From Corallococcus carmarthensis (GTDB lineage Bacteria; Myxococcota; Myxococcia; Myxococcales; Myxococcaceae), in assembly GCF_003611695.1 (NCBI RefSeq), contig NZ_RAWE01000021.1:1-64000 (forward strand): DNA of 64,000 nt, in the 5' to 3' direction. Of the stretch, positions 1 to 64,000 are shown in pieces. The notes beneath the pieces are model-generated. The model ran no database searches, was not told where the DNA came from, and saw only the letters and a program-made list of their open reading frames with translations. Within the stretch, counting starts at the first letter, position 1, and each line of letters opens with the position of its first letter. The translations under genes and the position numbers were made by a program.

Positions 1-2
1 GG

Positions 3-866
3 GTGGGGGTGTACATCGGCAACTCGGTGGCGCGGCCGGTGGCGCGGCTGTCGGAGGGCGCGGCGCGGCTGGCGCGCGGGGACCTGGACGTGCGCATCCC
101 GGAGGATGACCCGGGGGAGCTGGGGCACCTGGCCGCGCAGTTGAACCGCATGACGGTGGCGCTGCGGGAACACCAGGCGCGGCTGGTGCAGCACGAGAAG
201 CTGGCGGGCATTGGCCGGCTGGCGGCGGGCGTGGCGCACGAAATCAACAACCCGTTGGGCGTCATCCTCGGGTACGTGCGGCTGTTGCAGCGGCGGGCGG
301 AGGGCGCGCTCGCGGAGGACCTGCGCGTGGTGGAGGAGGAGGCGGTGCGCTGCCAGGACATCGTGGAGGGACTGCTGGACCTGGCGCGTCCGGGGCGCGG
401 ACCGCTGGAGCCGGTGCCGCTGCGCGACGCGTGCGAGGAGGTCGTCTCCCGCCTGCGCGAGTCCACGCGCGTGGGGCCCCAGGTGTCGGTCGCGGTGCTC
501 GGGGAGGGCACCGCGTGGGCACAGGCGCCCCGGCTGCGGCAGGTGCTGCTCAACCTGGTGAAGAACGCGGCGGAGGCGGCGGGCGAGGGCGGACGCGTGG
601 AGGTGCGCATCGCGGTGGACGCGGAGGGAGCGTCGCGCGTGGCGGTGTCGGACTCCGGGCCCGGGGTGACGGCGGAGGCGCGGGCGCGGCTGTTCGAGCC
701 CTTCTTCACGACGAAGCTCTCCGGCACGGGGCTGGGGCTCGCGGTGAGCCAGGCCATCGCGGAGGCGCACGGAGGCCGCATCGACGTGGACACGGGGCCC
801 CTGGGCGGCGCGCGCTTCACGCTGTCGCTGCCCGCGCCGTCGCATGAACAGGAGGCGGCGGCATGA
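3..866 (+). CDS. Sensor histidine kinase, 3' part (cut by left window edge)
   Basis: The reading frame is open to the left edge, so the sensor domain is missing. What remains is the end of a membrane segment, a HAMP domain (about residues 8-58 of the fragment, LSEGAARLARGDLDVRI), a HisKA dimerisation domain with phospho-accepting His79 in GVAHEINNPLG, and a HATPase domain with an N box (NLVKNAAEA), G1 (DSGPGV) and G2 (GTGLGLAVS). The AHEINNPL type of H box is common in NtrB-like kinases. Its TGA overlaps the ATG of the next gene by 4 nt, so it almost certainly phosphorylates the sigma54 activator encoded there. The stimulus cannot be deduced from this fragment. Confidence 0.95.
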   Translation: MGVYIGNSVARPVARLSEGAARLARGDLDVRIPEDDPGELGHLAAQLNRMTVALREHQARLVQHEKLAGIGRLAAGVAHEINNPLGVILGYVRLLQRRAEGALAEDLRVVEEEAVRCQDIVEGLLDLARPGRGPLEPVPLRDACEEVVSRLRESTRVGPQVSVAVLGEGTAWAQAPRLRQVLLNLVKNAAEAAGEGGRVEVRIAVDAEGASRVAVSDSGPGVTAEARARLFEPFFTTKLSGTGLGLAVSQAIAEAHGGRIDVDTGPLGGARFTLSLPAPSHEQEAAA

Positions 867-2344
867 GCGACGTGAAGCAGACGCCCGAAGCGCGCGAGAT
901 GGAAACCGGCGCCCACGACCTGCGCGGCGGGAAGCCGCTGCCCGATGCGCGCCCCTCGGTCCTCGTCGTGGACGACAAGGAGAACATGCTCAAGCTGTTC
1001 GCGCGCATCCTGGGCGACGCGTACGCGGTGACGACCGCGCCCGACGGTGTCCAGGCCCTGGCCCTGCTCTCCGCGCGCACGTTCGACGTGGTCGTCAGTG
1101 ACATCCAGATGCCGGGCGCGGACGGCTTCGCGGTGCTGCGCGAGGTGAAGCGGCGCGCGCCGGACACGGAGGTCGTGCTCGTCACCGCCTACGCGAGCAT
1201 TCCCAAGGCCGTGGAGGCCATCAAGGAAGGCGCGTACGACTACCTGTCCAAGCCCTTCGACCCGGACGAGGTGGCCCTGGTCGTCGCCCGCGCCCTGGAG
1301 CGCCAGCGCCAGCGCCGTGATGCACAAGGGCTCGCCGCCCGCGTGGCGCGCATGCCCGACTTCCACGGCCTGCGCGGCACCAGCCCCGCGCTCCAGAAGA
1401 CGCACGCGCTGCTCGCGCAGGTGGCCTCCCGCGACCTCACCGTGGTGCTCACCGGCGAGACGGGCACCGGCAAGGAGCTGGCCGCCCGCGCGCTGCACCG
1501 CGAGAGCCCGCGCCGCGACCGGCCCTTCGTCGCGGTGAACTGCGGCGCGCTGCCGGCGGAGCTCGTGGAGAGCGAGCTCTTCGGCCACGCGAAGGGCGCC
1601 TTCACCGGCGCGACCGGCGCGAAGACCGGCCTCTTCGAGGAGGCCCACGGCGGCACGCTCTTCCTGGACGAAGTGGGGGACCTGCCCCTGCCCGTGCAGG
1701 TGAAGCTCAACCGCGCGCTCCAGGAGAAGGAGATCCGCCGCGTGGGCACCACCACGCCGGTGACGGTGGACGTGCGCGTGGTCGCGGCGACGCACCGGGA
1801 CCTCGCGGCGGAGGTGGCGCGGGGTCGCTTCCGCGAGGACCTCTACTACCGGCTGGACGGCATGACGGTGCGCATGCCCGCCCTGCGCGAGCGCCGCGAG
1901 GACATCCCGCTGCTCGCCATGCACTTCCTCGCCGCGGCGAACCGGCCGGAGCTGGAGGGCTTCACGCCCCAGTCCCTCCAGGCGCTCACCGCCGCGCCGT
2001 GGCCCGGCAACGTGCGGCAGCTCCAGAACGCGGTGGCGCGCGCGGTGGCGGTGGCGGCGGGCCCCCGCATCACCCCGGAGGACCTGCCGCCCGAGCTCAG
2101 CGCTCCACGTGCCCCCGCGGCCCCGGGACCGCTGCCGGCGGAGGCACTGGCGAAGCAGCCCTACCGCGAGGCGGTGGACCGCGTGCGCGACGCCGTGTCG
2201 CGCGACTACCTCACCGCGCTGATGCAGGAGTTCTCCGGCAACGTCACCCACGCGGCCGAGCGCGCGGGCATGGAGCGCGAAAGCCTGCACCGCCTGCTCA
2301 AGCGCTACGGCGTCCGCACGGAGGACTTCAAGCGCGGGGACTGA
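863..2344 (+). CDS. NtrC-family sigma54-dependent response regulator
   Basis: 493 aa. The order is receiver domain (about 32-150, phospho-acceptor Asp80 in VVVSDIQMPG, conserved Lys in YLSKPF), AAA+ sigma54-interaction domain (about 170-400; Walker A GETGTGKE, the sigma54 loop GAFTGA, Walker B GTLFLDEVGD), and a Fis-type helix-turn-helix at the C-terminus (GNVTHAAERAGMERESLHRL). This is a complete enhancer-binding protein that should activate sigma54 promoters when phosphorylated. It is translationally coupled (ATGA overlap) to the upstream kinase gene. An N-terminal extension of about 30 residues precedes the receiver domain. Target genes are unknown; a sigma54-like promoter lies at amtB in this window, but nothing links the two. 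Confidence 0.97.
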   Translation: MSDVKQTPEAREMETGAHDLRGGKPLPDARPSVLVVDDKENMLKLFARILGDAYAVTTAPDGVQALALLSARTFDVVVSDIQMPGADGFAVLREVKRRAPDTEVVLVTAYASIPKAVEAIKEGAYDYLSKPFDPDEVALVVARALERQRQRRDAQGLAARVARMPDFHGLRGTSPALQKTHALLAQVASRDLTVVLTGETGTGKELAARALHRESPRRDRPFVAVNCGALPAELVESELFGHAKGAFTGATGAKTGLFEEAHGGTLFLDEVGDLPLPVQVKLNRALQEKEIRRVGTTTPVTVDVRVVAATHRDLAAEVARGRFREDLYYRLDGMTVRMPALRERREDIPLLAMHFLAAANRPELEGFTPQSLQALTAAPWPGNVRQLQNAVARAVAVAAGPRITPEDLPPELSAPRAPAAPGPLPAEALAKQPYREAVDRVRDAVSRDYLTALMQEFSGNVTHAAERAGMERESLHRLLKRYGVRTEDFKRGD

Positions 2345-2347
2345 GGC

Positions 2348-2812
2348 CTAGCGGGGCTCGTGCTGCGAGAGCACCTTGTCCAGCGCCTCCGCCTGCGCGC
2401 GAACGTCCGCGTCGGTGTCCTTCATCGCCTTGGCGGCGTGCGTCCGGGCCTTGGCGGCCTCCGTCTTCGCCAGCGCCATGGCCATACACAGGTTCGCCTT
2501 CGGGTGGTCCGGAGCCGCCGCCAGCGCGGGCTTCAGGACGGCCGCGGCCTGATCATCCTCCTGCTTCTCCAGGTGGAACATGGCCAGGACACAGGCCGGC
2601 TCCACCGCGGAGGGCTGCTGCTTCAGCGCCTCCTGCAGGAGCTCCGTGGCGAAGCCGCGCTGGCCGTGCCCGTCCATCGCGAACGCCATGGCGTGGAGCT
2701 CTTCCACGGTGGCGTCCCCCTGCTTCTTCGCCTGCTCCACCAGACGCTGCGCGTTCTCGAAGTTGCCAGCGCGCAGTTCCTTGATTCCTTCGGAATACAG
2801 GTAGTTTCCCAC
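2348..2812 (-). CDS. Small tetratricopeptide-repeat protein
   Basis: The frame is open much further upstream, but that part reads as low-complexity shadow sequence. The start chosen is GTG at 2812, preceded by a perfect GGAGG five bases upstream, giving 154 aa (VGNYLYSEGIKELRAG...). The protein is all-helical with TPR-like units: GIKELRAGNFENAQRLVEQA, then AMAFAMDGHGQRGFATELLQEAL, VLAMFHLEKQEDDQAAAVL and a final helix pair ending in KVLSQHEPR. It has no signal peptide, so it is probably cytosolic and acts in protein-protein contacts. It is convergent with the NtrC-type gene (stop codons 3 nt apart) and divergent from the PLA2-like gene. No specific partner can be named. Confidence 0.75.
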   Translation of the reverse strand: MGNYLYSEGIKELRAGNFENAQRLVEQAKKQGDATVEELHAMAFAMDGHGQRGFATELLQEALKQQPSAVEPACVLAMFHLEKQEDDQAAAVLKPALAAAPDHPKANLCMAMALAKTEAAKARTHAAKAMKDTDADVRAQAEALDKVLSQHEPR

Positions 2813-2932
2813 GGTGTCCTCCAGTGCACCACGCGGTGCGTTGCACGCATTCTGCGCGACTTTGGGCGGGGGGCCGCAACTTTGGGGAGGCGGTTTCCGA
2901 AAAATCGAGAAGACTTCTCCCCCAGGCCCCCC

Positions 2933-3511
2933 ATGATCATCCGCAACACGCCCGTCCGCCAGCCGCTGACCTCCGGTACGGAGTCCACCGCCGCGCGTCC
3001 CGCCCCCACCGCGCGCAACGTGGTGAAGGACTCCTTCTCCTCCGGTGGCGCCGCCGCCGCCCAGCGCACGGGCGCCGTCACGGGCGCCCCCCCGGGCGAC
3101 CACGGCAAGCTGATGAGCGAGTACCTCACCGGCGCGCGCCCGCCCCCGGCGGACTTCGAGCAGGTCATGGGCTACAAGCCCTACGCCATCCAGACGCCGC
3201 ACGGCCAGCGCATGCAGGATCCGCTCGGCTACGCCTCCGTCCCCGGCAAGATTGGCCCGGACAAGGAGTTCGACCCGGCGGCCAAGACGCACGACTACGG
3301 CTACGACCTGCTGCGTTACTACGACCGCAAGGGCACGCCGCTGAAGCCGGAGGCCCGCAAGGCCGCGGACGCGCAGTTCCGCAAGGACATGTTCGACTAC
3401 GCGAACGACCAGAAGGGCACGATGGCCAAGTTCAAGTACCGCGCGTGGGCACAGATCTACGCCACCGCGGTGGAGCTGAACTCGCGCGTGCAGGGCTACG
3501 GCCCTCCGTAG
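2933..3511 (+). CDS. Prokaryotic phospholipase A2-like protein
   Basis: 192 aa. Residues 1-60 are low complexity and rich in Ala, Thr, Ser and Pro, with no hydrophobic signal sequence. The C-terminal half resembles the prokaryotic/fungal phospholipase A2 fold: a loop rich in Gly and Asp (about 100-118) runs into KTHDYGYDLLRYY, where His120-Asp121 match the catalytic HD pair of the HDxGY motif; a second helix, AQFRKDMFDYA, matches the family's xxFxxDMYxxC helix; and a third, AWAQIYATAVE, matches the final AxxYYxAV helix. Secreted members have disulphides; this protein has no cysteine. If catalytic it would release fatty acids from phospholipids in a Ca2+-dependent way. It ends 4 nt before the sigma factor start, so the two are probably cotranscribed. 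Start: ATG with only a weak RBS. Confidence 0.65.
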   Translation: MIIRNTPVRQPLTSGTESTAARPAPTARNVVKDSFSSGGAAAAQRTGAVTGAPPGDHGKLMSEYLTGARPPPADFEQVMGYKPYAIQTPHGQRMQDPLGYASVPGKIGPDKEFDPAAKTHDYGYDLLRYYDRKGTPLKPEARKAADAQFRKDMFDYANDQKGTMAKFKYRAWAQIYATAVELNSRVQGYGPP

Positions 3512-3515
3512 CCGC

Positions 3516-4094
3516 ATGGACGCTGCTGAAGGGCCAGACGCGGGGCTGCCCCCGGACCGCGAGGACGTGGTGGCGGCGCTCCTGGCCCATCAGCGCCGCT
3601 TCCTCGCCTTCGTGGAGCGGCGCGTGGGCAGCCGGGCCGTCGCGGAGGACCTCCTCCAGACGGCCTTCGCCCGCACCCTGGAGAAGGGCGGGGCGCTGAA
3701 GGACGGCGAGGGCGCGGTGGCGTGGTTCTACCGCCTCTTGCGCAACGCCCTCGTGGACCACCACCGCCGGCAGGCCGCGGAAGGACGCGCGCTGGAGGTG
3801 GAGGCCCGCGACGCGGACGCCGCCACCGGCGACCTGGAGCTCAAGGGCGCGGTGTGCGCGTGCCTCACGGACCTGCTGCCCACGCTCAAGCCCGAGTACG
3901 CGACGCTCGTGCGCCAGGTGGACCTGGAGGGGCGGGCGGTGCCGGACGTGGCGCGCGAGGTGGGCATCACGCCCAACAACGCGGGCGTGCGGCTGCACCG
4001 CGCGCGGCTCGCGCTCAAGCGTTCGCTGGAGCGGGGCTGCGGCGCGTGCGCGGCGCACGGCTGCCTGGACTGCTCCTGCAAGCCCCGCCGCTGA
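3516..4094 (+). CDS. ECF sigma factor with Cys-rich C-terminal domain, CorE-like (ECF44 type)
   Basis: 192 aa. Region 2 is at about 22-92 (AEDLLQTAFARTLE, AWFYRLLRNALVDHHRR) and region 4 at about 118-172 (YATLVRQVDLEGRAVPDVA, ITPNNAGVRLHRARLAL). Two metal-binding signatures mark it as CorE-like: a CXC in the linker (Cys114, Cys116) and a C-terminal cluster Cys175, 178, 183, 186, 188 (CGACAAHGCLDCSC). In Myxococcus xanthus CorE this architecture makes the sigma factor itself the copper sensor, with no anti-sigma; the related CorE2 responds to Cd/Zn. No anti-sigma gene is adjacent here. A Cu+ ATPase and a copper-storage-type protein lie 2.4-5 kb downstream and are plausible targets. Metal specificity cannot be fixed from sequence. 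Confidence 0.85.
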   Translation: MDAAEGPDAGLPPDREDVVAALLAHQRRFLAFVERRVGSRAVAEDLLQTAFARTLEKGGALKDGEGAVAWFYRLLRNALVDHHRRQAAEGRALEVEARDADAATGDLELKGAVCACLTDLLPTLKPEYATLVRQVDLEGRAVPDVAREVGITPNNAGVRLHRARLALKRSLERGCGACAAHGCLDCSCKPRR

Positions 4095-4104
4095 GGCGGA
4101 CCGC

Positions 4105-6159
4105 TCAGGGGCAGGTCGCCGCGTCGTCGTTCATGTCGATGTTCACGCCCGTCACCGGGTCGCCCGTGAACACGCCCGCCGCGAGCGCGGTGGCCCGGCA
4201 CGTGGGCAGCTTCGGGTTGTCCACGACGACGAAGGCCAGCGACACGCGCGAAAGCTCCGTCAGGCCGAAGCCCGTGAGCGCCGCGTTGCCCTGGAGGCTG
4301 AGGAAGTCCACCTCGCGCAGCAGCGCCAGTCCGCCCAGGTCCGGCAGCGCCGCGTTCCCCAGCACCTCCAGGGTGGTCAGCCGGGTCAACCGGTCGAGGC
4401 CCTCCAGGGACGTCAGCGCGGGGTTGCCCACGGCGGCCACCGTGGCCGCGCTGCGCAGGAAGGGCAGGTGGTGCACGCGCTGGAGCTTCTCGTTGTACTT
4501 CACGGAGAAGGACTCGGTCACCTGCTCCAGCGCGGGCATGTCCCCCACGCTCAAGAGCTCCTTGTTGCCCTGGATGTGGATGCGGCCCGCGTAGGAGAGC
4601 CGGTCGAGCCCCGCCGTGTCCGGCAGCCGGGGGTTGCTGACGATGACCAGCGCGCCCACGGAGGCGAGCCGGCCCAGCGGGTGGAGACGATCCATCACTG
4701 CGTTCTCGCGCAGCTCCAGGGTGCCGCCCACGTCGGTCAACTGATCCAGACCGGAGGGGGCCGGCATCGCGGAGTTGTTCGCCAGGCGCACCTCGCCGTG
4801 GACCTGGGACAGGTTCACGAAGGGCGTCCGGTCCAGCCGGAGATGGTCCTCGATGATCAGCGACCCGAGGAGCACGGTGACATGGGGCAGCAGGCCGGGA
4901 TTCACCAGCGCGTTGTTCGCGCGCAGGGAGATGCTGTCGCGAGGCTGCACCGCCGCCAGCCCCTCCAGCGTGGGGAGCATGGGGTTGTCCTCCACGAGCA
5001 GGCTGCGCTCGACCCACACCAGGGCGTCCGAGGCCGTGCCCAGCGTCAGCGAATCCAGCCGGGCGTTGGAATACACCGCCGCGTCGCCGCCCACGAAGCG
5101 CAGGCCGGGCAGGGACAGGCGCCGCAGGCTGGCGTTGCCCCGCGCCGTGAGGCTCCCCTCGATGACCGCCAGGGAGGGGAGGGAGGCATCCGCGAGCGTG
5201 GGCGCGGAGATGATCAGCTCGCCCCTCAGGTGGGTGACGCCTTCGAGCGCGACCAGGTCCACGGCGCTGGCCACCACGAAGGTCCCGTCATGCACCCGGG
5301 CGCCCTGACACACGTACAGGGTGGACGCGAAGCCGCCTTTGTCCAGCTCCCCATCGCGGTCCCGGTCCTGGATGGTGTCCACGCGGGTGCCACCCCGGGC
5401 GCAGTTCGGCCCCGCGGGCTCGCCATCGTGGTAGACCTTCAGGTCCGAAGGTTCCAGGCCGCAGGCGTAGGCAGTGGCTTCGACCTCCGACATCGCGAGC
5501 GCGGTGTCGCCGTTCAGGTCGAGCCCCGCCTCCACCGCGGTGCCGCCGCTGTCGTCGCCGTCGCACGGCGCGGTGAAGGCCGGAAGCGAGCGCAGGCGGG
5601 ACAGGACGGGGGCCGGCTCGTCGCAGGCGTACACCTCCCGCGAAATCTCCTCGTCCTCCAGCAGCCCGTTGCCGTTGGCGTCATGGCCGGCGTGTGACAC
5701 CTGTCCGCCCAGGGGACACTCTGGCGTGCCCGGGGCCACGGGCCGCACGCGCAGGAGCACGTTGGCGACCGAGGTGGCGCAGACGAAGTCGGTGAGCGTC
5801 ACCTCCGCGTCGTCGAGCTGTCCGTTGCCGTCCCTGTCCAGGCCGGACAGCACCGCCATTCCGCCCAGCGTGCAGTTCTCACCGTGGGGCTCGGCCTGCG
5901 TGCGGGTGCGGACCTTGGGGATGGCGGCGTCGCAGACGTAGTCGGTGGCGGTGACCTCCGAGTCGTCCAGCTCCCCGTCGCGGTCCAGGTCCAGGCCGGA
6001 CAGCACCGCCTCCCCGCCGAACTCACAGTGCTCGCCATGAGGCTCTGGACGGACCCGGATCTTCGCGTCGCGCCGGCTGATGTCCGACAGGTCGATGGCA
6101 TCACAGCCGCCGGCGAGGAGGGCCAGCACCGCCCCCCACGTCCCCCACATGCGTCGCAT
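4105..6159 (-). CDS. Lipoprotein with five DUF7151-like repeats and a leucine-rich L-domain-like region
   Basis: 684 aa from ATG 6159 (MRRMWGTWGAVLALLAGGC; lipobox LAGGC, Cys19), with GAGAGGG upstream as RBS. Residues about 28-275 hold five imperfect repeats of about 48 aa of the form RxRPEPHGEHCxxGG..xxGLDxDxDGxLDDxEVTxTxYVC. Each has two Cys and an acidic DxDxDGxLD loop that looks able to bind Ca2+. Residues about 285-684 are irregular leucine-rich units (LRGELIISAPTLADASLPSL, LTARGNASLRRLSLPGLRF, LERLTRLTTLEVLGNAALPDL-like turns) recalling receptor-L-domain/right-handed solenoids. It is probably anchored on the outer membrane and used for binding or adhesion. Convergent with the CorE-like gene and divergent from the copper ATPase gene; no evidence ties it to copper. 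Confidence 0.8.
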   Translation of the reverse strand: MRRMWGTWGAVLALLAGGCDAIDLSDISRRDAKIRVRPEPHGEHCEFGGEAVLSGLDLDRDGELDDSEVTATDYVCDAAIPKVRTRTQAEPHGENCTLGGMAVLSGLDRDGNGQLDDAEVTLTDFVCATSVANVLLRVRPVAPGTPECPLGGQVSHAGHDANGNGLLEDEEISREVYACDEPAPVLSRLRSLPAFTAPCDGDDSGGTAVEAGLDLNGDTALAMSEVEATAYACGLEPSDLKVYHDGEPAGPNCARGGTRVDTIQDRDRDGELDKGGFASTLYVCQGARVHDGTFVVASAVDLVALEGVTHLRGELIISAPTLADASLPSLAVIEGSLTARGNASLRRLSLPGLRFVGGDAAVYSNARLDSLTLGTASDALVWVERSLLVEDNPMLPTLEGLAAVQPRDSISLRANNALVNPGLLPHVTVLLGSLIIEDHLRLDRTPFVNLSQVHGEVRLANNSAMPAPSGLDQLTDVGGTLELRENAVMDRLHPLGRLASVGALVIVSNPRLPDTAGLDRLSYAGRIHIQGNKELLSVGDMPALEQVTESFSVKYNEKLQRVHHLPFLRSAATVAAVGNPALTSLEGLDRLTRLTTLEVLGNAALPDLGGLALLREVDFLSLQGNAALTGFGLTELSRVSLAFVVVDNPKLPTCRATALAAGVFTGDPVTGVNIDMNDDAATCP

Positions 6160-6460
6160 TCGATGCCCTCTCTGGTCGGGCCCCGACCTTGCTCCCCTGG
6201 CCATACGGAGCGAGGGGATTTTCCAGGCTGTTTCGCGGAGCATCCCATGCGGCCGGACGCGCAAGCCCCTGGAACTCCAGGCTGCCAGTGCCGCCTCCTA
6301 CCGGAAAAGGCCCCTCGCGGACAAACCCCCGGGCCCGCCTGGTGCCCCGCCTTCCAGTGGAAGGAGCGCGGGCGGCTCAGGGGGCGCCGGGAGGGGGGAT
6401 GACGCATGTGTGTAAGAGCGCGCCGGGTGCCGCGTTGGCCCGGGGAAAGGAGGCTCCACC
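6160..6460. other. Divergent intergenic region between repeat lipoprotein and copper ATPase genes
   Basis: About 300 nt with no coding signal. It must hold the promoters of both divergent genes. Visible structure: a perfect 6-bp inverted repeat with 3-nt loop at 6350-6364 (CCTTCC AGT GGAAGG), 97 nt upstream of the ATPase start, and a strong RBS (AAAGGAGG) at 6447-6454. No convincing -35/-10 pair for sigma70 stands out. The recognition sequence of CorE-like sigma factors is not known to me well enough to call a site. Confidence 0.5.
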
Positions 6461-8929
6461 ATGACGCATCCCCATCCGCATCCCCCTGTTCCGCCTTCAC
6501 CCCGGCCCCTGCCCGCTCCGGGCGGAGAAGGGCCGGCCGTCGACCCCGTGTGCGGCATGGAGGTGGACCCGCGAGCGCCCCGGGGCGGGAGCTGGGAGCA
6601 CGAGGGCCACACCTGGTTCTTCTGCGGTCCGAAGTGCCGCCAGCGCTTCCAGGCGGACCCCCGGCACTTCCTCCAGCCCCGGACGCCGCCACCGTCCGCC
6701 GCGCCGGGCGCCGTGTACGTGTGCCCCATGGATCCGGACGTGCGCCAGGACGCGCCAGGGGCCTGCCCGAAGTGCGGCATGGCGCTGGAACCCGAAGCGC
6801 CGCCCGCCCTCCAGACGCGCGTCGAATACACCTGCCCGATGCACCCGGAGGTGGTGCGCGACGGGCCCGGCACCTGCCCGAAGTGCGGCATGGCGCTGGA
6901 GCCGCGCACGGTGACGGTGGAGGAACCGCCGGATCCGGAGCTGCGTTCGATGACGCGAAGGTTCTGGGTGGGCCTGGCGTTGAGCGTGCCGCTGATGCTG
7001 CTGGGCATGTCGGACATGTTGCCGGTGCGGCGCGCGTTGTCGCCCTCGGCGCTCGTGTGGGCGCAGTTCGCGCTGGCGACGCCGGTGGTGCTGTGGGTGG
7101 GGGCGCCGTTCTTCCAACGGGGCTGGGCGTCGGTGCGCAACCGGCACCTGAACATGTTCACGCTCATCGCGCTGGGCGCGGGAGCGGCGTACGTCTTCAG
7201 CGTGGGGGCCACGCTGTTCCCGCACCTGCTGCCGCACGGCGCGCGCACGGGGCACGGCGGCACCGTGCCCGTGTACTACGAGGCCGCCGCCATCATCCTC
7301 ACGCTGGTGGCGCTGGGGCAGGTGTTGGAATTGCGCGCCCGCCACGCGACGTCTGGCGCGCTGCGGGCCCTCCTGTCACTGGCACCCGCCACGGCGAGGC
7401 GCATTGCTGACGACGGCCACGAGGAGGACGTGCCGCTGTCCCAGGTGCACCTGGGACAGCGCCTGCGCGTACGCCCCGGTGAGAAGGTGCCGGTGGACGG
7501 CGAGGTGCTGGAGGGCGCGAGCGCGGTGGATGAGTCGCTCGTCACCGGAGAGCCCGTGCCGGTGGAGAAGGGCCCGGGCGCGAAGGTGACGGGCGGCACG
7601 GTGAACGGCACCGGAACACTGGTGATGCGCGCGGAGCGCGTGGGCCAGGACACGCTGCTGTCGCGCATCGTCCAGCGCGTGGCCGAAGCGCAGCGCACGC
7701 GCGCGCCCATCCAGCGGCTGGCGGACCGCGTGGCCGGCGTCTTCGTGCCCGCGGTCATCGCGGTGGCGGTGGCGACGGCCGGGGTATGGGCAGTGTGGGG
7801 ACCGGAGCCGAGGCTCGCGCACGCGCTGGTGAACGCGGTGGCGGTGCTCATCATCGCCTGCCCGTGCGCGCTGGGCCTGGCCACGCCCATGTCCGTGATG
7901 GTGGGGACGGGGCAGGGCGCGCGCATGGGCGTGCTCATCCGCGACGCGGCGGCGCTGGAGCGGATGGCGGCGGTGGACACGCTGGTGGTGGACAAGACGG
8001 GCACGCTCACGGAGGGCAAACCGCGCCTCGTGACGGTGGAGCCCGCGCCGGGCGTGGACGCATCCGCGCTGTTGCGCCAGGCCGCGAGCCTGGAGCGTGG
8101 CAGCGAACACCCGCTGGCCGCCGCCGTGGCCGCGGGCGCAAGGGAGCGCGGCGTGGCCCCGGGAGGCGTGGAGGACTTCCAGGCCGTGCCAGGGCAGGGC
8201 GTCCGGGGCCGCGTGGACGGACGCGACGTCGCGCTGGGCAACGCGGCGCTGATGCGGAGCCTGGGCGTGGAGGTGGAGGCGCTGACGGAGCGCGCGGAGG
8301 CGCTGCGCCAGGAGGGCCAGACGGTGGTGCTGGTGTCGGTGGACGGCCGCGCGGCGGGGCTGCTGGGCGTGGAGGATCCGCTGAAGCCGTCCACGCCGGA
8401 GGCCCTGGCGCGGCTGCGGGACGAGGGCCTGCGCGTGGTGATGCTCACCGGTGACAGCCCGACGACGGCGCACGCGGTCGCGCGCAGGCTGGGCATCACG
8501 GAGGTCATCGCGGGCGTGCAGCCGGACGCGAAGGGTGACGCCGTGAAGGCGCTGCAAGCCCAGGGACGCGTGGTGGCCATGGCGGGCGACGGCGTGAACG
8601 ACGCCCCGGCGCTGGCGCGGGCGGACGTGGGCATCGCCATGGGGACGGGCACGGACATCGCCATGGAGAGCGCGGGCGTGACGCTGGTGAAGGGCGACCT
8701 GCGAGGCATCGCGCGGGCGCGTGGGTTGAGCCAGGCCGTGCTGCGCAACATCCGGCAGAACCTCTTCTTCGCCTTCGTCTACAACCTGCTGGGCGTGCCG
8801 CTGGCGGCGGGCGTGCTGTACCCCGTCCTCGGGTTGCTCCTGAGCCCGCTGTTCGCGAGCGCGGCGATGAGCCTCTCGTCGGTGTCCGTCATCGGCAACG
8901 CCCTGCGGTTGCGGCGGCTGAAGTTCTAG
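6461..8929 (+). CDS. Copper-translocating P1B-type ATPase (YHS and two HMBD domains)
   Basis: 822 aa. The N-terminus is His/Pro rich, followed by a YHS domain (about 26-75; [18 protein letters not shown]), then two short heavy-metal-binding domains (about 86-112 and 122-148), each YxCPMxP...[10 protein letters not shown]. The ATPase core has the transmembrane CPC (467-469, [11 protein letters not shown]), phosphorylated Asp511 (DKTGTLTEG), the SEHPL nucleotide motif and the hinge GDGVNDAP (Asp710). The C-terminal helices carry FVYNLLGVP and [10 protein letters not shown], the YN and MxxSS-type residues of Cu+ exporters. It should pump Cu+ out of the cytoplasm. An AAAGGAGG RBS lies before ATG 6461. 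It is followed by a copper-storage-type protein gene and is likely controlled by copper, perhaps through the CorE-like sigma factor nearby. Confidence 0.95.
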
Positions 8930-9031
8930 TCCGGGGCTGTCGGCCAGCCGTCCGTGGGGGGCGGGATGGTGGCGGACCGGCGCGTGTCCACCATGAGGCC
9001 CGAAGTCCGATGGCTTGAAAGGAAACCCACC

Positions 9032-9445
9032 ATGGCGAACGCCGAAGCGATGCGAAGCAAGGAAGCGATGCGCGAGTGCATCGAGAACTGCATGGCCTGT
9101 CACCGCATCTGCCTGGAGACGCTGGCGGACTGTCTGAAGCGGGGAGGCAAGCACGCCGAGCCGAAGGTCGTCCGGATGCTGATGGACTGCGCGGACATCT
9201 GCGACACGAGCGCGCGCTTCATGATGCGGGGCTCGGACATGCACTCGCGCACCTGCTTCGCGTGCGCGGAGGTGTGCGCCGCCTGCGCGACCGTCTGCGA
9301 GCAGATGGGAAATGACGCGATGATGAAGGCCTGCGCGGAGGCGTGCCGCCGCTGCGAGGAGTCCTGCCGGAGGATGAGCGGCGGCGTGATGCCCCAGCCC
9401 ATCAATCCGGAGGCCGCCCAGCGCGCCGCCGACCTGCCCGCCTGA
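9032..9445 (+). CDS. Four-helix bundle copper-binding protein (Csp/DUF326 type)
   Basis: 137 aa from ATG 9032 (MANAEAMRSKEAM), preceded by GAAAGGAAA. The frame is open upstream, but that part lacks a family match. The protein is Cys-rich on amphipathic helices with repeating CxxxC and CxxC spacing: CIENCMACHRICLETLADC, CADICDTSARF, CFACAEVCAACATVCEQ, CAEACRRCEESC. This is the pattern of Csp copper-storage proteins, in which Cys residues line the core of a four-helix bundle and bind many Cu+ ions. No Tat or Sec signal is visible, so it resembles the cytosolic Csp3 group. It lies 102 nt after the copper ATPase gene on the same strand, consistent with a shared copper response (storage plus export). 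Confidence 0.88.
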   Translation: MANAEAMRSKEAMRECIENCMACHRICLETLADCLKRGGKHAEPKVVRMLMDCADICDTSARFMMRGSDMHSRTCFACAEVCAACATVCEQMGNDAMMKACAEACRRCEESCRRMSGGVMPQPINPEAAQRAADLPA

Positions 9446-9486
9446 AGGGGGCGTGCACGAAAGCCCGGGCCCATTAGACTGGGCGC

Positions 9487-10578
9487 ATGAATGCCCGCGA
9501 GGAGGGGCGCACCCCCGGTGCGCCCCCCAGTCACATCTCCGTCGTCCGGCTTCCCCACTCCTGGTTCATCCTCTGCTCGTCGCGCGAGCTGGGGGCCACT
9601 CCGCTCGCGCGCACGCTCCAGGGCACCCCCCTGGTGCTGTTCCGCGGCGAGGGCGGCAAGCCCGGGGCGCTGATGGACCGCTGCCCGCACCGCAACGTGC
9701 CGCTGTCGCTGGGGCGCGTGAAGGACGGGCAGCTGGAGTGCGGCTACCACGGGTGGCGCTTCGACACCGGGGGCCAGTGCCGGCTCATCCCGGGGCTGGT
9801 GGGGGAACCCGAGGCCCGCTCCCGCTGCGCCTCGTCCTACGCCACGCGCGAGCAGGACGGCTTCGTCTGGGTCTACTCCACGCCCGGCGTGGAGCCCACG
9901 ACGGAGCCCTTCCGCTTCCCGCTGCTGGACGCGGCGGACTACACCACCGTGCGCCGGGTGCTGCGCGCGCCCGGGTCGCTGCACGCGGTGCTGGAGAACA
10001 CGCTGGACGTGCCGCACACGGCCTTCCTCCACGGCGGCCTGTTCCGCACCCCGGAGAAGAAGAACGAAATCGACGTGGTGGTGCGCAGGAGCGCGGACCG
10101 CGTGGAGGCGGAGTACCTGGGCGAGCCCGCGCCCAAGGGGCTCGTGGGGAGGCTGCTCGCGCCGGGCGGCCAGGTGGTGCAGCACTTCGACCGCTTCCTG
10201 ATGCCCTCCATCGCGCAGGTGGAGTACCGCATCGGGGAGAAGAGCCACATCCTGGTCAACTCCGCCATGACGCCGGTGGGGGACTTCGAGACGCTCGTGT
10301 ACGCGGTGGTGACGGTGAAGCTGCCCGTGCCGCGCTGGCTGCTCAAGGCCGCGGTGCCCTTCGTGCTGCCGGTGGGCCTGCACATCTTCGGGCAGGACGC
10401 GCGCATCCTGGCGAAGCAGACGGACTCCATCCGCCGCTTCGGCACGGAGGCCTACGCCTCCACCGAAATCGACGTGCTGGGGCCCAGCATCCTGCGCCTG
10501 ATGCGCGCCCAGGAGCGCGAGCGCACCGCTCCGCCCCCGGACACGGTGCACGAGACGCGCGTGCGCATGCGCACGTAA
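9487..10578 (+). CDS. Rieske [2Fe-2S] aromatic-ring-hydroxylase-type oxygenase
   Basis: 363 aa. The Rieske domain (about 15-120) has CPH (Cys66, His68) and CGYHGW (Cys85, His88). The catalytic domain has the mononuclear iron facial triad in ENTLDVPHTAFLHGG (Asp and two His). The length fits the family of Rieske oxygenases acting on hydrophobic or polycyclic substrates, including steroid, carotenoid and chlorophyll-type substrates. No ferredoxin or reductase partner is adjacent, so electrons must come from elsewhere. The substrate cannot be stated. There is no Shine-Dalgarno sequence; instead TAGACT ends 7 nt before the ATG. The gene converges with the cysteine-synthase-like gene, with 4 nt between stop codons. 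Confidence 0.9.
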   Translation: MNAREEGRTPGAPPSHISVVRLPHSWFILCSSRELGATPLARTLQGTPLVLFRGEGGKPGALMDRCPHRNVPLSLGRVKDGQLECGYHGWRFDTGGQCRLIPGLVGEPEARSRCASSYATREQDGFVWVYSTPGVEPTTEPFRFPLLDAADYTTVRRVLRAPGSLHAVLENTLDVPHTAFLHGGLFRTPEKKNEIDVVVRRSADRVEAEYLGEPAPKGLVGRLLAPGGQVVQHFDRFLMPSIAQVEYRIGEKSHILVNSAMTPVGDFETLVYAVVTVKLPVPRWLLKAAVPFVLPVGLHIFGQDARILAKQTDSIRRFGTEAYASTEIDVLGPSILRLMRAQERERTAPPPDTVHETRVRMRT

Positions 10579-10582
10579 GGCC

Positions 10583-11542
10583 TCAGCCGGCCTTGGGCGC
10601 GGGCCGGGGCTGCACGAGCTCCGTGGAGAAGTAGCGCTCCATGCGGTCCGGGAACACCGTCACCACCTGGGCCTGCGGGCCCAGCCGCTTCGCCGCCTCC
10701 ACCGCCGCCGCGTAGTTGAGGCCGGAGGACGGGCCCACCGGGAAGCCCCGGCGGATGAGCGCCCGCGCGGTGCGCATGGCCAGGTCATCCGACACGTCCA
10801 GCTCCACCCGGCCCGGCATGTCCGCCTCGCGGTACAGCTTCGACAGGCCGTCCACCACGCCCGGCACGCGCGCGCTGAAGCTGCAACACTCGATGTCGCA
10901 GCCCAGCCCCGCGATGGGCCTCGCCACGAAGGGCGTCACCGGACAGCCCGCTTCCGCGAACGCCTGGAACAGCCCCACGATGGTGCCGCCCGTGCCCACG
11001 CCGCTCACCACGCCGTGCACCAGCCCGCCCGGCACCTGCGCCAATATCTCCTGCCCCGTCCACACGCGGTGCGCCTCCGCGTTGTCCGGGTTCTCGAACT
11101 GGCGGGGCGCGTAGCCGCCGCGCTCCTTCGCCAGGCTTGCCGCCCGGGCGATGGCGCCCCGGATGCCCTCCGCGCGCGGCACCAGCTCCACCTCGCCGCC
11201 GTAGGCGCGGATGGCGATGAGCCGCTCCTCCGTCACGCCCTCCGGCATCACCGCCGTGAAGCGGCAGCCCATCTGCGCGCTCGCCAGCGCCATCGCGATG
11301 CTGGTGGAGCCGCTGGACGCCTCCACCACGTCGCCCCCCGGGCACAGCTCCCCCAGCCGCCACGCCTTCTCCAGCATGTACCGGGCGATGCGGTCCTTGG
11401 TGGACCCACTGGGATTGAGGAACTCCAGTTTGCACCAGATGGTCGGACCTTCCGGGTCCAGCCGCACGGGCACGAGCGGCGTGGGCCCCACGGCCTGGAG
11501 GAAGCGGCCATCAGCGGGAAGCGGGCGGCAGGGAGGGCGCAT
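10583..11542 (-). CDS. Cysteine synthase family PLP-dependent enzyme
   Basis: 319 aa. This is a fold type II PLP enzyme: Lys49 in NPSGSTKDR forms the Schiff base, EASSGSTSIAMA binds the substrate carboxylate, and GVGTGGTIVGLF is the phosphate-binding loop. The family includes O-acetylserine sulfhydrylase (CysK/CysM), cystathionine beta-synthase and the cysteine desulfhydrase Cds1. Here the usual SGNT asparagine loop reads SGST, which is seen in non-canonical members, so the exact reaction (cysteine synthesis or H2S release) is uncertain. No CBS or regulatory domain is fused. No sulphate-assimilation genes are adjacent. Confidence 0.88.
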   Translation of the reverse strand: MRPPCRPLPADGRFLQAVGPTPLVPVRLDPEGPTIWCKLEFLNPSGSTKDRIARYMLEKAWRLGELCPGGDVVEASSGSTSIAMALASAQMGCRFTAVMPEGVTEERLIAIRAYGGEVELVPRAEGIRGAIARAASLAKERGGYAPRQFENPDNAEAHRVWTGQEILAQVPGGLVHGVVSGVGTGGTIVGLFQAFAEAGCPVTPFVARPIAGLGCDIECCSFSARVPGVVDGLSKLYREADMPGRVELDVSDDLAMRTARALIRRGFPVGPSSGLNYAAAVEAAKRLGPQAQVVTVFPDRMERYFSTELVQPRPAPKAG

Positions 11543-11716
11543 GGGTCATCCCTACCGCGAAACGCGCCAGCGTGGGAGTCACCCTGTCGGCCAGCGAGCG
11601 GCGGCGGACGCCCGGCCCCCTGGCTGTTCCTTCGAAGAAGACATTTTCCCACGTGCGACACTTGGCGCGCCGGGGGCCAGCCATTACGAAGGAGGGCCAC
11701 GGTTCTCTCATCACGC

Positions 11717-13177
11717 ATGCCCTCCGCGCCCATCATCCTCAACGTCAACGACGACCTGGCCAGCCGTTACGTCACGTCGCGCGTGCTGTCCCTGTCGGGC
11801 TTCCAGGTGCTGGAGGCGGGCACGGGCGCAGAGACGCTGGCGCTCGCGGACGAGCAGACCGACCTGGTCATCCTGGACGTCCGGCTGCCGGACATGAGCG
11901 GCCTGGACGTCTGCCGGCGCCTGAAGGCCTCTCCGCGCACGCGCAACGCGCTGGTGCTGCACCTGTCCGCGCAGGCGGTGGGCCCCGGAGACCGGGCGCA
12001 GGGGCTGGAGCACGGCGCGGACGCGTACCTGGTGGCGCCGGTGGATCCGGAGGAGCTGGTGGCCCAGGTGCACGCGCTCCTGCGCCTGCGCCGCGCCGAG
12101 CGCGAGGTGCGCGTCCTCTCCGACCAGGTGCAGCAGCAGCGCCGGCTCCTGGAGCTGGCCATGGCCTCGGCGGCGGACCCCATCGCGCTCTATGACGGCG
12201 ACGGGACGCTCATCTACGCGAACCAGGCGGTGGCCGCGTCGCGCGGCTCGCACCACGTGCACATCCCGGGCAGGACCATGGACGGGCTGCGCGTGCTGGA
12301 CCCGCAGCTGGAGCCCTATGCGAAGTCGCTGGACCTGGCGCGGCGCACGGGCCAGGTGCAGCGCGGCCGTGTCTCCCTGTCCTCGGACCGGGGCAACCGG
12401 CACTTCGAGTACACGATGTCGCCGGCCACCGGGCCCACGGGCGCGGTGGAGGCCATCATCGCCACCGGCCAGGACGTCACGGAGATGCGCAACGCGGAGG
12501 ACTTCCGCGAGCAGTTCATCGGCATCCTGGGCCACGACCTGCGCAATCCGCTCAACGCGCTGTCCATGTCCGCGCAGCAGCTCCAGCGGCAGGGCGAGCT
12601 GTCCGACCGCCAGCGCGTCTTCACCGAGCGCATCCTCACCAGCGCGGAGCGCATGGACCGGATGATCCGCCAGCTGTTGGATTTCGCGCGGGCGCGGTTG
12701 GGCGCGGGGCTGCCGGTGGTGCGCTCGCGGTGCGACCTGTTCGACGTGGTGCGCGGCGCGGTGGAGGAGTCGCGCGCCAGCCAGCCCCACCGCGAGGTGC
12801 TGCTGGACGTGCGCGGCGACGGGCGCGGCGCGTGGGACGCGGACCGGCTGGAGCAGGTGGTGGGAAACCTGGTGTCCAACGCGCTCAAGTTCAGCCCGCC
12901 GGAGTCGCCCGTGCGCGTGAGCGCGGAGGGCCTGGAGTCCGAGGCCGTGCTGCGGGTGCACAACCTGGGCGCGCCCATCCCGGAGGACCAGCTGCCGCAC
13001 CTCTTCGCCGCGTGGCGCCGCGCCGGCCGCAGCGACCGGGAGCGCGGCGTGACCGCGGGGCTGGGGCTGGGGCTCTACATCACGGAGCAGCTCGTGAAGG
13101 CCCACGGCGGCACCGTGCAGGTGAGCTCCACCCAGGCCCAGGGGACGACCTTCACGGTGCGTCTGCCGCGAGGCTGA
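11717..13177 (+). CDS. Response regulator-PAS-histidine kinase hybrid
   Basis: 486 aa from ATG 11717 (MPSAPIILNVNDDLASRYV). The upstream open frame is antisense to the preceding gene and is not coding. Domains: receiver (about 5-125, Asp54 in DLVILDVRLPDM), a helical linker, PAS (about 145-250; DPIALYDGDGTLIYANQA), HisKA with His273 in GILGHDLRNPLNAL, and HATPase (NLVSNALKFSPP, GLGLGLYITEQLVKAHGG). Having the receiver at the N-terminus suggests it is an intermediate in a phosphorelay, with PAS sensing a ligand or redox state. There is no transmembrane segment. It appears monocistronic; no DNA-binding partner is nearby. GGAGG occurs about 20 nt before the start, further than usual, so the start is slightly uncertain. 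Confidence 0.9.
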   Translation: MPSAPIILNVNDDLASRYVTSRVLSLSGFQVLEAGTGAETLALADEQTDLVILDVRLPDMSGLDVCRRLKASPRTRNALVLHLSAQAVGPGDRAQGLEHGADAYLVAPVDPEELVAQVHALLRLRRAEREVRVLSDQVQQQRRLLELAMASAADPIALYDGDGTLIYANQAVAASRGSHHVHIPGRTMDGLRVLDPQLEPYAKSLDLARRTGQVQRGRVSLSSDRGNRHFEYTMSPATGPTGAVEAIIATGQDVTEMRNAEDFREQFIGILGHDLRNPLNALSMSAQQLQRQGELSDRQRVFTERILTSAERMDRMIRQLLDFARARLGAGLPVVRSRCDLFDVVRGAVEESRASQPHREVLLDVRGDGRGAWDADRLEQVVGNLVSNALKFSPPESPVRVSAEGLESEAVLRVHNLGAPIPEDQLPHLFAAWRRAGRSDRERGVTAGLGLGLYITEQLVKAHGGTVQVSSTQAQGTTFTVRLPRG

Positions 13178-13260
13178 AAAAGCTACGGGTTTGACGACTC
13201 GTGGACGGATGCGTTGCGGTGGCCCTTCCGGATGCGCAGGGGCGACTCCACCCTGGGGGC

Positions 13261-13869
13261 ATGGTCCCATCCGAAAAGCAAATCTTCGCCCAGAGCGTGG
13301 AAGCCCTCTTCGTGCGTGCGTTGGGGCCCTACCTGACGCGTGACGGGCGCCAGAAGCTGAAGGCCGCGGGCCTGAACCTGTCCGAGCCGCTGCGCCCCCA
13401 CTACGGGCTGGAGCAGTGGCGCCTCTTCCTGGACGTGGCGGCGAAGGACGTCTTCCCTGGCCAGCCCCTGGAAGCGGCCTACCTGGAGCTGGGCGCCCGT
13501 TACCTGAAGGGCTTCCAGCAGACGTCCGTGGGGCGGGCGAGCATGCAGCTGGTCACCCACCTGGGCCCGAAGAAGACGTTGGAGCGCGTGCCGTACAACC
13601 TGCGCGCGGGCAACAACTTCAACGAGGTGCGGGTGGAGGAGCTGACCCAGCAGGACGCCACCCTGTGGGTGAAGGACGTGCTGGCGGACAACCCCTTCTT
13701 CGCCTGCGGTTTCCTCGCGGAGACGCTGCGGGCGTCGGGCGCGGGCTCCCCGGAAGTGAAGCCCATCGCCTTCGACGGGACGGCGGCGACGTACCGGCTG
13801 ACGTGGTCGCAGGCGAAGTCGCAGCGGCCCGCGGGCACGCTGGCGCCGGTGCGCCGGCTCTACGGGTAG
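13261..13869 (+). CDS. DUF2378 (TIGR02265) family protein
   Basis: 202 aa from ATG 13261; an in-frame GTG at 13201 would add a poorly conserved extension. This belongs to the myxobacterial paralogous family TIGR02265/DUF2378, recognised by the opening ([16 protein letters not shown]), the central [19 protein letters not shown], and the late [14 protein letters not shown] block followed by a YRLTWS end. The function is unknown; the family is expanded in myxobacteria and otherwise rare, so it is a good lineage marker. It has no signal peptide. Its 3' end overlaps the convergent pirin gene by 10 nt. Confidence 0.88.
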
Positions 13870-14795
13870 CGCACGGGCGCGGGCGGATCATCCGGCGGCA
13901 GGGGGATGAACTCCGTCTCCGTCGGCACCTGGCCGAAGCGGCCTTCCTTCCAGTCCGCCTTGGCGGCCTCCAGGCGCTCCTTGGAGGACGACACGAAGTT
14001 CCAGAACAGGTAGCGCGGGCCGTCCATGGGCTCGCCGCCCAGGAGCATCATCCGCGCGGAGGACTCCGCCTTGAGGATGATCTCGCTGCCCGGCTTGAAC
14101 ACCAGCAGTTCGCCGGGCTGGAAGCGCGTGCCCTCCACCTCCAGGGTGCCCTCGACGAGGTAGAGGCCTCGCTCCTCGTACTCGGCGGAGAGCTTCAGGC
14201 GGGAGCCCGCCTCCATCTTCGCGTCCGCGTAGAAGAGGTCGGAGTGGGCGCGCACGGGGGATTTGCCGCCGTGCACCTGGCCCGCGATGACGGTCAGGTG
14301 GATGCCCTCGCCGTCGATGACGGGGAGCGTGTCCGCGGGGTGGTGGACGAACGCGGGGGCGACCTCCTCGTGCTTCTTGGGGAGGGCCACCCAGGCCTGG
14401 ATGCCGAAGAGGCGGCCACCGGCGGCGCGCGTGTCCGGGGCGGTGCGCTCCGAGTGGGCGATGCCCTGGCCGGCGGTCATCCAGTTCACGGCGCCGGGGC
14501 GGATGGGCTGCACCATGCCCAGCGAGTCGCGGTGGAGGATTTCGCCCTGGAAGAGGTAGGTGACGGTGGAGAGGCCGATGTGCGGATGCGGGCGCACGTC
14601 CAGGCCGCGGCCGGGGTCGAAGTCCGCGGGGCCCATCTGGTCCAGGAAGATGAAGGGGCCGACCATGCGGCGGCGCGCGGAGGGCAGGGCGCGGCGCACG
14701 TGGAAGCCGTCGCCCAGGTCGCGCACGCGCGGGACGATGAGCGTCTCCAGGGAGGGCGGGGGCTCACGGCCCTGCAGGTCTTCTTCCCAGCTCAT
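13860..14795 (-). CDS. Pirin family protein
   Basis: 311 aa from ATG 14795, chosen because AAAAGGAG lies at correct spacing upstream and the protein begins [12 protein letters not shown]. This is a bicupin: the N-terminal cupin contains the metal-binding set [16 protein letters not shown]...HRDSLG followed by [10 protein letters not shown], which is the classical pirin signature (His, His, His, Glu). The C-terminal cupin includes [14 protein letters not shown] and ends with a pirin-type [18 protein letters not shown]. Bacterial pirins are reported as quercetinase-like dioxygenases or regulators of metabolic enzymes. No neighbour indicates a pathway. It overlaps the DUF2378 gene tail to tail by 10 nt. 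Confidence 0.92.
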
Positions 14796-14859
14796 GGTGT
14801 GGCTCCTTTTCGAGGGGGGCAGTGTGCCCCAGTTCAGGCGGGTGCGCCGCCCTGCTTCG

Positions 14860-15132
14860 TCATGAGAACCCGCAGTAGCGGCTGAATCCGCCATCATCGG
14901 TCCTGCACGCCGAGCCCCCGGGCGAGTCGGGGCAGGCGCAGACGTCGGGCGCGTCGCACTGGCTCGAGTCGGTGCAGGGCTGCTGACAGGTATCCGCGTC
15001 GATGTCGTGCGCATGTTCGTGGATGCAGAGGAGTCCCTCGGAGCAGTCCGCGTTCGTGTCGCAGCTGTGCGTGCCGGAGGTGCAGCGTGTGAGCGTGAGC
15101 AGGACCGCGAGCCCGAGGAGGCAACGCTTCAT
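14860..15132 (-). CDS. Small Cys-rich lipoprotein
   Basis: 90 aa from ATG 15132 ([17 protein letters not shown], lipobox LTRC at 17), with GAAAGGATG upstream. The mature part has regularly spaced cysteines: [30 protein letters not shown] and [13 protein letters not shown]. The CxxxxDCxxGxxC pattern is the short disulphide motif found in many myxobacterial lipoproteins, where it resembles EGF- or Dickkopf-like knots. It is probably exposed on the cell surface or in the periplasm. The function is unknown. It is divergent from the zinc-ribbon membrane protein gene, with 166 nt between them. Confidence 0.75.
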
Positions 15133-15298
15133 GAGGACGCATCCTTTCTTGGAGTGGGGATGCGGCCTTTGTGCAGTCGAGATGCCAGGGCACACCCACG
15201 GGCAAGGCCAGGCCGCACCGTGGGGCGGACCGGGGCGGCGGTGTCGCGGCAGGCGTGGTTTTCCTTGGGGATGGGCAGGCGCTTAACCTGGGCCGCGC

Positions 15299-16300
15299 AT
15301 GAACCCCTGGCTTTCTTCGATCGTCGTCGCGGCCGCCCTGGCGATGTCACCGATCGTGTTCCAGGCCTGGCGCCGTGAGCGGATCCGGCGTCGCTGGCGG
15401 GCGCTCGGGCCAAAGCTGGAGCTGTCCCCTTCGGTGGTGCCTGCACGCCAACTGCTGGTGGGCAGCCACCGGGGGTATCCGGTGGAGGTGTCCCTGCCTC
15501 GCACGGGGGGCTCGCGGCTGCGGCTGCTCCTGGATGCGAAGCTGCCGGAGGGCTTCGCGTTGACGCCCCAGCGGCGGGGCTTGCGTGGCGCCTCGGAGAT
15601 TCAGGACCTCCAGGTGGGGCAGCCCTTGCTGGACGCGGCGTACCTCATCCAGGGGGCGAATCCGGCGGCCGTCCTCCGTCTGATGCAGGAGCCCGCCGTG
15701 CGGGAGGCGCTCCTCACGCTCCAGCAGCAGGGCGTGCGGATCCAGCTCACGGGCCAGGAACTGCTCGCTCCCGTGCGAGGGGACTTCGACGAGGAGGCCT
15801 GCCGGGCGCTCCTGCGGGACCTGGCGAGGCTCGCCTCGGCGTTGCGGGGGGCGGCGGAGCAGCACCGCTCGCAAGCGGATGCCGCACGTGAAGCGGTCCG
15901 GAGCGAGGTCCCCGTCGCTGGGAGCCGTCAGCCCCTGTTCGCGCGCAGGGACTTCCAGGATCTGGCGCGGCTGCGAGCGGTGTTCGGCGAGCGGTGGACG
16001 CGGCACAAGGCGTTGGTCTTCGCGGGCGGTTTCGTGGGGCTGTTGGTGGGCGGGGTGCTCTGGGCCGTGGCGCGGGACCTGCCTCGCCCCGAGGGCTGGG
16101 ACCTGACCGGGCTTCCCGTCGCGCTGGTCTTCATTGGCGCCTCCGTGGCCCACGGGTGGAGCATCCGCCACCAGCTGCTGTGTCCGTCGTGTGGGAACGA
16201 CGTGCGTCATGTGGATCCGGATCCGCTCGCGTCGGGCGAGGAAGCCCAGCCCACGCTGTCGCTCGACCGCTGCCCGCACTGCGATCTCCGGCTGAGGTGA
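15299..16300 (+). CDS. Membrane protein with C-terminal zinc ribbon, function unknown
   Basis: 333 aa, not recognised as a named family. An N-terminal membrane segment (about 5-23, WLSSIVVAAALAMSPIVF) is followed by basic RRERIRRRW. Next is a soluble alpha/beta domain of about 190 residues. Two more hydrophobic segments lie near 240-285 (LVFAGGFVGLLVGGVLWAV and LPVALVFIGASVAHGW). The tail is a four-Cys zinc ribbon, LCPSCGND...DRCPHC. This layout suggests an inner-membrane protein with the ribbon on one face. It is flanked by a divergent small lipoprotein gene and a convergent double-CXXCG gene. Its start is preceded by CTTAACCT 9 nt upstream and no clear RBS, so it may be leaderless. Confidence 0.7.
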   Translation: MNPWLSSIVVAAALAMSPIVFQAWRRERIRRRWRALGPKLELSPSVVPARQLLVGSHRGYPVEVSLPRTGGSRLRLLLDAKLPEGFALTPQRRGLRGASEIQDLQVGQPLLDAAYLIQGANPAAVLRLMQEPAVREALLTLQQQGVRIQLTGQELLAPVRGDFDEEACRALLRDLARLASALRGAAEQHRSQADAAREAVRSEVPVAGSRQPLFARRDFQDLARLRAVFGERWTRHKALVFAGGFVGLLVGGVLWAVARDLPRPEGWDLTGLPVALVFIGASVAHGWSIRHQLLCPSCGNDVRHVDPDPLASGEEAQPTLSLDRCPHCDLRLR

Positions 16301-16363
16301 GCGGCTCACTTCGATGTCGGTGGCAGGCCGGACGGCCTGGCCTCGGCGCTTCCGCCGCTGAAC

Positions 16364-17101
16364 TCAGTGAATGGAGCCCGTGCGGGATGCCGGTACGACA
16401 CCGGCTTCGCGGAACGTCACATCGGATGGGCCCAGGGCCTCGATGGCTTCGACGAAGTGTTCGTTGACGAAGGTGTACGTGCTTCCGTTCCTGGGACGGA
16501 AGAGGTCCACGTCATGGGGGAGGGCATCTCCCTCCAGCCATGGCTCGGGTGAGATTCGCACCTCGTCCCATCCACAGGTCGGGCACTTGGGACCTGTCAG
16601 GACTGCGTCCCGGTGCAGAAGCCCGCGCAAGGGAAGCTCCAGCTCATACAGCACGACTCCTGCATCAAGCCCCTGTAACTCCGCGCGCACGGGAACAAGC
16701 CCCCGGATCCCCACGGCTTGAAGGTGCCGCAATGCTTCCTGAGTGATCAGCACCTCCCAACCGTATCGAGTGCTCAAGGGGCCAAAGATTCCGTGCGCCG
16801 TGCCGTTAAGCGGGCCGAACCGCATGCCGGGTTCCGGGGGCAGGCCGGATGGGAGGAACGGCTGCACGTGGGACGCAAGGCGTGCGTATTCCGCATGGGC
16901 TTCGACACGGGGTTCCACCAGCAGGTCGCGTTCGGACAAAGAGGACAGGTCGACGCTGGGATGCGTGAACTCGCCACTCCAGGTCTCATGGCAGGTCGGG
17001 CACTCCACACCAGGCAGCCTCCAGACGTGCTCGGCGGAGAGGCTGCCGCTCCAGTGTCTCGGAGTGGAAGGTGCCGGACGTTGGAGTTGGTAGAAGCGCA
17101 T
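16364..17101 (-). CDS. SitI6-like double-CXXCG immunity protein (orphan)
   Basis: 245 aa. It has two CXXC knuckles, CPTCHETW near residue 35 and CPTCGWDE near residue 180, typical of the myxobacterial double-CXXCG paralogous family (TIGR02264), some members of which are annotated as SitI6 immunity proteins. In Myxococcus, SitA lipoprotein toxins are passed between kin by outer-membrane exchange and are neutralised by the cognate SitI encoded just downstream. Here there is no SitA-like lipoprotein gene upstream; the next frame upstream is a short TacA-like remnant. It therefore looks like an orphan immunity gene, which could protect against toxins of neighbours. The RBS GGGAG lies 5 nt before the ATG. 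It lacks a signal peptide, so it is cytosolic. Confidence 0.8.
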   Translation of the reverse strand: MRFYQLQRPAPSTPRHWSGSLSAEHVWRLPGVECPTCHETWSGEFTHPSVDLSSLSERDLLVEPRVEAHAEYARLASHVQPFLPSGLPPEPGMRFGPLNGTAHGIFGPLSTRYGWEVLITQEALRHLQAVGIRGLVPVRAELQGLDAGVVLYELELPLRGLLHRDAVLTGPKCPTCGWDEVRISPEPWLEGDALPHDVDLFRPRNGSTYTFVNEHFVEAIEALGPSDVTFREAGVVPASRTGSIH

Positions 17102-17184
17102 CGGACTCCCTGCTGGGAATGGCGGTGAGCCTGGGAAACATCAGGGAGGCCGTCATGACGGCGCCCCTTCTTCCTACCAGGACG

Positions 17185-17373
17185 TCAGCGGGCCTTCTTG
17201 CGCGCGAGCTTCTGCAGCCGGGGCAGGGGCCTCGCTGGCTTCTCCAACACGTCCACGAGCCGGTCGAAATCACTGTCGGGCAGCACGACGCGGCCTTCCT
17301 CCCCTGCAGTCCATTCCAGCCGGGTGATGGAGGGCGAGTTGTCCTCTGCGAGCATCTGATGCTTTGGGTTCAT
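17185..17373 (-). pseudogene. Remnant of a TacA/DUF1778-type antitoxin (C-terminal part only)
   Basis: 62 codons from ATG 17373; the frame is open to a stop at 17422 but no better start is seen. The last 33 residues (VVLPDSDFDRLVDVLEKPAR...PRLQKLARKKAR) resemble the toxin-neutralising tail of DUF1778/TacA antitoxins, which pair with GNAT acetyltransferase toxins. The ribbon-helix-helix DNA-binding half expected before it is absent, and no GNAT gene follows. It could be a decayed antitoxin or a short free neutralising peptide. The family assignment rests on a short stretch and is tentative. It lies 83 nt upstream of the SitI6-like gene on the same strand. Confidence 0.4.
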
Positions 17374-17691
17374 GAATGTGACGCGGCGGCCTGGACCGGC
17401 CTCGAATACCGCCTTGGAAACTCAGTAGAAATCCACTGACGTCCCAGCTGCATTCAATCTGCCACCAGGGTGATGCACGGAGTCAGGCATCACCGGAAAG
17501 GCGACATCGCGGGCACATGAAGCCTGCCCGCCTGAGTGCCCGGCGTCCTGCTGGGGAGACGAAGCCGTCGACGGTTCGGGGGGATACGCGGGGCCTCCGA
17601 CATCCCCTGACCTGGGGGCCAAATGGCGGCACCTGGCGTCCGTTGACGCCGCGCTGTACCTGTGTTCAGGCTGCCTCTCTGGGAGCCCGCC
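17374..17691. other. Intergenic region upstream of the Lhr-type helicase gene
   Basis: 318 nt with no supported gene. It contains a perfect 8-bp inverted repeat with a 10-nt spacer at 17469-17494 (GGTGATGC...GCATCACC), which could be a terminator or a dimeric-protein operator. A compact hairpin at 17635-17650 (GGCGTC CGTT GACGCC) lies about 40 nt before the helicase start. TTGACG within it could be a -35 box, but no good -10 follows. The local reading frames look eroded, consistent with a decayed toxin-antitoxin or Sit locus. Confidence 0.5.
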
Positions 17692-20600
17692 ATGTCCCCT
17701 CAAATCGCCCTCGCCTTCGCGTCCGAGTCCGCGGCCCATCCAGCGCTCGCCGCCTTCCATCCGGTGGTGCGGCGCTGGTTCACGTCACGCCTGGGGGAGC
17801 CCACCCGGCCCCAGGTGGAGGGCTGGCCCCTCATCCACGCCGGCCATGACGTGCTCATCGCCGCGCCCACGGGCAGCGGCAAGACGCTCACGGCGTTCCT
17901 GGCCGCGCTGGACTCGCTGTTCCGCCTGGCGCTCGACGGCACGCTGCCCGACCACACCCGCGTCCTCTACGTGTCACCCCTGAAGGCCCTGGGCAACGAC
18001 GTGCAGAAGAACCTCCTCCAGCCGCTGGAGGAGCTGATGGCCCTGGCGCGCGAGGAGGGCTACGAGCCCCAGCACCTGCGCGTCCAGGTGCGCACCGGCG
18101 ACACGCCCGCCGCCGAGCGCGCCCAGATGGTGCGCCGCCCGCCGCACATCCTCATCACCACGCCGGAGTCCCTCTACCTCTACCTCACCGCCGAGCGCGC
18201 CCGCGCCACCCTGCGCTACGTGCGCACGGTCATCGTGGATGAGATCCACGCGCTCGCCAGAGACAAGCGCGGCAGCCACTTCGCGCTGTCCATGGAGCGC
18301 CTCAAGGCCCTCACCGACGTGCGCCCCCAGCTCCTGGGCCTGTCCGCCACGCAGAAGCCGCTGGACGCCATCTCGGGTTTCCTCACCGGCGCGTCCCTCA
18401 CCGAGTGCAAGCGCGTGGAGGTGGGCCACCAGCGCCCGTGGGACCTGAAGGTGGAGATTCCGGACGCGGAGCTGTCCTCCATCGCGAGCCACGAGATGTG
18501 GGGACAGGTCTATGACCGGCTGATCCAACTCGCCAGCGAGCACCGCACCACGCTCATCTTCGTCAACACGCGCAAGATGTCCGAGCGCGTGGCGCACGAC
18601 CTGGGCGAACGCCTGGGCCAGCAGTGGGTGGCCGCGCACCACGGCAGCATGTCCCGCGAGATGCGCCTGTCCGCCGAGGAGCGCCTCAAGGCCGGCCAGC
18701 TGCGCGTGATGGTGGCGACCGCGTCGCTGGAGCTGGGCATCGACGTGGGCAACGTGGACCTCGTCGTTCAGCTGGGCACCACCAAGGCCATCTCCGTGCT
18801 GCTCCAGCGCGTGGGCCGCGCGGGCCACCACAAGGCGGGCATCTCCAAGGGCATCCTCTTCGCCATGACGCGCGACGAGTTGGTGGAGTGCGTCGCGCTC
18901 CTCAACGCCGTGCGCGAGGGCGACCTGGACGCGGTCCGCATCCCCAAGAAGCCGCTGGACGTGCTGGCGCAACAGATTGTCGCCGCGTGCGCGTGCGAGG
19001 AATGGGACGAGCGCGCCCTCTTCAGCATCTTCCAGCGCGCGTATCCGTATCAGGACCTCACCTGGGAGGAGTACCAGCAGGTGCTGGAGATGCTCTCGGA
19101 AGGCGTCTCCGAGCGCCGCGGCCGGGGCAGCATCCACCTGCACCGCGACCGGGTGAACCAGCGGCTCAAGGGGCGCAGGGGCGTGCGCATCACCGCGCTC
19201 ACCAACGGCGGCGCCATCCCGGACACGTTCAGCTTCAGCGTCACCGCGCAGCCGGAAGGCAAGGTGGTGGGCACGCTGGACGAGGACTTCGCGGTGGAGT
19301 CCTCGCCCGGGGACATCTTCCTGTTGGGCAGCACCGCGTGGCGCATCCAGCGCGTCATGGGCAGCACGGTGATGGTGGAGGACGCGAAGGGTGCTCCGCC
19401 CAACGTGCCCTTCTGGCGAGGCGAGGCGCCGGGCCGCACGGACGAGCTGAGCCTCCAGGTGGGCCGGCTGCGCGAGGAGCTGCTGCGCCACGACGACCCG
19501 GCGGGCTTCCTGGAGAAGCTCCTGCGCATGCCGCCGCCCGCGGTGGACGCGCTGCTGGGCTACCTGCGGTTGGGCAAGAAGATGCTGGGGGACGTGGTGC
19601 CCAGCCACACGCAGGTCGTCGCCGAGCGCTTCTTCGACGAGGCGGGCGGCATGCAGCTCATCATCCACGCGCCGTTCGGCAGCCGCATCAACCGCGCGTG
19701 GGGCATGGCGCTGCGCAAGCGCTTCTGCCGCTCGTTCGACTTCGAGTTGCAGGCGGCGGCCACGGAGGACGGCATCCTCCTGAGCCTGGGCGAGCAGCAC
19801 TCGTTCCCGCTGGCGGACATCTTCGACTTCCTGCACCCGGACAACGTGGAGGAGGTGCTGGTGCAGGCCATCCTCCAGGCGCCCATCTTCGGCACGCGCT
19901 TCCGGTGGGTGGCGTCGCGGGCGCTGACGCTGCACCGGATGATGGGGGGCAAGCGCGTGGCGCCGAACCTCCAGCGCGCGCGCAGCGAGGACCTGCTGGC
20001 GGCGGTGTTCCCCGCGCAGGTGGGCTGCCAGGACAACCACGGCGGCGGAGATGTGGAGCTGCCGGACCATCCGCTGGTGAAGCAGACGATGGACGACTGT
20101 CTGCGCGAGGCGATGGACATCGACGGGCTGCGCGAGGTGCTCCGGCGCATGAAGGACGGGCGCATCCAGCTGGTCGCGCGAGACGTCCCGGAGCCGAGCG
20201 TCTTCGCGCACGCGCTCATCAACAGCCAGCCCTACACCTTCCTGGACGACGCACCGGCCGAGGAGCGCCGCGTGCGCAACGTGGCCCTGCGCCGCGCGAT
20301 GCCGGCCGAGGACGCGGCGGCGTTCGGCGCGCTGGACGCGAACGCCATCCGGCAGGTGGTGGAGGACGCCGCGCCGCCGATGCGCGACGAGGACGAGCTG
20401 CACGACGCGCTGTTGCAGTTCGTGCTGGTGCGCGCGTCGGAGGTGCCGCGAGGGCAAGAGGTGGGGCTGTTCAAGCAGGGGCGCGTGGCGTGGCTGGAGC
20501 GGCCGGGCGGGCGGTTCCTGGTGTCGGCGGAGCGGGGCAACGCGGTGCGCGCGCTGTTTCCGGACGCGGTGACGGAGCCGGTGTTGCCGGTGCTGGAGTA

Positions 20601-22038
20601 CGACCGTCCGGTGGAGCGTGACGCGGCGGTGCTCCAGGTGGTGCGGGGGCGGATGGAGATGGTGGGGCCCATCACGGTGACGGAGCTGGCGCGGCTGACG
20701 CTGTTGGAGCCGGACGACATCAACCTGGCGCTGCATAACCTGGAGAGCCAGGGCAGCGTGTTGCGAGGCCAGTTCCGCGCGCAGGACGACGTGCCGGTGG
20801 CGCGGGACGCGGATGGAAGCCCGGTGCTGGAGTGGTGCGACCGGCGGCTGCTCCAGCGCATCCACCGGCTGACGGTGGGGCGGCTGCGCCGCGAGATCGA
20901 GCCGCTGAGCGCGCAGGACTTCATGCGCTTCCTCTTCCGGTGGCACCACCTGGAGGACGTGGACGCGCTGCGGGGTTCCACGGGGCTGCTCAAGGCGGTG
21001 CGGCTGCTGCAGGGATACGAAGCGCCGGCCTCCGCGTGGGAGCGCTTCCTGTTGCCCGCGCGCATGCGGGGCTACACGCCGGACCTGATGGAGCGCGCGT
21101 GCTACGCGGGCGAGGTGGCGTGGGGGCGGGTGACGCTGAAGGATCCGCCGAAGCCCCCGGGGCCGCGCCGGGGTGCGCCGGTGTTGGAGGCGCCGGAGCC
21201 GGTGGTGGCGAAGCGGTCGTCGCCCACGCGCAACGCGCCGTTGACGTTCACGGTGCGGGAAGACCTGGAGTGGATGCTGGCGGCGGCGCGTCCGCACGCG
21301 GTGCTGGCGGATGGGGGCGTGTGGACGCCGCCGGACCTGAGCGCGGCGGCGAAGGACGTGGTGGGCGTGCTGGAGCGGCGGGGCGCGTGCTTCTTCCAGG
21401 ACCTGGTGACGCGGGCGCGGCGGCTGCCGGCGGAGGTGGAGGACGCGCTGTGGGAGCTGGTGGCGAAGGGGCTCGTCACCGCGGACGCGGTGCAGAACCT
21501 GCGCATCCTGCAGAGCCCGGTGCACCGCAAGCGGCAGAAGCTGCTCAACCGGGGCGGCCCGGGCCGCTGGAGCCTGCTGGCGCCGTCGGAGCCGAAGTCG
21601 CAGGAGGAGGTGACGGAGTCGCTGGCGAAGCTGTTCCTCCAGCGCTACGGCATCGTCTGGCGAGACCTGGTGATGCGCGAGTCGCTGGCGCCCACGTGGC
21701 GCGACCTGTTGTTGGTCTACCGGCGCATGGAGGCGCGAGGCGAGCTGCGAGGTGGGCGCTTCGTGTCCGGCTTCGTGGGTGAGCAGTTCGCGCTGCCGGA
21801 AGCGGTGGACATGGCGCGAGCGGTGCGGAGATCGGCCCCGTCAGGCCTGCGCATCCAGCTGTCCGGCGTGGATCCGCTGAACCTCACGGGCGTGGTGACA
21901 CCGGGCCCGCGCGTGGCCGCGCTGCCGAACAACGTCGTCACCTACGTGGATGGGATTCCGCAGGGCGTGGATGCGGTGGAGGACGCGTCGGAGAACGAGG
22001 ACGCGGAAGTCGATGGGCCGCTCGCCCAGGTGAACTGA
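17692..22038 (+). CDS. Lhr-type large DEAD/DEAH-box helicase
   Basis: 1448 aa from ATG 17692 (MSPQIALAFASESAAHPAL); an in-frame GTG at 17662 is a possible alternative. The SF2 helicase core is at the N-terminus: Walker A APTGSGKT (Lys64), motif Ia YVSPLKALGNDV, DEIH (183-186), SAT in GLSATQKP, motif IV-V VATASLELGIDVG and motif VI QRVGRAGHH. A winged-helix/beta-barrel Lhr core follows, and the long C-terminal region (about 850-1448) matches full-length Lhr rather than the shorter ligase-associated form. Lhr translocates 3' to 5' on DNA and unwinds RNA:DNA hybrids; it is linked to DNA repair. It stands alone on this strand. GGGAG precedes the start. Confidence 0.93.
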   Translation: MSPQIALAFASESAAHPALAAFHPVVRRWFTSRLGEPTRPQVEGWPLIHAGHDVLIAAPTGSGKTLTAFLAALDSLFRLALDGTLPDHTRVLYVSPLKALGNDVQKNLLQPLEELMALAREEGYEPQHLRVQVRTGDTPAAERAQMVRRPPHILITTPESLYLYLTAERARATLRYVRTVIVDEIHALARDKRGSHFALSMERLKALTDVRPQLLGLSATQKPLDAISGFLTGASLTECKRVEVGHQRPWDLKVEIPDAELSSIASHEMWGQVYDRLIQLASEHRTTLIFVNTRKMSERVAHDLGERLGQQWVAAHHGSMSREMRLSAEERLKAGQLRVMVATASLELGIDVGNVDLVVQLGTTKAISVLLQRVGRAGHHKAGISKGILFAMTRDELVECVALLNAVREGDLDAVRIPKKPLDVLAQQIVAACACEEWDERALFSIFQRAYPYQDLTWEEYQQVLEMLSEGVSERRGRGSIHLHRDRVNQRLKGRRGVRITALTNGGAIPDTFSFSVTAQPEGKVVGTLDEDFAVESSPGDIFLLGSTAWRIQRVMGSTVMVEDAKGAPPNVPFWRGEAPGRTDELSLQVGRLREELLRHDDPAGFLEKLLRMPPPAVDALLGYLRLGKKMLGDVVPSHTQVVAERFFDEAGGMQLIIHAPFGSRINRAWGMALRKRFCRSFDFELQAAATEDGILLSLGEQHSFPLADIFDFLHPDNVEEVLVQAILQAPIFGTRFRWVASRALTLHRMMGGKRVAPNLQRARSEDLLAAVFPAQVGCQDNHGGGDVELPDHPLVKQTMDDCLREAMDIDGLREVLRRMKDGRIQLVARDVPEPSVFAHALINSQPYTFLDDAPAEERRVRNVALRRAMPAEDAAAFGALDANAIRQVVEDAAPPMRDEDELHDALLQFVLVRASEVPRGQEVGLFKQGRVAWLERPGGRFLVSAERGNAVRALFPDAVTEPVLPVLEYDRPVERDAAVLQVVRGRMEMVGPITVTELARLTLLEPDDINLALHNLESQGSVLRGQFRAQDDVPVARDADGSPVLEWCDRRLLQRIHRLTVGRLRREIEPLSAQDFMRFLFRWHHLEDVDALRGSTGLLKAVRLLQGYEAPASAWERFLLPARMRGYTPDLMERACYAGEVAWGRVTLKDPPKPPGPRRGAPVLEAPEPVVAKRSSPTRNAPLTFTVREDLEWMLAAARPHAVLADGGVWTPPDLSAAAKDVVGVLERRGACFFQDLVTRARRLPAEVEDALWELVAKGLVTADAVQNLRILQSPVHRKRQKLLNRGGPGRWSLLAPSEPKSQEEVTESLAKLFLQRYGIVWRDLVMRESLAPTWRDLLLVYRRMEARGELRGGRFVSGFVGEQFALPEAVDMARAVRRSAPSGLRIQLSGVDPLNLTGVVTPGPRVAALPNNVVTYVDGIPQGVDAVEDASENEDAEVDGPLAQVN

Positions 22039-22105
22039 CCGGAGCAGGACAGGGAGCGGTCGAGACGTTGTGTGCGTCTGGGGTTCATGGGTGGAGTGAC
22101 TCCCC

Positions 22106-22621
22106 ATGAACCCCCGCATCCGGCACGGAGGCCCCGGTTCGTACGTCAGGGCCGTCCTCGTCCTCACGGTGATGATGGCTGCCGCCTGTGGACACACCCA
22201 GCGTCCCGAGCGGAAGACCTACGTCGTTTCCGAAGATGCGCGAGGCGTCGGGACGGCGGAAGGGCCTGGCACCGGCGGCTCTGGCGCGGAGGCCTACTGC
22301 GGCGAGCTACAGAAGCAATGTTTCCAGAAGTGCTGGAGCCGCAAGCCCACCGTGGAAGACATGGAGAAGCATTCGGAGGGCCACCATCGTCTCTGCACGA
22401 GCCAATGCCTTGAAGCGTTCATGAAATGCCTCAAGGAACAGGAGGCACTGGAGCAACAGGGCGCGAAACGGGAGCTGCGATTCCCTGACATGGCGGCCGC
22501 ATTGGGCTGGCTCAGGGAGCACAAATCCGAGGTGGCATTGGGAACCGTGGTCGTCGTCGCGGGAGTGGCTTTCTCGCTCGCCGTGGCTCCTGCGGGATTA
22601 TTGGTGTTGAGTCCCATCTGA
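22106..22621 (+). CDS. Lipoprotein with Cys-rich segment and C-terminal membrane helix; possible toxin of a two-gene cassette
   Basis: 171 aa, not a named family. An N-terminal signal ends in a lipobox (VMMAAACGH, Cys28). A disordered stretch is followed by a compact Cys-rich block YCGELQKQCFQKC...HHRLCTSQCLEAFMKC with six cysteines. The C-terminus, after ALGWLREHKSEVALG, is a hydrophobic hairpin-like segment (TVVVVAGVAFSLAVAPAGLLV). The next gene starts 12 nt after its stop, behind a strong RBS. A short secreted lipoprotein with a membrane-active tail followed by a small cytosolic protein resembles toxin-immunity pairs delivered by outer-membrane exchange in myxobacteria. That role is inference. 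Confidence 0.7.
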   Translation: MNPRIRHGGPGSYVRAVLVLTVMMAAACGHTQRPERKTYVVSEDARGVGTAEGPGTGGSGAEAYCGELQKQCFQKCWSRKPTVEDMEKHSEGHHRLCTSQCLEAFMKCLKEQEALEQQGAKRELRFPDMAAALGWLREHKSEVALGTVVVVAGVAFSLAVAPAGLLVLSPI

Positions 22622-22633
22622 AAGGAGGCATCC

Positions 22634-23020
22634 GTGAGCAAGGCGCCGGAAGTCGATGTGGAGGATGTGCTCTCTGTCTTGAATGACGAGACCCAGCGTC
22701 ACGAAAAGGGCTCACGAGAATGGAATGCCCTCCAGGTTGCGGCGATCTGCCTTGTCTACGTCCGGCACATGAACAAGCTGGACGACTTCACCAGCTACTA
22801 CCGTGAGATCCTCGACCCCGATTTCAAGATCAAGGTCGAACGGGATTTCGAGACGCGTGCTGAAGCCGAGGCGTGGCTCAAGGAAGGTACGGCCGCACAC
22901 GGCATGCACATCCGGATCGGAGGCAAGGGCTTCCTGGTGGTGCAACTGCCAGGACGACTCACCCTGATGAACGCCCCGTTGCCAGAAGAACTGAACGCGA
23001 TGGAACCGGAGGAGGACTGA
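22634..23020 (+). CDS. Small cytosolic partner of the preceding lipoprotein, possible immunity protein
   Basis: 128 aa from GTG 22634, fixed by AAAGGAGG seven bases upstream. It is acidic, with no signal peptide and no transmembrane segment. The first half is helical (VDVEDVLSVLNDETQRH, WNALQVAAICLVYVRHMNKL), followed by DDFTSYYREILD. The second half looks like a small beta domain (AEAWLKEGTAAHGMHIRIGG, FLVVQLPGRLTLMN). No named family is recognised. Its tight coupling to the lipoprotein gene and its size fit an immunity or chaperone role. The pair is followed by a broken AraC regulator gene. Confidence 0.7.
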   Translation: MSKAPEVDVEDVLSVLNDETQRHEKGSREWNALQVAAICLVYVRHMNKLDDFTSYYREILDPDFKIKVERDFETRAEAEAWLKEGTAAHGMHIRIGGKGFLVVQLPGRLTLMNAPLPEELNAMEPEED

Positions 23021-23074
23021 CCCGGTTGGACAGTTCGGCTTCGCGCGCGATATCCGTCCCGCTGGGAGGTAGCG

Positions 23075-24081
23075 GTGATTCGATTCGGCCCTTGGAGCAC
23101 CACCCTGGGACTGGCCGCGGGCTTTGGCGCCCTGGTGTGCGGGCTGCTCCTGACGGCTCGTGGGAACCGTTCGGCGAACCGGATCCTGGCCGGGCTGTTG
23201 GGCGTCTCCGTGCTGCGGCTGATGCCCTATGTGCTGGGCTTCGCGGGCTTCTATGACGTCCACCCGTGGCTGTCCTTCGCGCCGTTCGACCTGGGCCTCG
23301 CCACCGGGCCCTTGCTCTACCTCTACGTCCACCGCCTCGTGACGCCCACGCTGCCCGGTCGCGCATGGCGGCACTTCGTTCCCGCGGGCGTCATGCTCGG
23401 CTACACGCTGTGCGCCTTCGCGCTGCCGCTGGAGCAGAAGCTGCGCTGGAACGACTCCGTCCATGAGCCGTGGGTGGCCCCTCTGGAATCCGCCGCGAAA
23501 ATGCTCTCGCTCGCGGTCTACCTGGTGGCCACGGTCCGCTTCCACGGCCGCTATCAGCGCTGGCTCGTGGAACATGTCAGCGACCGGGACTCGCACCGCC
23601 AGCCGTGGATCGCGACCGTGCTCGTGGCGCTGGAGCTGGGCTGGACCGTCACCGTGGGCTTCGCGTTCGTGGACCGGTTCCTGACGCCCCTGAGCTACTA
23701 CGACCGCTTCCCGCAATATCTGCTCTTCGCGGCCATCGTCTTCTGGCTGGGATTGGAAGGCTGGCGCCATGTGGGCCACCGCTTCCCCCAGTGGGCACTC
23801 CGAGCCGAGGGCACCCCTGTTCCGGACCGGGACTGGGCCGCAACTTCAACGCCGTCATCAACGCCATGCGCGTGGCCGCGGTGCAGGAACGGCTGGCCTC
23901 CGGCGACCCGGCCTCCCTGCTGACGATGGCGCTGGACGCAGGCTTCGCATCCAAGGCCAGCTTCAACCGCATCTTCCGCGAACACACGGGCCTCAGCCCC
24001 TCAGCGTGGCGGACGGCTCAACAAACGAAAAACCGCACGCCTCCAGGACTTGAGACGACGGACGAGGAGGTCCCGGCCTAG
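23075..24081 (+). pseudogene. AraC-family regulator with 7-TM-like N-terminus, disrupted by internal deletion and frameshift
   Basis: From GTG 23075 (RBS GGGAGGT) the frame encodes an N-terminal membrane domain with about seven hydrophobic segments (TTLGLAAGFGALVCGLLL, LLYLYVHRLV, MLSLAVYLVATVRF, YLLFAAIVFWLGL). It runs to DRDWA near 23841, then into meaningless sequence that stops at 23923. The second half of an AraC helix-turn-helix continues in another frame: GLGRNFNAVINAMR, LTMALDAGFASKASFNRIF, HTGLSPSAWR, to 24081. The first half of the DNA-binding domain (about 35-40 residues) is missing. The junction GACTGGGCCGC reads both as DWA and as GLGR, suggesting deletion between short repeats. 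The product should not bind DNA. A sequencing error alone would not explain the missing residues. Confidence 0.75.
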
Positions 24082-24092
24082 CTCTCAGGGCC

Positions 24093-26003
24093 ATGCTGCT
24101 CCCTTCGCTGGCCCTGACCCTGCTCCTCGCGGTTCCTGCTCCACCCTCCATCACCCTGGACCCGGCGAAGGCGCGAGCCGATGCCGCGCTCCTCCGGCGG
24201 GCGCTGGAAACCATCCATCCAGGCCTCCACCGCTATCGCGGCAAGGCCGAGACACAGGCCGCCTTCGCCCGGCTGGAGGCGGCGGCGTCACGGCCCATCA
24301 CGGACCTTGCGCTGTGGCGGGAGGTCTCGCTGCTCCTCGCCGGGATCCACTGTGACCACACCAAGGTGGAGCTTCCGGAAGCGATGGAGGCGTGGCGCCG
24401 CGCTCAGCCCTCGCACCTGCCGCTGCGCTTCAAGCTCATCGAAGGCCGGATGATCGTCGTGTCGAACGACGGCCAGCCCGGCGCCCCACCGCCCGGCGCC
24501 GAGCTCGTCACCATCAACGGCCTCCGGGTGCCCCAGGTGTTGATCACCCTGGGCCGCACCGTCGCCTATGACGGCCGCACGGATCAGGCCATCGCCGCCA
24601 AGCTGGGCTCGGACGGCGACCTGATGGGAGACGACTTCAACGAAGCCTGGCCCGCCTTCCATGGGTTCCCGTCGCGCTGGGAACTCGACTGGAAGCGCCC
24701 GGGAGCGCTTCACACGTCACATGTCAGCCTGGAGCCCGTCTCGTTCACCCAGTGGACCGCGTTGCCCTGGCCGGGCAGCCCCTACCGCGACGAGTTCTAC
24801 AAAGCCATCCACTGGAGGCTCGACGGCAAGGTCGCCACGCTGCGCATCGGCACCTTCGTGAACTACCGCAACCCCGTGGATGCCGACGCCTTCCTGGGCG
24901 CCTTCTTCCAGGTGTTGAAGGCCCGTGCGGTCCAACATCTGATCCTCGACCTGCGCGAGAGCGGCGGCGGTTCGGACGACGTGGCGGTCGCGCTGGGGCG
25001 CTACCTGCTTCCCGAGCCGTTCACCTGGTTGAAACCCGCCCTGCTCAAGGCGGTCCGCTACGGAGACCTTCCCCAGCACATCGAGAGTTGGGGCAATCGC
25101 CAGGAAATCTTCGAGCCGCCCCTGGACGGCTTCCACCGCACGAGGGACGGCGCGTGGGAACGGCTGCCGCGTCCGGATGAAGCGGCGAGGCAACCCCAAC
25201 AACCCTCGCCAGACCGTTTCACCGGAAGGCTGACGGTCCTCACCGGTCCCATGAACGCCTCGGGCACGACGATGATCCTCGCGCACTTGAAGGAGAAGGG
25301 CGGGGCGCGACTGGCAGGCGAGGAGAGCGCGGGCAGCGCGGAAGGCCCCACGGCGGGCCGCATCTTCCTCCTGACGCTGCCTCACAGCGGCCTGCGGATC
25401 CGCATCCCCATCGCCTGGAACCGGACGAACGTGGAGCACTTCCTCGCCGGACGGGGCGTCCCCGTGGACGAGACGGTCCTCCCCACGCTCCTCGACTTCG
25501 AAGCAGGAAGGGACCGCGTGACCGAGGTTGCGAAGGCCTCCACTCCGCCCGCTGTCCCGTCCCTCGCGTCCGCGCTGGCTGGCAACTGGCGCGGAACGCT
25601 CGATTACCGCGACTTCGGAAGCGACCGGCGTGTCGTCCTCCCCACGCTGCTCACCGTGACAGGGGAGGGGAACGAAGCCCGCCTCGCCTTCACGTTCGAT
25701 GACGGCCCCGGCAAGACGGTCCGCGCATCACAGGTCCTGCGGATCCGCGCGGACGGCGGGGGACTCGAAAGCGAAGAAGAGACCTCCACTGAGCGGATGC
25801 GCATCCTCGAACGCCGTGGAGGCCCCGACGCCCGCGAGCTGACCCTGGTGGCGGATGGGTCCGGGCACGAGAACGGAGCGCCTGTCGAAGTGCGCACGGT
25901 CCTGACCCGTCGTGGCGACGTCCTCTCCCTCAGCCGGCTCACACGCCGTCCCGGCGAGCCGTTCCTGCTCCGCCATGTGTACCGGCTGACGCCTCGGCCC
26001 TGA
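24093..26003 (+). CDS. S41-family peptidase-like exported protein
   Basis: 636 aa. A short N-terminal signal (LLPSLALTLLLAVPAPPS) indicates export. A helical N-terminal domain (DAALLRRALETIHPGLHRY, typical of S41 tail-specific proteases) is followed by the core: LILDLRESGGGSDD, and TGPMNASGTTMILAHLKEKG, where Ser390 sits at the nucleophile position, then GEESAGSAEGPTAG. The last 150 residues are a beta-rich extension with arginine-glutamate repeats of unknown role. It probably degrades peptides in the periplasm or outside. It begins 11 nt after the AraC pseudogene, so that regulator may once have controlled it. RBS is weak (TCAGGG). Confidence 0.8.
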   Translation: MLLPSLALTLLLAVPAPPSITLDPAKARADAALLRRALETIHPGLHRYRGKAETQAAFARLEAAASRPITDLALWREVSLLLAGIHCDHTKVELPEAMEAWRRAQPSHLPLRFKLIEGRMIVVSNDGQPGAPPPGAELVTINGLRVPQVLITLGRTVAYDGRTDQAIAAKLGSDGDLMGDDFNEAWPAFHGFPSRWELDWKRPGALHTSHVSLEPVSFTQWTALPWPGSPYRDEFYKAIHWRLDGKVATLRIGTFVNYRNPVDADAFLGAFFQVLKARAVQHLILDLRESGGGSDDVAVALGRYLLPEPFTWLKPALLKAVRYGDLPQHIESWGNRQEIFEPPLDGFHRTRDGAWERLPRPDEAARQPQQPSPDRFTGRLTVLTGPMNASGTTMILAHLKEKGGARLAGEESAGSAEGPTAGRIFLLTLPHSGLRIRIPIAWNRTNVEHFLAGRGVPVDETVLPTLLDFEAGRDRVTEVAKASTPPAVPSLASALAGNWRGTLDYRDFGSDRRVVLPTLLTVTGEGNEARLAFTFDDGPGKTVRASQVLRIRADGGGLESEEETSTERMRILERRGGPDARELTLVADGSGHENGAPVEVRTVLTRRGDVLSLSRLTRRPGEPFLLRHVYRLTPRP

Positions 26004-26041
26004 ACCCCCGCCCGCGCGTCCGGTTGCGGGTTGCGTCAAAA

Positions 26042-26073
26042 GCCCCTGGCTGCCCGGAGGAGTCGCCAGGGGC
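26042..26073 (+). terminator. Hairpin after the S41 peptidase gene
   Basis: A perfect 9-bp stem, GCCCCTGGC and GCCAGGGGC, with a 14-nt loop, starting 39 nt after the peptidase stop. There is no T-run, which is usual at this GC content. It sits directly in front of the sigma54-like element of amtB and would insulate that promoter from read-through. Confidence 0.5.
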
Positions 26074-26074
26074 C

Positions 26075-26090
26075 TGGCTTGATGGTTGCT
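26075..26090 (+). promoter_or_regulatory. Sigma54-like -24/-12 promoter of amtB
   Basis: TGGCTTGATGGTTGCT matches the sigma54 consensus TGGCACG-N4-TTGCW at 14 of 16 positions counting N, with GG and GC at the required spacing. It is 144 nt upstream of the amtB start, which gives a leader of about 130 nt. Sigma54 control of ammonium transporters under nitrogen limitation is well known in other bacteria. No enhancer site was identified. Confidence 0.6.
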
Positions 26091-26172
26091 GCTGAAAGCG
26101 CTCGTTTCAGGGCTTCTGGGTTTCCCAGTGTGCAATCTAGGCTTAATTCTTCTGAATCTAGCTCAAGCAGGA

Positions 26173-26201
26173 TTGAAAATAGTCCACCTGGAGCCTACAA
26201 T
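26173..26201 (+). promoter_or_regulatory. Sigma70-like promoter of amtB
   Basis: TTGAAA at 26173-26178 and TACAAT at 26196-26201 are separated by exactly 17 nt, in an unusually AT-rich island of this GC-rich genome. Transcription would start near 26208, about 26 nt before the ATG. It lies downstream of the sigma54-like element, so transcripts from the latter would run through it. Confidence 0.6.
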
Positions 26202-26233
26202 GCATCGCGTCAGCTCTCTGGAGAGGTGCGGTG

Positions 26234-27640
26234 ATGCAGAAGTGGATGGCGATGGTCCTGCTGGTGGGCGTGGCGGTGGCGGGACTCGTGGTGGCCCCGG
26301 CGGCGCAGGTGAAGCAGGGCGGTCCCATCAACGCGGCGGACACCGCGTGGCTGCTCACCGCCACGGCGCTGGTGCTGCTGATGACGCCCGGCCTGTCGTT
26401 CTTCTACGGCGGCATGGTGCGGCTGAAGAACGTGGTCTCCACGCTGATGCAGAGCTTCATCGCCATGGCGGTCATCAGCCTGCTGTGGGTCGTGGTGGGC
26501 TTCAGCCTGTGCTTCGGTGACAGCTTCCACGGCCTCATCGGCGACCCGCGCACCTTCTTCATGTTCAGCGGCGTGGGCGGTGAGACGCACCCGGACCTGG
26601 CGCCCACGGTGCCGCTGCTGCTCTTCGCGCTCTTCCAGCTCAAGTTCGCCATCATCACCCCGGCGCTCATCACCGGCGCGTTCGCGGAGCGCGTGCGCTT
26701 CAAGGCGTACCTGCTCTTCATGGTGCTCTTCAGCCTCTTCATCTACGCGCCGCTCGCCCACTGGACGTGGCACCCGGAGGGCTTCCTGCGCCAGTGGGGC
26801 GTGCTCGACTTCGCGGGCGGCACCGTGGTGCACATGTCCGCGGGGCTCGCCGCGCTCGCGGGCGCCATCGTGCTGGGCCGCCGCCAGGTGCACCTGACGC
26901 ACGCCACGCACGCTCCCGCCAACGTGCCCTTCGTGATGCTCGGCACGGGCATGCTGTGGTTCGGCTGGTTCGGCTTCAACGCGGGCTCCGCGCTGTCCGC
27001 CTCGTCGCTGGCCACGCTGGCCTTCGCCACCACCAACACCGCCTCCGCCGCCGCGATGCTCGGGTGGATCGCCTTCGACTGGCTGCGCGGCCGCAAGCCC
27101 AGCGCCATGGGCGCCTGCGTGGGCGCGGTGGTGGGCCTGGTCGCTGTCACGCCCGCCGCGGGCTTCATCACCGTGGGGCAGAGCATCCTGGTGGGCCTGG
27201 TCGCCAGCTTCGTCAGCAACGCCGCCGTGCACTTCAAGAGCCGCACCGCGCTGGACGACACGCTCGACGTCTTCCCCTGCCACGGCCTGGGCGGCATCGT
27301 CGGCATGATCCTCACCGGCGTGCTCGCGAAGGACGTGGGCCTCATCTACGGCACCACGCGCACCTTCCTCATGCACCTGCTGGCGCTGGTCGTCGTCTCC
27401 GTCTTCTCCTTCGTGGGCTCGTACATCCTCTACAAGATCGTGGACCGCATCGTCCCGCTGCGTGTCACCCGTGAGCAGGAGGAGGAGGGCCTGGACCTGA
27501 GCCAGCACGGAGAGACCGTGGGCGAGGTCCCCACCGCGGCGCTCGCCGTGCCCACGCCGCCCGCGCCCGCCGCGAGCGCGTCCACCGCGGCGGCCACCCC
27601 CCCGGGACACGCCGCTCCGTCGGAGCCCGTGCCCGCGTAG
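26234..27640 (+). CDS. amtB: Ammonium transporter (Amt/MEP/Rh family)
   Basis: 468 aa from ATG 26234 (GTG at 26231 is also possible); GGAGAGG precedes. The first helix may act as a signal sequence, followed by GGPINAADTAWLL, the canonical start of mature Amt proteins. Eleven membrane helices follow, with the family signatures FFYGGMVRLKNVVSTLMQS, the twin pore histidines (VVHMSAGLAALAGA and FPCHGLGGIVG) and GWIAFDW. The protein takes up ammonium at the inner membrane. The C-terminal tail (about 430-468) is Ala/Pro rich and longer than usual. No glnK/PII gene is adjacent, unlike the common glnK-amtB pair. Two stacked promoters suggest nitrogen control plus a basal supply. gltBD lies 3 kb away. 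Confidence 0.95.
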   Translation: MQKWMAMVLLVGVAVAGLVVAPAAQVKQGGPINAADTAWLLTATALVLLMTPGLSFFYGGMVRLKNVVSTLMQSFIAMAVISLLWVVVGFSLCFGDSFHGLIGDPRTFFMFSGVGGETHPDLAPTVPLLLFALFQLKFAIITPALITGAFAERVRFKAYLLFMVLFSLFIYAPLAHWTWHPEGFLRQWGVLDFAGGTVVHMSAGLAALAGAIVLGRRQVHLTHATHAPANVPFVMLGTGMLWFGWFGFNAGSALSASSLATLAFATTNTASAAAMLGWIAFDWLRGRKPSAMGACVGAVVGLVAVTPAAGFITVGQSILVGLVASFVSNAAVHFKSRTALDDTLDVFPCHGLGGIVGMILTGVLAKDVGLIYGTTRTFLMHLLALVVVSVFSFVGSYILYKIVDRIVPLRVTREQEEEGLDLSQHGETVGEVPTAALAVPTPPAPAASASTAAATPPGHAAPSEPVPA

Positions 27641-27667
27641 CACCCTGCTTCCAGTCCTGCCGGTGGT

Positions 27668-27703
27668 CACGGGGCCCCTCGCTTCACGCGGGTGGGCCCC
27701 GTG
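27668..27703 (+). terminator. Strong hairpin after amtB
   Basis: A perfect 10-bp stem, CACGGGGCCC and GGGCCCCGTG, with a 16-nt loop, 27 nt after the amtB stop codon. There is no T-run. Its strength and position make it the likely 3' end of the amtB transcript. Confidence 0.6.
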
Positions 27704-27920
27704 GTGCGTTGGGGCTCCAAGCGTGCGGGCCCCACGAGGCCGGAACCTGTCGGGAAGGGGATGGGCAGCGCCCCCGCTGATCATTCACGCGGGCAGCTCC
27801 CTGTCCGGGCCCCGACTTCGACCTGCCATGGATCGAACGTCTGTACATGCACGCGCGCCTGCGGCGTTGAGCCAATGCCAGCCATGAAAAGGCAAAGGCT
27901 GGATTCGCCGGAGGAACTGC

Positions 27921-30125
27921 ATGTTGCGGAAGTGCAAGGAATTGAGAATCGCTTTATTGGGAGCCGTGCTGGCGGTCAGCGGATGCGCGAAGGAGGAGTT
28001 GCCCGCGCAGGCCCCGCCGGTGCGGGACGTCCCGGATGACGTGCAGGCCGGCCAGGGGAACACCACCAGCCTGGGCGAGCTGCCCTTCGTGCCGGGCCTG
28101 TCGGTCGCCGGAACCTTCGCCCAGAAGCTGGAGCAGCCCACGCCGTTGGGGGAGACCACGGCCGTGCACGTGAAGCTGCCGCCTCCGGCCAACCGGCTGC
28201 TCGCGGACAGTCTGGTGCGCGTGGTGGGTGACCCGGCCCGGCCCACGGTCCTGTTCCGCTCCGACACGCTGGCCCGGCTGGGCGCGATTCCCTCGAGCCC
28301 CGGTCCGGACTTCTTCACCCTCTTCTCGCAGCTGCCGGACTCGGAGCTGGAGCGCCGCAGGGAGAACGAGCGCCGGCTGGCGTCAGGCGAGTTCGGGACG
28401 CCCACCCGGGAGACCATCCTGTTCAACGGCCGCCACCCGGCTGCCCGCTACGAGGGGCTTCCCGTGGACGCCGACGCCTTCGGGCAGGGCGGGCTGGTGC
28501 CGCTCACGAGCTGTCCCCAGATGCCGTCCTCCACCCAGGCCTGGTGGGAGCGCACGCTGCTGATCCGCGACCCGGCCGTGGTGCTGGACCCGGCGCGCAC
28601 GTGGGATCCGTGCACCGGCGCGGGGACGAAGGGTGGGGTGTGGACCTTCGCGCACCTCATGCGGGAGATGGCCCAGGGGTCTGGCGCGCGTCCGGAAGCG
28701 TTCGTGCTGAACTGGCTGTCCCTCTGGCTCAATGACTTCCAGTCCAACGGCGACACGGTGCCCGCGCGCCGCAAGATGTATGACGAAGTGATTGCCCCCT
28801 GGGCCGCCGCCAGCGGCGCGTCCAGCTCCCTCCAGCTCAACGCCTCCACGGGCCGCTGGGAGGTGATGCTCAGCAAGCCGCTGGACCTGGACATCGCGCC
28901 CTTCCGGCTGCTGTCCATCGTCAACCGCATCGACCTGGCGGGCAGCTCGGGCGACTACAGCCGGCCGTCCAACCCGGGCGAGCTGCGCTTCCTCTTCGGG
29001 CTGACGCGCCCCTCGCCGTGGGGAAGCGGCGGCACGGAGGCGACCTGCAACCTCAAGCCGTTCACCGTCATCTTCGAGTACGGCGTGCCGGGCGAGGGGT
29101 GTCCGGCGCTCATGGGTTGGGCGCGGCAGTGGGCCGGGATGGGGAGCTACGCCACCTTCAACGTGGCCTACCGCGCGCGGCTCGCCTTGATGACAGAGAG
29201 CGTCGTCCAGCGAGGTCGCGCTCCGGGGAAGGGCAACGGGAACGCGCTCAACCAGCTTCGCACCAACGAAGTGGCCCTGGGGTTTCCGTGGGAGCTGCGG
29301 GAGTTCCGGCTCGTGGACGAGCACCCCGTCACCGGCCAGAACACCCCCTCCAACGGGTTCCTGCGCGTTCACACCATGGCGCTGACCCCCGATGACGCGA
29401 CCCACGACTTCCGGACGGACCCCGACGTGGACTTCGTCGTGCGCACGCACGTCAAGAACGGTGTTGAACAGCCGGTGACCGTGCCCACCCGGTGCTCCGC
29501 GCACTTCACGATGCCTCGAACCGTCAATGGCAGGCCATTCCTGGGCGCCAACGCGCAGGTGGCGCCGCCCACCCACTGGGAGGGGCTCACCGTGGTGCCC
29601 ACCGACGCCACGGAGGTCTGCGCGCGGAAGGAGTTCTCCGCCAACACCTGCAATGGCTGTCACTTCAAGGACACGGGCACCAATGACTTCTCGGGCGTGA
29701 ACAACCTCGCCTTCACGCACGTCAGCCCGACGTCGGGCATCCCGGCCCGCCTGTCGAAGTTCCTGACGGGTGGGGGCAGCGGCTTCATGTTCGTCGTGCC
29801 GGATGCCCAGTTCGGGGCGCAGGTGACGTCGTGGCCGTTCGCGGACCTGCTGCGCCGGCACCAGCGGCTCCAGGAACTGGCCAACTGCACCACGTGCGGA
29901 TGGTTCATCGACCTGGATGTGGGCTACCTGGCCCGGATGGAGGCGCTCGCCGGCAGCGTGCCCCTGGACCTGCCGCCCGGCTCCCCCGAGCCGGCGCTCA
30001 CGGTGGGCCCCATCCGCGACGTCGGCGTGGTGAAGCAATTGCTGGAGCTGCGCCCCGGCTTCAGGACGCAGCTCCAGGAGCTGCCGCTCGACTTCCTCCA
30101 GCCGCCAGCGGCCCGCGTCCACTGA
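27921..30125 (+). CDS. Large lipoprotein with a single CXXCH haem-type motif
   Basis: 734 aa. The signal ends in a lipobox (VLAVSGC, Cys22). The large soluble domain is unassigned. One c-type haem signature, CNGCH at 577-581 within SANTCNGCHFKDTGTNDF, lies near the C-terminus, and further Cys pairs (NCTTCGW) follow. Proteins of this plan are common in myxobacteria and may be outer-membrane-attached cytochrome-like or surface proteins; whether haem is bound depends on an axial ligand that cannot be assigned. The start ATG has GGAGG six bases upstream. A short inverted repeat, CCAGCC/GGCTGG at 27878-27902, sits just before the RBS. No partner gene is coupled to it. Confidence 0.75.
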   Translation: MLRKCKELRIALLGAVLAVSGCAKEELPAQAPPVRDVPDDVQAGQGNTTSLGELPFVPGLSVAGTFAQKLEQPTPLGETTAVHVKLPPPANRLLADSLVRVVGDPARPTVLFRSDTLARLGAIPSSPGPDFFTLFSQLPDSELERRRENERRLASGEFGTPTRETILFNGRHPAARYEGLPVDADAFGQGGLVPLTSCPQMPSSTQAWWERTLLIRDPAVVLDPARTWDPCTGAGTKGGVWTFAHLMREMAQGSGARPEAFVLNWLSLWLNDFQSNGDTVPARRKMYDEVIAPWAAASGASSSLQLNASTGRWEVMLSKPLDLDIAPFRLLSIVNRIDLAGSSGDYSRPSNPGELRFLFGLTRPSPWGSGGTEATCNLKPFTVIFEYGVPGEGCPALMGWARQWAGMGSYATFNVAYRARLALMTESVVQRGRAPGKGNGNALNQLRTNEVALGFPWELREFRLVDEHPVTGQNTPSNGFLRVHTMALTPDDATHDFRTDPDVDFVVRTHVKNGVEQPVTVPTRCSAHFTMPRTVNGRPFLGANAQVAPPTHWEGLTVVPTDATEVCARKEFSANTCNGCHFKDTGTNDFSGVNNLAFTHVSPTSGIPARLSKFLTGGGSGFMFVVPDAQFGAQVTSWPFADLLRRHQRLQELANCTTCGWFIDLDVGYLARMEALAGSVPLDLPPGSPEPALTVGPIRDVGVVKQLLELRPGFRTQLQELPLDFLQPPAARVH

Positions 30126-30138
30126 CGTTCAGCTCCGA

Positions 30139-30456
30139 CTACGGGTAGTTGCAGGAGGGCGCGCAGTGGGGCTGGACGAGGACGCCCGTCGAGGCGTTGT
30201 AGTAGCCCAGGCAGCACTGCTCGTTGCTGCGACACTGGGACGACGGGCCTCCAGGCTCACACGCGGCGCGGCAGATGCCGTCGTAGTCACAGACCCGGCT
30301 GCCGTCCGCACGGCAATAGACCGCGCCCTCCTCGCACAGCTCCAATGCCTGCTCCGTGGTCGCCAGCGATTCCTCCGCGGGCGCCACACCGCCACAGCCC
30401 AGCACCGCCACCGCCCACAGCGCCGTCAGGATTCCAGACACTCCCAGCTTCCGCAT
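30139..30456 (-). CDS. Small Cys-rich lipoprotein
   Basis: 105 aa. The lipobox is VAVLGCGG (Cys21), and the RBS GGGAGG is well placed before ATG 30456. The mature region carries about ten cysteines: LCEEGAVYCRADGSRVCDYDGICRAACEPGG, then QCRSNEQCCLGYY and HCAPSCNYP. This resembles the short disulphide-knot lipoproteins abundant in myxobacteria. It is probably secreted or surface exposed; no function can be named. It converges with the CXXCH lipoprotein gene, with 13 nt between stops. Confidence 0.7.
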   Translation of the reverse strand: MRKLGVSGILTALWAVAVLGCGGVAPAEESLATTEQALELCEEGAVYCRADGSRVCDYDGICRAACEPGGPSSQCRSNEQCCLGYYNASTGVLVQPHCAPSCNYP

Positions 30457-30583
30457 GCTGCCTCCCGAGCGGCCCTCCAGGACGGGGGCCGTGTCGGGAG
30501 TCCGGCGGGTCCAGGATGGAAAGGCAACCCGGTGTCCCGTTTTCCTGTGAAGCGTCTGACTTTGAGCGGGTCGCTAGCGCCTG

Positions 30584-32044
<1,461 letters not shown>

Positions 32045-32047
32045 GGC

Positions 32048-36619
<4,572 letters not shown>

Positions 36620-36632
36620 CGTCGGGACCCCT

Positions 36633-36651
36633 TTCCCGCCTGACGCGGGAA
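36633..36651 (-). promoter_or_regulatory. Hairpin next to the gltB ribosome binding site
   Basis: A perfect 7-bp inverted repeat (TTCCCGC, 5-nt loop, GCGGGAA) ends at the AAGGGG ribosome binding site of gltB. In the mRNA it could influence ribosome access or stabilise the 5' end; as DNA it could be a small operator. No experiment is implied by the sequence alone. Confidence 0.35.
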
Positions 36652-36869
36652 GCCAAGCTGTGGAGCATGCAGGCTAACGCGCCGTGTCGCACCCCGTAAA
36701 GACAGGGTGGTCCAGGGGGTCGAGTCACCGCGTGGAGTGGTGCCGGGGAAACAGGCCCCGCGTGAAACCTCACGCTGGGTGCGTCCCGCGCCGCGTGCAT
36801 GGATGGACGGACAACAGCCGTCTGCGATGAACGGCCAACATTCAGGGCAATTGGTTCTTTCCATGCGCC

Positions 36870-37505
36870 GTGCCGCTTCCCATCCTTCCAGCGACCTTGG
36901 CACTGCTTCAGCGGCTGAAGACGGAGACGCGCCCGCACCACGAGCGCACGGAGGGCGTGGTGCGCCTGATGGACGCGCGCCTGACGCCCCAGGATTACCA
37001 GCGCCATCTGGAGGCCTTCCACGGCCTCTACCTGCCGCTGGAAGCACTGCTCGCCGGGCCCCTGTCGGCGCTGGAGCCGGCGCTGAAGCTGGAAGCGCGC
37101 TGGAAGACGCCGCTGTTGGAAGAGGACCTGCGCGCCATGGGGCACGACACGGCGTCACTCGCGCGGCTGCCGCGTGCCTCGCCGCTGCCATCCCTGCCGG
37201 GGCTGGCCGAGGCGCTGGGCTGCGCGTACGTGCTGGAGGGCTCCACGCTGGGTGGCCAGCTCATCCTGCGCCACCTGACGCGCCACTTCGGTCCGGACGC
37301 GCGCGTGGGGACCTTCGCCTTCTTCCGGGCCTACGGTGAGCAGGTGGGCCCCATGTGGCGCGCCTTCGGTGCCGCCGTCACCCAGGCGTCCGAACGGGCT
37401 GCCTCCGAGTCCTTCGACGCGGCCGTCGTACAGGGCGCCCGCGACACCTTCGACACCTTCGCCGCCTGGTTGATGCGAGAGCACGATGTCCCCGTCCGTC
37501 TCTGA
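36870..37505 (+). CDS. bphO: Biliverdin-producing heme oxygenase (BphO type)
   Basis: 211 aa from GTG 36870; no good RBS is seen and no better in-frame start exists. It is an alpha-helical heme oxygenase: the proximal haem His is in RPHHERTEG (His23/24), and the distal helix carries YVLEGSTLGGQLI, the bacterial signature. It opens haem to biliverdin IX-alpha, CO and Fe2+. Its 3' end overlaps the bacteriophytochrome start by 20 nt, so chromophore synthesis and the apo-photoreceptor are translated together. This is a standard bphO-bphP arrangement. Confidence 0.93.
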   Translation: MPLPILPATLALLQRLKTETRPHHERTEGVVRLMDARLTPQDYQRHLEAFHGLYLPLEALLAGPLSALEPALKLEARWKTPLLEEDLRAMGHDTASLARLPRASPLPSLPGLAEALGCAYVLEGSTLGGQLILRHLTRHFGPDARVGTFAFFRAYGEQVGPMWRAFGAAVTQASERAASESFDAAVVQGARDTFDTFAAWLMREHDVPVRL

Positions 37506-39756
37506 TGCCGACCTCAGCGTTTGTGATCGCGAGCCCATCCACCTGCTGGGGGGCATCCAGCCCCGGGGCGTGCTCGTCGCGTTCCGGAAGGACACGGAGG
37601 CTGTCGCCGTCGTGAGCGCGAACGTCCACGCGCTGCTCGGCGCCGGGCCGGACGCGCTGCTGGGAAAGCCCCTCTCCCGCGTGCTGCCGCACGGGCTGCT
37701 CGCGCGCGTGGAGGCGGGCGTGGGCCCGGGGCCCGTCACCGTGGAGGTGTCGGGACAGCGCTGCTCGGCGCTCCTGCACGACAGCGACGGCCTGCGCGTG
37801 CTGGAGCTGGAGCCGCTGGCGGACGAGGACGTGGGCGCGGAGGAGACCGCGCTGGGCGCGGTGCAGCGGCTGGTGTCGCCGCTGGCGCGCGCGAAGGGGT
37901 CCACCGCGCTGCTCCAGGAGGCCGCGGACGCGGTGCGGGAGCTCATCGGCTACGACCGGGTGATGGTCTACCGCTTCCACGCGGACTTCCACGGCGAGGT
38001 CGTGGCGGAGAGCTTGCGCGAGGGCGTGGACTCCTTCCTGGGCCTGCACTACCCGGCGACCGACATCCCCGTGCAGGCGCGCGCCCTCTACACGCGCCAC
38101 CCCGTGCGCCTCATCGCGGACGTGAACGCGAAGGTCGTGGCGCTGGTGCCCGCGGTGCTGCCCGGCACCCAACGCCCGTTGGACCTGTCCGGCGCCGCGC
38201 TTCGCGGCGTGTCGGAGATCCACCTGGAGTACCTGCGCAACATGGGCGTGGGCGCGTCCTTCAGCGTGTCGCTGCTGAAGGACGGACAGCTCTGGGGGCT
38301 CATGGCCTGCCACCACCTGACGCCCCGGAAGGTGTCCGCCGCGCGGCGACAGGCGTGCGAGGTGCTGGCGCGGCTGCTGGCGCTCCAGCTCTCCGCGGAG
38401 GAGCGCGGTCTGGAGGCCGCTGCCCAGGCGCGCCGCGCGTCGCTGCTCAACATGCTGGTCATGCCGAAGCTGGGCGAGCGCACCCCCGCGAACGCGCTGG
38501 AGGCGCAGGCCCCGCTGCTGATGGAGCTCACGGGCTCGCACGGCGTGGCGCTGGTGCTGGGCGCGAGCGCGGGCTCGGAGGCGTCACCGCTGCTGCTCGG
38601 CACCACGCCGTCGGCGGAGGAGGTGCGTGCCCTGGTGGCATGGCTTTCGGCGCGGGAGCTGCCGGACGAGGTCTTCTACGTGGACCGGCTGGGGGACGTG
38701 TACCCGCCGCTGGCCTCGCGCGCGGACGTGGCCGCGGGCCTGCTGGCGGTGCGCCTGGACCCTTCCGTGCCGCACTTCGCGCTGTGGTTCCGCCCGGAGG
38801 TGGCGCGCACCGTGGCGTGGGCCGGCAACCCGCACAAGCCCGTGCGCCCGGAGCCGGGCCATGAACGGCTGCGCCCTCGCGCGTCCTTCGACGTGTGGCG
38901 CGAGGAGATGCGGGGCGCCTCCACCCCATGGTCCGCGCAGGACCTGGAGGCAGGGCGCGCGCTGAAGGGCGCGCTGGTGGGCGTGGTGCTGCGGCACGCG
39001 GAGGAGCTGGCCCGGCTGTCGCGTGAGCTGGCCCGCTCCAACGCGGAGCTGGACGCGTTCGGCGGCACCGTGGCGCACGACCTCAAGGAGCCCCTGCGCG
39101 GCATCCTCCAGTACAGCTCCTTCCTCCAGGAGGACTTCGGCCCCACGCTGGGCGCGGACGGACGCGCGCAGCTGGAGGCCCTGGCGTGGCTGGCGAAGCG
39201 CACGCACGAGCTGCTCGACAACCTCTTCGAGTACAGCCGCCTGGGCCGGCTGGAGCTGTCGTGGGAGGAGATGGATCAGCAGGCCCTGGTGGAGGACGTG
39301 CTCAAGACGCTGGGCGCGCGGCTGGAGGAGGGCAGGGTGGAGGTCCGCCTGCCCCGCCGCCTGCCCACCGCGGCCTGTGACCCCATCCGCATCCGTCAGG
39401 TGTGGGCCAACCTCATCAGCAACGCGGCCAAGTACCAGACAGCCGAGCCGCGCTGGGTGGAGGTGGGCTTCCTGGGGCCGGGAGAAACGCGGCCGGAAGC
39501 GGCGCGCCACGTCACCGCGCCCTACCTTTTCTACGTGAAGGACCCCGGCATCGGCATCGCACCGCATTTCCATGAAGCCATCTTCGAGCTGTTCCGCCGC
39601 CTGCACCCCGCGCAGGCCTATGGCGGCGGCACGGGGGCGGGGCTGGCCATCTCGCGCCGGCTGGTGTCGCTGCACGGCGGCGCGCTCTGGGTGGACTCCG
39701 CGCTGGGAAAGGGCTCCACGTTCTTCTTCACGCTGGGCGAGGAACCGCGACCATGA
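37486..39756 (+). CDS. bphP: Bacteriophytochrome histidine kinase
   Basis: 756 aa. PAS (about 10-115) carries the biliverdin-attaching Cys13 in VCDREPIHLLG. GAF (about 135-300) has the chromophore-pocket motif YPATDIPVQARALY. PHY spans about 315-500, ending near the start of the kinase part. The HisKA domain has His531 in AHDLKEPLRGIL, and the HATPase includes NLISNAAKY, DPGIGI and GAGLAISRRLV. It senses red/far-red light through biliverdin made by the upstream heme oxygenase. The output is a kinase, so the two following overlapping genes are the probable phospho-acceptors. It ends in an ATGA overlap with the response regulator gene. Confidence 0.96.
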   Translation: MSPSVSDADLSVCDREPIHLLGGIQPRGVLVAFRKDTEAVAVVSANVHALLGAGPDALLGKPLSRVLPHGLLARVEAGVGPGPVTVEVSGQRCSALLHDSDGLRVLELEPLADEDVGAEETALGAVQRLVSPLARAKGSTALLQEAADAVRELIGYDRVMVYRFHADFHGEVVAESLREGVDSFLGLHYPATDIPVQARALYTRHPVRLIADVNAKVVALVPAVLPGTQRPLDLSGAALRGVSEIHLEYLRNMGVGASFSVSLLKDGQLWGLMACHHLTPRKVSAARRQACEVLARLLALQLSAEERGLEAAAQARRASLLNMLVMPKLGERTPANALEAQAPLLMELTGSHGVALVLGASAGSEASPLLLGTTPSAEEVRALVAWLSARELPDEVFYVDRLGDVYPPLASRADVAAGLLAVRLDPSVPHFALWFRPEVARTVAWAGNPHKPVRPEPGHERLRPRASFDVWREEMRGASTPWSAQDLEAGRALKGALVGVVLRHAEELARLSRELARSNAELDAFGGTVAHDLKEPLRGILQYSSFLQEDFGPTLGADGRAQLEALAWLAKRTHELLDNLFEYSRLGRLELSWEEMDQQALVEDVLKTLGARLEEGRVEVRLPRRLPTAACDPIRIRQVWANLISNAAKYQTAEPRWVEVGFLGPGETRPEAARHVTAPYLFYVKDPGIGIAPHFHEAIFELFRRLHPAQAYGGGTGAGLAISRRLVSLHGGALWVDSALGKGSTFFFTLGEEPRP

Positions 39757-40190
39757 AGCCGCTCCTGCTGGTGGAGGACAGTGATCCGGACGCGGAGGCG
39801 CTGATGCGCATCGCGAAGCGTCTGCCGCTGCCCGTGCCGGTGGTGCGCGTGCGCGACGGCGAGAACGCCCTGGACTACCTCTACCGGCGCGGTGACCACG
39901 CGGACGCGGAGCGCCCGGTGCTCATCCTGCTGGACCTGCACATGCCCGGCATCGGCGGGCGCGAGGTGCTCACCACGCTGAAGGCGGACCCCGGCCTGCG
40001 CTCCATCCCCGTCATCATCTTCTCCTCCTCCTTGGAAGCGGGGGACGTGGACGGCGCCTACGCGGACGGCGCCAACAGCTACCTCTTCAAGCCGGAGGTC
40101 GGTCCCCAGTTGCAGGCCACCGCCGAAGCACTGCATGCCTTCTGGTTCCGGGCCGCGCGCCTGCCCGAGGCCCAGGAGTCAGAGGCATGA
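39753..40190 (+). CDS. Single-domain response regulator (Rcp1-like) of the phytochrome operon
   Basis: 145 aa, one receiver domain with Asp61 (LILLDLHMPG), acidic pair (VEDSDPD) and conserved Lys in YLFKPEV. There is no output domain. Single-domain regulators of this type (Rcp1, BphR) sit downstream of bacteriophytochromes and pass on or drain phosphate. The gene overlaps bphP and the next gene by 4 nt each (ATGA), so all four genes form one translationally coupled unit. Confidence 0.93.
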   Translation: MKPLLLVEDSDPDAEALMRIAKRLPLPVPVVRVRDGENALDYLYRRGDHADAERPVLILLDLHMPGIGGREVLTTLKADPGLRSIPVIIFSSSLEAGDVDGAYADGANSYLFKPEVGPQLQATAEALHAFWFRAARLPEAQESEA

Positions 40191-41404
40191 GCCTGCGCGT
40201 GCTGCTGGTCGATGACGGCATGGCGGACCGGCTCGCGGTCAGCCGTGCGCTGGCGCGTGATCCGGACATGAAATGGGAGGTGGTGCCGGTGTCCTCCGCG
40301 GAGGATGCGCTGGCATACCTGTCCGCCAACGCGGTGGACGCGATGCTGCTCGACTACCACCTGCCCGGCATGAACGGCGTCTCCATGCTGCGGCAGCTGG
40401 CGGAGCTGGGCCTGCCCAAGGTGCCCGCCGTGGTGGTGCTCACCGGCAGCGGCAACGAGCGCGTGGCGGTGGACGCCATGAAGGCCGGCGCCCAGGACTA
40501 CCTCGTGAAGGAGGCCTTCAGTCCGGAGCGCCTGCGCCGCAGCCTGCGCACCGCGGTGGACACGGTGCTCATGACGCGCGAGCTGGAGGAGCGCCGCCTG
40601 CGCGCCGAGCGCGCCGAGGCCGCCGCCCGCGAAGCCCTGGCCGTGCGCGACGAGCTCTTCTCGCTGGCGACGCACGACCTCAAGGGCCCGCTTCAAATCA
40701 TGACGCTCAACGCGCAGGTGCTGCGCCGGCAGATTCCCGCCGCGTCGATGACGCCCGGCCTGGAGACGCGCCTGGGCCACATCGTGCGCGCGGCGCACCG
40801 CATGGCGGAGCTCATCGACCACTTCCTGGAGGTGACGCGCGGTCAGGAGCGCCCGCTCAAGCGCGAGCCCATGGACCTGCTGGCCATGGTGCGCGGCAAG
40901 GTGCGTGAGATGGAAGCCACCGCCTCGCGCCACCGCTTCGTCCTGGAGGCGCCGGACGGGCGCGACTTCACCGGCGAGTGGGACGCGCACGCCCTGGAGC
41001 GCGTGCTGGAGAACCTGATGGGCAACGCGGTGAAGTACAGCGCCGCGGACTCCACCGTCACGGTGCACCTGACGGTGGAGGAGGCGGACGCGCAGCAGTT
41101 CGTGCTGCTCGCCGTGACGGATCAGGGCATCGGCATTCCTGCGGCGGACCTGCCCTTCGTCTTCGAGCGCTTCCACCGCGGCCGCAACGTGTCCCGGGAC
41201 GTGTCCGGCAGCGGCGTGGGCCTGGCCAGCGCGCGCCGCATGGTGGAGTTGCACGGCGGCACGCTCGCCGTGCGGAGCGTGGAAGGGCAGGGGTCCACCT
41301 TCACGGTGCGCCTGCCCCGGGGCATCCCGCTCAGCGCGGGCCCCACGCCGGCCCCGCCAGGGCCCGCCCCCGCCAGCGGCGGCCCCGAACACACCGCGCC
41401 CTAG
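40187..41404 (+). CDS. Receiver-histidine kinase hybrid of the phytochrome operon
   Basis: 405 aa. An N-terminal receiver (Asp56 in AMLLDYHLPG, Lys in YLVKEAF) is joined by a coiled-coil linker (MTRELEERRLRAERAEAAAR) to a HisKA domain (His163 in ATHDLKGPLQIM) and a HATPase (NLMGNAVKYS, DQGIGIP, GSGVGLASARRMV). The last residues are Pro/Ala rich. It can receive phosphate on the receiver and relay signals onward, giving the operon a second kinase tier. It is soluble. No DNA-binding or cyclic-di-GMP output protein is in the operon, so the final target lies elsewhere. Confidence 0.93.
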   Translation: MSLRVLLVDDGMADRLAVSRALARDPDMKWEVVPVSSAEDALAYLSANAVDAMLLDYHLPGMNGVSMLRQLAELGLPKVPAVVVLTGSGNERVAVDAMKAGAQDYLVKEAFSPERLRRSLRTAVDTVLMTRELEERRLRAERAEAAAREALAVRDELFSLATHDLKGPLQIMTLNAQVLRRQIPAASMTPGLETRLGHIVRAAHRMAELIDHFLEVTRGQERPLKREPMDLLAMVRGKVREMEATASRHRFVLEAPDGRDFTGEWDAHALERVLENLMGNAVKYSAADSTVTVHLTVEEADAQQFVLLAVTDQGIGIPAADLPFVFERFHRGRNVSRDVSGSGVGLASARRMVELHGGTLAVRSVEGQGSTFTVRLPRGIPLSAGPTPAPPGPAPASGGPEHTAP

Positions 41405-41413
41405 CGCGGGACT

Positions 41414-41983
41414 TCAGGGCACCGCGGGAACGCTGCCGCGCAGCATGAAGAACACCACCACGCCCGTCACCGACACATAGAGCCAGATGGGCGCCAGCCA
41501 CCGCGTCACCTTGCGGTGCCGGGCGAACTGCTGCCGCCAGGAGAAGTAGAAGGCCACCAGCGCCAGCGGCAGCACCGGCATGGACAGCAGCACGTGGCTG
41601 GCCAGCAGCGTCAGGTACAGCCCGCGGAAGTCGCCCACGTAGCGCGTGTCCCCGTGCACGAAGTGGTAGGCGAGGTAGCCCACCAGGAACAGCGCGGACG
41701 CGATGAACGCGCTCACCATCAGGTTCTGGTGCACCCGCCGCGCGCCGCGCTTGATGGCCACCCATCCGCCCAAGAGCAGCACCGCCGCCGTCGCGTTGAA
41801 CCCCGCGTTCACCGCCGGCATGAAGCGCAGGTCCACGCCCATGCCCGCGCCTCCGCGCCGGATGAGCAGCAGCCACGCCAGCAGCGCCAGCGCGCCAGCG
41901 GACACCACGCCGATCGCGATGAAGAAGGAGCGGTCGTGGGTGGACGGAGACGACGGGGAAAGCCCGGAAGCGGCGTTGGACAT
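41414..41983 (-). CDS. DUF420 family membrane protein
   Basis: 189 aa with about five membrane helices (FFIAIGVVSAGALALLAWLLL, MPAVNAGFNATAAVLLLGGW, LMVSAFIASALFLVGYLAYH, LTLLASHVLLSMPVLPLALV, LAPIWLYVSVTGVVVFFML). The NAxFN motif, the RRVHQNLM turn with its His, and SHVLLSMPVLPLAL are typical of DUF420, which includes CtaM-like proteins needed for assembly of haem-copper oxidases. No oxidase gene is adjacent here, so involvement in cytochrome oxidase assembly is by family only. It converges with the phytochrome operon, 9 nt from the last stop. Confidence 0.85.
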   Translation of the reverse strand: MSNAASGLSPSSPSTHDRSFFIAIGVVSAGALALLAWLLLIRRGGAGMGVDLRFMPAVNAGFNATAAVLLLGGWVAIKRGARRVHQNLMVSAFIASALFLVGYLAYHFVHGDTRYVGDFRGLYLTLLASHVLLSMPVLPLALVAFYFSWRQQFARHRKVTRWLAPIWLYVSVTGVVVFFMLRGSVPAVP

Positions 41984-42046
41984 GCCCCCTTGTGGCTCGC
42001 GCCAGGGCCCGCGTGCAACCGCGCGTACGAGCAGGGGCCTACATCG

Positions 42047-42060
42047 ACCGATATGTCGGT
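42047..42060. promoter_or_regulatory. Palindromic operator-like site, ACCGA TATG TCGGT
   Basis: A perfect 5-bp inverted repeat around TATG lies in the divergent region between the DUF420 gene and the five-gene surface module. The form (ACCGA...TCGGT) is of the kind bound by TetR-family repressors. A related half site, ATCGGTTAGG, follows within 20 nt. The surrounding 80 nt are AT-rich for this genome and probably contain the promoter of the module. No TetR gene is present in the window. Confidence 0.4.
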
Positions 42061-42158
42061 TGAATGGAATCGGTTAGGTTAACTGGATCTCAAACCGGAA
42101 AATCCTTCATACTCTTGTTCACTGCGTCACCCCCGACCCCCCCTCTCGGAGGTTCACC

Positions 42159-44123
42159 GTGTTCAGCGTGCGATGCCTTGCCCCCCTGGCGAGCGCCGCC
42201 CTCCTGCTCGCCCTGCCCGCCGCCGCTGAAGAAGCGGTGTGCGCGCCCGTGGCGAAGGTTCCCTTGGAGCGGCATCTAAGGCAGCTCTCTCTCGATTTGC
42301 TGGGACGTCCTCCGACCATGGAGGAGTACAAAACGTTCCAGGCGAAAGGCTCCGTCACCGCTGCGGACGTCCGCAAGATGATGGGTGAAGAGTCCTTCTA
42401 CGCCCGGATGCGCGAGTTCCACCGCGCCCTCCTGCGCTCGAACATCAACTCGAGCGTGCAGGGCAACGGCGACTACCGCGTGTCCGGCACGCCGCTGAGC
42501 TTCGCCGGCAACAACTCCAACGCCCTGCGCGGTGGCCAGAGCCAGCGCTGTGACGGAGAGATTGCCCAGGACAGCTGCAAGGCGAACCCGCAGGACGCGC
42601 ACCAGGACAACTCCACGGCCCCCGCCTGCCGGGACGCGCAGGGCGTGCCGCTGCCGGTCAGCTACGACTACGACACGAACTTCTACCAGTGCCGCCAGCT
42701 GGACGTGAACGCCACGGCGCCGGAGCTGAAGTTCGCGGACTGCAACGCGCTGAAGGCGAACGCGACGTACGGCAAGTACGTGAACTTCTGCGACAACCGC
42801 TACCTGGCCTCCGCGGGCAAGTCCGTGGGCTACCTGTGCCTGCCGGACCCGAACAAGAACACCACCAACGTGCTGGTGCCGTCGCCGGCCACGGGCGTCA
42901 TCACCTCCTGGGTGCAGCCGGCGGGTGGGACCGGCACCCTGACGCTGGATCGCTGCGGGTTCGACATCTCCACGAGCCAGGCGGGCGTCTGGAGCCCGAG
43001 GCGGGGTTGCGTGCAGCGCGAGGGCTACGTCACCACCACGGTGCAGCCCTACTGGTCCACCACCACGGAGCCCGTGAAGGTGTGCGCCATCGAGGCGCAG
43101 GACCGCCCGACGAACCCGTACACGGGCGCGGCCTGTGAGACGTCGCGCTTCAACGGCGACCGCAGCTGCGGCTGCGGCGACAAGATGCGCCGCTGCGAAA
43201 TCACCGAGGTGCACACCGCGCGCGTCGCCGCCTTCAACGAAGAGCCGCTCTACATCACGGACTCCGTGGTGCGGAACGACGAGCCCTACTTCAACATCCT
43301 CACCACCCGCCGCTCCTATGTGAACGGCCCGCTGTCGGAGTTCTACCGGCAGCGCCAGGGCGTGGGCGTCTTCAGCGTGAAGGCCCCCGCGGACAGCGCG
43401 GTGCTGCCCTCCGTGACGTACGCCAGCACCACCCAGTGGAGCGAGTACGTCCGCGACAACACCCACTCCGGCGTGCTCACCACGCCCGCGTTCCTCTACC
43501 GCTTCCCCACCCAGCGCGCCCGCGTGAACGAGTTCTACGAGGCGTTCCTCTGCAAGCACTTCGCCCCGGCCGCGGACGCGTCCCTGCCGCCCCCGGACGA
43601 CGCCTGCAACCGCGAGAACAACCTGGCCAAGCGCTGCGGCTGCAACTACTGCCATGCCACCATCGAGCCCACGGGCGCGCACTGGGGCCGCTACGCGGAG
43701 CGCTCCGCGCTGTTCCTGTCCGCGGACCAGTTCCCCCGCCTGGACGTGAAGTGCCGCGACTGCGCCATCAACGGTGACACCAGCTGCGGCGGCGAGTGCA
43801 GCCAGTACGTGATGCAGGCCTTCGACGGCGACGGCGCCAACTCGCTGGGCCTCTTGAAGACCTACCTCTACCGCACCACGGACGAGGAGAAGAACATCGA
43901 GGGCGGCCCGCAGGCGCTGGTGAAGCGCATGATGGAGACGGGCGACCTGGAGCGCTGCACCGTCAAGCGCGTCTGGAACGAGTTCCTGGGCCGCGCGATG
44001 ACGGCCGAGGAGCAGCGGATGTACCTCCAGACGCTGTCGCAGGACTTCGCCAAGAACAACCACAGCCTCAAGGGACTCATCGAGCAGGTGGTGATGTCCG
44101 ACGCGTACCGGAGGATCGACTGA
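42159..44123 (+). CDS. Exported DUF1549/DUF1588/DUF1585-like protein (planctomycete-type cytochrome-associated)
   Basis: 654 aa from GTG 42159, with CGGAGG seven bases upstream. A signal peptide (LASAALLLALPAAAEE) leads to a DUF1549-like start (LRQLSLDLLGRPPTMEEYKTF). The middle is a Cys-rich insertion with paired cysteines. A DUF1588-like block follows (SGVLTTPAFLYRFPTQRARV, then CGCNYCHATIEPTGAHWGRY, containing one CxxCH). The end is DUF1585-like (DLERCTVKRVWNEFLGRAMT...LIEQVVMSDAYRR). In planctomycetes, proteins of this plan are paired with DUF1501 proteins, as here. The CNYCH could bind haem c. It is exported; the role is unknown. It overlaps the next gene (TGATG). Confidence 0.8.
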   Translation: MFSVRCLAPLASAALLLALPAAAEEAVCAPVAKVPLERHLRQLSLDLLGRPPTMEEYKTFQAKGSVTAADVRKMMGEESFYARMREFHRALLRSNINSSVQGNGDYRVSGTPLSFAGNNSNALRGGQSQRCDGEIAQDSCKANPQDAHQDNSTAPACRDAQGVPLPVSYDYDTNFYQCRQLDVNATAPELKFADCNALKANATYGKYVNFCDNRYLASAGKSVGYLCLPDPNKNTTNVLVPSPATGVITSWVQPAGGTGTLTLDRCGFDISTSQAGVWSPRRGCVQREGYVTTTVQPYWSTTTEPVKVCAIEAQDRPTNPYTGAACETSRFNGDRSCGCGDKMRRCEITEVHTARVAAFNEEPLYITDSVVRNDEPYFNILTTRRSYVNGPLSEFYRQRQGVGVFSVKAPADSAVLPSVTYASTTQWSEYVRDNTHSGVLTTPAFLYRFPTQRARVNEFYEAFLCKHFAPAADASLPPPDDACNRENNLAKRCGCNYCHATIEPTGAHWGRYAERSALFLSADQFPRLDVKCRDCAINGDTSCGGECSQYVMQAFDGDGANSLGLLKTYLYRTTDEEKNIEGGPQALVKRMMETGDLERCTVKRVWNEFLGRAMTAEEQRMYLQTLSQDFAKNNHSLKGLIEQVVMSDAYRRID

Positions 44124-44794
44124 TGCGCCGCCTACTGTTGACCGCGCTGCTCGCGCTCGCCACGGGCTGCACGCAGGGCTCCGTGGACGTCCCCGCCAAG
44201 CCCGTTCCGCTGGACGCCCAGCTGGACCCGGTGCCCAACCCGCACGGGAACACGGACCAGATCGACCCGCTGCCGGACCCGGAGGCCCAGGGCGGCAGCG
44301 TGGGCCGCGCGCCCCGCCGCCTCACCGTCGCGCAGCTCAAGGAGTCCATCAAGATCGCCGTGGGCATGGAGTGGGATGAGCTGGAGTCGCGCGCCGCGTC
44401 GCTGGGCCGCGCCGACTACGCGCTCATCACCACGGAGAACACGGAGCCCAACCTCGTCTTCGCCCGCTTCCTGGACGACGGCGCGCGCAAGGTCTGCATC
44501 GCCCAGGCGCAGAAGGACATCGCGCAGGCGGACGTGACGCTGCGCACCCTGGGCCGCACGCTGCCCACGCCCATGAGCGACCTCACCAAGCTCACGGACG
44601 CGCAGGTGAACGAAACGCTCGTGTACCTCTCCACCCGGTTCTGGGGCGCGCCCCTCTCCGGTGACGAGCTCACGCGCTACTCCACGTTCTTCCGCAAGGC
44701 CGCCGCCCGGGCCGAAACCCTCAAGAAGCGTGACCAGGCGCTGGCGGTGGTGTGCATCGCCATGCTGACGGACTCGCGCTTCATCACCTACTGA
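44123..44794 (+). CDS. Lipoprotein of the surface module, function unknown
   Basis: 223 aa from ATG 44123, which overlaps the previous stop; GGAGG is upstream. The lipobox is LALATGC (Cys16). A linker rich in Pro and Asp is followed by RRLTVAQLKESIKIAVGMEWDELE, the same opening used by DUF1587/DUF1592-type partners, and a helical remainder ending in ALAVVCIAMLTDSRFITY. That last motif (LTSPEFITY-like) recalls the final helix of DUF1585-type proteins. It may be a partner or chaperone of the upstream protein. Nothing catalytic is visible. Confidence 0.75.
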   Translation: MRRLLLTALLALATGCTQGSVDVPAKPVPLDAQLDPVPNPHGNTDQIDPLPDPEAQGGSVGRAPRRLTVAQLKESIKIAVGMEWDELESRAASLGRADYALITTENTEPNLVFARFLDDGARKVCIAQAQKDIAQADVTLRTLGRTLPTPMSDLTKLTDAQVNETLVYLSTRFWGAPLSGDELTRYSTFFRKAAARAETLKKRDQALAVVCIAMLTDSRFITY

Positions 44795-44811
44795 CCTTGA
44801 CGGTGCCTGCG

Positions 44812-46218
44812 ATGAAGAAGACACGCCAAGACGACCTCAGCTGCCCCGAGCGCCGCACCTTCCTCAAGGCCGGAGCCGGCTTCATGGGCTCCCTCCTCCT
44901 GGGAGGCATCCCCTTCAAGGCCGTGGCCCAGGCGACCAACCTGGCCGCGCCCGACCGCTGCTTCGTGTTCGTGTATTTCAGCGGCGGGTGGGATCAGCTG
45001 CTCGCGTTCGACCCGCGTGACCCGGCGGTGTTCACCGCCGACCGCGTCTCCGAGACGCGCATCATGCCGGGCTACAGCCTGCTCTCCACGGACTCCCGCT
45101 TCCAGCAGGTGCCCATCGTTCCCAAGGAGCGCGCGGGCGCCGGCCCCTCGACGATGACCTTCGGGCCCGCGGTGGGCGCGCTGTCGGACCACTACGACCT
45201 GATGACGGTGGTGCGCGGCATCAACATGAGCACGCTCACCCACGAGGTGGGCTACCGCTACTTCCTCACGGGGAAGATGCCCATCGGCAGCGCGGCGCGC
45301 GGCTCCTCCACCGCCACGGAGATCGTGGGCCAGATGAAGCCCACGGTGCCCATCCCGTCCATCGCCCAGGGCGTGGAGTCCTACAACGACCGCTACGGCG
45401 GCTACGCCAACGCGCTGCGCGTGAGCGGCCTGGCGGACCTGGTGCTCACGCTGGATCCGCCCACCGCGGCGCGCCAGCTGGACAGCGAAATCGAGAAGAG
45501 CCTCATCGACCTCAACGGCATGCCCATCACCTGCGAGGAGCAGGCGCTCACCGCGCGGGGCGTGGGCTCGGCCTACGAGAGCAGCCGCGGCCAGATGCAG
45601 TCGGTGATGGAGAACAAGCTGTCGGACTCGTTCCGCTTCCAGCTGGCGGCCAACCAGTCCGTGCGCGACTTCTACGGGCTCAACGGCCAGTCCTATCCGT
45701 ACAACAGCGCCGCGGGCCGCGCCGCCATGGTGGCCACCGCCCTGAAGAAGGGCATCAGCCAGTGCGTGTCCATCAACCTGGCTGGCGGCCTGGACACCCA
45801 CTTCGGCACGCAAGTCACCCATGCAAGCAACCAGCGGGCGGGATTCGACGCGCTGAACCTGTTGGTGAATGATCTCCGCCAGACGTCTCACCCCGGCGGC
45901 GGCAACTTCATGGACCACACCACCATCCTGGTGTTCAGCGAGTTCGCTCGCACGCCCACCATCAACGCCACGGGCGGGCGCGACCACCACCTGTCCAACA
46001 GCTGCCTGCTGATGGGCGCGGGCATCAAGCACAACCTGGTGGTGGGCCGCAGCGGTGACATCGGCATGTCGCCGGGCACGGTGGACCTGCGCACGGGCGC
46101 CAACGACCCCAACGGCTCCAACATCTTCCCCGAGCACATCATCGCCACGGTGCTGGCCTCGGCGAAGTTGGACTACAGCATCACGCGGGTGGACCCGCTG
46201 CGGTTCATCCTTGCCTGA
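44812..46218 (+). CDS. DUF1501 family exported protein
   Basis: 468 aa from ATG 44812. The N-terminus ERRTFLKAGAGFMGSLLLGG is a twin-arginine-like (R-R-x-F-L-K) signal. DUF1501 features: VFVYFSGGWDQLLAFDPR near the N-terminus, TLTHEVGYRYFLTG, INLAGGLDTHFGTQVTH and VFSEFARTPTINATGGRDHH near the end, where His and Asp residues recall the alkaline phosphatase/sulfatase fold. In planctomycetes this family is nearly always next to DUF1549/1553 or DUF1588/1592 proteins. The pairing is kept here. Its substrate is unknown. It starts 17 nt after the lipoprotein gene. Confidence 0.88.
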   Translation: MKKTRQDDLSCPERRTFLKAGAGFMGSLLLGGIPFKAVAQATNLAAPDRCFVFVYFSGGWDQLLAFDPRDPAVFTADRVSETRIMPGYSLLSTDSRFQQVPIVPKERAGAGPSTMTFGPAVGALSDHYDLMTVVRGINMSTLTHEVGYRYFLTGKMPIGSAARGSSTATEIVGQMKPTVPIPSIAQGVESYNDRYGGYANALRVSGLADLVLTLDPPTAARQLDSEIEKSLIDLNGMPITCEEQALTARGVGSAYESSRGQMQSVMENKLSDSFRFQLAANQSVRDFYGLNGQSYPYNSAAGRAAMVATALKKGISQCVSINLAGGLDTHFGTQVTHASNQRAGFDALNLLVNDLRQTSHPGGGNFMDHTTILVFSEFARTPTINATGGRDHHLSNSCLLMGAGIKHNLVVGRSGDIGMSPGTVDLRTGANDPNGSNIFPEHIIATVLASAKLDYSITRVDPLRFILA

Positions 46219-46224
46219 ACCTTG

Positions 46225-47787
46225 ATGAGCACTCCCTCCTCGCGTCCCCGGCCGCGCCACGGTTCCCCCACCGTGGCGCGTTTCCTCTCCCCCTCGATCC
46301 TGCTCTGCGCCGCGGTGTTGTTGTCCGCGTGCGGCGAGGACGCACCCCCGGGCAGCGACCCGGCGAAGCCCGCGGCATTCACGGCCACCCAGGTCTCCAC
46401 GGCGCAGTCCCTGGCCGCGATGCCCGGCTTCGCGGACCAGTCCGGCGGCGGCATCTTCGCCACCGCGACAGGTGAAGCCGTGCGCTTGCGGCTGGACGGC
46501 TCCAGGGCCGCGCTCGCCGCCCATCCGCAGAACACGGCGCCCCTGGGCGCGGTGCGCGCCACCTTCCGCCTGGGGCCGCACAGCGCCCTGGTGGAGACGG
46601 ACCGCGGCCTGTTCCTGGCGGATCAGGGCTGGCTCATCGAACCGCTGTGGCAGGAGGTGCTGGGCACCGGCATCGTCGCCACCGCGCAGACGGCGGACGG
46701 CGCCGCCTGGATTGCCCACCCCACGGGCCTGTTCCAGATCCAGGGCGGCGTGCTCGCGTCGTTGAAGCTGTCCGGGCAGCCGCTCACCGGCATCACCACC
46801 ATGACGGCCGCGCCCGCGGAGGACGGCCTCGCGGGCCTGTGGTTCGCGCGCGAGGGCAAGCTGAACGTGGTGGTCGCGTCCGCGCCGGGCGTCTACCAGG
46901 TGCGCGGCACGGACGCGCCGCTCAACGGCGGTGAGACGGTGCAGACGCTCGCGGGGCTGGGCGCCGGCACGGGCGCGCCGGGCGAAATCTGGGTGCTCAC
47001 CAGCACCCGCCTGCTGCGCCGGAACACGGACGGCTGGAGCACGGTGGCGCTGCCGTCGCGGCCCGAACAGCTGCTGGGCGCGGGGCGCTACCTCTGGGCC
47101 CGCGCGGGCGACCGGCTCTACACCTACGACGCGGACGCGAAGGTCTGGGGCTCCGCGGAGGGGCTGCCTTCCGGGTCGGTGACGCTGCTGGCCGCGGACG
47201 AGAGCGGCTGTGCGTGGGTGCGCGTGGGTGACCAGGCCCTGGCCATCAGCCAGACGCCGGCGCCGCGCGTGACGGGCATGCACCAGGGCATGCTGGTGGT
47301 GGAGGACGGGCTGATTGTCCAGGCCCACCTGCCGCCGGGCAGCCCGCCGAAGAGCGTCCACTTCCAGCTGGAGGGCCAGGAGGTCGAAGCGACTGGGCCC
47401 GCGTTCAGCATGGGCGGCCTGGAGGCGGATGGGGAGACGCTCAAGGCGTTCTCCTTCACCAACCTGGCGCCGGGCGGGCACACGCTGGGCGTGGTGTCCC
47501 GCTTCGAGGACGGCTCGGAGGCGCGGCGGCAGATGCCCTTCCTCTACCAGCCGCTCACCACCACCCCCAGCTACGCGCGCGACATCCGGCCCATCCACGA
47601 GGCCCGCTGCGCCAAGTGCCACACCACCAGCCCTGGCCGGCCGCTGAACACCTACGACTTGTGGAAGTCCAACGCCCAGCTCATCAACGCGGCGGTGCGC
47701 GACCTGCGCATGCCCGCGGACGGGCCGTTGGATCAGCAGGGCATCGCCCTCATCCAGCGTTGGGTGTCGTCTGGCGCGCTGCCCTGA
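46225..47787 (+). CDS. Beta-propeller-like lipoprotein with C-terminal CXXCH
   Basis: 520 aa from ATG 46225; TTG at 46222 is an alternative. The lipobox is LLSACGED (Cys near 36). The body repeats short beta-blade-like units of the kind GGIFATATGEAVRLRLDG, DRGLFLADQGWLIEPL, TGLFQIQGGVLASLKL and APGVYQVRGTDAPLNGG, like two-component-regulator propellers. A fibronectin-like segment follows, then ARDIRPIHEARCAKCHT with one CAKCH haem-type motif and a short cytochrome-like tail ending AGIALIQRWVSSGALP-like. This resembles a surface-attached sensor or electron-transfer lipoprotein. It follows the DUF1501 gene by 6 nt, so it belongs to the same operon. Confidence 0.75.
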   Translation: MSTPSSRPRPRHGSPTVARFLSPSILLCAAVLLSACGEDAPPGSDPAKPAAFTATQVSTAQSLAAMPGFADQSGGGIFATATGEAVRLRLDGSRAALAAHPQNTAPLGAVRATFRLGPHSALVETDRGLFLADQGWLIEPLWQEVLGTGIVATAQTADGAAWIAHPTGLFQIQGGVLASLKLSGQPLTGITTMTAAPAEDGLAGLWFAREGKLNVVVASAPGVYQVRGTDAPLNGGETVQTLAGLGAGTGAPGEIWVLTSTRLLRRNTDGWSTVALPSRPEQLLGAGRYLWARAGDRLYTYDADAKVWGSAEGLPSGSVTLLAADESGCAWVRVGDQALAISQTPAPRVTGMHQGMLVVEDGLIVQAHLPPGSPPKSVHFQLEGQEVEATGPAFSMGGLEADGETLKAFSFTNLAPGGHTLGVVSRFEDGSEARRQMPFLYQPLTTTPSYARDIRPIHEARCAKCHTTSPGRPLNTYDLWKSNAQLINAAVRDLRMPADGPLDQQGIALIQRWVSSGALP

Positions 47788-47822
47788 AGTCCCTTCGTCG
47801 CGACTGCTTCCCCTGAGTGCAT

Positions 47823-47857
47823 GCGCCCGTCTTCCTCCACCCGGGGAGGACGGGCGC
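47823..47857 (+). terminator. Stable hairpin between the CXXCH lipoprotein and FG-GAP genes
   Basis: An 8-bp stem (GCGCCCGT/ACGGGCGC), a 3-nt bulge, and a 5-bp inner stem (CCTCC/GGAGG) close a 6-nt loop, 36 nt after the upstream stop and 20 nt before the FG-GAP start. It could end the operon transcript or act as an attenuator, and its inner GGAGG could compete with the true RBS (GAGG). Confidence 0.5.
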
Positions 47858-47877
47858 CCCCTTCCGAGGCACCCCCC

Positions 47878-50800
47878 ATGAAACGTCTCCTCCGCGCGAC
47901 CCCCCTCGCAGCGCTGCTGACCCTGGCCTGTGACGGTGAGCTCAAGCCCGCCGAGCAGCTTCCCTACGTGGGCCCCTGCGAGGGCCTGGCCCCGCTGACG
48001 CTGTCGGCGGAGCCCACGACGGTGCGCTCCGAAAGCGTGGCCACGCTGACGGCCGGCGGCGGCAGCGGCCATTACACCTTCCGCGCGGAGGCGGGCGGCT
48101 CCTCCGGCGACATGCGCGGCAACCGCTTCGTCGCGGGCTCCACGCCCGGCGAGGACACGCTGACGGTGGTGGACGACCAGTGCGGTGGCTCCACCAGCGT
48201 GAAGGTGAAGGTCATCGCGGGCTTCGGCGTCTCGCCCGCGCGCGCGATGCTGCGGCCGGGCACGTCCTTTCAAATCCTCATCGAAGGGCTGGTGGGCACG
48301 GCGACCTTCACGCTCACCACCAACGGCTCCGGCGCCACGCTCACCGACGCGGGCGTCTACACGGCGGGGCAGGTGGAGGCGCAGGACGTCATCACCGTGC
48401 GCGACACGAAGTCCGGCGACACGGTGGCGCTCCAGTACACCGTGAGCAAGGCCGCGAAGCTGGTGGGCGACCCGCAGTATCTGGGCGTGCCGTCGGGCTC
48501 TTCCGCGCCGCTGGGCACGGCGGGCGGCACGGACCGCGTGACGTGGAGCAAGAAGTCCGGCCCCGGCTCCGTGGTGAATGGCCGCATCGTGGTGGAGGCG
48601 GGGGCGACCGGCACCGTCGTGCTGGAGGCGAAGGACGCCTTCACCGGTGACGTCGCCCCGGTGTCGGTGCGCGTGCTGGACGAGCTGACGCGGCCCCTGC
48701 TGGCGCACGGCAAGCTGTCGGACGTGGCCATGATGGTGACCGCGGACTTCGACGGCGACGGCATCCAGGACCTGGCGGTGGGCCAGCGCGAGAGCGAGCT
48801 GTCGCGCCCCACGGGCGGCGCGGTGTTCATCTACAAGGGCAGCGCTTCCGGCCTGCCCGTGAAGCCCACCTGGGTGCTGACCGGCGAGACGGAGGGCGCG
48901 CTCTTCGGCGACATGCTGGCCGTGGGCGACCTGGACGGCGACGGGCTCGCGGACCTGGCGGTGTCCTCGCCGGGCGCGGACGTCACCATCGGTGACTCGG
49001 GCGCGGTGTACCTCTACACGTTCAAGCCGGGCCAGGCGCCCGCGCTGCTGAGGCCCGCGCTCACCGGCCTGGGCCGCGGCGGGTTCGGCACGGGCATGGC
49101 CATCGCGGACGCGGACGGCGACGGCGACATGGACCTGTTCGTGGGCTCGCCCGGCGGCGACCTGTCCACCCTCGCCGGCATCAGCCGGCGCGGCGTCATC
49201 GACATCTTCACCCTCACCAAGGGGCAGCCTGTCCCGGACCTGCCGGCGGTGCGCCTGGGCGGCCAGGACGTGAAGGTGACCGGCGAGTTCGAGCTGAAGA
49301 GCACCACGGAGCTGGGCCGCGCCATCGTCGTGGCGGACCTCAATGACGACGGCCGTCCGGACCTGGCGGCGCTGCACCGGCTGACCCGCTTCAAGGCGGA
49401 CAACACCGCCGACGGACAGCAGATGGCCGTGGCGGTGTACTTCGCGCGCGACACGGCGCCGCGCTACCGCTCCGCGCCGGACCAGTACGTGCTGGTGTCC
49501 AACACCGCCGTGGAGACGATGGCCAACGAGGGCACCTTCCGCCTGGGCGCCATCCCCGGCGAGGGCAGCCGGCCTCCGTTCCTGCTGGTGATGGCGGACA
49601 GGGCGGATGCGCCCGACCTGCGCACGACGGGCGGCGTGGCGGCGCAGGTTGACGCGGGCGGTGCGTACCTGTTCGACCTGCGGGGCGCGACGCTGGCCGC
49701 GGACCCGGCGACGGTGAAACCGGTGAAGGTGCCGCTGACGAACGCGTTCGCGCGCTTCTACGGCGACGCGCGGAGCATCACCGCGACGCGCAGCTGGGCG
49801 GTGATGGATGTGGACGGCACGCCAGGGCCGGAGCTGCTCCTGGGCGCGCCGTATGCGTCCGTGACGGTGGGCACGACGACGCTGGGCAACGCGGGCAAGG
49901 TGCTGGTGTTCCCGCTCACCGGCCTGACGAAGGACACGGCGATGAACAAGCCGCTCGCGGCGCTGGGCGGCGCGGCGAAGGCGGAGGTGCTGGGCGCGGG
50001 CCTCTCGGCGTGGAACCTGCCGTCCGGCCCGGTGCTGGTGGGCTTCTCCGGCCGCGCGTCGTCCGCCTCGGGCGCGTTCACCGGCCGCGTGGACATCTTC
50101 CAGAAGGCCGGTGCGACGCTCGCGGACTGGTCGCGCAGCGGCCTGGACGTGGCGGCGAAGGCCAGCGTGGAGCGCTTCGGTGAGACCGTGGCGGTGTCGC
50201 GTCTCAACGGCAAGGTGATGGCCCTCGTGGGCTCGCCGGGCTTCTCTGGCCCGGGTCCCAACAACGACGGCGCGGACCTCACCGTGGGCCGCGCGTACAC
50301 CTTCGACACCGCGGAGCCCGGCAAGGCCACCGTGGCGGGAGAGGGCGCCAGCTCGCCGTGGTACGGCGGCCGCAACGTGGGCGTGGACGTGGCGTTCACG
50401 GACTTCAACGGCGACGGGCGGCCGGACATGGTGGCCGGCGCCACGGCGCTCGTCATCCCGGCGACGAACTCCGTCGCGACGGAGCGCGACCCCTACGTGG
50501 CGAACGCCTGCATGACAGCGGCCACGCAGTCGCTGGGTGGACTGCTGGTGTCGGCGGGGCAGGCGGACGGCACCTTCAAGCCGGCCTGGCGCGTGTTCGC
50601 GCCGTCCGTGGTCGCCACCTGCGACGACGCGGCGGCCACGAAGTGCAAGCGCACCACCATCGGCCGCGGCGTGGTGGGCGGCTTCGACTTCAACGGCGAC
50701 GGCAAGCAGGACCTGGCCGTGCTGCGCGACCGCGGCATGGATGTGTTCCTGGGCCGCGCTCCAGAGGACGCGTCGCTCGCGAAGCTCACGCTCGCCTGCG

Positions 50801-51615
50801 ACCCTGCCTATTCGTGGCCTTCCATCCCCATCGTCTGGCCGCCCGCGCAGTGGAACACCACCGCGTTGCCGCAGACCTCCGCCATCGCCACGGTGGGCGA
50901 CCTCAACGGGGACGGCTGCGACGAGGTGGCATGGCGTTACTCGGACAACACGCACTCGGGCATCGTGATCGCCTACGGCCACGACGCGGGCGGCGCGCGG
51001 TGCGGTGGACGCAAGGTGGGGGCCACCGTGCGCATCGCCGGGGACGCGGAGGTGGGGCGCTCGTTGATGAACCTGGGAGTGGCCACCACGCGCGCGGGGA
51101 AGTTCCTGGGGACCTCAGGGGCGGACTTCCTCGCGGTGAGCGCCAACAACTACCTGGTGGACGGCGTGAGCCAGCAAGCGGTGCTGCTCATCCAGACCTC
51201 CAAGCTCACCCCTACCGCCTCCCCCGATGAGACGCTGCTGGACGTGGTCAACCTGGCCCCGCTGAACCTCACCTACCGCGCCCGCGCGGTGAGCTTCGGC
51301 ACCTCGTTGTCGGGCGGTAGGGACCTCAACGGCGACGGCATCCCAGACCTGTGGGTGGGCGCGCCCAACGCGTCGGTGGCCTCGGATGGCGACGGCGCGG
51401 CGTTCCTCTTCGCCGGTGGCGCGAAGTCCACGGGCCCGCTGTCGCCCTTCCTGCTGGTGGTGGGTGACGGCGCCGAGCGCTCCTATCTGGGCCAGTCCAT
51501 CTCCGTCGTCCCCGGCTCCGGAGGCTCGCCGCCCACGGCCGTCATCGGCGCGCCGAGGAGCTATCGCACCGGCACGCAGAACGGCACGGCGTACTCGCTG
51601 CCCCTGCCGTTCTGA
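47878..51615 (+). CDS. Giant FG-GAP beta-propeller lipoprotein
   Basis: 1245 aa from ATG 47878 (MKRLLRATPLAALLTLACDG; lipobox LTLAC); the open frame extends upstream through a hairpin but is not coding. The N-terminal 230 residues look like Ig-like beta domains (GSGHYTFRAEAGG, VGTATFTLTTNGSG). About eight FG-GAP/integrin-alpha-like repeats follow, each with a Ca2+-binding DxDGDGxxDL loop: DFDGDGIQDLAV, DLDGDGLADLAV, DADGDGDMDLFV, DLNDDGRPDLAA, DFNGDGRPDMVA, DFNGDGKQDLAV, DLNGDGCDEVAW, DLNGDGIPDLWV. This should fold as one or two propellers on the cell surface, binding ligands or partners. It stands last in the surface module and may be transcribed separately because of the preceding hairpin. 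Confidence 0.88.
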   Translation: MKRLLRATPLAALLTLACDGELKPAEQLPYVGPCEGLAPLTLSAEPTTVRSESVATLTAGGGSGHYTFRAEAGGSSGDMRGNRFVAGSTPGEDTLTVVDDQCGGSTSVKVKVIAGFGVSPARAMLRPGTSFQILIEGLVGTATFTLTTNGSGATLTDAGVYTAGQVEAQDVITVRDTKSGDTVALQYTVSKAAKLVGDPQYLGVPSGSSAPLGTAGGTDRVTWSKKSGPGSVVNGRIVVEAGATGTVVLEAKDAFTGDVAPVSVRVLDELTRPLLAHGKLSDVAMMVTADFDGDGIQDLAVGQRESELSRPTGGAVFIYKGSASGLPVKPTWVLTGETEGALFGDMLAVGDLDGDGLADLAVSSPGADVTIGDSGAVYLYTFKPGQAPALLRPALTGLGRGGFGTGMAIADADGDGDMDLFVGSPGGDLSTLAGISRRGVIDIFTLTKGQPVPDLPAVRLGGQDVKVTGEFELKSTTELGRAIVVADLNDDGRPDLAALHRLTRFKADNTADGQQMAVAVYFARDTAPRYRSAPDQYVLVSNTAVETMANEGTFRLGAIPGEGSRPPFLLVMADRADAPDLRTTGGVAAQVDAGGAYLFDLRGATLAADPATVKPVKVPLTNAFARFYGDARSITATRSWAVMDVDGTPGPELLLGAPYASVTVGTTTLGNAGKVLVFPLTGLTKDTAMNKPLAALGGAAKAEVLGAGLSAWNLPSGPVLVGFSGRASSASGAFTGRVDIFQKAGATLADWSRSGLDVAAKASVERFGETVAVSRLNGKVMALVGSPGFSGPGPNNDGADLTVGRAYTFDTAEPGKATVAGEGASSPWYGGRNVGVDVAFTDFNGDGRPDMVAGATALVIPATNSVATERDPYVANACMTAATQSLGGLLVSAGQADGTFKPAWRVFAPSVVATCDDAAATKCKRTTIGRGVVGGFDFNGDGKQDLAVLRDRGMDVFLGRAPEDASLAKLTLACDPAYSWPSIPIVWPPAQWNTTALPQTSAIATVGDLNGDGCDEVAWRYSDNTHSGIVIAYGHDAGGARCGGRKVGATVRIAGDAEVGRSLMNLGVATTRAGKFLGTSGADFLAVSANNYLVDGVSQQAVLLIQTSKLTPTASPDETLLDVVNLAPLNLTYRARAVSFGTSLSGGRDLNGDGIPDLWVGAPNASVASDGDGAAFLFAGGAKSTGPLSPFLLVVGDGAERSYLGQSISVVPGSGGSPPTAVIGAPRSYRTGTQNGTAYSLPLPF

Positions 51616-51616
51616 G

Positions 51617-52570
51617 TCACGCCGCGGGCGGGGCTTCCGGAGGCACCTTCGCCTCCGGGGCCTCGTCGCGGTTGGCGAGCGCCGCCGCCGTGAGGATGAG
51701 CGCGCCGCCCGCCAGGAGCGACGGCGTGAGCGGCTCGCCCAGCAGCGCCACGCCCAGCGTCACCGCCACCAGCGTGTCCAACAGCGCCATGGCCCCCAGC
51801 GCCGCCAGCGAGATGCGCGGCAGGAGCCAGTACAGGCACTGGTAGGTGAGCACCGTCCCGCCCAGCGCCAGGTACAAGAGCGCGCCCACCGCCTTGGGCG
51901 TCCAGTGCACCGGCTGGTTCCACTCCAACAGCGCGGACGCGGAGAGCAGCAACACCGCGCTGCTCAGCGTCTGCACCAGCGTGAGCAGGTGCGGCGGCAC
52001 ATGTGTCATGTGCTGGCGCACCAGCACGTTGGCCACCGCCACCACGGACGCCGCGACCAGCGTCATCGCGCAGCCCAGCAGCACCTGCCCGGAGAAGCTG
52101 AGCGACACCAGCTCCTGGTGCTGGAGCGCCACCACGCCCGTGAGGCCCAGCCCCGCGGCGAAGAGCTTGCGCGCGGTGAGGGGTTGGTCGGGCAGGACGA
52201 TGCGCCCCACCAGGAGCAGCCACACAGGGAAGGTGGAGAAGAGGAGCGCGGACCAGCTGGAGGGAATCCACTGCTGCGCCACGAAGAGCAGGCCGAAGGG
52301 CACCGCGAGCTGGAGCACGCCAATCCCCGCGATGCGCCACCCGGTCCCGCCTCCCAATGCAGTCCCGCGCGAGCGCGCGAAGGGCAGCAGCGCCAGCCCG
52401 GCCACGAGCATCCGCGTGCCCACGAAGCGCAGGGGCGGCAGGTCCTCCAGCCCCACCTTCACGGCGGCCCAGGTGGAGCCCCAGAGGATGAAGCAGGTGG
52501 CGTAGGCCAGGGACACCTTCCACCGCGGCGCGGGCTTCGCGACGGGGCTCACGACGGTCACGGACGACAT
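51617..52570 (-). CDS. EamA/DMT-family transporter
   Basis: 317 aa with about ten membrane helices in two EamA halves. The first begins LAYATCFILWGSTWAAVKVG and PPLRFVGTRMLVAGLALLPF; the second begins after LVAASVVAVANVLVRQ, with SAVLLLSASALLEWN and GALLYLALGGTVLTYQCLYW. The C-terminal helices contain LLAGGALILTAAALANRDE, the typical end. These exporters move amino acids or other small metabolites across the inner membrane; the substrate is not predictable. It follows ligD by 75 nt on the same strand and converges with the FG-GAP gene, with one base between stops. Confidence 0.92.
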   Translation of the reverse strand: MSSVTVVSPVAKPAPRWKVSLAYATCFILWGSTWAAVKVGLEDLPPLRFVGTRMLVAGLALLPFARSRGTALGGGTGWRIAGIGVLQLAVPFGLLFVAQQWIPSSWSALLFSTFPVWLLLVGRIVLPDQPLTARKLFAAGLGLTGVVALQHQELVSLSFSGQVLLGCAMTLVAASVVAVANVLVRQHMTHVPPHLLTLVQTLSSAVLLLSASALLEWNQPVHWTPKAVGALLYLALGGTVLTYQCLYWLLPRISLAALGAMALLDTLVAVTLGVALLGEPLTPSLLAGGALILTAAALANRDEAPEAKVPPEAPPAA

Positions 52571-52645
52571 GGCGGCGCGGGAGGTAGCACGCGCCGCCCC
52601 CTTCCGGGAAACATCCGTTCAGGGCGCGACGCGTCAGCCGCGGGT

Positions 52646-55192
52646 CTACTCGTCCGGCAGCACCTGCTTCACCCGGAGCACGGGCGCGAGCAGGTCCCCC
52701 ACGGCGTCCAGGCGCTTCTTCAGCGTCTTGAGGCGGAAGCGGTGCGGGTCCAGGCGGCCGTTCACCTCGCTCCATGCGAGCGGCGCGGAGAAGGGTGCGC
52801 CCTCCACGGCGCGCAGGGAGTAGGGCGCCACCACCGTCTTGCCGCGCGCGTTCTGGCCCGCGTCGATGTAGAGCCGTCCGCCGCGCTCGCGGATGGAGCG
52901 CTTCGTGGTGGCGATGTCGCTCAGCTCCTCCTCCAGCTCGTGCGCCCGCGCGTCCGCGAACGCCTGGGTGCGCGCGTAGGTGTGGCCCGGCGCCAGGGGG
53001 ACCAGCACGTGCAGGCCGCGCTTGCCGGATGTCTTCGGGAAGGACTTGAGGCCCAGCTCGTCCAGGCGCGCGTGCAGCAGGGTGGCCACCTTCACCACGT
53101 CCTTCCAGCCGCCAGTGCCGGGGTCCAGGTCGAACACCACGAAGTCCGGCTGCGCCAGCCGGGGCGCGTGGGACAGCCACATGTGCAGCGTGAGCGCGGA
53201 CTGGTTGGCGAGCCACAGGAGCGCGGACGCGTCCTTCACGTTCACATGGCGCAGCGTCTTGTCCTCGTGGCGCACGCGCAGCGTGGGCAGCCACGCGGGG
53301 ATGCCGGACAGCTCGTGCCGGAAGAAGCCCGAAGCCTGGATGCCCGCGGGCCACTGCTGGTGGGCCAGGGGCCGGTCCTCGAGCAGGGGCAGCAGCAGCG
53401 GCGCCACCTGCTGGTAGTACGCGAACACGTCCGCCTTCGTCAGGCCAGACTCGGGGAACAGCACGCGGTCGCCGTGCGTGAGGACCACCTCCGGCGCGCG
53501 CGCGGACTTCCCGCGCGCTGTCTTCACGGCGGGCGCCTTCTGGGTCGCGGTGCGCGCGGCGGCCTGCGCCGGTGCGCGGCGTGAGCCCCGGCGGGCGGCG
53601 CCCTCGATGGGGGCCGGATGTTCCCGCACGACCTCCTTCGGCACCTTGTCGCTGCGCAGGCCCTGGAACACGGGGTGGCGCAGGCGGCCGTCCTTGGTCC
53701 ACTCCGTGAAGTTCACCTGGGCCACGTACTTCGGCTTCACCCAGACGGTGTCCGTGTTCTTCGGCGCATCCACGGCGGAGGGCTTCTTCACGCGCGTGGC
53801 GTCCAGCAGCCAGCGCAGCTCGCGGCGGTCCGCGGAGGTGTAGCCCGTGCCCACCTTGCCCACGTCGTGGAAGCCGGTCCTGCCCCGCACGCCCACGCGC
53901 AGCGCGCCAATCTCCGACTTCGCCCGTGCGTTCTTGATGGGCAGGTAGCCCAGGATGACGACCTCCTGGCCCGCGACCACCTTCAGCTTCAGCCAGTCCC
54001 CGGAGCGCGTGCCCGTGTAGGGCGAGTCCTTGCGCTTCGCGATGATGCCTTCCCACCCCTTGCGCCGCGCCTCCAGCAGGGCGCGCGACAGCGGCAGGTC
54101 CAGCTTCTCGGAGAGCTGCAGCGGCAGCTTCACGTGAGTCATCAGCTTCTCCAGCCGCGCGCGGCGCTCTTCGTAGGGAAGCTCGCGCAGGTCCTCGCCG
54201 TCCAGCCACAGCAGGTCGAACATCACGAAGCGCTGCTCCGCGCCTTCTTCCGTGTGCTGCAGGAGTTGGAAGCGCGAACGGCCCTTCTCGTCGAGCGCGA
54301 CAATCTCGCCGTCCACCACCACGTCGTGCGCGGGCAGCTCGCGCAGCGAAGCGGTGAGCCGCGCGAAGCGGCCCGCCAGGTCATTGCCCCGGCGGCTCTG
54401 GAAGGCGAGCTTCCCGTGCGTGAGGGCGCACACCGCGCGGAAGCCGTCGTACTTCACCTCGTAGGCGTGCGTCTCGTCGTGCACCTCGTCGGACACCGCC
54501 AGCCGCGCCAGCATGGGCGGCCACACGCGCTCCAGCAGCGCCTCTGGCGACGAAGGCGGGCGGGCCACCTTCTTCTTCGCGGGCTTCTTGTTGCGCGGCA
54601 CCCCGGGCTTGCGTGGGCCCTGCGTCTCCACCCGGCCGCTCTTCACGGACTCGGGACGCTCCACGGTGACGTCGTAGCCGGGCCTGGCCTGTTCATCCTT
54701 CGCCTTGAAGAAGAGCCACTGCGCCTTGCCAGCGCGCGGACGCGTGCGGATGAGGTGCCAGCGTCCCTTGAGCTTCGCGCCGTGCAGCACGACCTCCAGG
54801 TGTCCGCGCTGGAGCTGCGCCTTGGCGTCGCCGGGAGGCACGACCTCGAAGGTTCCGGACTCCCAGAGCAGCGAATCGCCGCCGCCGTACTGGTCATCCG
54901 GGATGTGCCCTTCGAAGTCCGCGTAGGAGCGCGGGTGGTCCTCCGTCTGGACCGCGAGCCGCTTCACGGAAGGGTCGTGGCTGGGGCCCTTGGGGATGGC
55001 CCAGCTCACCAGCACACCGCCAATCTCCAGGCGCAGGTCGTAGTGCATGCGCGTGGCGTCGTGCTTGTGGATGACGAAGACGGGTGCGTTCGACTTCGGA
55101 GCCACCACGTCCGGGGACGGCTCGGGGGTGCGCTGGAAGTCGCGCTTCGTCCGGTAGTGACGCAGCCGCTGCTGGGTGTCGGAGGTCTTCAC
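52646..55192 (-). CDS. ligD: Multifunctional DNA ligase LigD
   Basis: 848 aa from GTG 55192 (VKTSDTQQRLRHYRTKRDF); an ATG at 55237 would add 15 residues, so the start is uncertain. Domain order is 3'-phosphoesterase (about 25-160; VIHKHDATRMHYDLRLE, SWAIPKGPS), ATP-dependent ligase (about 205-520; nucleophile Lys247 in EVKYDGFRAV, later GWEGIIAKRKDSPYTG), then a Ser/Lys/Ala-rich linker, and the primase-polymerase domain (about 570-848; FVVFDLDPGTGGWKD). This PE-Lig-Pol order is found in Pseudomonas-type LigD. It repairs double-strand breaks by end joining with Ku. No ku gene is in the window, so the partner is encoded elsewhere. Confidence 0.95.
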   Translation of the reverse strand: MKTSDTQQRLRHYRTKRDFQRTPEPSPDVVAPKSNAPVFVIHKHDATRMHYDLRLEIGGVLVSWAIPKGPSHDPSVKRLAVQTEDHPRSYADFEGHIPDDQYGGGDSLLWESGTFEVVPPGDAKAQLQRGHLEVVLHGAKLKGRWHLIRTRPRAGKAQWLFFKAKDEQARPGYDVTVERPESVKSGRVETQGPRKPGVPRNKKPAKKKVARPPSSPEALLERVWPPMLARLAVSDEVHDETHAYEVKYDGFRAVCALTHGKLAFQSRRGNDLAGRFARLTASLRELPAHDVVVDGEIVALDEKGRSRFQLLQHTEEGAEQRFVMFDLLWLDGEDLRELPYEERRARLEKLMTHVKLPLQLSEKLDLPLSRALLEARRKGWEGIIAKRKDSPYTGTRSGDWLKLKVVAGQEVVILGYLPIKNARAKSEIGALRVGVRGRTGFHDVGKVGTGYTSADRRELRWLLDATRVKKPSAVDAPKNTDTVWVKPKYVAQVNFTEWTKDGRLRHPVFQGLRSDKVPKEVVREHPAPIEGAARRGSRRAPAQAAARTATQKAPAVKTARGKSARAPEVVLTHGDRVLFPESGLTKADVFAYYQQVAPLLLPLLEDRPLAHQQWPAGIQASGFFRHELSGIPAWLPTLRVRHEDKTLRHVNVKDASALLWLANQSALTLHMWLSHAPRLAQPDFVVFDLDPGTGGWKDVVKVATLLHARLDELGLKSFPKTSGKRGLHVLVPLAPGHTYARTQAFADARAHELEEELSDIATTKRSIRERGGRLYIDAGQNARGKTVVAPYSLRAVEGAPFSAPLAWSEVNGRLDPHRFRLKTLKKRLDAVGDLLAPVLRVKQVLPDE

Positions 55193-55445
55193 ACTCCAAC
55201 GCTCTGCACAGGAGAGCGGGCGCGCAATTCCTCCCATCGGTTGGTGGGCGGGCAGGGAGGCAGGCGCTCCCCGTGGACCCGGCATCTGATTTTCCGGCCA
55301 CACCCTGGAAGGGGTGCCCCGTCCGTCCGCCTGCCCTGGGTGCGGAAGGGGGATGGGTGCATGGGATGGCGGTTGGTTCGCGGAAGCGGCGTCCCCACAT
55401 TGTTCGGGCCCCAGCACTTGCCGTACCCGGCTGGAGGAGGCACCC

Positions 55446-55931
55446 ATGGCCGACAAGTCCGAAGTGGCTCGCCTGCACAGCCTGGCCCAGCTCGATGCCG
55501 ACGCCGTGGGCGCGTATGACGTGGCCATCGCCCGCATCGGGCCGGCCCTGGTTCGTGAGCGCCTCAACAGCTTCCGCGCGGACCACCTGCGCCACGTGCA
55601 GGACCTCAACACGCTCATCCGTCACTTCGGAGGTGAACCGGTGACGCTGCGCCCGGACCTGAAGGGCACGGCGATGAAGGGCCTGACGGCCATGACGGGG
55701 CTGATGGGAACGGAGGCCACGCTGTGGGCCATGCTCGGCAACGAGGAGCTGTTCGACCGGGCCTATGAGCTGGCGCTCCAGTTCGAGTGGTCCCCGGAGG
55801 TGAAGGTCCTCATCCGCCAGCACCGCGAGGACGAGCGGCGTCACGGCACGTGGATCCGCGACGCGGTGCGCACCCGTCCCTGGGCGGAGAGCCGCATGCC
55901 CTTCATGGACACCGCCGAAATGGGCGCCTGA
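55446..55931 (+). CDS. DUF2383 ferritin-like protein (PA2169 family)
   Basis: 161 aa from ATG 55446, with GGAGGAGG upstream. It is an all-helical ferritin-like bundle: ARLHSLAQLDADAVGAYDVAI, LVRERLNSFRADHLRHVQDL, and EVKVLIRQHREDERRHGTWI, where Asp/Glu and His residues on the helices (DADAVGAY, ADHLRH, REDERRH) could bind two metals. The central segment is rich in Gly, Met and Leu (KGLTAMTGLMGTEATLWAML). Members of this family are often stress-induced; the biochemical role is not established. It is divergent from ligD, with 253 nt between, and precedes hutF by 44 nt. Confidence 0.85.
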   Translation: MADKSEVARLHSLAQLDADAVGAYDVAIARIGPALVRERLNSFRADHLRHVQDLNTLIRHFGGEPVTLRPDLKGTAMKGLTAMTGLMGTEATLWAMLGNEELFDRAYELALQFEWSPEVKVLIRQHREDERRHGTWIRDAVRTRPWAESRMPFMDTAEMGA

Positions 55932-55975
55932 AGCCGCTACCGCGCGTCGTGGCGAACTGGCATACGCTGCCGCGC

Positions 55976-57358
55976 GTGAGCGACATCACTGTCTACCAAC
56001 CCGACTTCCTCTTCGCGGAAGGACGTTTCCACGAAGGCCGTGCGCTGGCGGTGGGCGCGGATGGCCGTGTGCTCGGCGCGGTGCCCGAAGGGGCGCGCGT
56101 GGAGCGGCTCGCGGGGCGGGCGCTGTTGCCGGGGCTCGTCAACGGACACTCGCACGCGTTCCAGCGGCTCATCCGCGGACGCACTGAATACGTGGCGTCC
56201 GCCGGCGGGAAGGATGACTTCTGGTCCTGGCGCGAGGCGATGTACCACGCCGCGGAGGTGCTCACGCCCGAGGACATCCACGTCGCCTCCCGGCAGGTGT
56301 TCCTGGAGATGGCGCTCGCGGGCATCACCACGGTGGGCGAGTTCCACTACCTGCACCACCAGCCGGATGGGACGCCCTACGCGGACCGCAACGCGCTGGC
56401 GCACGCGGTCATCCGCGCGGCCACGGACGTGGGACTGCGCATCTGTCTGCTGCGGGTGGGCTACGCGCGCGCGGGCTTCAACGCGCCCTCGAACCCGCGT
56501 CAGCGCCGCTTCATCGACGCGGACGTGGACACGTTCCTATCCACCACGGAGGCGCTGTCCCACGCGACGCGCGGTGACCCGCGGGTGAACGTGGGGCTCG
56601 CGCCGCACAGCGTGCGCGCGGTGTCTCGGGACTGGCTGACGCAGGTGGCCCGCACCGCGCCCGCCAGCATGCCCATCCACATGCACGTGGCGGAGCAGCC
56701 GAAGGAGATTGAGGCGTGCCTCGCGGAGCACGGCCGCCGTCCGGTGGAGCTGGTGTCGGACGTGGGCCTGCTGGGGCCGCGCTTCACGGCCGTGCACGGC
56801 GTGCACCTGACGGAAGCCGAGGTGACGCTGCTGGGCCGGGCGCAGGCCACGGTGTGCGCGTGCCCGTCCACGGAGCGCAACCTGGGGGACGGCATCGTGC
56901 CGGCGGACGCGCTGGTGAAGGCCGGGGCGCGCGTGAGCTTCGGCTCGGACAGCCAGACGGTGGTGGACCTGCTGGACGAAGCGCGGCAGCTGGAGCAGCA
57001 CCTGCGCCTGGTGCGGCTGCGCCGGGCGGTGCTGGACCCGGGGACGGGGACGCTGGACGGGCTGTCGGCGCGGCTCTTCGACATGGCCACGGTGCAGGGC
57101 GCGCGAAGCCTGGGGATGGGCACGGGCACGCTTTCAGCGGGGTCGCCCGCGGACTTCTTCACCGTGGACCTGCACCACCCGTCGCTGGTGGGCGCGGGAC
57201 CCACGTCGCTGCTTCCGGGCATCGTCTTCGGAGCGGCGGGAGGGGCGGTGCGCGAGGTGGCGGTGGCGGGCCGGCTCATGGTCCGGGACGGCCGGCATCC
57301 GCTGACGGATGAGAGCGGCCGGGCCTTCCAGCAGCTCGCCCGGCGCCTCTACCCATAG
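55976..57358 (+). CDS. hutF: Formimidoylglutamate deiminase
   Basis: 460 aa from GTG 55976 (VSDITVYQPDFLF); the frame is open through the preceding gene but homology begins here. This is an amidohydrolase of the HutF type: NGHSHAFQRLIRGRTE binds zinc, FHYLHHQPDG and GLAPHSVRAVSRDWL supply later histidines, IHMHVAEQPKEIEA holds the next ligand, HGVHLTEAEV and FGSDSQTVVDLLDE the last. It converts N-formimidoyl-glutamate to N-formyl-glutamate plus ammonia in histidine breakdown. No other hut gene (hutH, hutU, hutI, hutG) is in the window. The usual family length is about 450. The RBS is weak. Confidence 0.92.
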   Translation: MSDITVYQPDFLFAEGRFHEGRALAVGADGRVLGAVPEGARVERLAGRALLPGLVNGHSHAFQRLIRGRTEYVASAGGKDDFWSWREAMYHAAEVLTPEDIHVASRQVFLEMALAGITTVGEFHYLHHQPDGTPYADRNALAHAVIRAATDVGLRICLLRVGYARAGFNAPSNPRQRRFIDADVDTFLSTTEALSHATRGDPRVNVGLAPHSVRAVSRDWLTQVARTAPASMPIHMHVAEQPKEIEACLAEHGRRPVELVSDVGLLGPRFTAVHGVHLTEAEVTLLGRAQATVCACPSTERNLGDGIVPADALVKAGARVSFGSDSQTVVDLLDEARQLEQHLRLVRLRRAVLDPGTGTLDGLSARLFDMATVQGARSLGMGTGTLSAGSPADFFTVDLHHPSLVGAGPTSLLPGIVFGAAGGAVREVAVAGRLMVRDGRHPLTDESGRAFQQLARRLYP

Positions 57359-57364
57359 GGTTGG

Positions 57365-57401
57365 GGCACGGTTCGATATGCCGTGCCGGAGCGGGACGTT
57401 G
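57365..57401 (+). promoter_or_regulatory. Promoter/operator element of the first ChaN-like gene
   Basis: A 7-bp inverted repeat (GGCACGG 57365-57371, CCGTGCC 57381-57387) overlaps CGATATGCC (57374-57382), which is followed after 13 nt by ACGTTG (57396-57401). The same CGATATGCC-N13-ACGTTG arrangement lies before the second ChaN-like gene at an identical 66 nt from the ATG. It likely includes a -10 region and binding site. The inverted repeat might alternatively terminate hutF. Confidence 0.5.
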
Positions 57402-57439
57402 ACGAAGCGCGACGTGGGGTTTTCCACGGGAGGATGTGG

Positions 57440-58918
57440 ATGCGCTCAAGATTCTGGCTGTGGTTGGTGATGTTGATGGGGCTGGCGGTGGGGGGCTGCG
57501 CCGGGCGTCAGGAACTGGAGACGCCGGACTACGAGGCCATCTACGACCTGCCGCTGGAGGAGATGTGGCCGTCGGTCCGTGAGTACTTCACGGACGCGAA
57601 CCTGCCCTACCGCGAGGACCGGGGCAGCCTGGTGCTGGAGACCGAATGGAAGCAGGAGTTCGGCGGCTCGAAGATCGCGGGCTACTGGCACCGCTACATG
57701 GTCATCGGCAAGCGGGAGACGCCGACGAAGAGCAAGCTGTGGATCATCCGCATCACCAAGACGGTGAACAAGGCGCTGGCGCAGCCCGGCCGGCAGTTGG
57801 ATTGGGGCGCAGGGCGGGGGCTCGGCGGACCTCCCAGTGAGCGCGGCTCGGGGGCGCCGGGTGATGCGTCCTCGAGCACCGCTTACGGTGTCTCCATCGA
57901 GGATGACGAGGACCGGCTGGCCTTCCCGGTGGGAGAGAACGCCTTCTACGTGGACTCCGGTCAGGGCACGCGAGACCTGACCATGGAGTGGCGGGTCTTC
58001 CGGGGCATCATGCCGAAGCTCGCGAAGCAGCAGGCGGTGAGCGCCGAGCAGCAGGTGGCGAAGGCACCGGGCGCGAAGGAAGCCCCGGCGTTCACCGAGT
58101 GCGGCCAGTCCATCCTCGGCCTGAAGAAGCAGGCGAAGGCGGGCGGGGTGATGCTGCTGGGTGAACTGCACGGCACGCAGGAGGTGCCGCGCTTCATCGC
58201 GCAGTCCGTGTGCCAGCTCGTCACGTCCGGCATGCCGGTGACGGTGGGCCTGGAGCTGCCCGTGGAGAACGAGGCACGCATCGCCACGTTCCTCCAGAGC
58301 CAGGGCGGCGAGGTGGATTGGCTCAAGCTGATGGAGGCCCCGTTCTGGCGCAGCCCGTATCCGGACGGGCGTGGCAGCGAAGCGGTGGCGAACATGCTGG
58401 AGCAGCTGCGCCAGCTGCGAGCGCAGGGGCTGGACGTGGCGGTGTTCGTCTATGACCACCCGAAGCTGTCGGGCCAGAAGCGCGAGGACGCGCTGACGCA
58501 GACGGTGCTGGCGCAGGTGAAGGCGTCACCGCGGCGCTTCCACCTGGTGGTGAGCGGCAACGTCCATCCGCGCACGGCGAAGGGGTTGCCGTGGGACAAG
58601 CAGTACCGGCCCATGGGCTACCTGCTGAAGGACCAGCTCGACGACGTCACGTCGTTGGACATGGCCTACGACAGCGGCACGGCGTGGATCTGCGCGGCGG
58701 ATGAGAAGGGCCGGAAGCTGGACTGCGGCGTGAAGGAGGCGAAGGGGAAGGACAACGGCGACCGCTTCTTCGTCCACGCCTGGGACTCGCCCAACAAGGA
58801 GGGCTACCACGGGGTCTTCTACGTAGGCCACGTGACGGCCTCCGAGCCCGCCATCCGCAAGGGGCTGGGCAACCCGGACGCGGCGCCCGCTCCGGAGGAG
58901 TCCACGTCCGGCTCGTAA
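57440..58918 (+). CDS. ChaN/Tiki-like lipoprotein, tandem copy 1
   Basis: 492 aa. ATG 57440 is preferred over ATG 57434 because GGGAGG then sits 6 nt upstream. The lipobox is LAVGGC (Cys20). The N-terminal domain (about 25-210) has EAIYDLPLEEMWPSVREYF and YWHRYMVIGKRETPT, and is unassigned. The C-terminal domain (about 220-480) resembles ChaN/TIKI-superfamily proteins: VMLLGELHGTQEVPRF, VGLELPVENEARI, FWRSPYPDGRGS, VFVYDHP, HLVVSGNVHPRT. Family members bind haem or act as metal-dependent hydrolases. This copy has an extra Gly/Ser-rich insert (near 120-145) absent from copy 2. It is about 148 nt from the second copy. The role in this organism is unknown. Confidence 0.82.
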   Translation: MRSRFWLWLVMLMGLAVGGCAGRQELETPDYEAIYDLPLEEMWPSVREYFTDANLPYREDRGSLVLETEWKQEFGGSKIAGYWHRYMVIGKRETPTKSKLWIIRITKTVNKALAQPGRQLDWGAGRGLGGPPSERGSGAPGDASSSTAYGVSIEDDEDRLAFPVGENAFYVDSGQGTRDLTMEWRVFRGIMPKLAKQQAVSAEQQVAKAPGAKEAPAFTECGQSILGLKKQAKAGGVMLLGELHGTQEVPRFIAQSVCQLVTSGMPVTVGLELPVENEARIATFLQSQGGEVDWLKLMEAPFWRSPYPDGRGSEAVANMLEQLRQLRAQGLDVAVFVYDHPKLSGQKREDALTQTVLAQVKASPRRFHLVVSGNVHPRTAKGLPWDKQYRPMGYLLKDQLDDVTSLDMAYDSGTAWICAADEKGRKLDCGVKEAKGKDNGDRFFVHAWDSPNKEGYHGVFYVGHVTASEPAIRKGLGNPDAAPAPEESTSGS

Positions 58919-59000
58919 CAGGCACCCGAGGGGGATGACAGGGGCCGTGCGAGTCACCCGGGACGGTGGCCCGCGCGGCCTCTGGCTTTTCGCGGGCACA

Positions 59001-59028
59001 CGATATGCCCACCGCTTACGCAACGTTG
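59001..59028 (+). promoter_or_regulatory. Promoter/operator element of the second ChaN-like gene
   Basis: CGATATGCC (59001-59009) followed after 13 nt by ACGTTG (59023-59028), 66 nt before the ATG, identical in order and distance to the element in front of copy 1. The local palindrome GGGCA-N7-TGCCC (58994-59010) surrounds CGATA. Conservation against otherwise diverged leader sequence marks it as functional. Confidence 0.5.
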
Positions 59029-59066
59029 TTCAGCGCATCGCGGAATGAGAGGGAGGCACCTTGCGG

Positions 59067-60476
59067 ATGCGCTCGACGTTGAACGTGGCATGGCTGGCGT
59101 TGCTCCTGGCGGTGGGCTGCGCCGGGCGTCAGGAGCTGGAGACGCCGGACTACGAGGCCATCTACGACGTGCCGCTGGAGGAGATGTGGCCGTCGGTCCG
59201 TGAGTACTTCACGGACGCGAACCTGCCCTACCGCGAGGACCGGGGCAGCCTGGTGCTGGAGACCGAGTGGAAGCAGGAGTTCGGCGGCTCGAAGATCGCG
59301 GGCTACTGGCACCGCTACATGGTCATCGGCAAGCGGGAGACGCCGACGAAGAGCAAGCTGTGGATCACCCGCATCACCAAGTCCGTGAACAAGACATTGT
59401 CGCAGCCCGGCAAGGAGCTGGACTGGGGCGTCTTCCGGGGGCCGGGTGGCAATGACGGGGTTGCCCTGAGCCCGGAAGACGACGCGGCCCGGCTGGCCTT
59501 CCCGGTGGGAGAGAACGCGTTCTACATGGAGTCAGGGCAGGGCACGCGGGACCTGACCATGGAGTGGCGGGTGTTCCGGGGCGTCATGCCCAAGCTCGCG
59601 AAGAAGCAGCCGGTGAGCGCACAGCCGCAGGTGGCGAAACCCGCGCCGGCGTTCACCGAGTGCGGCCAGTCCATCCTCGGGCTGAAGAAGCAGGCGAAGG
59701 CGGGTGGGGTGATGCTGCTGGGTGAGCTGCACGGCACGCGGGAGGTGCCGCGCTTCATCGCGCAGACGGTGTGCCAGCTCGTCACCTCCGGCATGCCGGT
59801 GACGGTGGGCCTGGAGCTGCCGGTGGAGAACGAAGAGCGCATCACCGCGTTCCTCCAGAGTCAGGGCGGTGAGGTGGACTGGCTCAAGCTGATGGAAGCC
59901 CCGTTCTGGCGCAGCCCGTACCCGGATGGCCGGGGCAGCGAAGCGGTGGCGAACATGCTGGAGCAGCTGCGCCAGCTGCGAGCGCAGGGGCTGGACGTGG
60001 CGGTGTTCGTCTACGACCACCCGAAGCTGTCGGGGCAGAAGCGAGAAGACGCGCTGACGCAGACGGTGCAGGCGCAGGTGAAGGCGAAGCCAGAGCGCTT
60101 CCATCTGGTGGTGAGCGGCAACATCCACTCACGCACCGCGAAGGGGCTGCCGTGGGACGCGCAGTACATGCCCATGGGCTACCTGCTGAAGGACCAGCTC
60201 GACGACGTCACGTCGTTGGACATGGCCTACGACAGCGGCACGGCGTGGATCTGCGCGGCGAACAAGCAAAGCAACAAGCTGGACTGCGGCGTGAAGGAAA
60301 CGAAGGGCAAGGACAACGGCGACCGCTTCTTCGTGCACGCCTGGAGCTCGCCGAACCTGGAGGGCTACCACGGCGTCTTCTACGTGGGCCACGTGACGGC
60401 CTCTGAACCGGCCATCCTCAAGGGACTGGGCAACCCGGACGCGGCGCCCGTATCGGGTTCCACGTCCGGCCTGTAA
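59067..60476 (+). CDS. ChaN/Tiki-like lipoprotein, tandem copy 2
   Basis: 469 aa from ATG 59067; TTG 59061 is an alternative, nearer to GGGAGG. The lipobox is LLAVGC (Cys18). It is colinear with copy 1 and most stretches are identical, including GYWHRYMVIGKRETPTKSK, GELHGTREVPRF, PYPDGRGSEAVANMLEQL, and VFVYDHPKLSGQKREDALTQ. Differences cluster in the signal peptide, the linker before GENAFY (shorter here) and the extreme C-terminus. The high similarity, including the leader, points to a recent tandem duplication. Both copies keep the Glu/His motif and so are probably active. It is followed by a hairpin and argE. Confidence 0.82.
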   Translation: MRSTLNVAWLALLLAVGCAGRQELETPDYEAIYDVPLEEMWPSVREYFTDANLPYREDRGSLVLETEWKQEFGGSKIAGYWHRYMVIGKRETPTKSKLWITRITKSVNKTLSQPGKELDWGVFRGPGGNDGVALSPEDDAARLAFPVGENAFYMESGQGTRDLTMEWRVFRGVMPKLAKKQPVSAQPQVAKPAPAFTECGQSILGLKKQAKAGGVMLLGELHGTREVPRFIAQTVCQLVTSGMPVTVGLELPVENEERITAFLQSQGGEVDWLKLMEAPFWRSPYPDGRGSEAVANMLEQLRQLRAQGLDVAVFVYDHPKLSGQKREDALTQTVQAQVKAKPERFHLVVSGNIHSRTAKGLPWDAQYMPMGYLLKDQLDDVTSLDMAYDSGTAWICAANKQSNKLDCGVKETKGKDNGDRFFVHAWSSPNLEGYHGVFYVGHVTASEPAILKGLGNPDAAPVSGSTSGL

Positions 60477-60495
60477 GCAGCCGCGGTGGCCTCCG

Positions 60496-60530
60496 CGCGA
60501 CGCCGGGGCCACGGGCCCACTGGCGTCGCG
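60496..60530 (+). terminator. Hairpin after the ChaN-like pair
   Basis: A 9-bp perfect stem (CGCGACGCC/GGCGTCGCG) with a 17-nt loop that itself can form a GGGCC/GGCCC stem, 20 nt after the stop codon and 43 nt before argE. There is no T-run. It probably separates the two transcripts. Confidence 0.55.
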
Positions 60531-60573
60531 GCGCGGGCGGTGGCATGGAGGTGGCCTGACTGGAGGCCGTCCC

Positions 60574-61716
60574 ATGAGCGACACGCTGCCCGCGCTGCGG
60601 GCCACCCTGGCGGAACTGGTGGCGCTGGACACCACGTCCTCGCGCCCCAACGCGCCCCTCATCGACTACGCCCAGGCGAGGCTGGAGGCCGCGGGCTTCT
60701 CCGCCGAGCGCCAGCACTACACCGACGACGCGGGCGTGGCGAAGGTGAACCTGGTGGCGCGCAAGGGCGACGCCGACCGCGCCGCGCTGGCCCTGGTGGG
60801 CCACTCCGACTGCGTGCCCTACGATGCCGCCTGGACGGACGCGCTGCGCCTCACCGAACGCGACGGCAAGCTGTACGGCCGCGGCGCCTGTGACACCAAG
60901 GGCTTCATCGCCTGCGCGCTGCACACCGCCACGCGCAAGGACCTGCCGAAGCTGGACGCGCCGCTGCTCGTCATCCTCACCGCGGACGAAGAGGTGGGGC
61001 TCGTGGGCGCGAAGAAGCTGGTGGCCGCGGGCCTGGGCCGCGCGAAGCACGCCATCGTCGGTGAGCCCACGCGCCTCATCCCCGTGCGCGCCAACAAGGG
61101 CTACTGCCTGGCGGAGGTGGAGGTGCTGGGCAAGGAAGGGCACAGCGCGTACCCGGAGCTGGGCGCGTCCGCCATCTTCCGCGCCGGCCGTTTCCTGCAC
61201 CGGCTGGAGACGCTGGCCCACACCGTCCTGCGCGAGGACCGCGACGAGGGCTTCCAGCCGCCCTTCACCACCGTGAACGTGGGCCTCATCCAGGGCGGCA
61301 AGGCGAAGAACGTCCTGCCCGGTTCCTGCCGCTTCACCGTGGAGTGGCGCCCCATCCCCGGCCAGGCCGCCGAGCGCGTCCCGGAGATGATGGAGCACAT
61401 CCGCCAGGAGCTCACCCGCGACGAGCCCGCCTACGAGGCGCGCATCAAGGTGCTGCGCATGGACCGGGGCGTCCACACGCGCGGCGACGCGGACGTGGTG
61501 CGCTTCCTGGAAGAGGTCAGCGGCAACGCGTCCGAAACGGTGTCCTTCGGCACGGAGGCCCCTCAACTCACGGAGCTGGGCGCGGAGGCCGTGGTGTTCG
61601 GCCCCGGCGACATCCGCGTCGCGCACCAGACGGGGGAGTTCGTCCCCATGGAGGACCTGGTGCGCTGCGAGTCCGCGCTCACGCAGGCCGTGGCCCGCTT
61701 CTGCACGGGCCGCTGA
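60574..61716 (+). CDS. argE: Acetylornithine deacetylase
   Basis: 380 aa; GGAGG lies 7 nt before ATG 60574. It is an M20 metallopeptidase: VGHSDCVPYD and GRGACDTKGFIAC hold the first metal ligands and catalytic Asp, LTADEEVGLVG the general-base Glu pair, IVGEPTRLIPV another ligand, and GTEAPQLTELGAEAVVFGPG the final one. The dimerisation insert begins near VEVLGKEGHSAYPELG. The size and motifs fit ArgE, which removes acetate from N-acetylornithine in arginine synthesis. Other arg genes are not adjacent, so a related M20 amidohydrolase cannot be excluded. Confidence 0.88.
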   Translation: MSDTLPALRATLAELVALDTTSSRPNAPLIDYAQARLEAAGFSAERQHYTDDAGVAKVNLVARKGDADRAALALVGHSDCVPYDAAWTDALRLTERDGKLYGRGACDTKGFIACALHTATRKDLPKLDAPLLVILTADEEVGLVGAKKLVAAGLGRAKHAIVGEPTRLIPVRANKGYCLAEVEVLGKEGHSAYPELGASAIFRAGRFLHRLETLAHTVLREDRDEGFQPPFTTVNVGLIQGGKAKNVLPGSCRFTVEWRPIPGQAAERVPEMMEHIRQELTRDEPAYEARIKVLRMDRGVHTRGDADVVRFLEEVSGNASETVSFGTEAPQLTELGAEAVVFGPGDIRVAHQTGEFVPMEDLVRCESALTQAVARFCTGR

Positions 61717-61725
61717 CGGCCGCGC

Positions 61726-62454
61726 TCAGGGCTTCTCTGCCGCGGCGTCGACGACCTCGACGTTGCGGAAGCCCTCGCACGCCTCCTTGAAGCCGAGCAC
61801 GTACTTCAGCGAGCGCAGCTCCATGGTCAGCTTGTGCCACAGCTTGCGCAGCAGGTTGGGGCGCGGCGCGGGCACGCTCGACACCAGCGTGCTCAGGTCC
61901 AGGTAGTGCGTCGCCGTGCGGCCCATGCCCTCGAAGTCATGCTCCAGGCCCTGGCTGAGCTGGCGCAGCTCCGGCTCCAGGCCCTGGTGCACCGCGTCCG
62001 TCATCAGGACGTACTCGGACACGGGCACGTCGTTCTTCAGCATCCGGTGCAGGAGGATGACGTCCACCCCCGCAAGCTCCGTGAGGTGCTTCACCTTCTG
62101 GAAGGCGATTTCACCGGCGTGGGCCACGAACTTGAGCGTCAGGGCCCCCACCTGCGTGCACCCGGCGCACTGGCACATGCGGTCCAGGGCCAGCTCCTCC
62201 TTGCGGGCGAGGAAGGCACGGCGGATGGCCGCGACCTGCCGGGCCACCGGCGTGACGTCTTCGCCCACGGCGTAGAAGAAGGCCGCGTCGCCTTCGAGCT
62301 TCGCCAGCTTGAACCGTCCGGACGCATCAATGACGGCTTCCAGCAGCTGCGCCACCGTGTCCTGCGCGTGCGCGAGGCCGAAGCGGTGCTGCCGCATGAA
62401 GCGGGTGTAGCCGCCGATGTCCGCGATGAGCAACAGCGCTTTCTCAATCGCCAT
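61726..62454 (-). CDS. DUF2652 protein related to class III nucleotide cyclases
   Basis: 242 aa. It starts LLLIADIGGYTRFMRQHRF, the cyclase-type IxDIxGYTxF opening, and has KLEGDAAFFYAVGE in the position of the second metal-binding strand. A Cys insert, MCQCAGCTQVG, lies near the middle, followed by LKFVAHAGE. This matches DUF2652, a cyclase-homology family of unknown activity. Some canonical substrate-specifying residues are not obvious, so cyclic nucleotide synthesis is not claimed. It has no membrane segment. It converges with argE and starts 35 nt from the mfd 3' end. Confidence 0.82.
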   Translation of the reverse strand: MAIEKALLLIADIGGYTRFMRQHRFGLAHAQDTVAQLLEAVIDASGRFKLAKLEGDAAFFYAVGEDVTPVARQVAAIRRAFLARKEELALDRMCQCAGCTQVGALTLKFVAHAGEIAFQKVKHLTELAGVDVILLHRMLKNDVPVSEYVLMTDAVHQGLEPELRQLSQGLEHDFEGMGRTATHYLDLSTLVSSVPAPRPNLLRKLWHKLTMELRSLKYVLGFKEACEGFRNVEVVDAAAEKP

Positions 62455-62489
62455 TCGGCGGCCAGCCTAGCCCACTCGCCCAACGCGCG

Positions 62490-64000
62490 TCAGTGCCGGG
62501 GCATCGCGCAGGTGCCCACGTCGCGCAGCATCTTGTGCGCCTCCGCCAGCAGGGCGTGCCCCTTCACCTCCGCGGGCACGCGGGCAATGAGCTTCATGTC
62601 CGGCGTCAGCCGGTAGAAGCCCTTGGAGCGCTGCACCAGCCCCGCCACCTTCGCGCCGTCCAGGAGCGCGTCGCCGCCCAGCGCCAGGGACAGCCGGCCC
62701 GGGCCCGCCTCCAGCGCGCGCAGCCGCAGCTCGCGCATGTCGATTTTCAGGAGCGTCACCTCGGAGAGGGCGTCCACCTCGTCGGGTGCCTCGCCGTAGC
62801 GGTCCACCAGCTCCGCGCGCAGGTCCGTCACCTCGTCCGGGTGGCTGGCCTGGCTGAAGCGCTTGTAGAACACCAGCCGCTGGTGCACGTCCGCCACGTA
62901 GTCGTCGGGGATGAGCGCCGGCATGGGCAGGTTGATGTCCGGCTCCACGTGCACCTTGGGCGGCATGCCCTGCAGCTCCGCCACCGCCTCCTCCATCAGC
63001 TGCGCGTACAGGTCGAAGCCAATCTCCGCGATGGCGCCGGACTGCTTCTCGCCCAGCAGGTTGCCCGCGCCGCGGATCTCCAGGTCGTGGCTGGCGATGG
63101 AGAAGCCCGCGCCCAGCTCCGTGAAGTTCTGGAGCACCTCCAGGCGCCGCTGCGCGTCCTTCGTCACCGGGCGGCGGGTGGGCACCAGCAGGTACGCATA
63201 CGCGCGCTCCTTGCTGCGGCCCACGCGTCCGCGCAGCTGGTAGAGCTGCGCCAGGCCGAACTGGTCCGCGCGGTTGACGATCATCGTGTTGGCGCTGGAG
63301 ATGTCGATGCCGCTCTCGATGATGCTGGTGCACAGCAGCACCTGGTACTTGTGCTCCGTGAACTGGAGCATCACCTTCTCCAGCTGCCCCTCGCCCATCT
63401 GGCCGTGCGCCACGCCAATGGAGACGTTGGGCAAGAGCTTCTTCAGCTCCTGCTCCATGGAGGGCAGGGATTCCACGCGGTTGTGCACGAAGAAGACCTG
63501 GCCTCCGCGGGCGATTTCGCGTTCCACGGACTCCTTGATGACGGCCTCGTCGTACTTCATCACGAAGGTGCGGATGGCCCGGCGGTCCTGCGGCGGCGTG
63601 GCGATGATGCTCATGTCGCGCACGCCGGACATGCTCATGTGCAGCGTGCGGGGGATGGGCGTCGCCGTCAGCGTCAGCACGTCCACCTGCGTGCGCAGCC
63701 GCTTGAGCGCCTCCTTCTGCTTCACGCCGAAGCGCTGCTCCTCGTCCACCACCAGCAGCCCCAGGTCCTTGAAGGACACGTCGCCCGCCAGCAGCTTGTG
63801 CGTGCCGATGACGATGTCGACCTTGCCCTCCTTGGCGCGGCGGAGGATGTCGCGGATCTCCGGCGGCTTGCGGATGCCGGAAATCACCTCCACCGTGACG
63901 GGGTAGTCCTTGAAGCGCTTCTTGAACGAGTGGAAGTGCTGCTGCGCCAGCACCGTGGTGGGCACCAGCACCGCCACCTGCTTGCGGTCCAACGTGGCCT
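62490..64000 (-). CDS. mfd: Transcription-repair coupling factor Mfd, C-terminal part (cut by right edge)
   Basis: About 503 codons of the 3' part; the gene continues beyond position 64000. The segment holds the translocase core: LVPTTVLAQQHF (Ia), VDIVIGTHKLL, VVDEEQRFGVKQKE (DEEQ box), LTATPIPRTLHMSMSGVRDM (motif III), VHNRVESL, STSIIESGIDISSANTMIV-like motif V and LRGRVGRSKERAYAYLL (motif VI). After it come the TRG motif region and the C-terminal D7 domain (HVEPDINLPMPALIPDDYV, RLVFYKRFS). Mfd pushes stalled RNA polymerase off damaged DNA and recruits UvrA. This coupling factor is universal in bacteria. Confidence 0.96.
   Translation of the reverse strand, partial: ATLDRKQVAVLVPTTVLAQQHFHSFKKRFKDYPVTVEVISGIRKPPEIRDILRRAKEGKVDIVIGTHKLLAGDVSFKDLGLLVVDEEQRFGVKQKEALKRLRTQVDVLTLTATPIPRTLHMSMSGVRDMSIIATPPQDRRAIRTFVMKYDEAVIKESVEREIARGGQVFFVHNRVESLPSMEQELKKLLPNVSIGVAHGQMGEGQLEKVMLQFTEHKYQVLLCTSIIESGIDISSANTMIVNRADQFGLAQLYQLRGRVGRSKERAYAYLLVPTRRPVTKDAQRRLEVLQNFTELGAGFSIASHDLEIRGAGNLLGEKQSGAIAEIGFDLYAQLMEEAVAELQGMPPKVHVEPDINLPMPALIPDDYVADVHQRLVFYKRFSQASHPDEVTDLRAELVDRYGEAPDEVDALSEVTLLKIDMRELRLRALEAGPGRLSLALGGDALLDGAKVAGLVQRSKGFYRLTPDMKLIARVPAEVKGHALLAEAHKMLRDVGTCAMPRH

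Follow-up and report, generated by a model that had tools for sequence, protein, structure and literature searches.

The window, a 64,000-nt stretch of Corallococcus carmarthensis DNA (contig NZ_RAWE01000021.1), carries two tandem genes for predicted lipoproteins, copies A and B, whose products share 88% protein identity. Their flanking genes, hutF and an argE-type gene, are backed by synteny across relatives (Table 1). In-frame alternative starts are present at ATG 57434 for copy A and TTG 59061 for copy B. Both genes and the leader element that they share, as claimed in a first-pass annotation, proved to be real, and the GELHGT motif that it described is intact in both proteins.

Table 1. 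Features of the twin lipoprotein locus and its neighbours, in window coordinates.
Feature	Position	Strand	Basis or details
hutF (formimidoylglutamate deiminase), conserved upstream neighbour	55883..57358	+	TIGR02022 587 bits, cut-off 413; putative start codon
Promoter of copy A, predicted: -35 CGATAT 57374-57379, spacer 17, -10 CGTT 57397-57400	57374..57400	+	Pattern search, ortholog conservation
Copy A, predicted lipoprotein, 492 aa, start ATG	57440..58918	+	Lipobox Cys20, BamC-like helix-grip domain, linker, TIKI/Ere-like domain
Copy A, N-terminal helix-grip domain with inserted linker, aa 28-200	57521..58039	+	Match to BamC N domain 2yh6
Copy A, TIKI/Ere-like domain, aa 219-464	58094..58831	+	E242, H244, E272, H376 invariant in 43/43 alignment rows
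Promoter of copy B, predicted: -35 CGATAT 59001-59006, spacer 17, -10 CGTT 59024-59027	59001..59027	+	Pattern search, ortholog conservation
Copy B, predicted lipoprotein, 469 aa, start ATG	59067..60476	+	Lipobox Cys18; architecture as copy A, linker shorter
Acetylornithine deacetylase (argE-type), conserved downstream neighbour	60574..61716	+	TIGR01892 492.6 bits, cut-off 297.7

The element CGATATGCC-N13-ACGTTG lies exactly 66 nt before the ATG of both genes, as originally described, when the starts at 57440 and 59067 are used. A genome-wide pattern search located only two such sites in 10.79 Mb, both of them before A and B. Comparison of the two leaders gave 15/15 matches within the element and 12/51 over the remaining leader positions, bearing out the statement that the flanking bases have diverged. 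The exact pattern was present in only 1 of 16 genus genomes and was rejected as the unit of selection; the conserved core of the element is CGATAT-N16/17-CGTT. The identical spacing to the ATG had been offered as evidence of selection, an argument that fails because the distance ranges from 45 to 67 nt in orthologues (two with probably misplaced starts left out). The equal 66 nt in A and B is thus no conserved feature, and distance to the ATG was discarded as a constraint. What stands of the proposal that this is a shared promoter or operator under selection is the selection itself and, very probably, the promoter.

The strict element preceded 33 of 40 family copies from Corallococcus and other Myxococcaceae, against 0.005 expected from shuffles, and was missing before the other 7. 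Across 35 lipoprotein and 23 sigma leaders, the CGATAT and CGTT blocks had close to maximal information, and the spacer and flanks had little. Among 76 genus matches of CGATATG-N2..32-CGTTG, the spacer was 15 or 16 in 42, with the other 34 spread over the other 29 spacers. The first-pass annotation had named absence of the element from orthologues of the single-copy gene as a refutation; we found it present in orthologues, including those of other genera. In other genera, it was observed before different members of the same families, namely free-standing BamC-like lipoproteins (L183, L187 and L194) and BamC-TIKI lipoproteins (L184 and L188), a pattern that cannot be put down to common descent of the leaders alone. 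The element was absent before the more distant relatives encoded in the same genome (L005-L008), and likewise before the family genes initially identified in G018, G022, G023, G028 and G055. Conserved matches were also seen inside a coding end (C331), and some matches are not clear promoters.

A candidate extracytoplasmic function (ECF) sigma gene was found at G000:C222:163684-164295(-). Its product passes the ECF model TIGR02937 (59.6 bits, cut-off 42.9) and has sigma2 and sigma4 regions only; in Pfam, region 4 passes its cut-off and region 2 falls below (14.9 versus 24.0 bits). The ORF directly after it matches zf-HC2 (PF13490, 25.9 bits, cut-off 22.2) and would encode a putative membrane anti-sigma factor. 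The element lies upstream of the sigma gene in 23/23 orthologues tested (50-100% identity), each leader carrying a CGTT -10, and was found before 0/4 unrelated ECF genes. For the C222 sigma the -35 block reads CGATA[TC] and lacks AAC, an early hallmark of ECF promoters that is no longer defining, according to passages on the AAC/CGT hallmark in PMC8103513.

To probe this association, we applied a test that could have failed to 19 same-family genomes outside the genus. The 8 genomes with the sigma factor held 28 element matches and the 11 without it held 1, internal to an ORF, sigma-bearing genomes being defined here by E <1e-30, a threshold chosen after a gap between about 1e-37 and 1e-11 had been noticed. 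The tendency of the sigma factor and the lipoproteins to be found together outside the genus (8 shared of 9 and 10 among 43; hypergeometric 2.7e-6) is confounded by phylogeny and, given also that the threshold was set after the gap was seen, constitutes weak evidence. Within the genus, the sigma gene was not found in 3 of 16 genomes (G002, G003 and G015). In all three, the genes flanking the sigma locus lie on separate contigs, and in two of them, G002 and G003, they sit at the end of a contig, a pattern suggestive of gaps in the assemblies.

Collectively, we consider it about 85% probable, reading from sequence, that A and B are separate transcription units, each with its own promoter copy for an autoregulated ECF sigma factor. 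The CGATAT (-35), 16-17 nt, CGTT (-10) promoter would drive the two genes separately, and its reader would most likely be the C222 sigma. That the element instead serves another sigma factor, the C222 sigma gene being merely one of its targets, is improbable: the C222 sigma is tied to the element by genomic association, and in three genus genomes the element occurs although no C222 sigma was detected, but these are the genomes with contig breaks at the locus, all sigma orthologues carry the element down to 50% identity, and matches nearly vanish in family genomes that lack this factor.

The N-terminal domain had been described as having no known relative. By contrast, the genome itself encodes free-standing proteins related to it in sequence, and the predicted fold of the copy A domain is closest to the helix-grip N-terminal domain of BamC, likewise a lipoprotein (2yh6 and 2laf; for 2yh6, Foldseek E 2e-4, Z 9.6, rmsd 3.6, 100 aligned). 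Unlike BamC, A and B have one helix-grip domain, followed by a TIKI-like domain, instead of two. The domain matched no Pfam family at E up to 5, that of BamC included, and a sequence-profile search of solved structures returned 0 matches.

The C-terminal model (mean pLDDT 62.6) shows a parallel-sheet core and aligned with EreC (6xcq, Z 14.5), BcR135 (3b55, Z 13.9-14.0) and ChaN (2g5g, Z 10.9), a predicted core fold common to the TIKI/Ere superfamily, which also includes RRSP and HopBA1. The model comes closest to hydrolases of the erythromycin-esterase type, and the domain appears to resemble a TIKI/Ere-type hydrolase domain; A and B differ from this superfamily in being predicted lipoproteins with a BamC-like N domain. 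Their invariant 2His/2Glu set (Glu-x-His, Glu 30 residues on and His about 130 on) is similar to that of RRSP (PMC6254334), the residues being equated from spacing and fold and not by residue-level superposition. The first-pass annotation had called the proteins ChaN/Tiki-like and suggested haem-binding and hydrolase tests; a reading as ChaN-like haem-uptake lipoproteins would make the sigma factor an iron or haem response. This is unlikely. Weak PF04187 similarity (0.037 and 0.00028), a same-genome relative above the PF04187 cut-off (L007, 39.2 versus 27.7 bits) and the alignment with ChaN itself agree with it, but A and B fall below that curated cut-off (14.4 and 21.4 bits), EreC and BcR135 align better, and the Glu-x-His/Glu/His set is invariant.

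The first-pass annotation had also allowed an operator, and the element is read as a promoter from its sequence; an operator or leader-RNA signal, with the genes transcribed from another start, is nevertheless very unlikely, given that two blocks, a fixed 16-17 nt gap and the CGTT block fit an ECF promoter, and, for leader RNA, that the distance to the ATG varies as above and is more than 100 nt for most orthologues of the sigma gene within the genus.

For the ECF promoter and the C222 sigma, we propose a mechanistic model in which the membrane zf-HC2 anti-sigma, whose gene directly follows that of the sigma factor, would hold the sigma factor inactive. An envelope signal would free the sigma factor, whereupon it would transcribe the operon that encodes it, together with genes for proteins that are mostly exported, as judged by reading N-termini. 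A mechanical lipobox count of targets was dropped because it was too loose, picking up 166/569 background genes, and because it overlooked clear lipoproteins. Prominent targets would be lipoproteins that have a BamC-like helix-grip domain and, in some cases, a TIKI/Ere-like hydrolase domain as well; A and B would be two such enzymes, lipidated at Cys20 and Cys18, respectively.

This arrangement is like that of CarQ-CarR-type systems in Myxococcus xanthus, in which an ECF sigma factor paired with a membrane anti-sigma transcribes its own operon and unlinked targets (sections of PMC12288465 and PMC8156234); the former text gives about 45 ECF sigmas for this species. Whereas CarQ responds to light and serves carotenoid genes, the present system has a CGATAT -35, a zf-HC2 anti-sigma and predicted targets that are mostly exported. 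With autoregulated ECF sigma factors that have a zinc-binding (zf-HC2) anti-sigma it shares a two-domain sigma, an adjacent anti-sigma with one hydrophobic segment and CGT in the -10, but its -35 is GATAT-type, not AAC. No report of the regulon was found in open-licence PMC papers.

Starting from a motif before two genes, the analysis arrived at a predicted sigma factor with its anti-sigma and at a list of targets conserved across a family of predatory, soil-dwelling bacteria rich in ECF sigmas; the proposed promoter grammar and regulon are testable in M. xanthus. If the sigma reading is true, a dedicated stress-type sigma factor ties a little-known envelope enzyme family, here represented by two predicted surface lipoproteins, to one conserved control circuit. 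A bolder and decidedly tentative possibility is that a sigma circuit dedicated to envelope stress operates in Myxococcaceae, with a non-canonical GATAT -35 and with BamC-fold lipoproteins, some with a TIKI/Ere hydrolase, as core output, which might serve outer-membrane quality control or remodelling, analogous to sigma-E and BAM with other parts. The predicted BamC-fold lipoproteins occur in a group for which a 2012 survey (PMC3359395) reported no evidence that the BAM complex contains BamC, the group surveyed being the delta-proteobacteria.

Finally, the duplication, originally called recent, is old: 1-3 copies occupy the hutF-argE interval across the whole genus as well as in Citreicoccus, and linker trees place position 1 apart from position 2 across species, while catalytic domains sort largely by genome. 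It is extremely unlikely that the pair is a recent duplication whose matching elements are merely copied DNA, since the high protein identity and the 95.6% third-position identity of A and B in the N domain are set against diverged leader flanks, copies across the genus, linkers grouped by position and recurrence of the element before distant relatives in other genera. At the level of sequence, the contrasting sorting of linkers and catalytic domains points to gene conversion, which would have homogenised the folded cores of an old tandem array, whereas its leaders, signal peptides, linkers and tails would drift.

Exactly 66 nt ahead of both ATGs of the tandem lipoprotein genes A and B lies a shared element, as the first-pass annotation had seen; its defined bases are identical in the two leaders (15/15), whereas the remaining leader positions have diverged (12/51 matches). 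The genome-wide search proposed there found this exact pattern, ending in N13-ACGTTG, at two sites of the 10.79 Mb assembly, namely the leaders of A and B, and it occurs in 1 of 16 Corallococcus genomes. The conserved core of the element is CGATAT, 16-17 nt and CGTT. A strict form, CGATA[TC]-N16/17-CGTT within 140 nt upstream, was observed in 33 of 40 family copies (19 genomes; 20 fetched stretches plus the window), compared with 0.005 expected from dinucleotide-chain shuffles. Among the seven copies lacking it, near-variants are found at G008_1 (the first copy in genome G008; TGATAT), G001_1 and G010_2 (ending CATT) and G015_2 (ending CCTT); the start of G007_3 lies only 10 nt past the preceding gene, and G029_1 and G032_1 complete the set. 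A looser form within 130 nt upstream precedes 45 of 52 copies in 26 named loci, the Corallococcus part of which overlaps the 40-copy set. By hand count it precedes 27 of the 31 copies outside that genus (loci L153-L168, from Myxococcus, Pyxidicoccus, Citreicoccus, Hyalangium, Archangium and others), one of which has a leader of just 25 nt. The presence of the element in orthologues, on which the promoter reading had been staked, is thus confirmed in other genera too. By contrast, identical 66-nt spacing fails as a sign of selection, since the element-to-ATG distance ranges over 45-67 nt among family copies, with two exceptions (82 and 106) that are probable start errors. Both blocks approach maximal information content, in contrast to the spacer and flanks, where it is low. 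L163 (BNCN01000002.1) contains a Myxococcus-like version of the locus under the record title Comamonas sp. KCTC 72670, a name that looks wrong. At L046 (G006:C720), where a contig ends, the element is repeated in identical, inverted form, which is probably an artefact of assembly.

Positions of the two lipoprotein genes and of element matches in the window and its genome (G000)
Feature	Position	Context
Copy A	57440-58918	between hutF and argE-type gene
Copy B	59067-60476	between hutF and argE-type gene
Element, A leader	starts 57374	66 nt 5' of ATG
Element, B leader	starts 59001	66 nt 5' of ATG
C277 match (locus L096)	G000:C277:61797-61822(-)	MarR-type regulator gene downstream
C17 match		small secreted protein
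C111 match		kelch-like lipoprotein; label by reading repeats alone
C331 match (locus L061)	G000:C331:3319-3345(-)	within coding sequence
C443 match		within coding sequence

Across all 16 genus genomes, CGATAT-N16/17-CGTT gave 5-10 matches per genome, against 1 match in total for a reversed-pattern control. When the spacer between CGATATG and CGTTG was left free (2-32), 42 of 76 matches fell at spacer 15 or 16, and the other 34 were scattered across 29 spacers. The eight matches in G000 comprise A, B, a sigma gene on contig C222 and the five contig matches tabulated. The MarR-type match recurs in 15/16 genus genomes by matched letters, with a leader of >100 nt, and the downstream gene was read directly in L079, L086, L087, L090, L096 and L105. 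The C331 match sits inside a gene's coding end, is kept in most genus genomes and lies ~100 nt ahead of the next ATG, that of an apparently exported protein; it could be a promoter within a gene or coding sequence that matches by chance. A DUF1028-type protein was also seen downstream of the element in several species (L100, L103, L191), the L100 protein having a peptidoglycan-binding domain match besides one to PF06267 (127.8 bits).

On this sequence evidence, the element is most likely a promoter read by the C222 product, an ECF sigma factor (TIGR02937, 59.6 bits against a 42.9 cut-off). The element lies upstream of the sigma gene itself in 23/23 orthologues tested (50-100% identical), and upstream of 0/4 unrelated ECF genes that aligned, three further fetched ECF loci being left out of this count because they gave no alignment. 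Directly after the sigma gene comes an ORF for a predicted zf-HC2 anti-sigma with one hydrophobic stretch (PF13490, 25.9 against 22.2 bits), followed by a third ORF for an apparently exported protein with no significant Pfam match. The sigma gene is present in 13/16 genus genomes and was not found in G002, G003 and G015, where its flanking genes are on separate contigs; in G002 and G003 one flanking gene is the last on its contig, on the side of the gap. The G000 copy is also at a contig break, its upstream neighbour being on C67.

Sigma presence (E below 1e-30) was then compared with counts of CGATATG-N15/16-CGTT in 19 same-family genomes outside the genus. The eight with sigma hold 3 (G018), 4 (G022), 5 (G023), 3 (G026), 2 (G028), 2 (G029), 9 (G032) and 0 (G033) matches, the G033 sigma leader having CGATAC and so being missed, whereas the 11 without sigma hold 1 match altogether, within an ORF of G030. 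Scattered matches also turn up in genomes further away within the order, and the contrast is therefore claimed within the family alone. Twenty stretches were fetched around these matches, 19 from sigma-bearing genomes; in 16 of the 19 the following gene encodes an exported protein (N-termini read by eye), in L190 (G032) it is a MarR-type gene, and L197 and L200 have no fitting gene. An N-domain profile, with E-values referring to a set of ~30 proteins, matches proteins after the element that are free-standing (L183, L187, L194) or carry a TIKI-like domain (L184, L188), and others in Corallococcus loci L097-L099, L106 and L108, so that the element precedes different members of the same families in different genera.

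The A/B pair looks like an old, homogenised array of hydrolase-like lipoproteins rather than the recent duplication first proposed: hutF and argE bracket 1-3 copies genus-wide, wherever the contig reaches, and linkers sort mainly by position. Between copies of one genome, third-position identity is high for the folded cores, whereas the linker scores low; for A and B, the substitution comparison suggested earlier found the cores alike (N domain 95.6%, C domain 85%) and the linker diverged (71.1% over 113-215). In the C-domain FastTree, same-genome copies group together in eight genomes (G002, G004, G006, G007 for copies 1 and 2 only, G008, G009, G012, G013; supports 0.66-1.0), whereas the linker tree groups mainly by position, with G010_1 as an exception. 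For G000, B's C domain pairs with G003_2 (0.90); the N-domain tree alone places A next to B, without support. From these groupings and the identity pattern, we read the array as old, with cores probably subject to gene conversion. The position-specific linkers common to species speak against the alternative of repeated independent duplication. Immediately ahead of hutF, at 55314-55931, lies a gene for a ferritin-like DUF2383 protein (PF09537, 31.0 against 30.8 bits).

The predicted model of A has a mean pLDDT of 62.6, and that of the N domain folded alone 67.4. The N domain, thought at first to have no known relative, is predicted to fold most like the BamC N domain (Foldseek E 2e-4; Z 9.6, rmsd 3.6, 100 aligned), other helix-grip folds scoring Z 7-9; this match of a model is a fold likeness and no proof of descent, and the survey in PMC3359395 reports no sign of BamC in the delta-proteobacterial BAM complex. 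The modelled C-terminal part resembles EreC (Z 14.5, rmsd 3.5, 212 aligned), BcR135 (Z 13.9-14.0), RRSP (12.8), HopBA1 (11.8; Foldseek E 2e-5) and ChaN (10.9). E242, H244, E272 and H376 are invariant in 43/43 rows. Counted from the first Glu, the other three lie 2, 30 and 134 residues on; the RRSP values are 2, 30 and 130, and according to the available text of PMC6254334 RRSP needs all four set residues. Among BamC-TIKI relatives in the same genome, three that lack the element, L005 (GEQLGS), L006 (GDPLGT) and L008 (ADPMGT), have lost Glu-x-His and are possible pseudoenzymes; a fourth relative, L007, likewise without the element, retains the motif.
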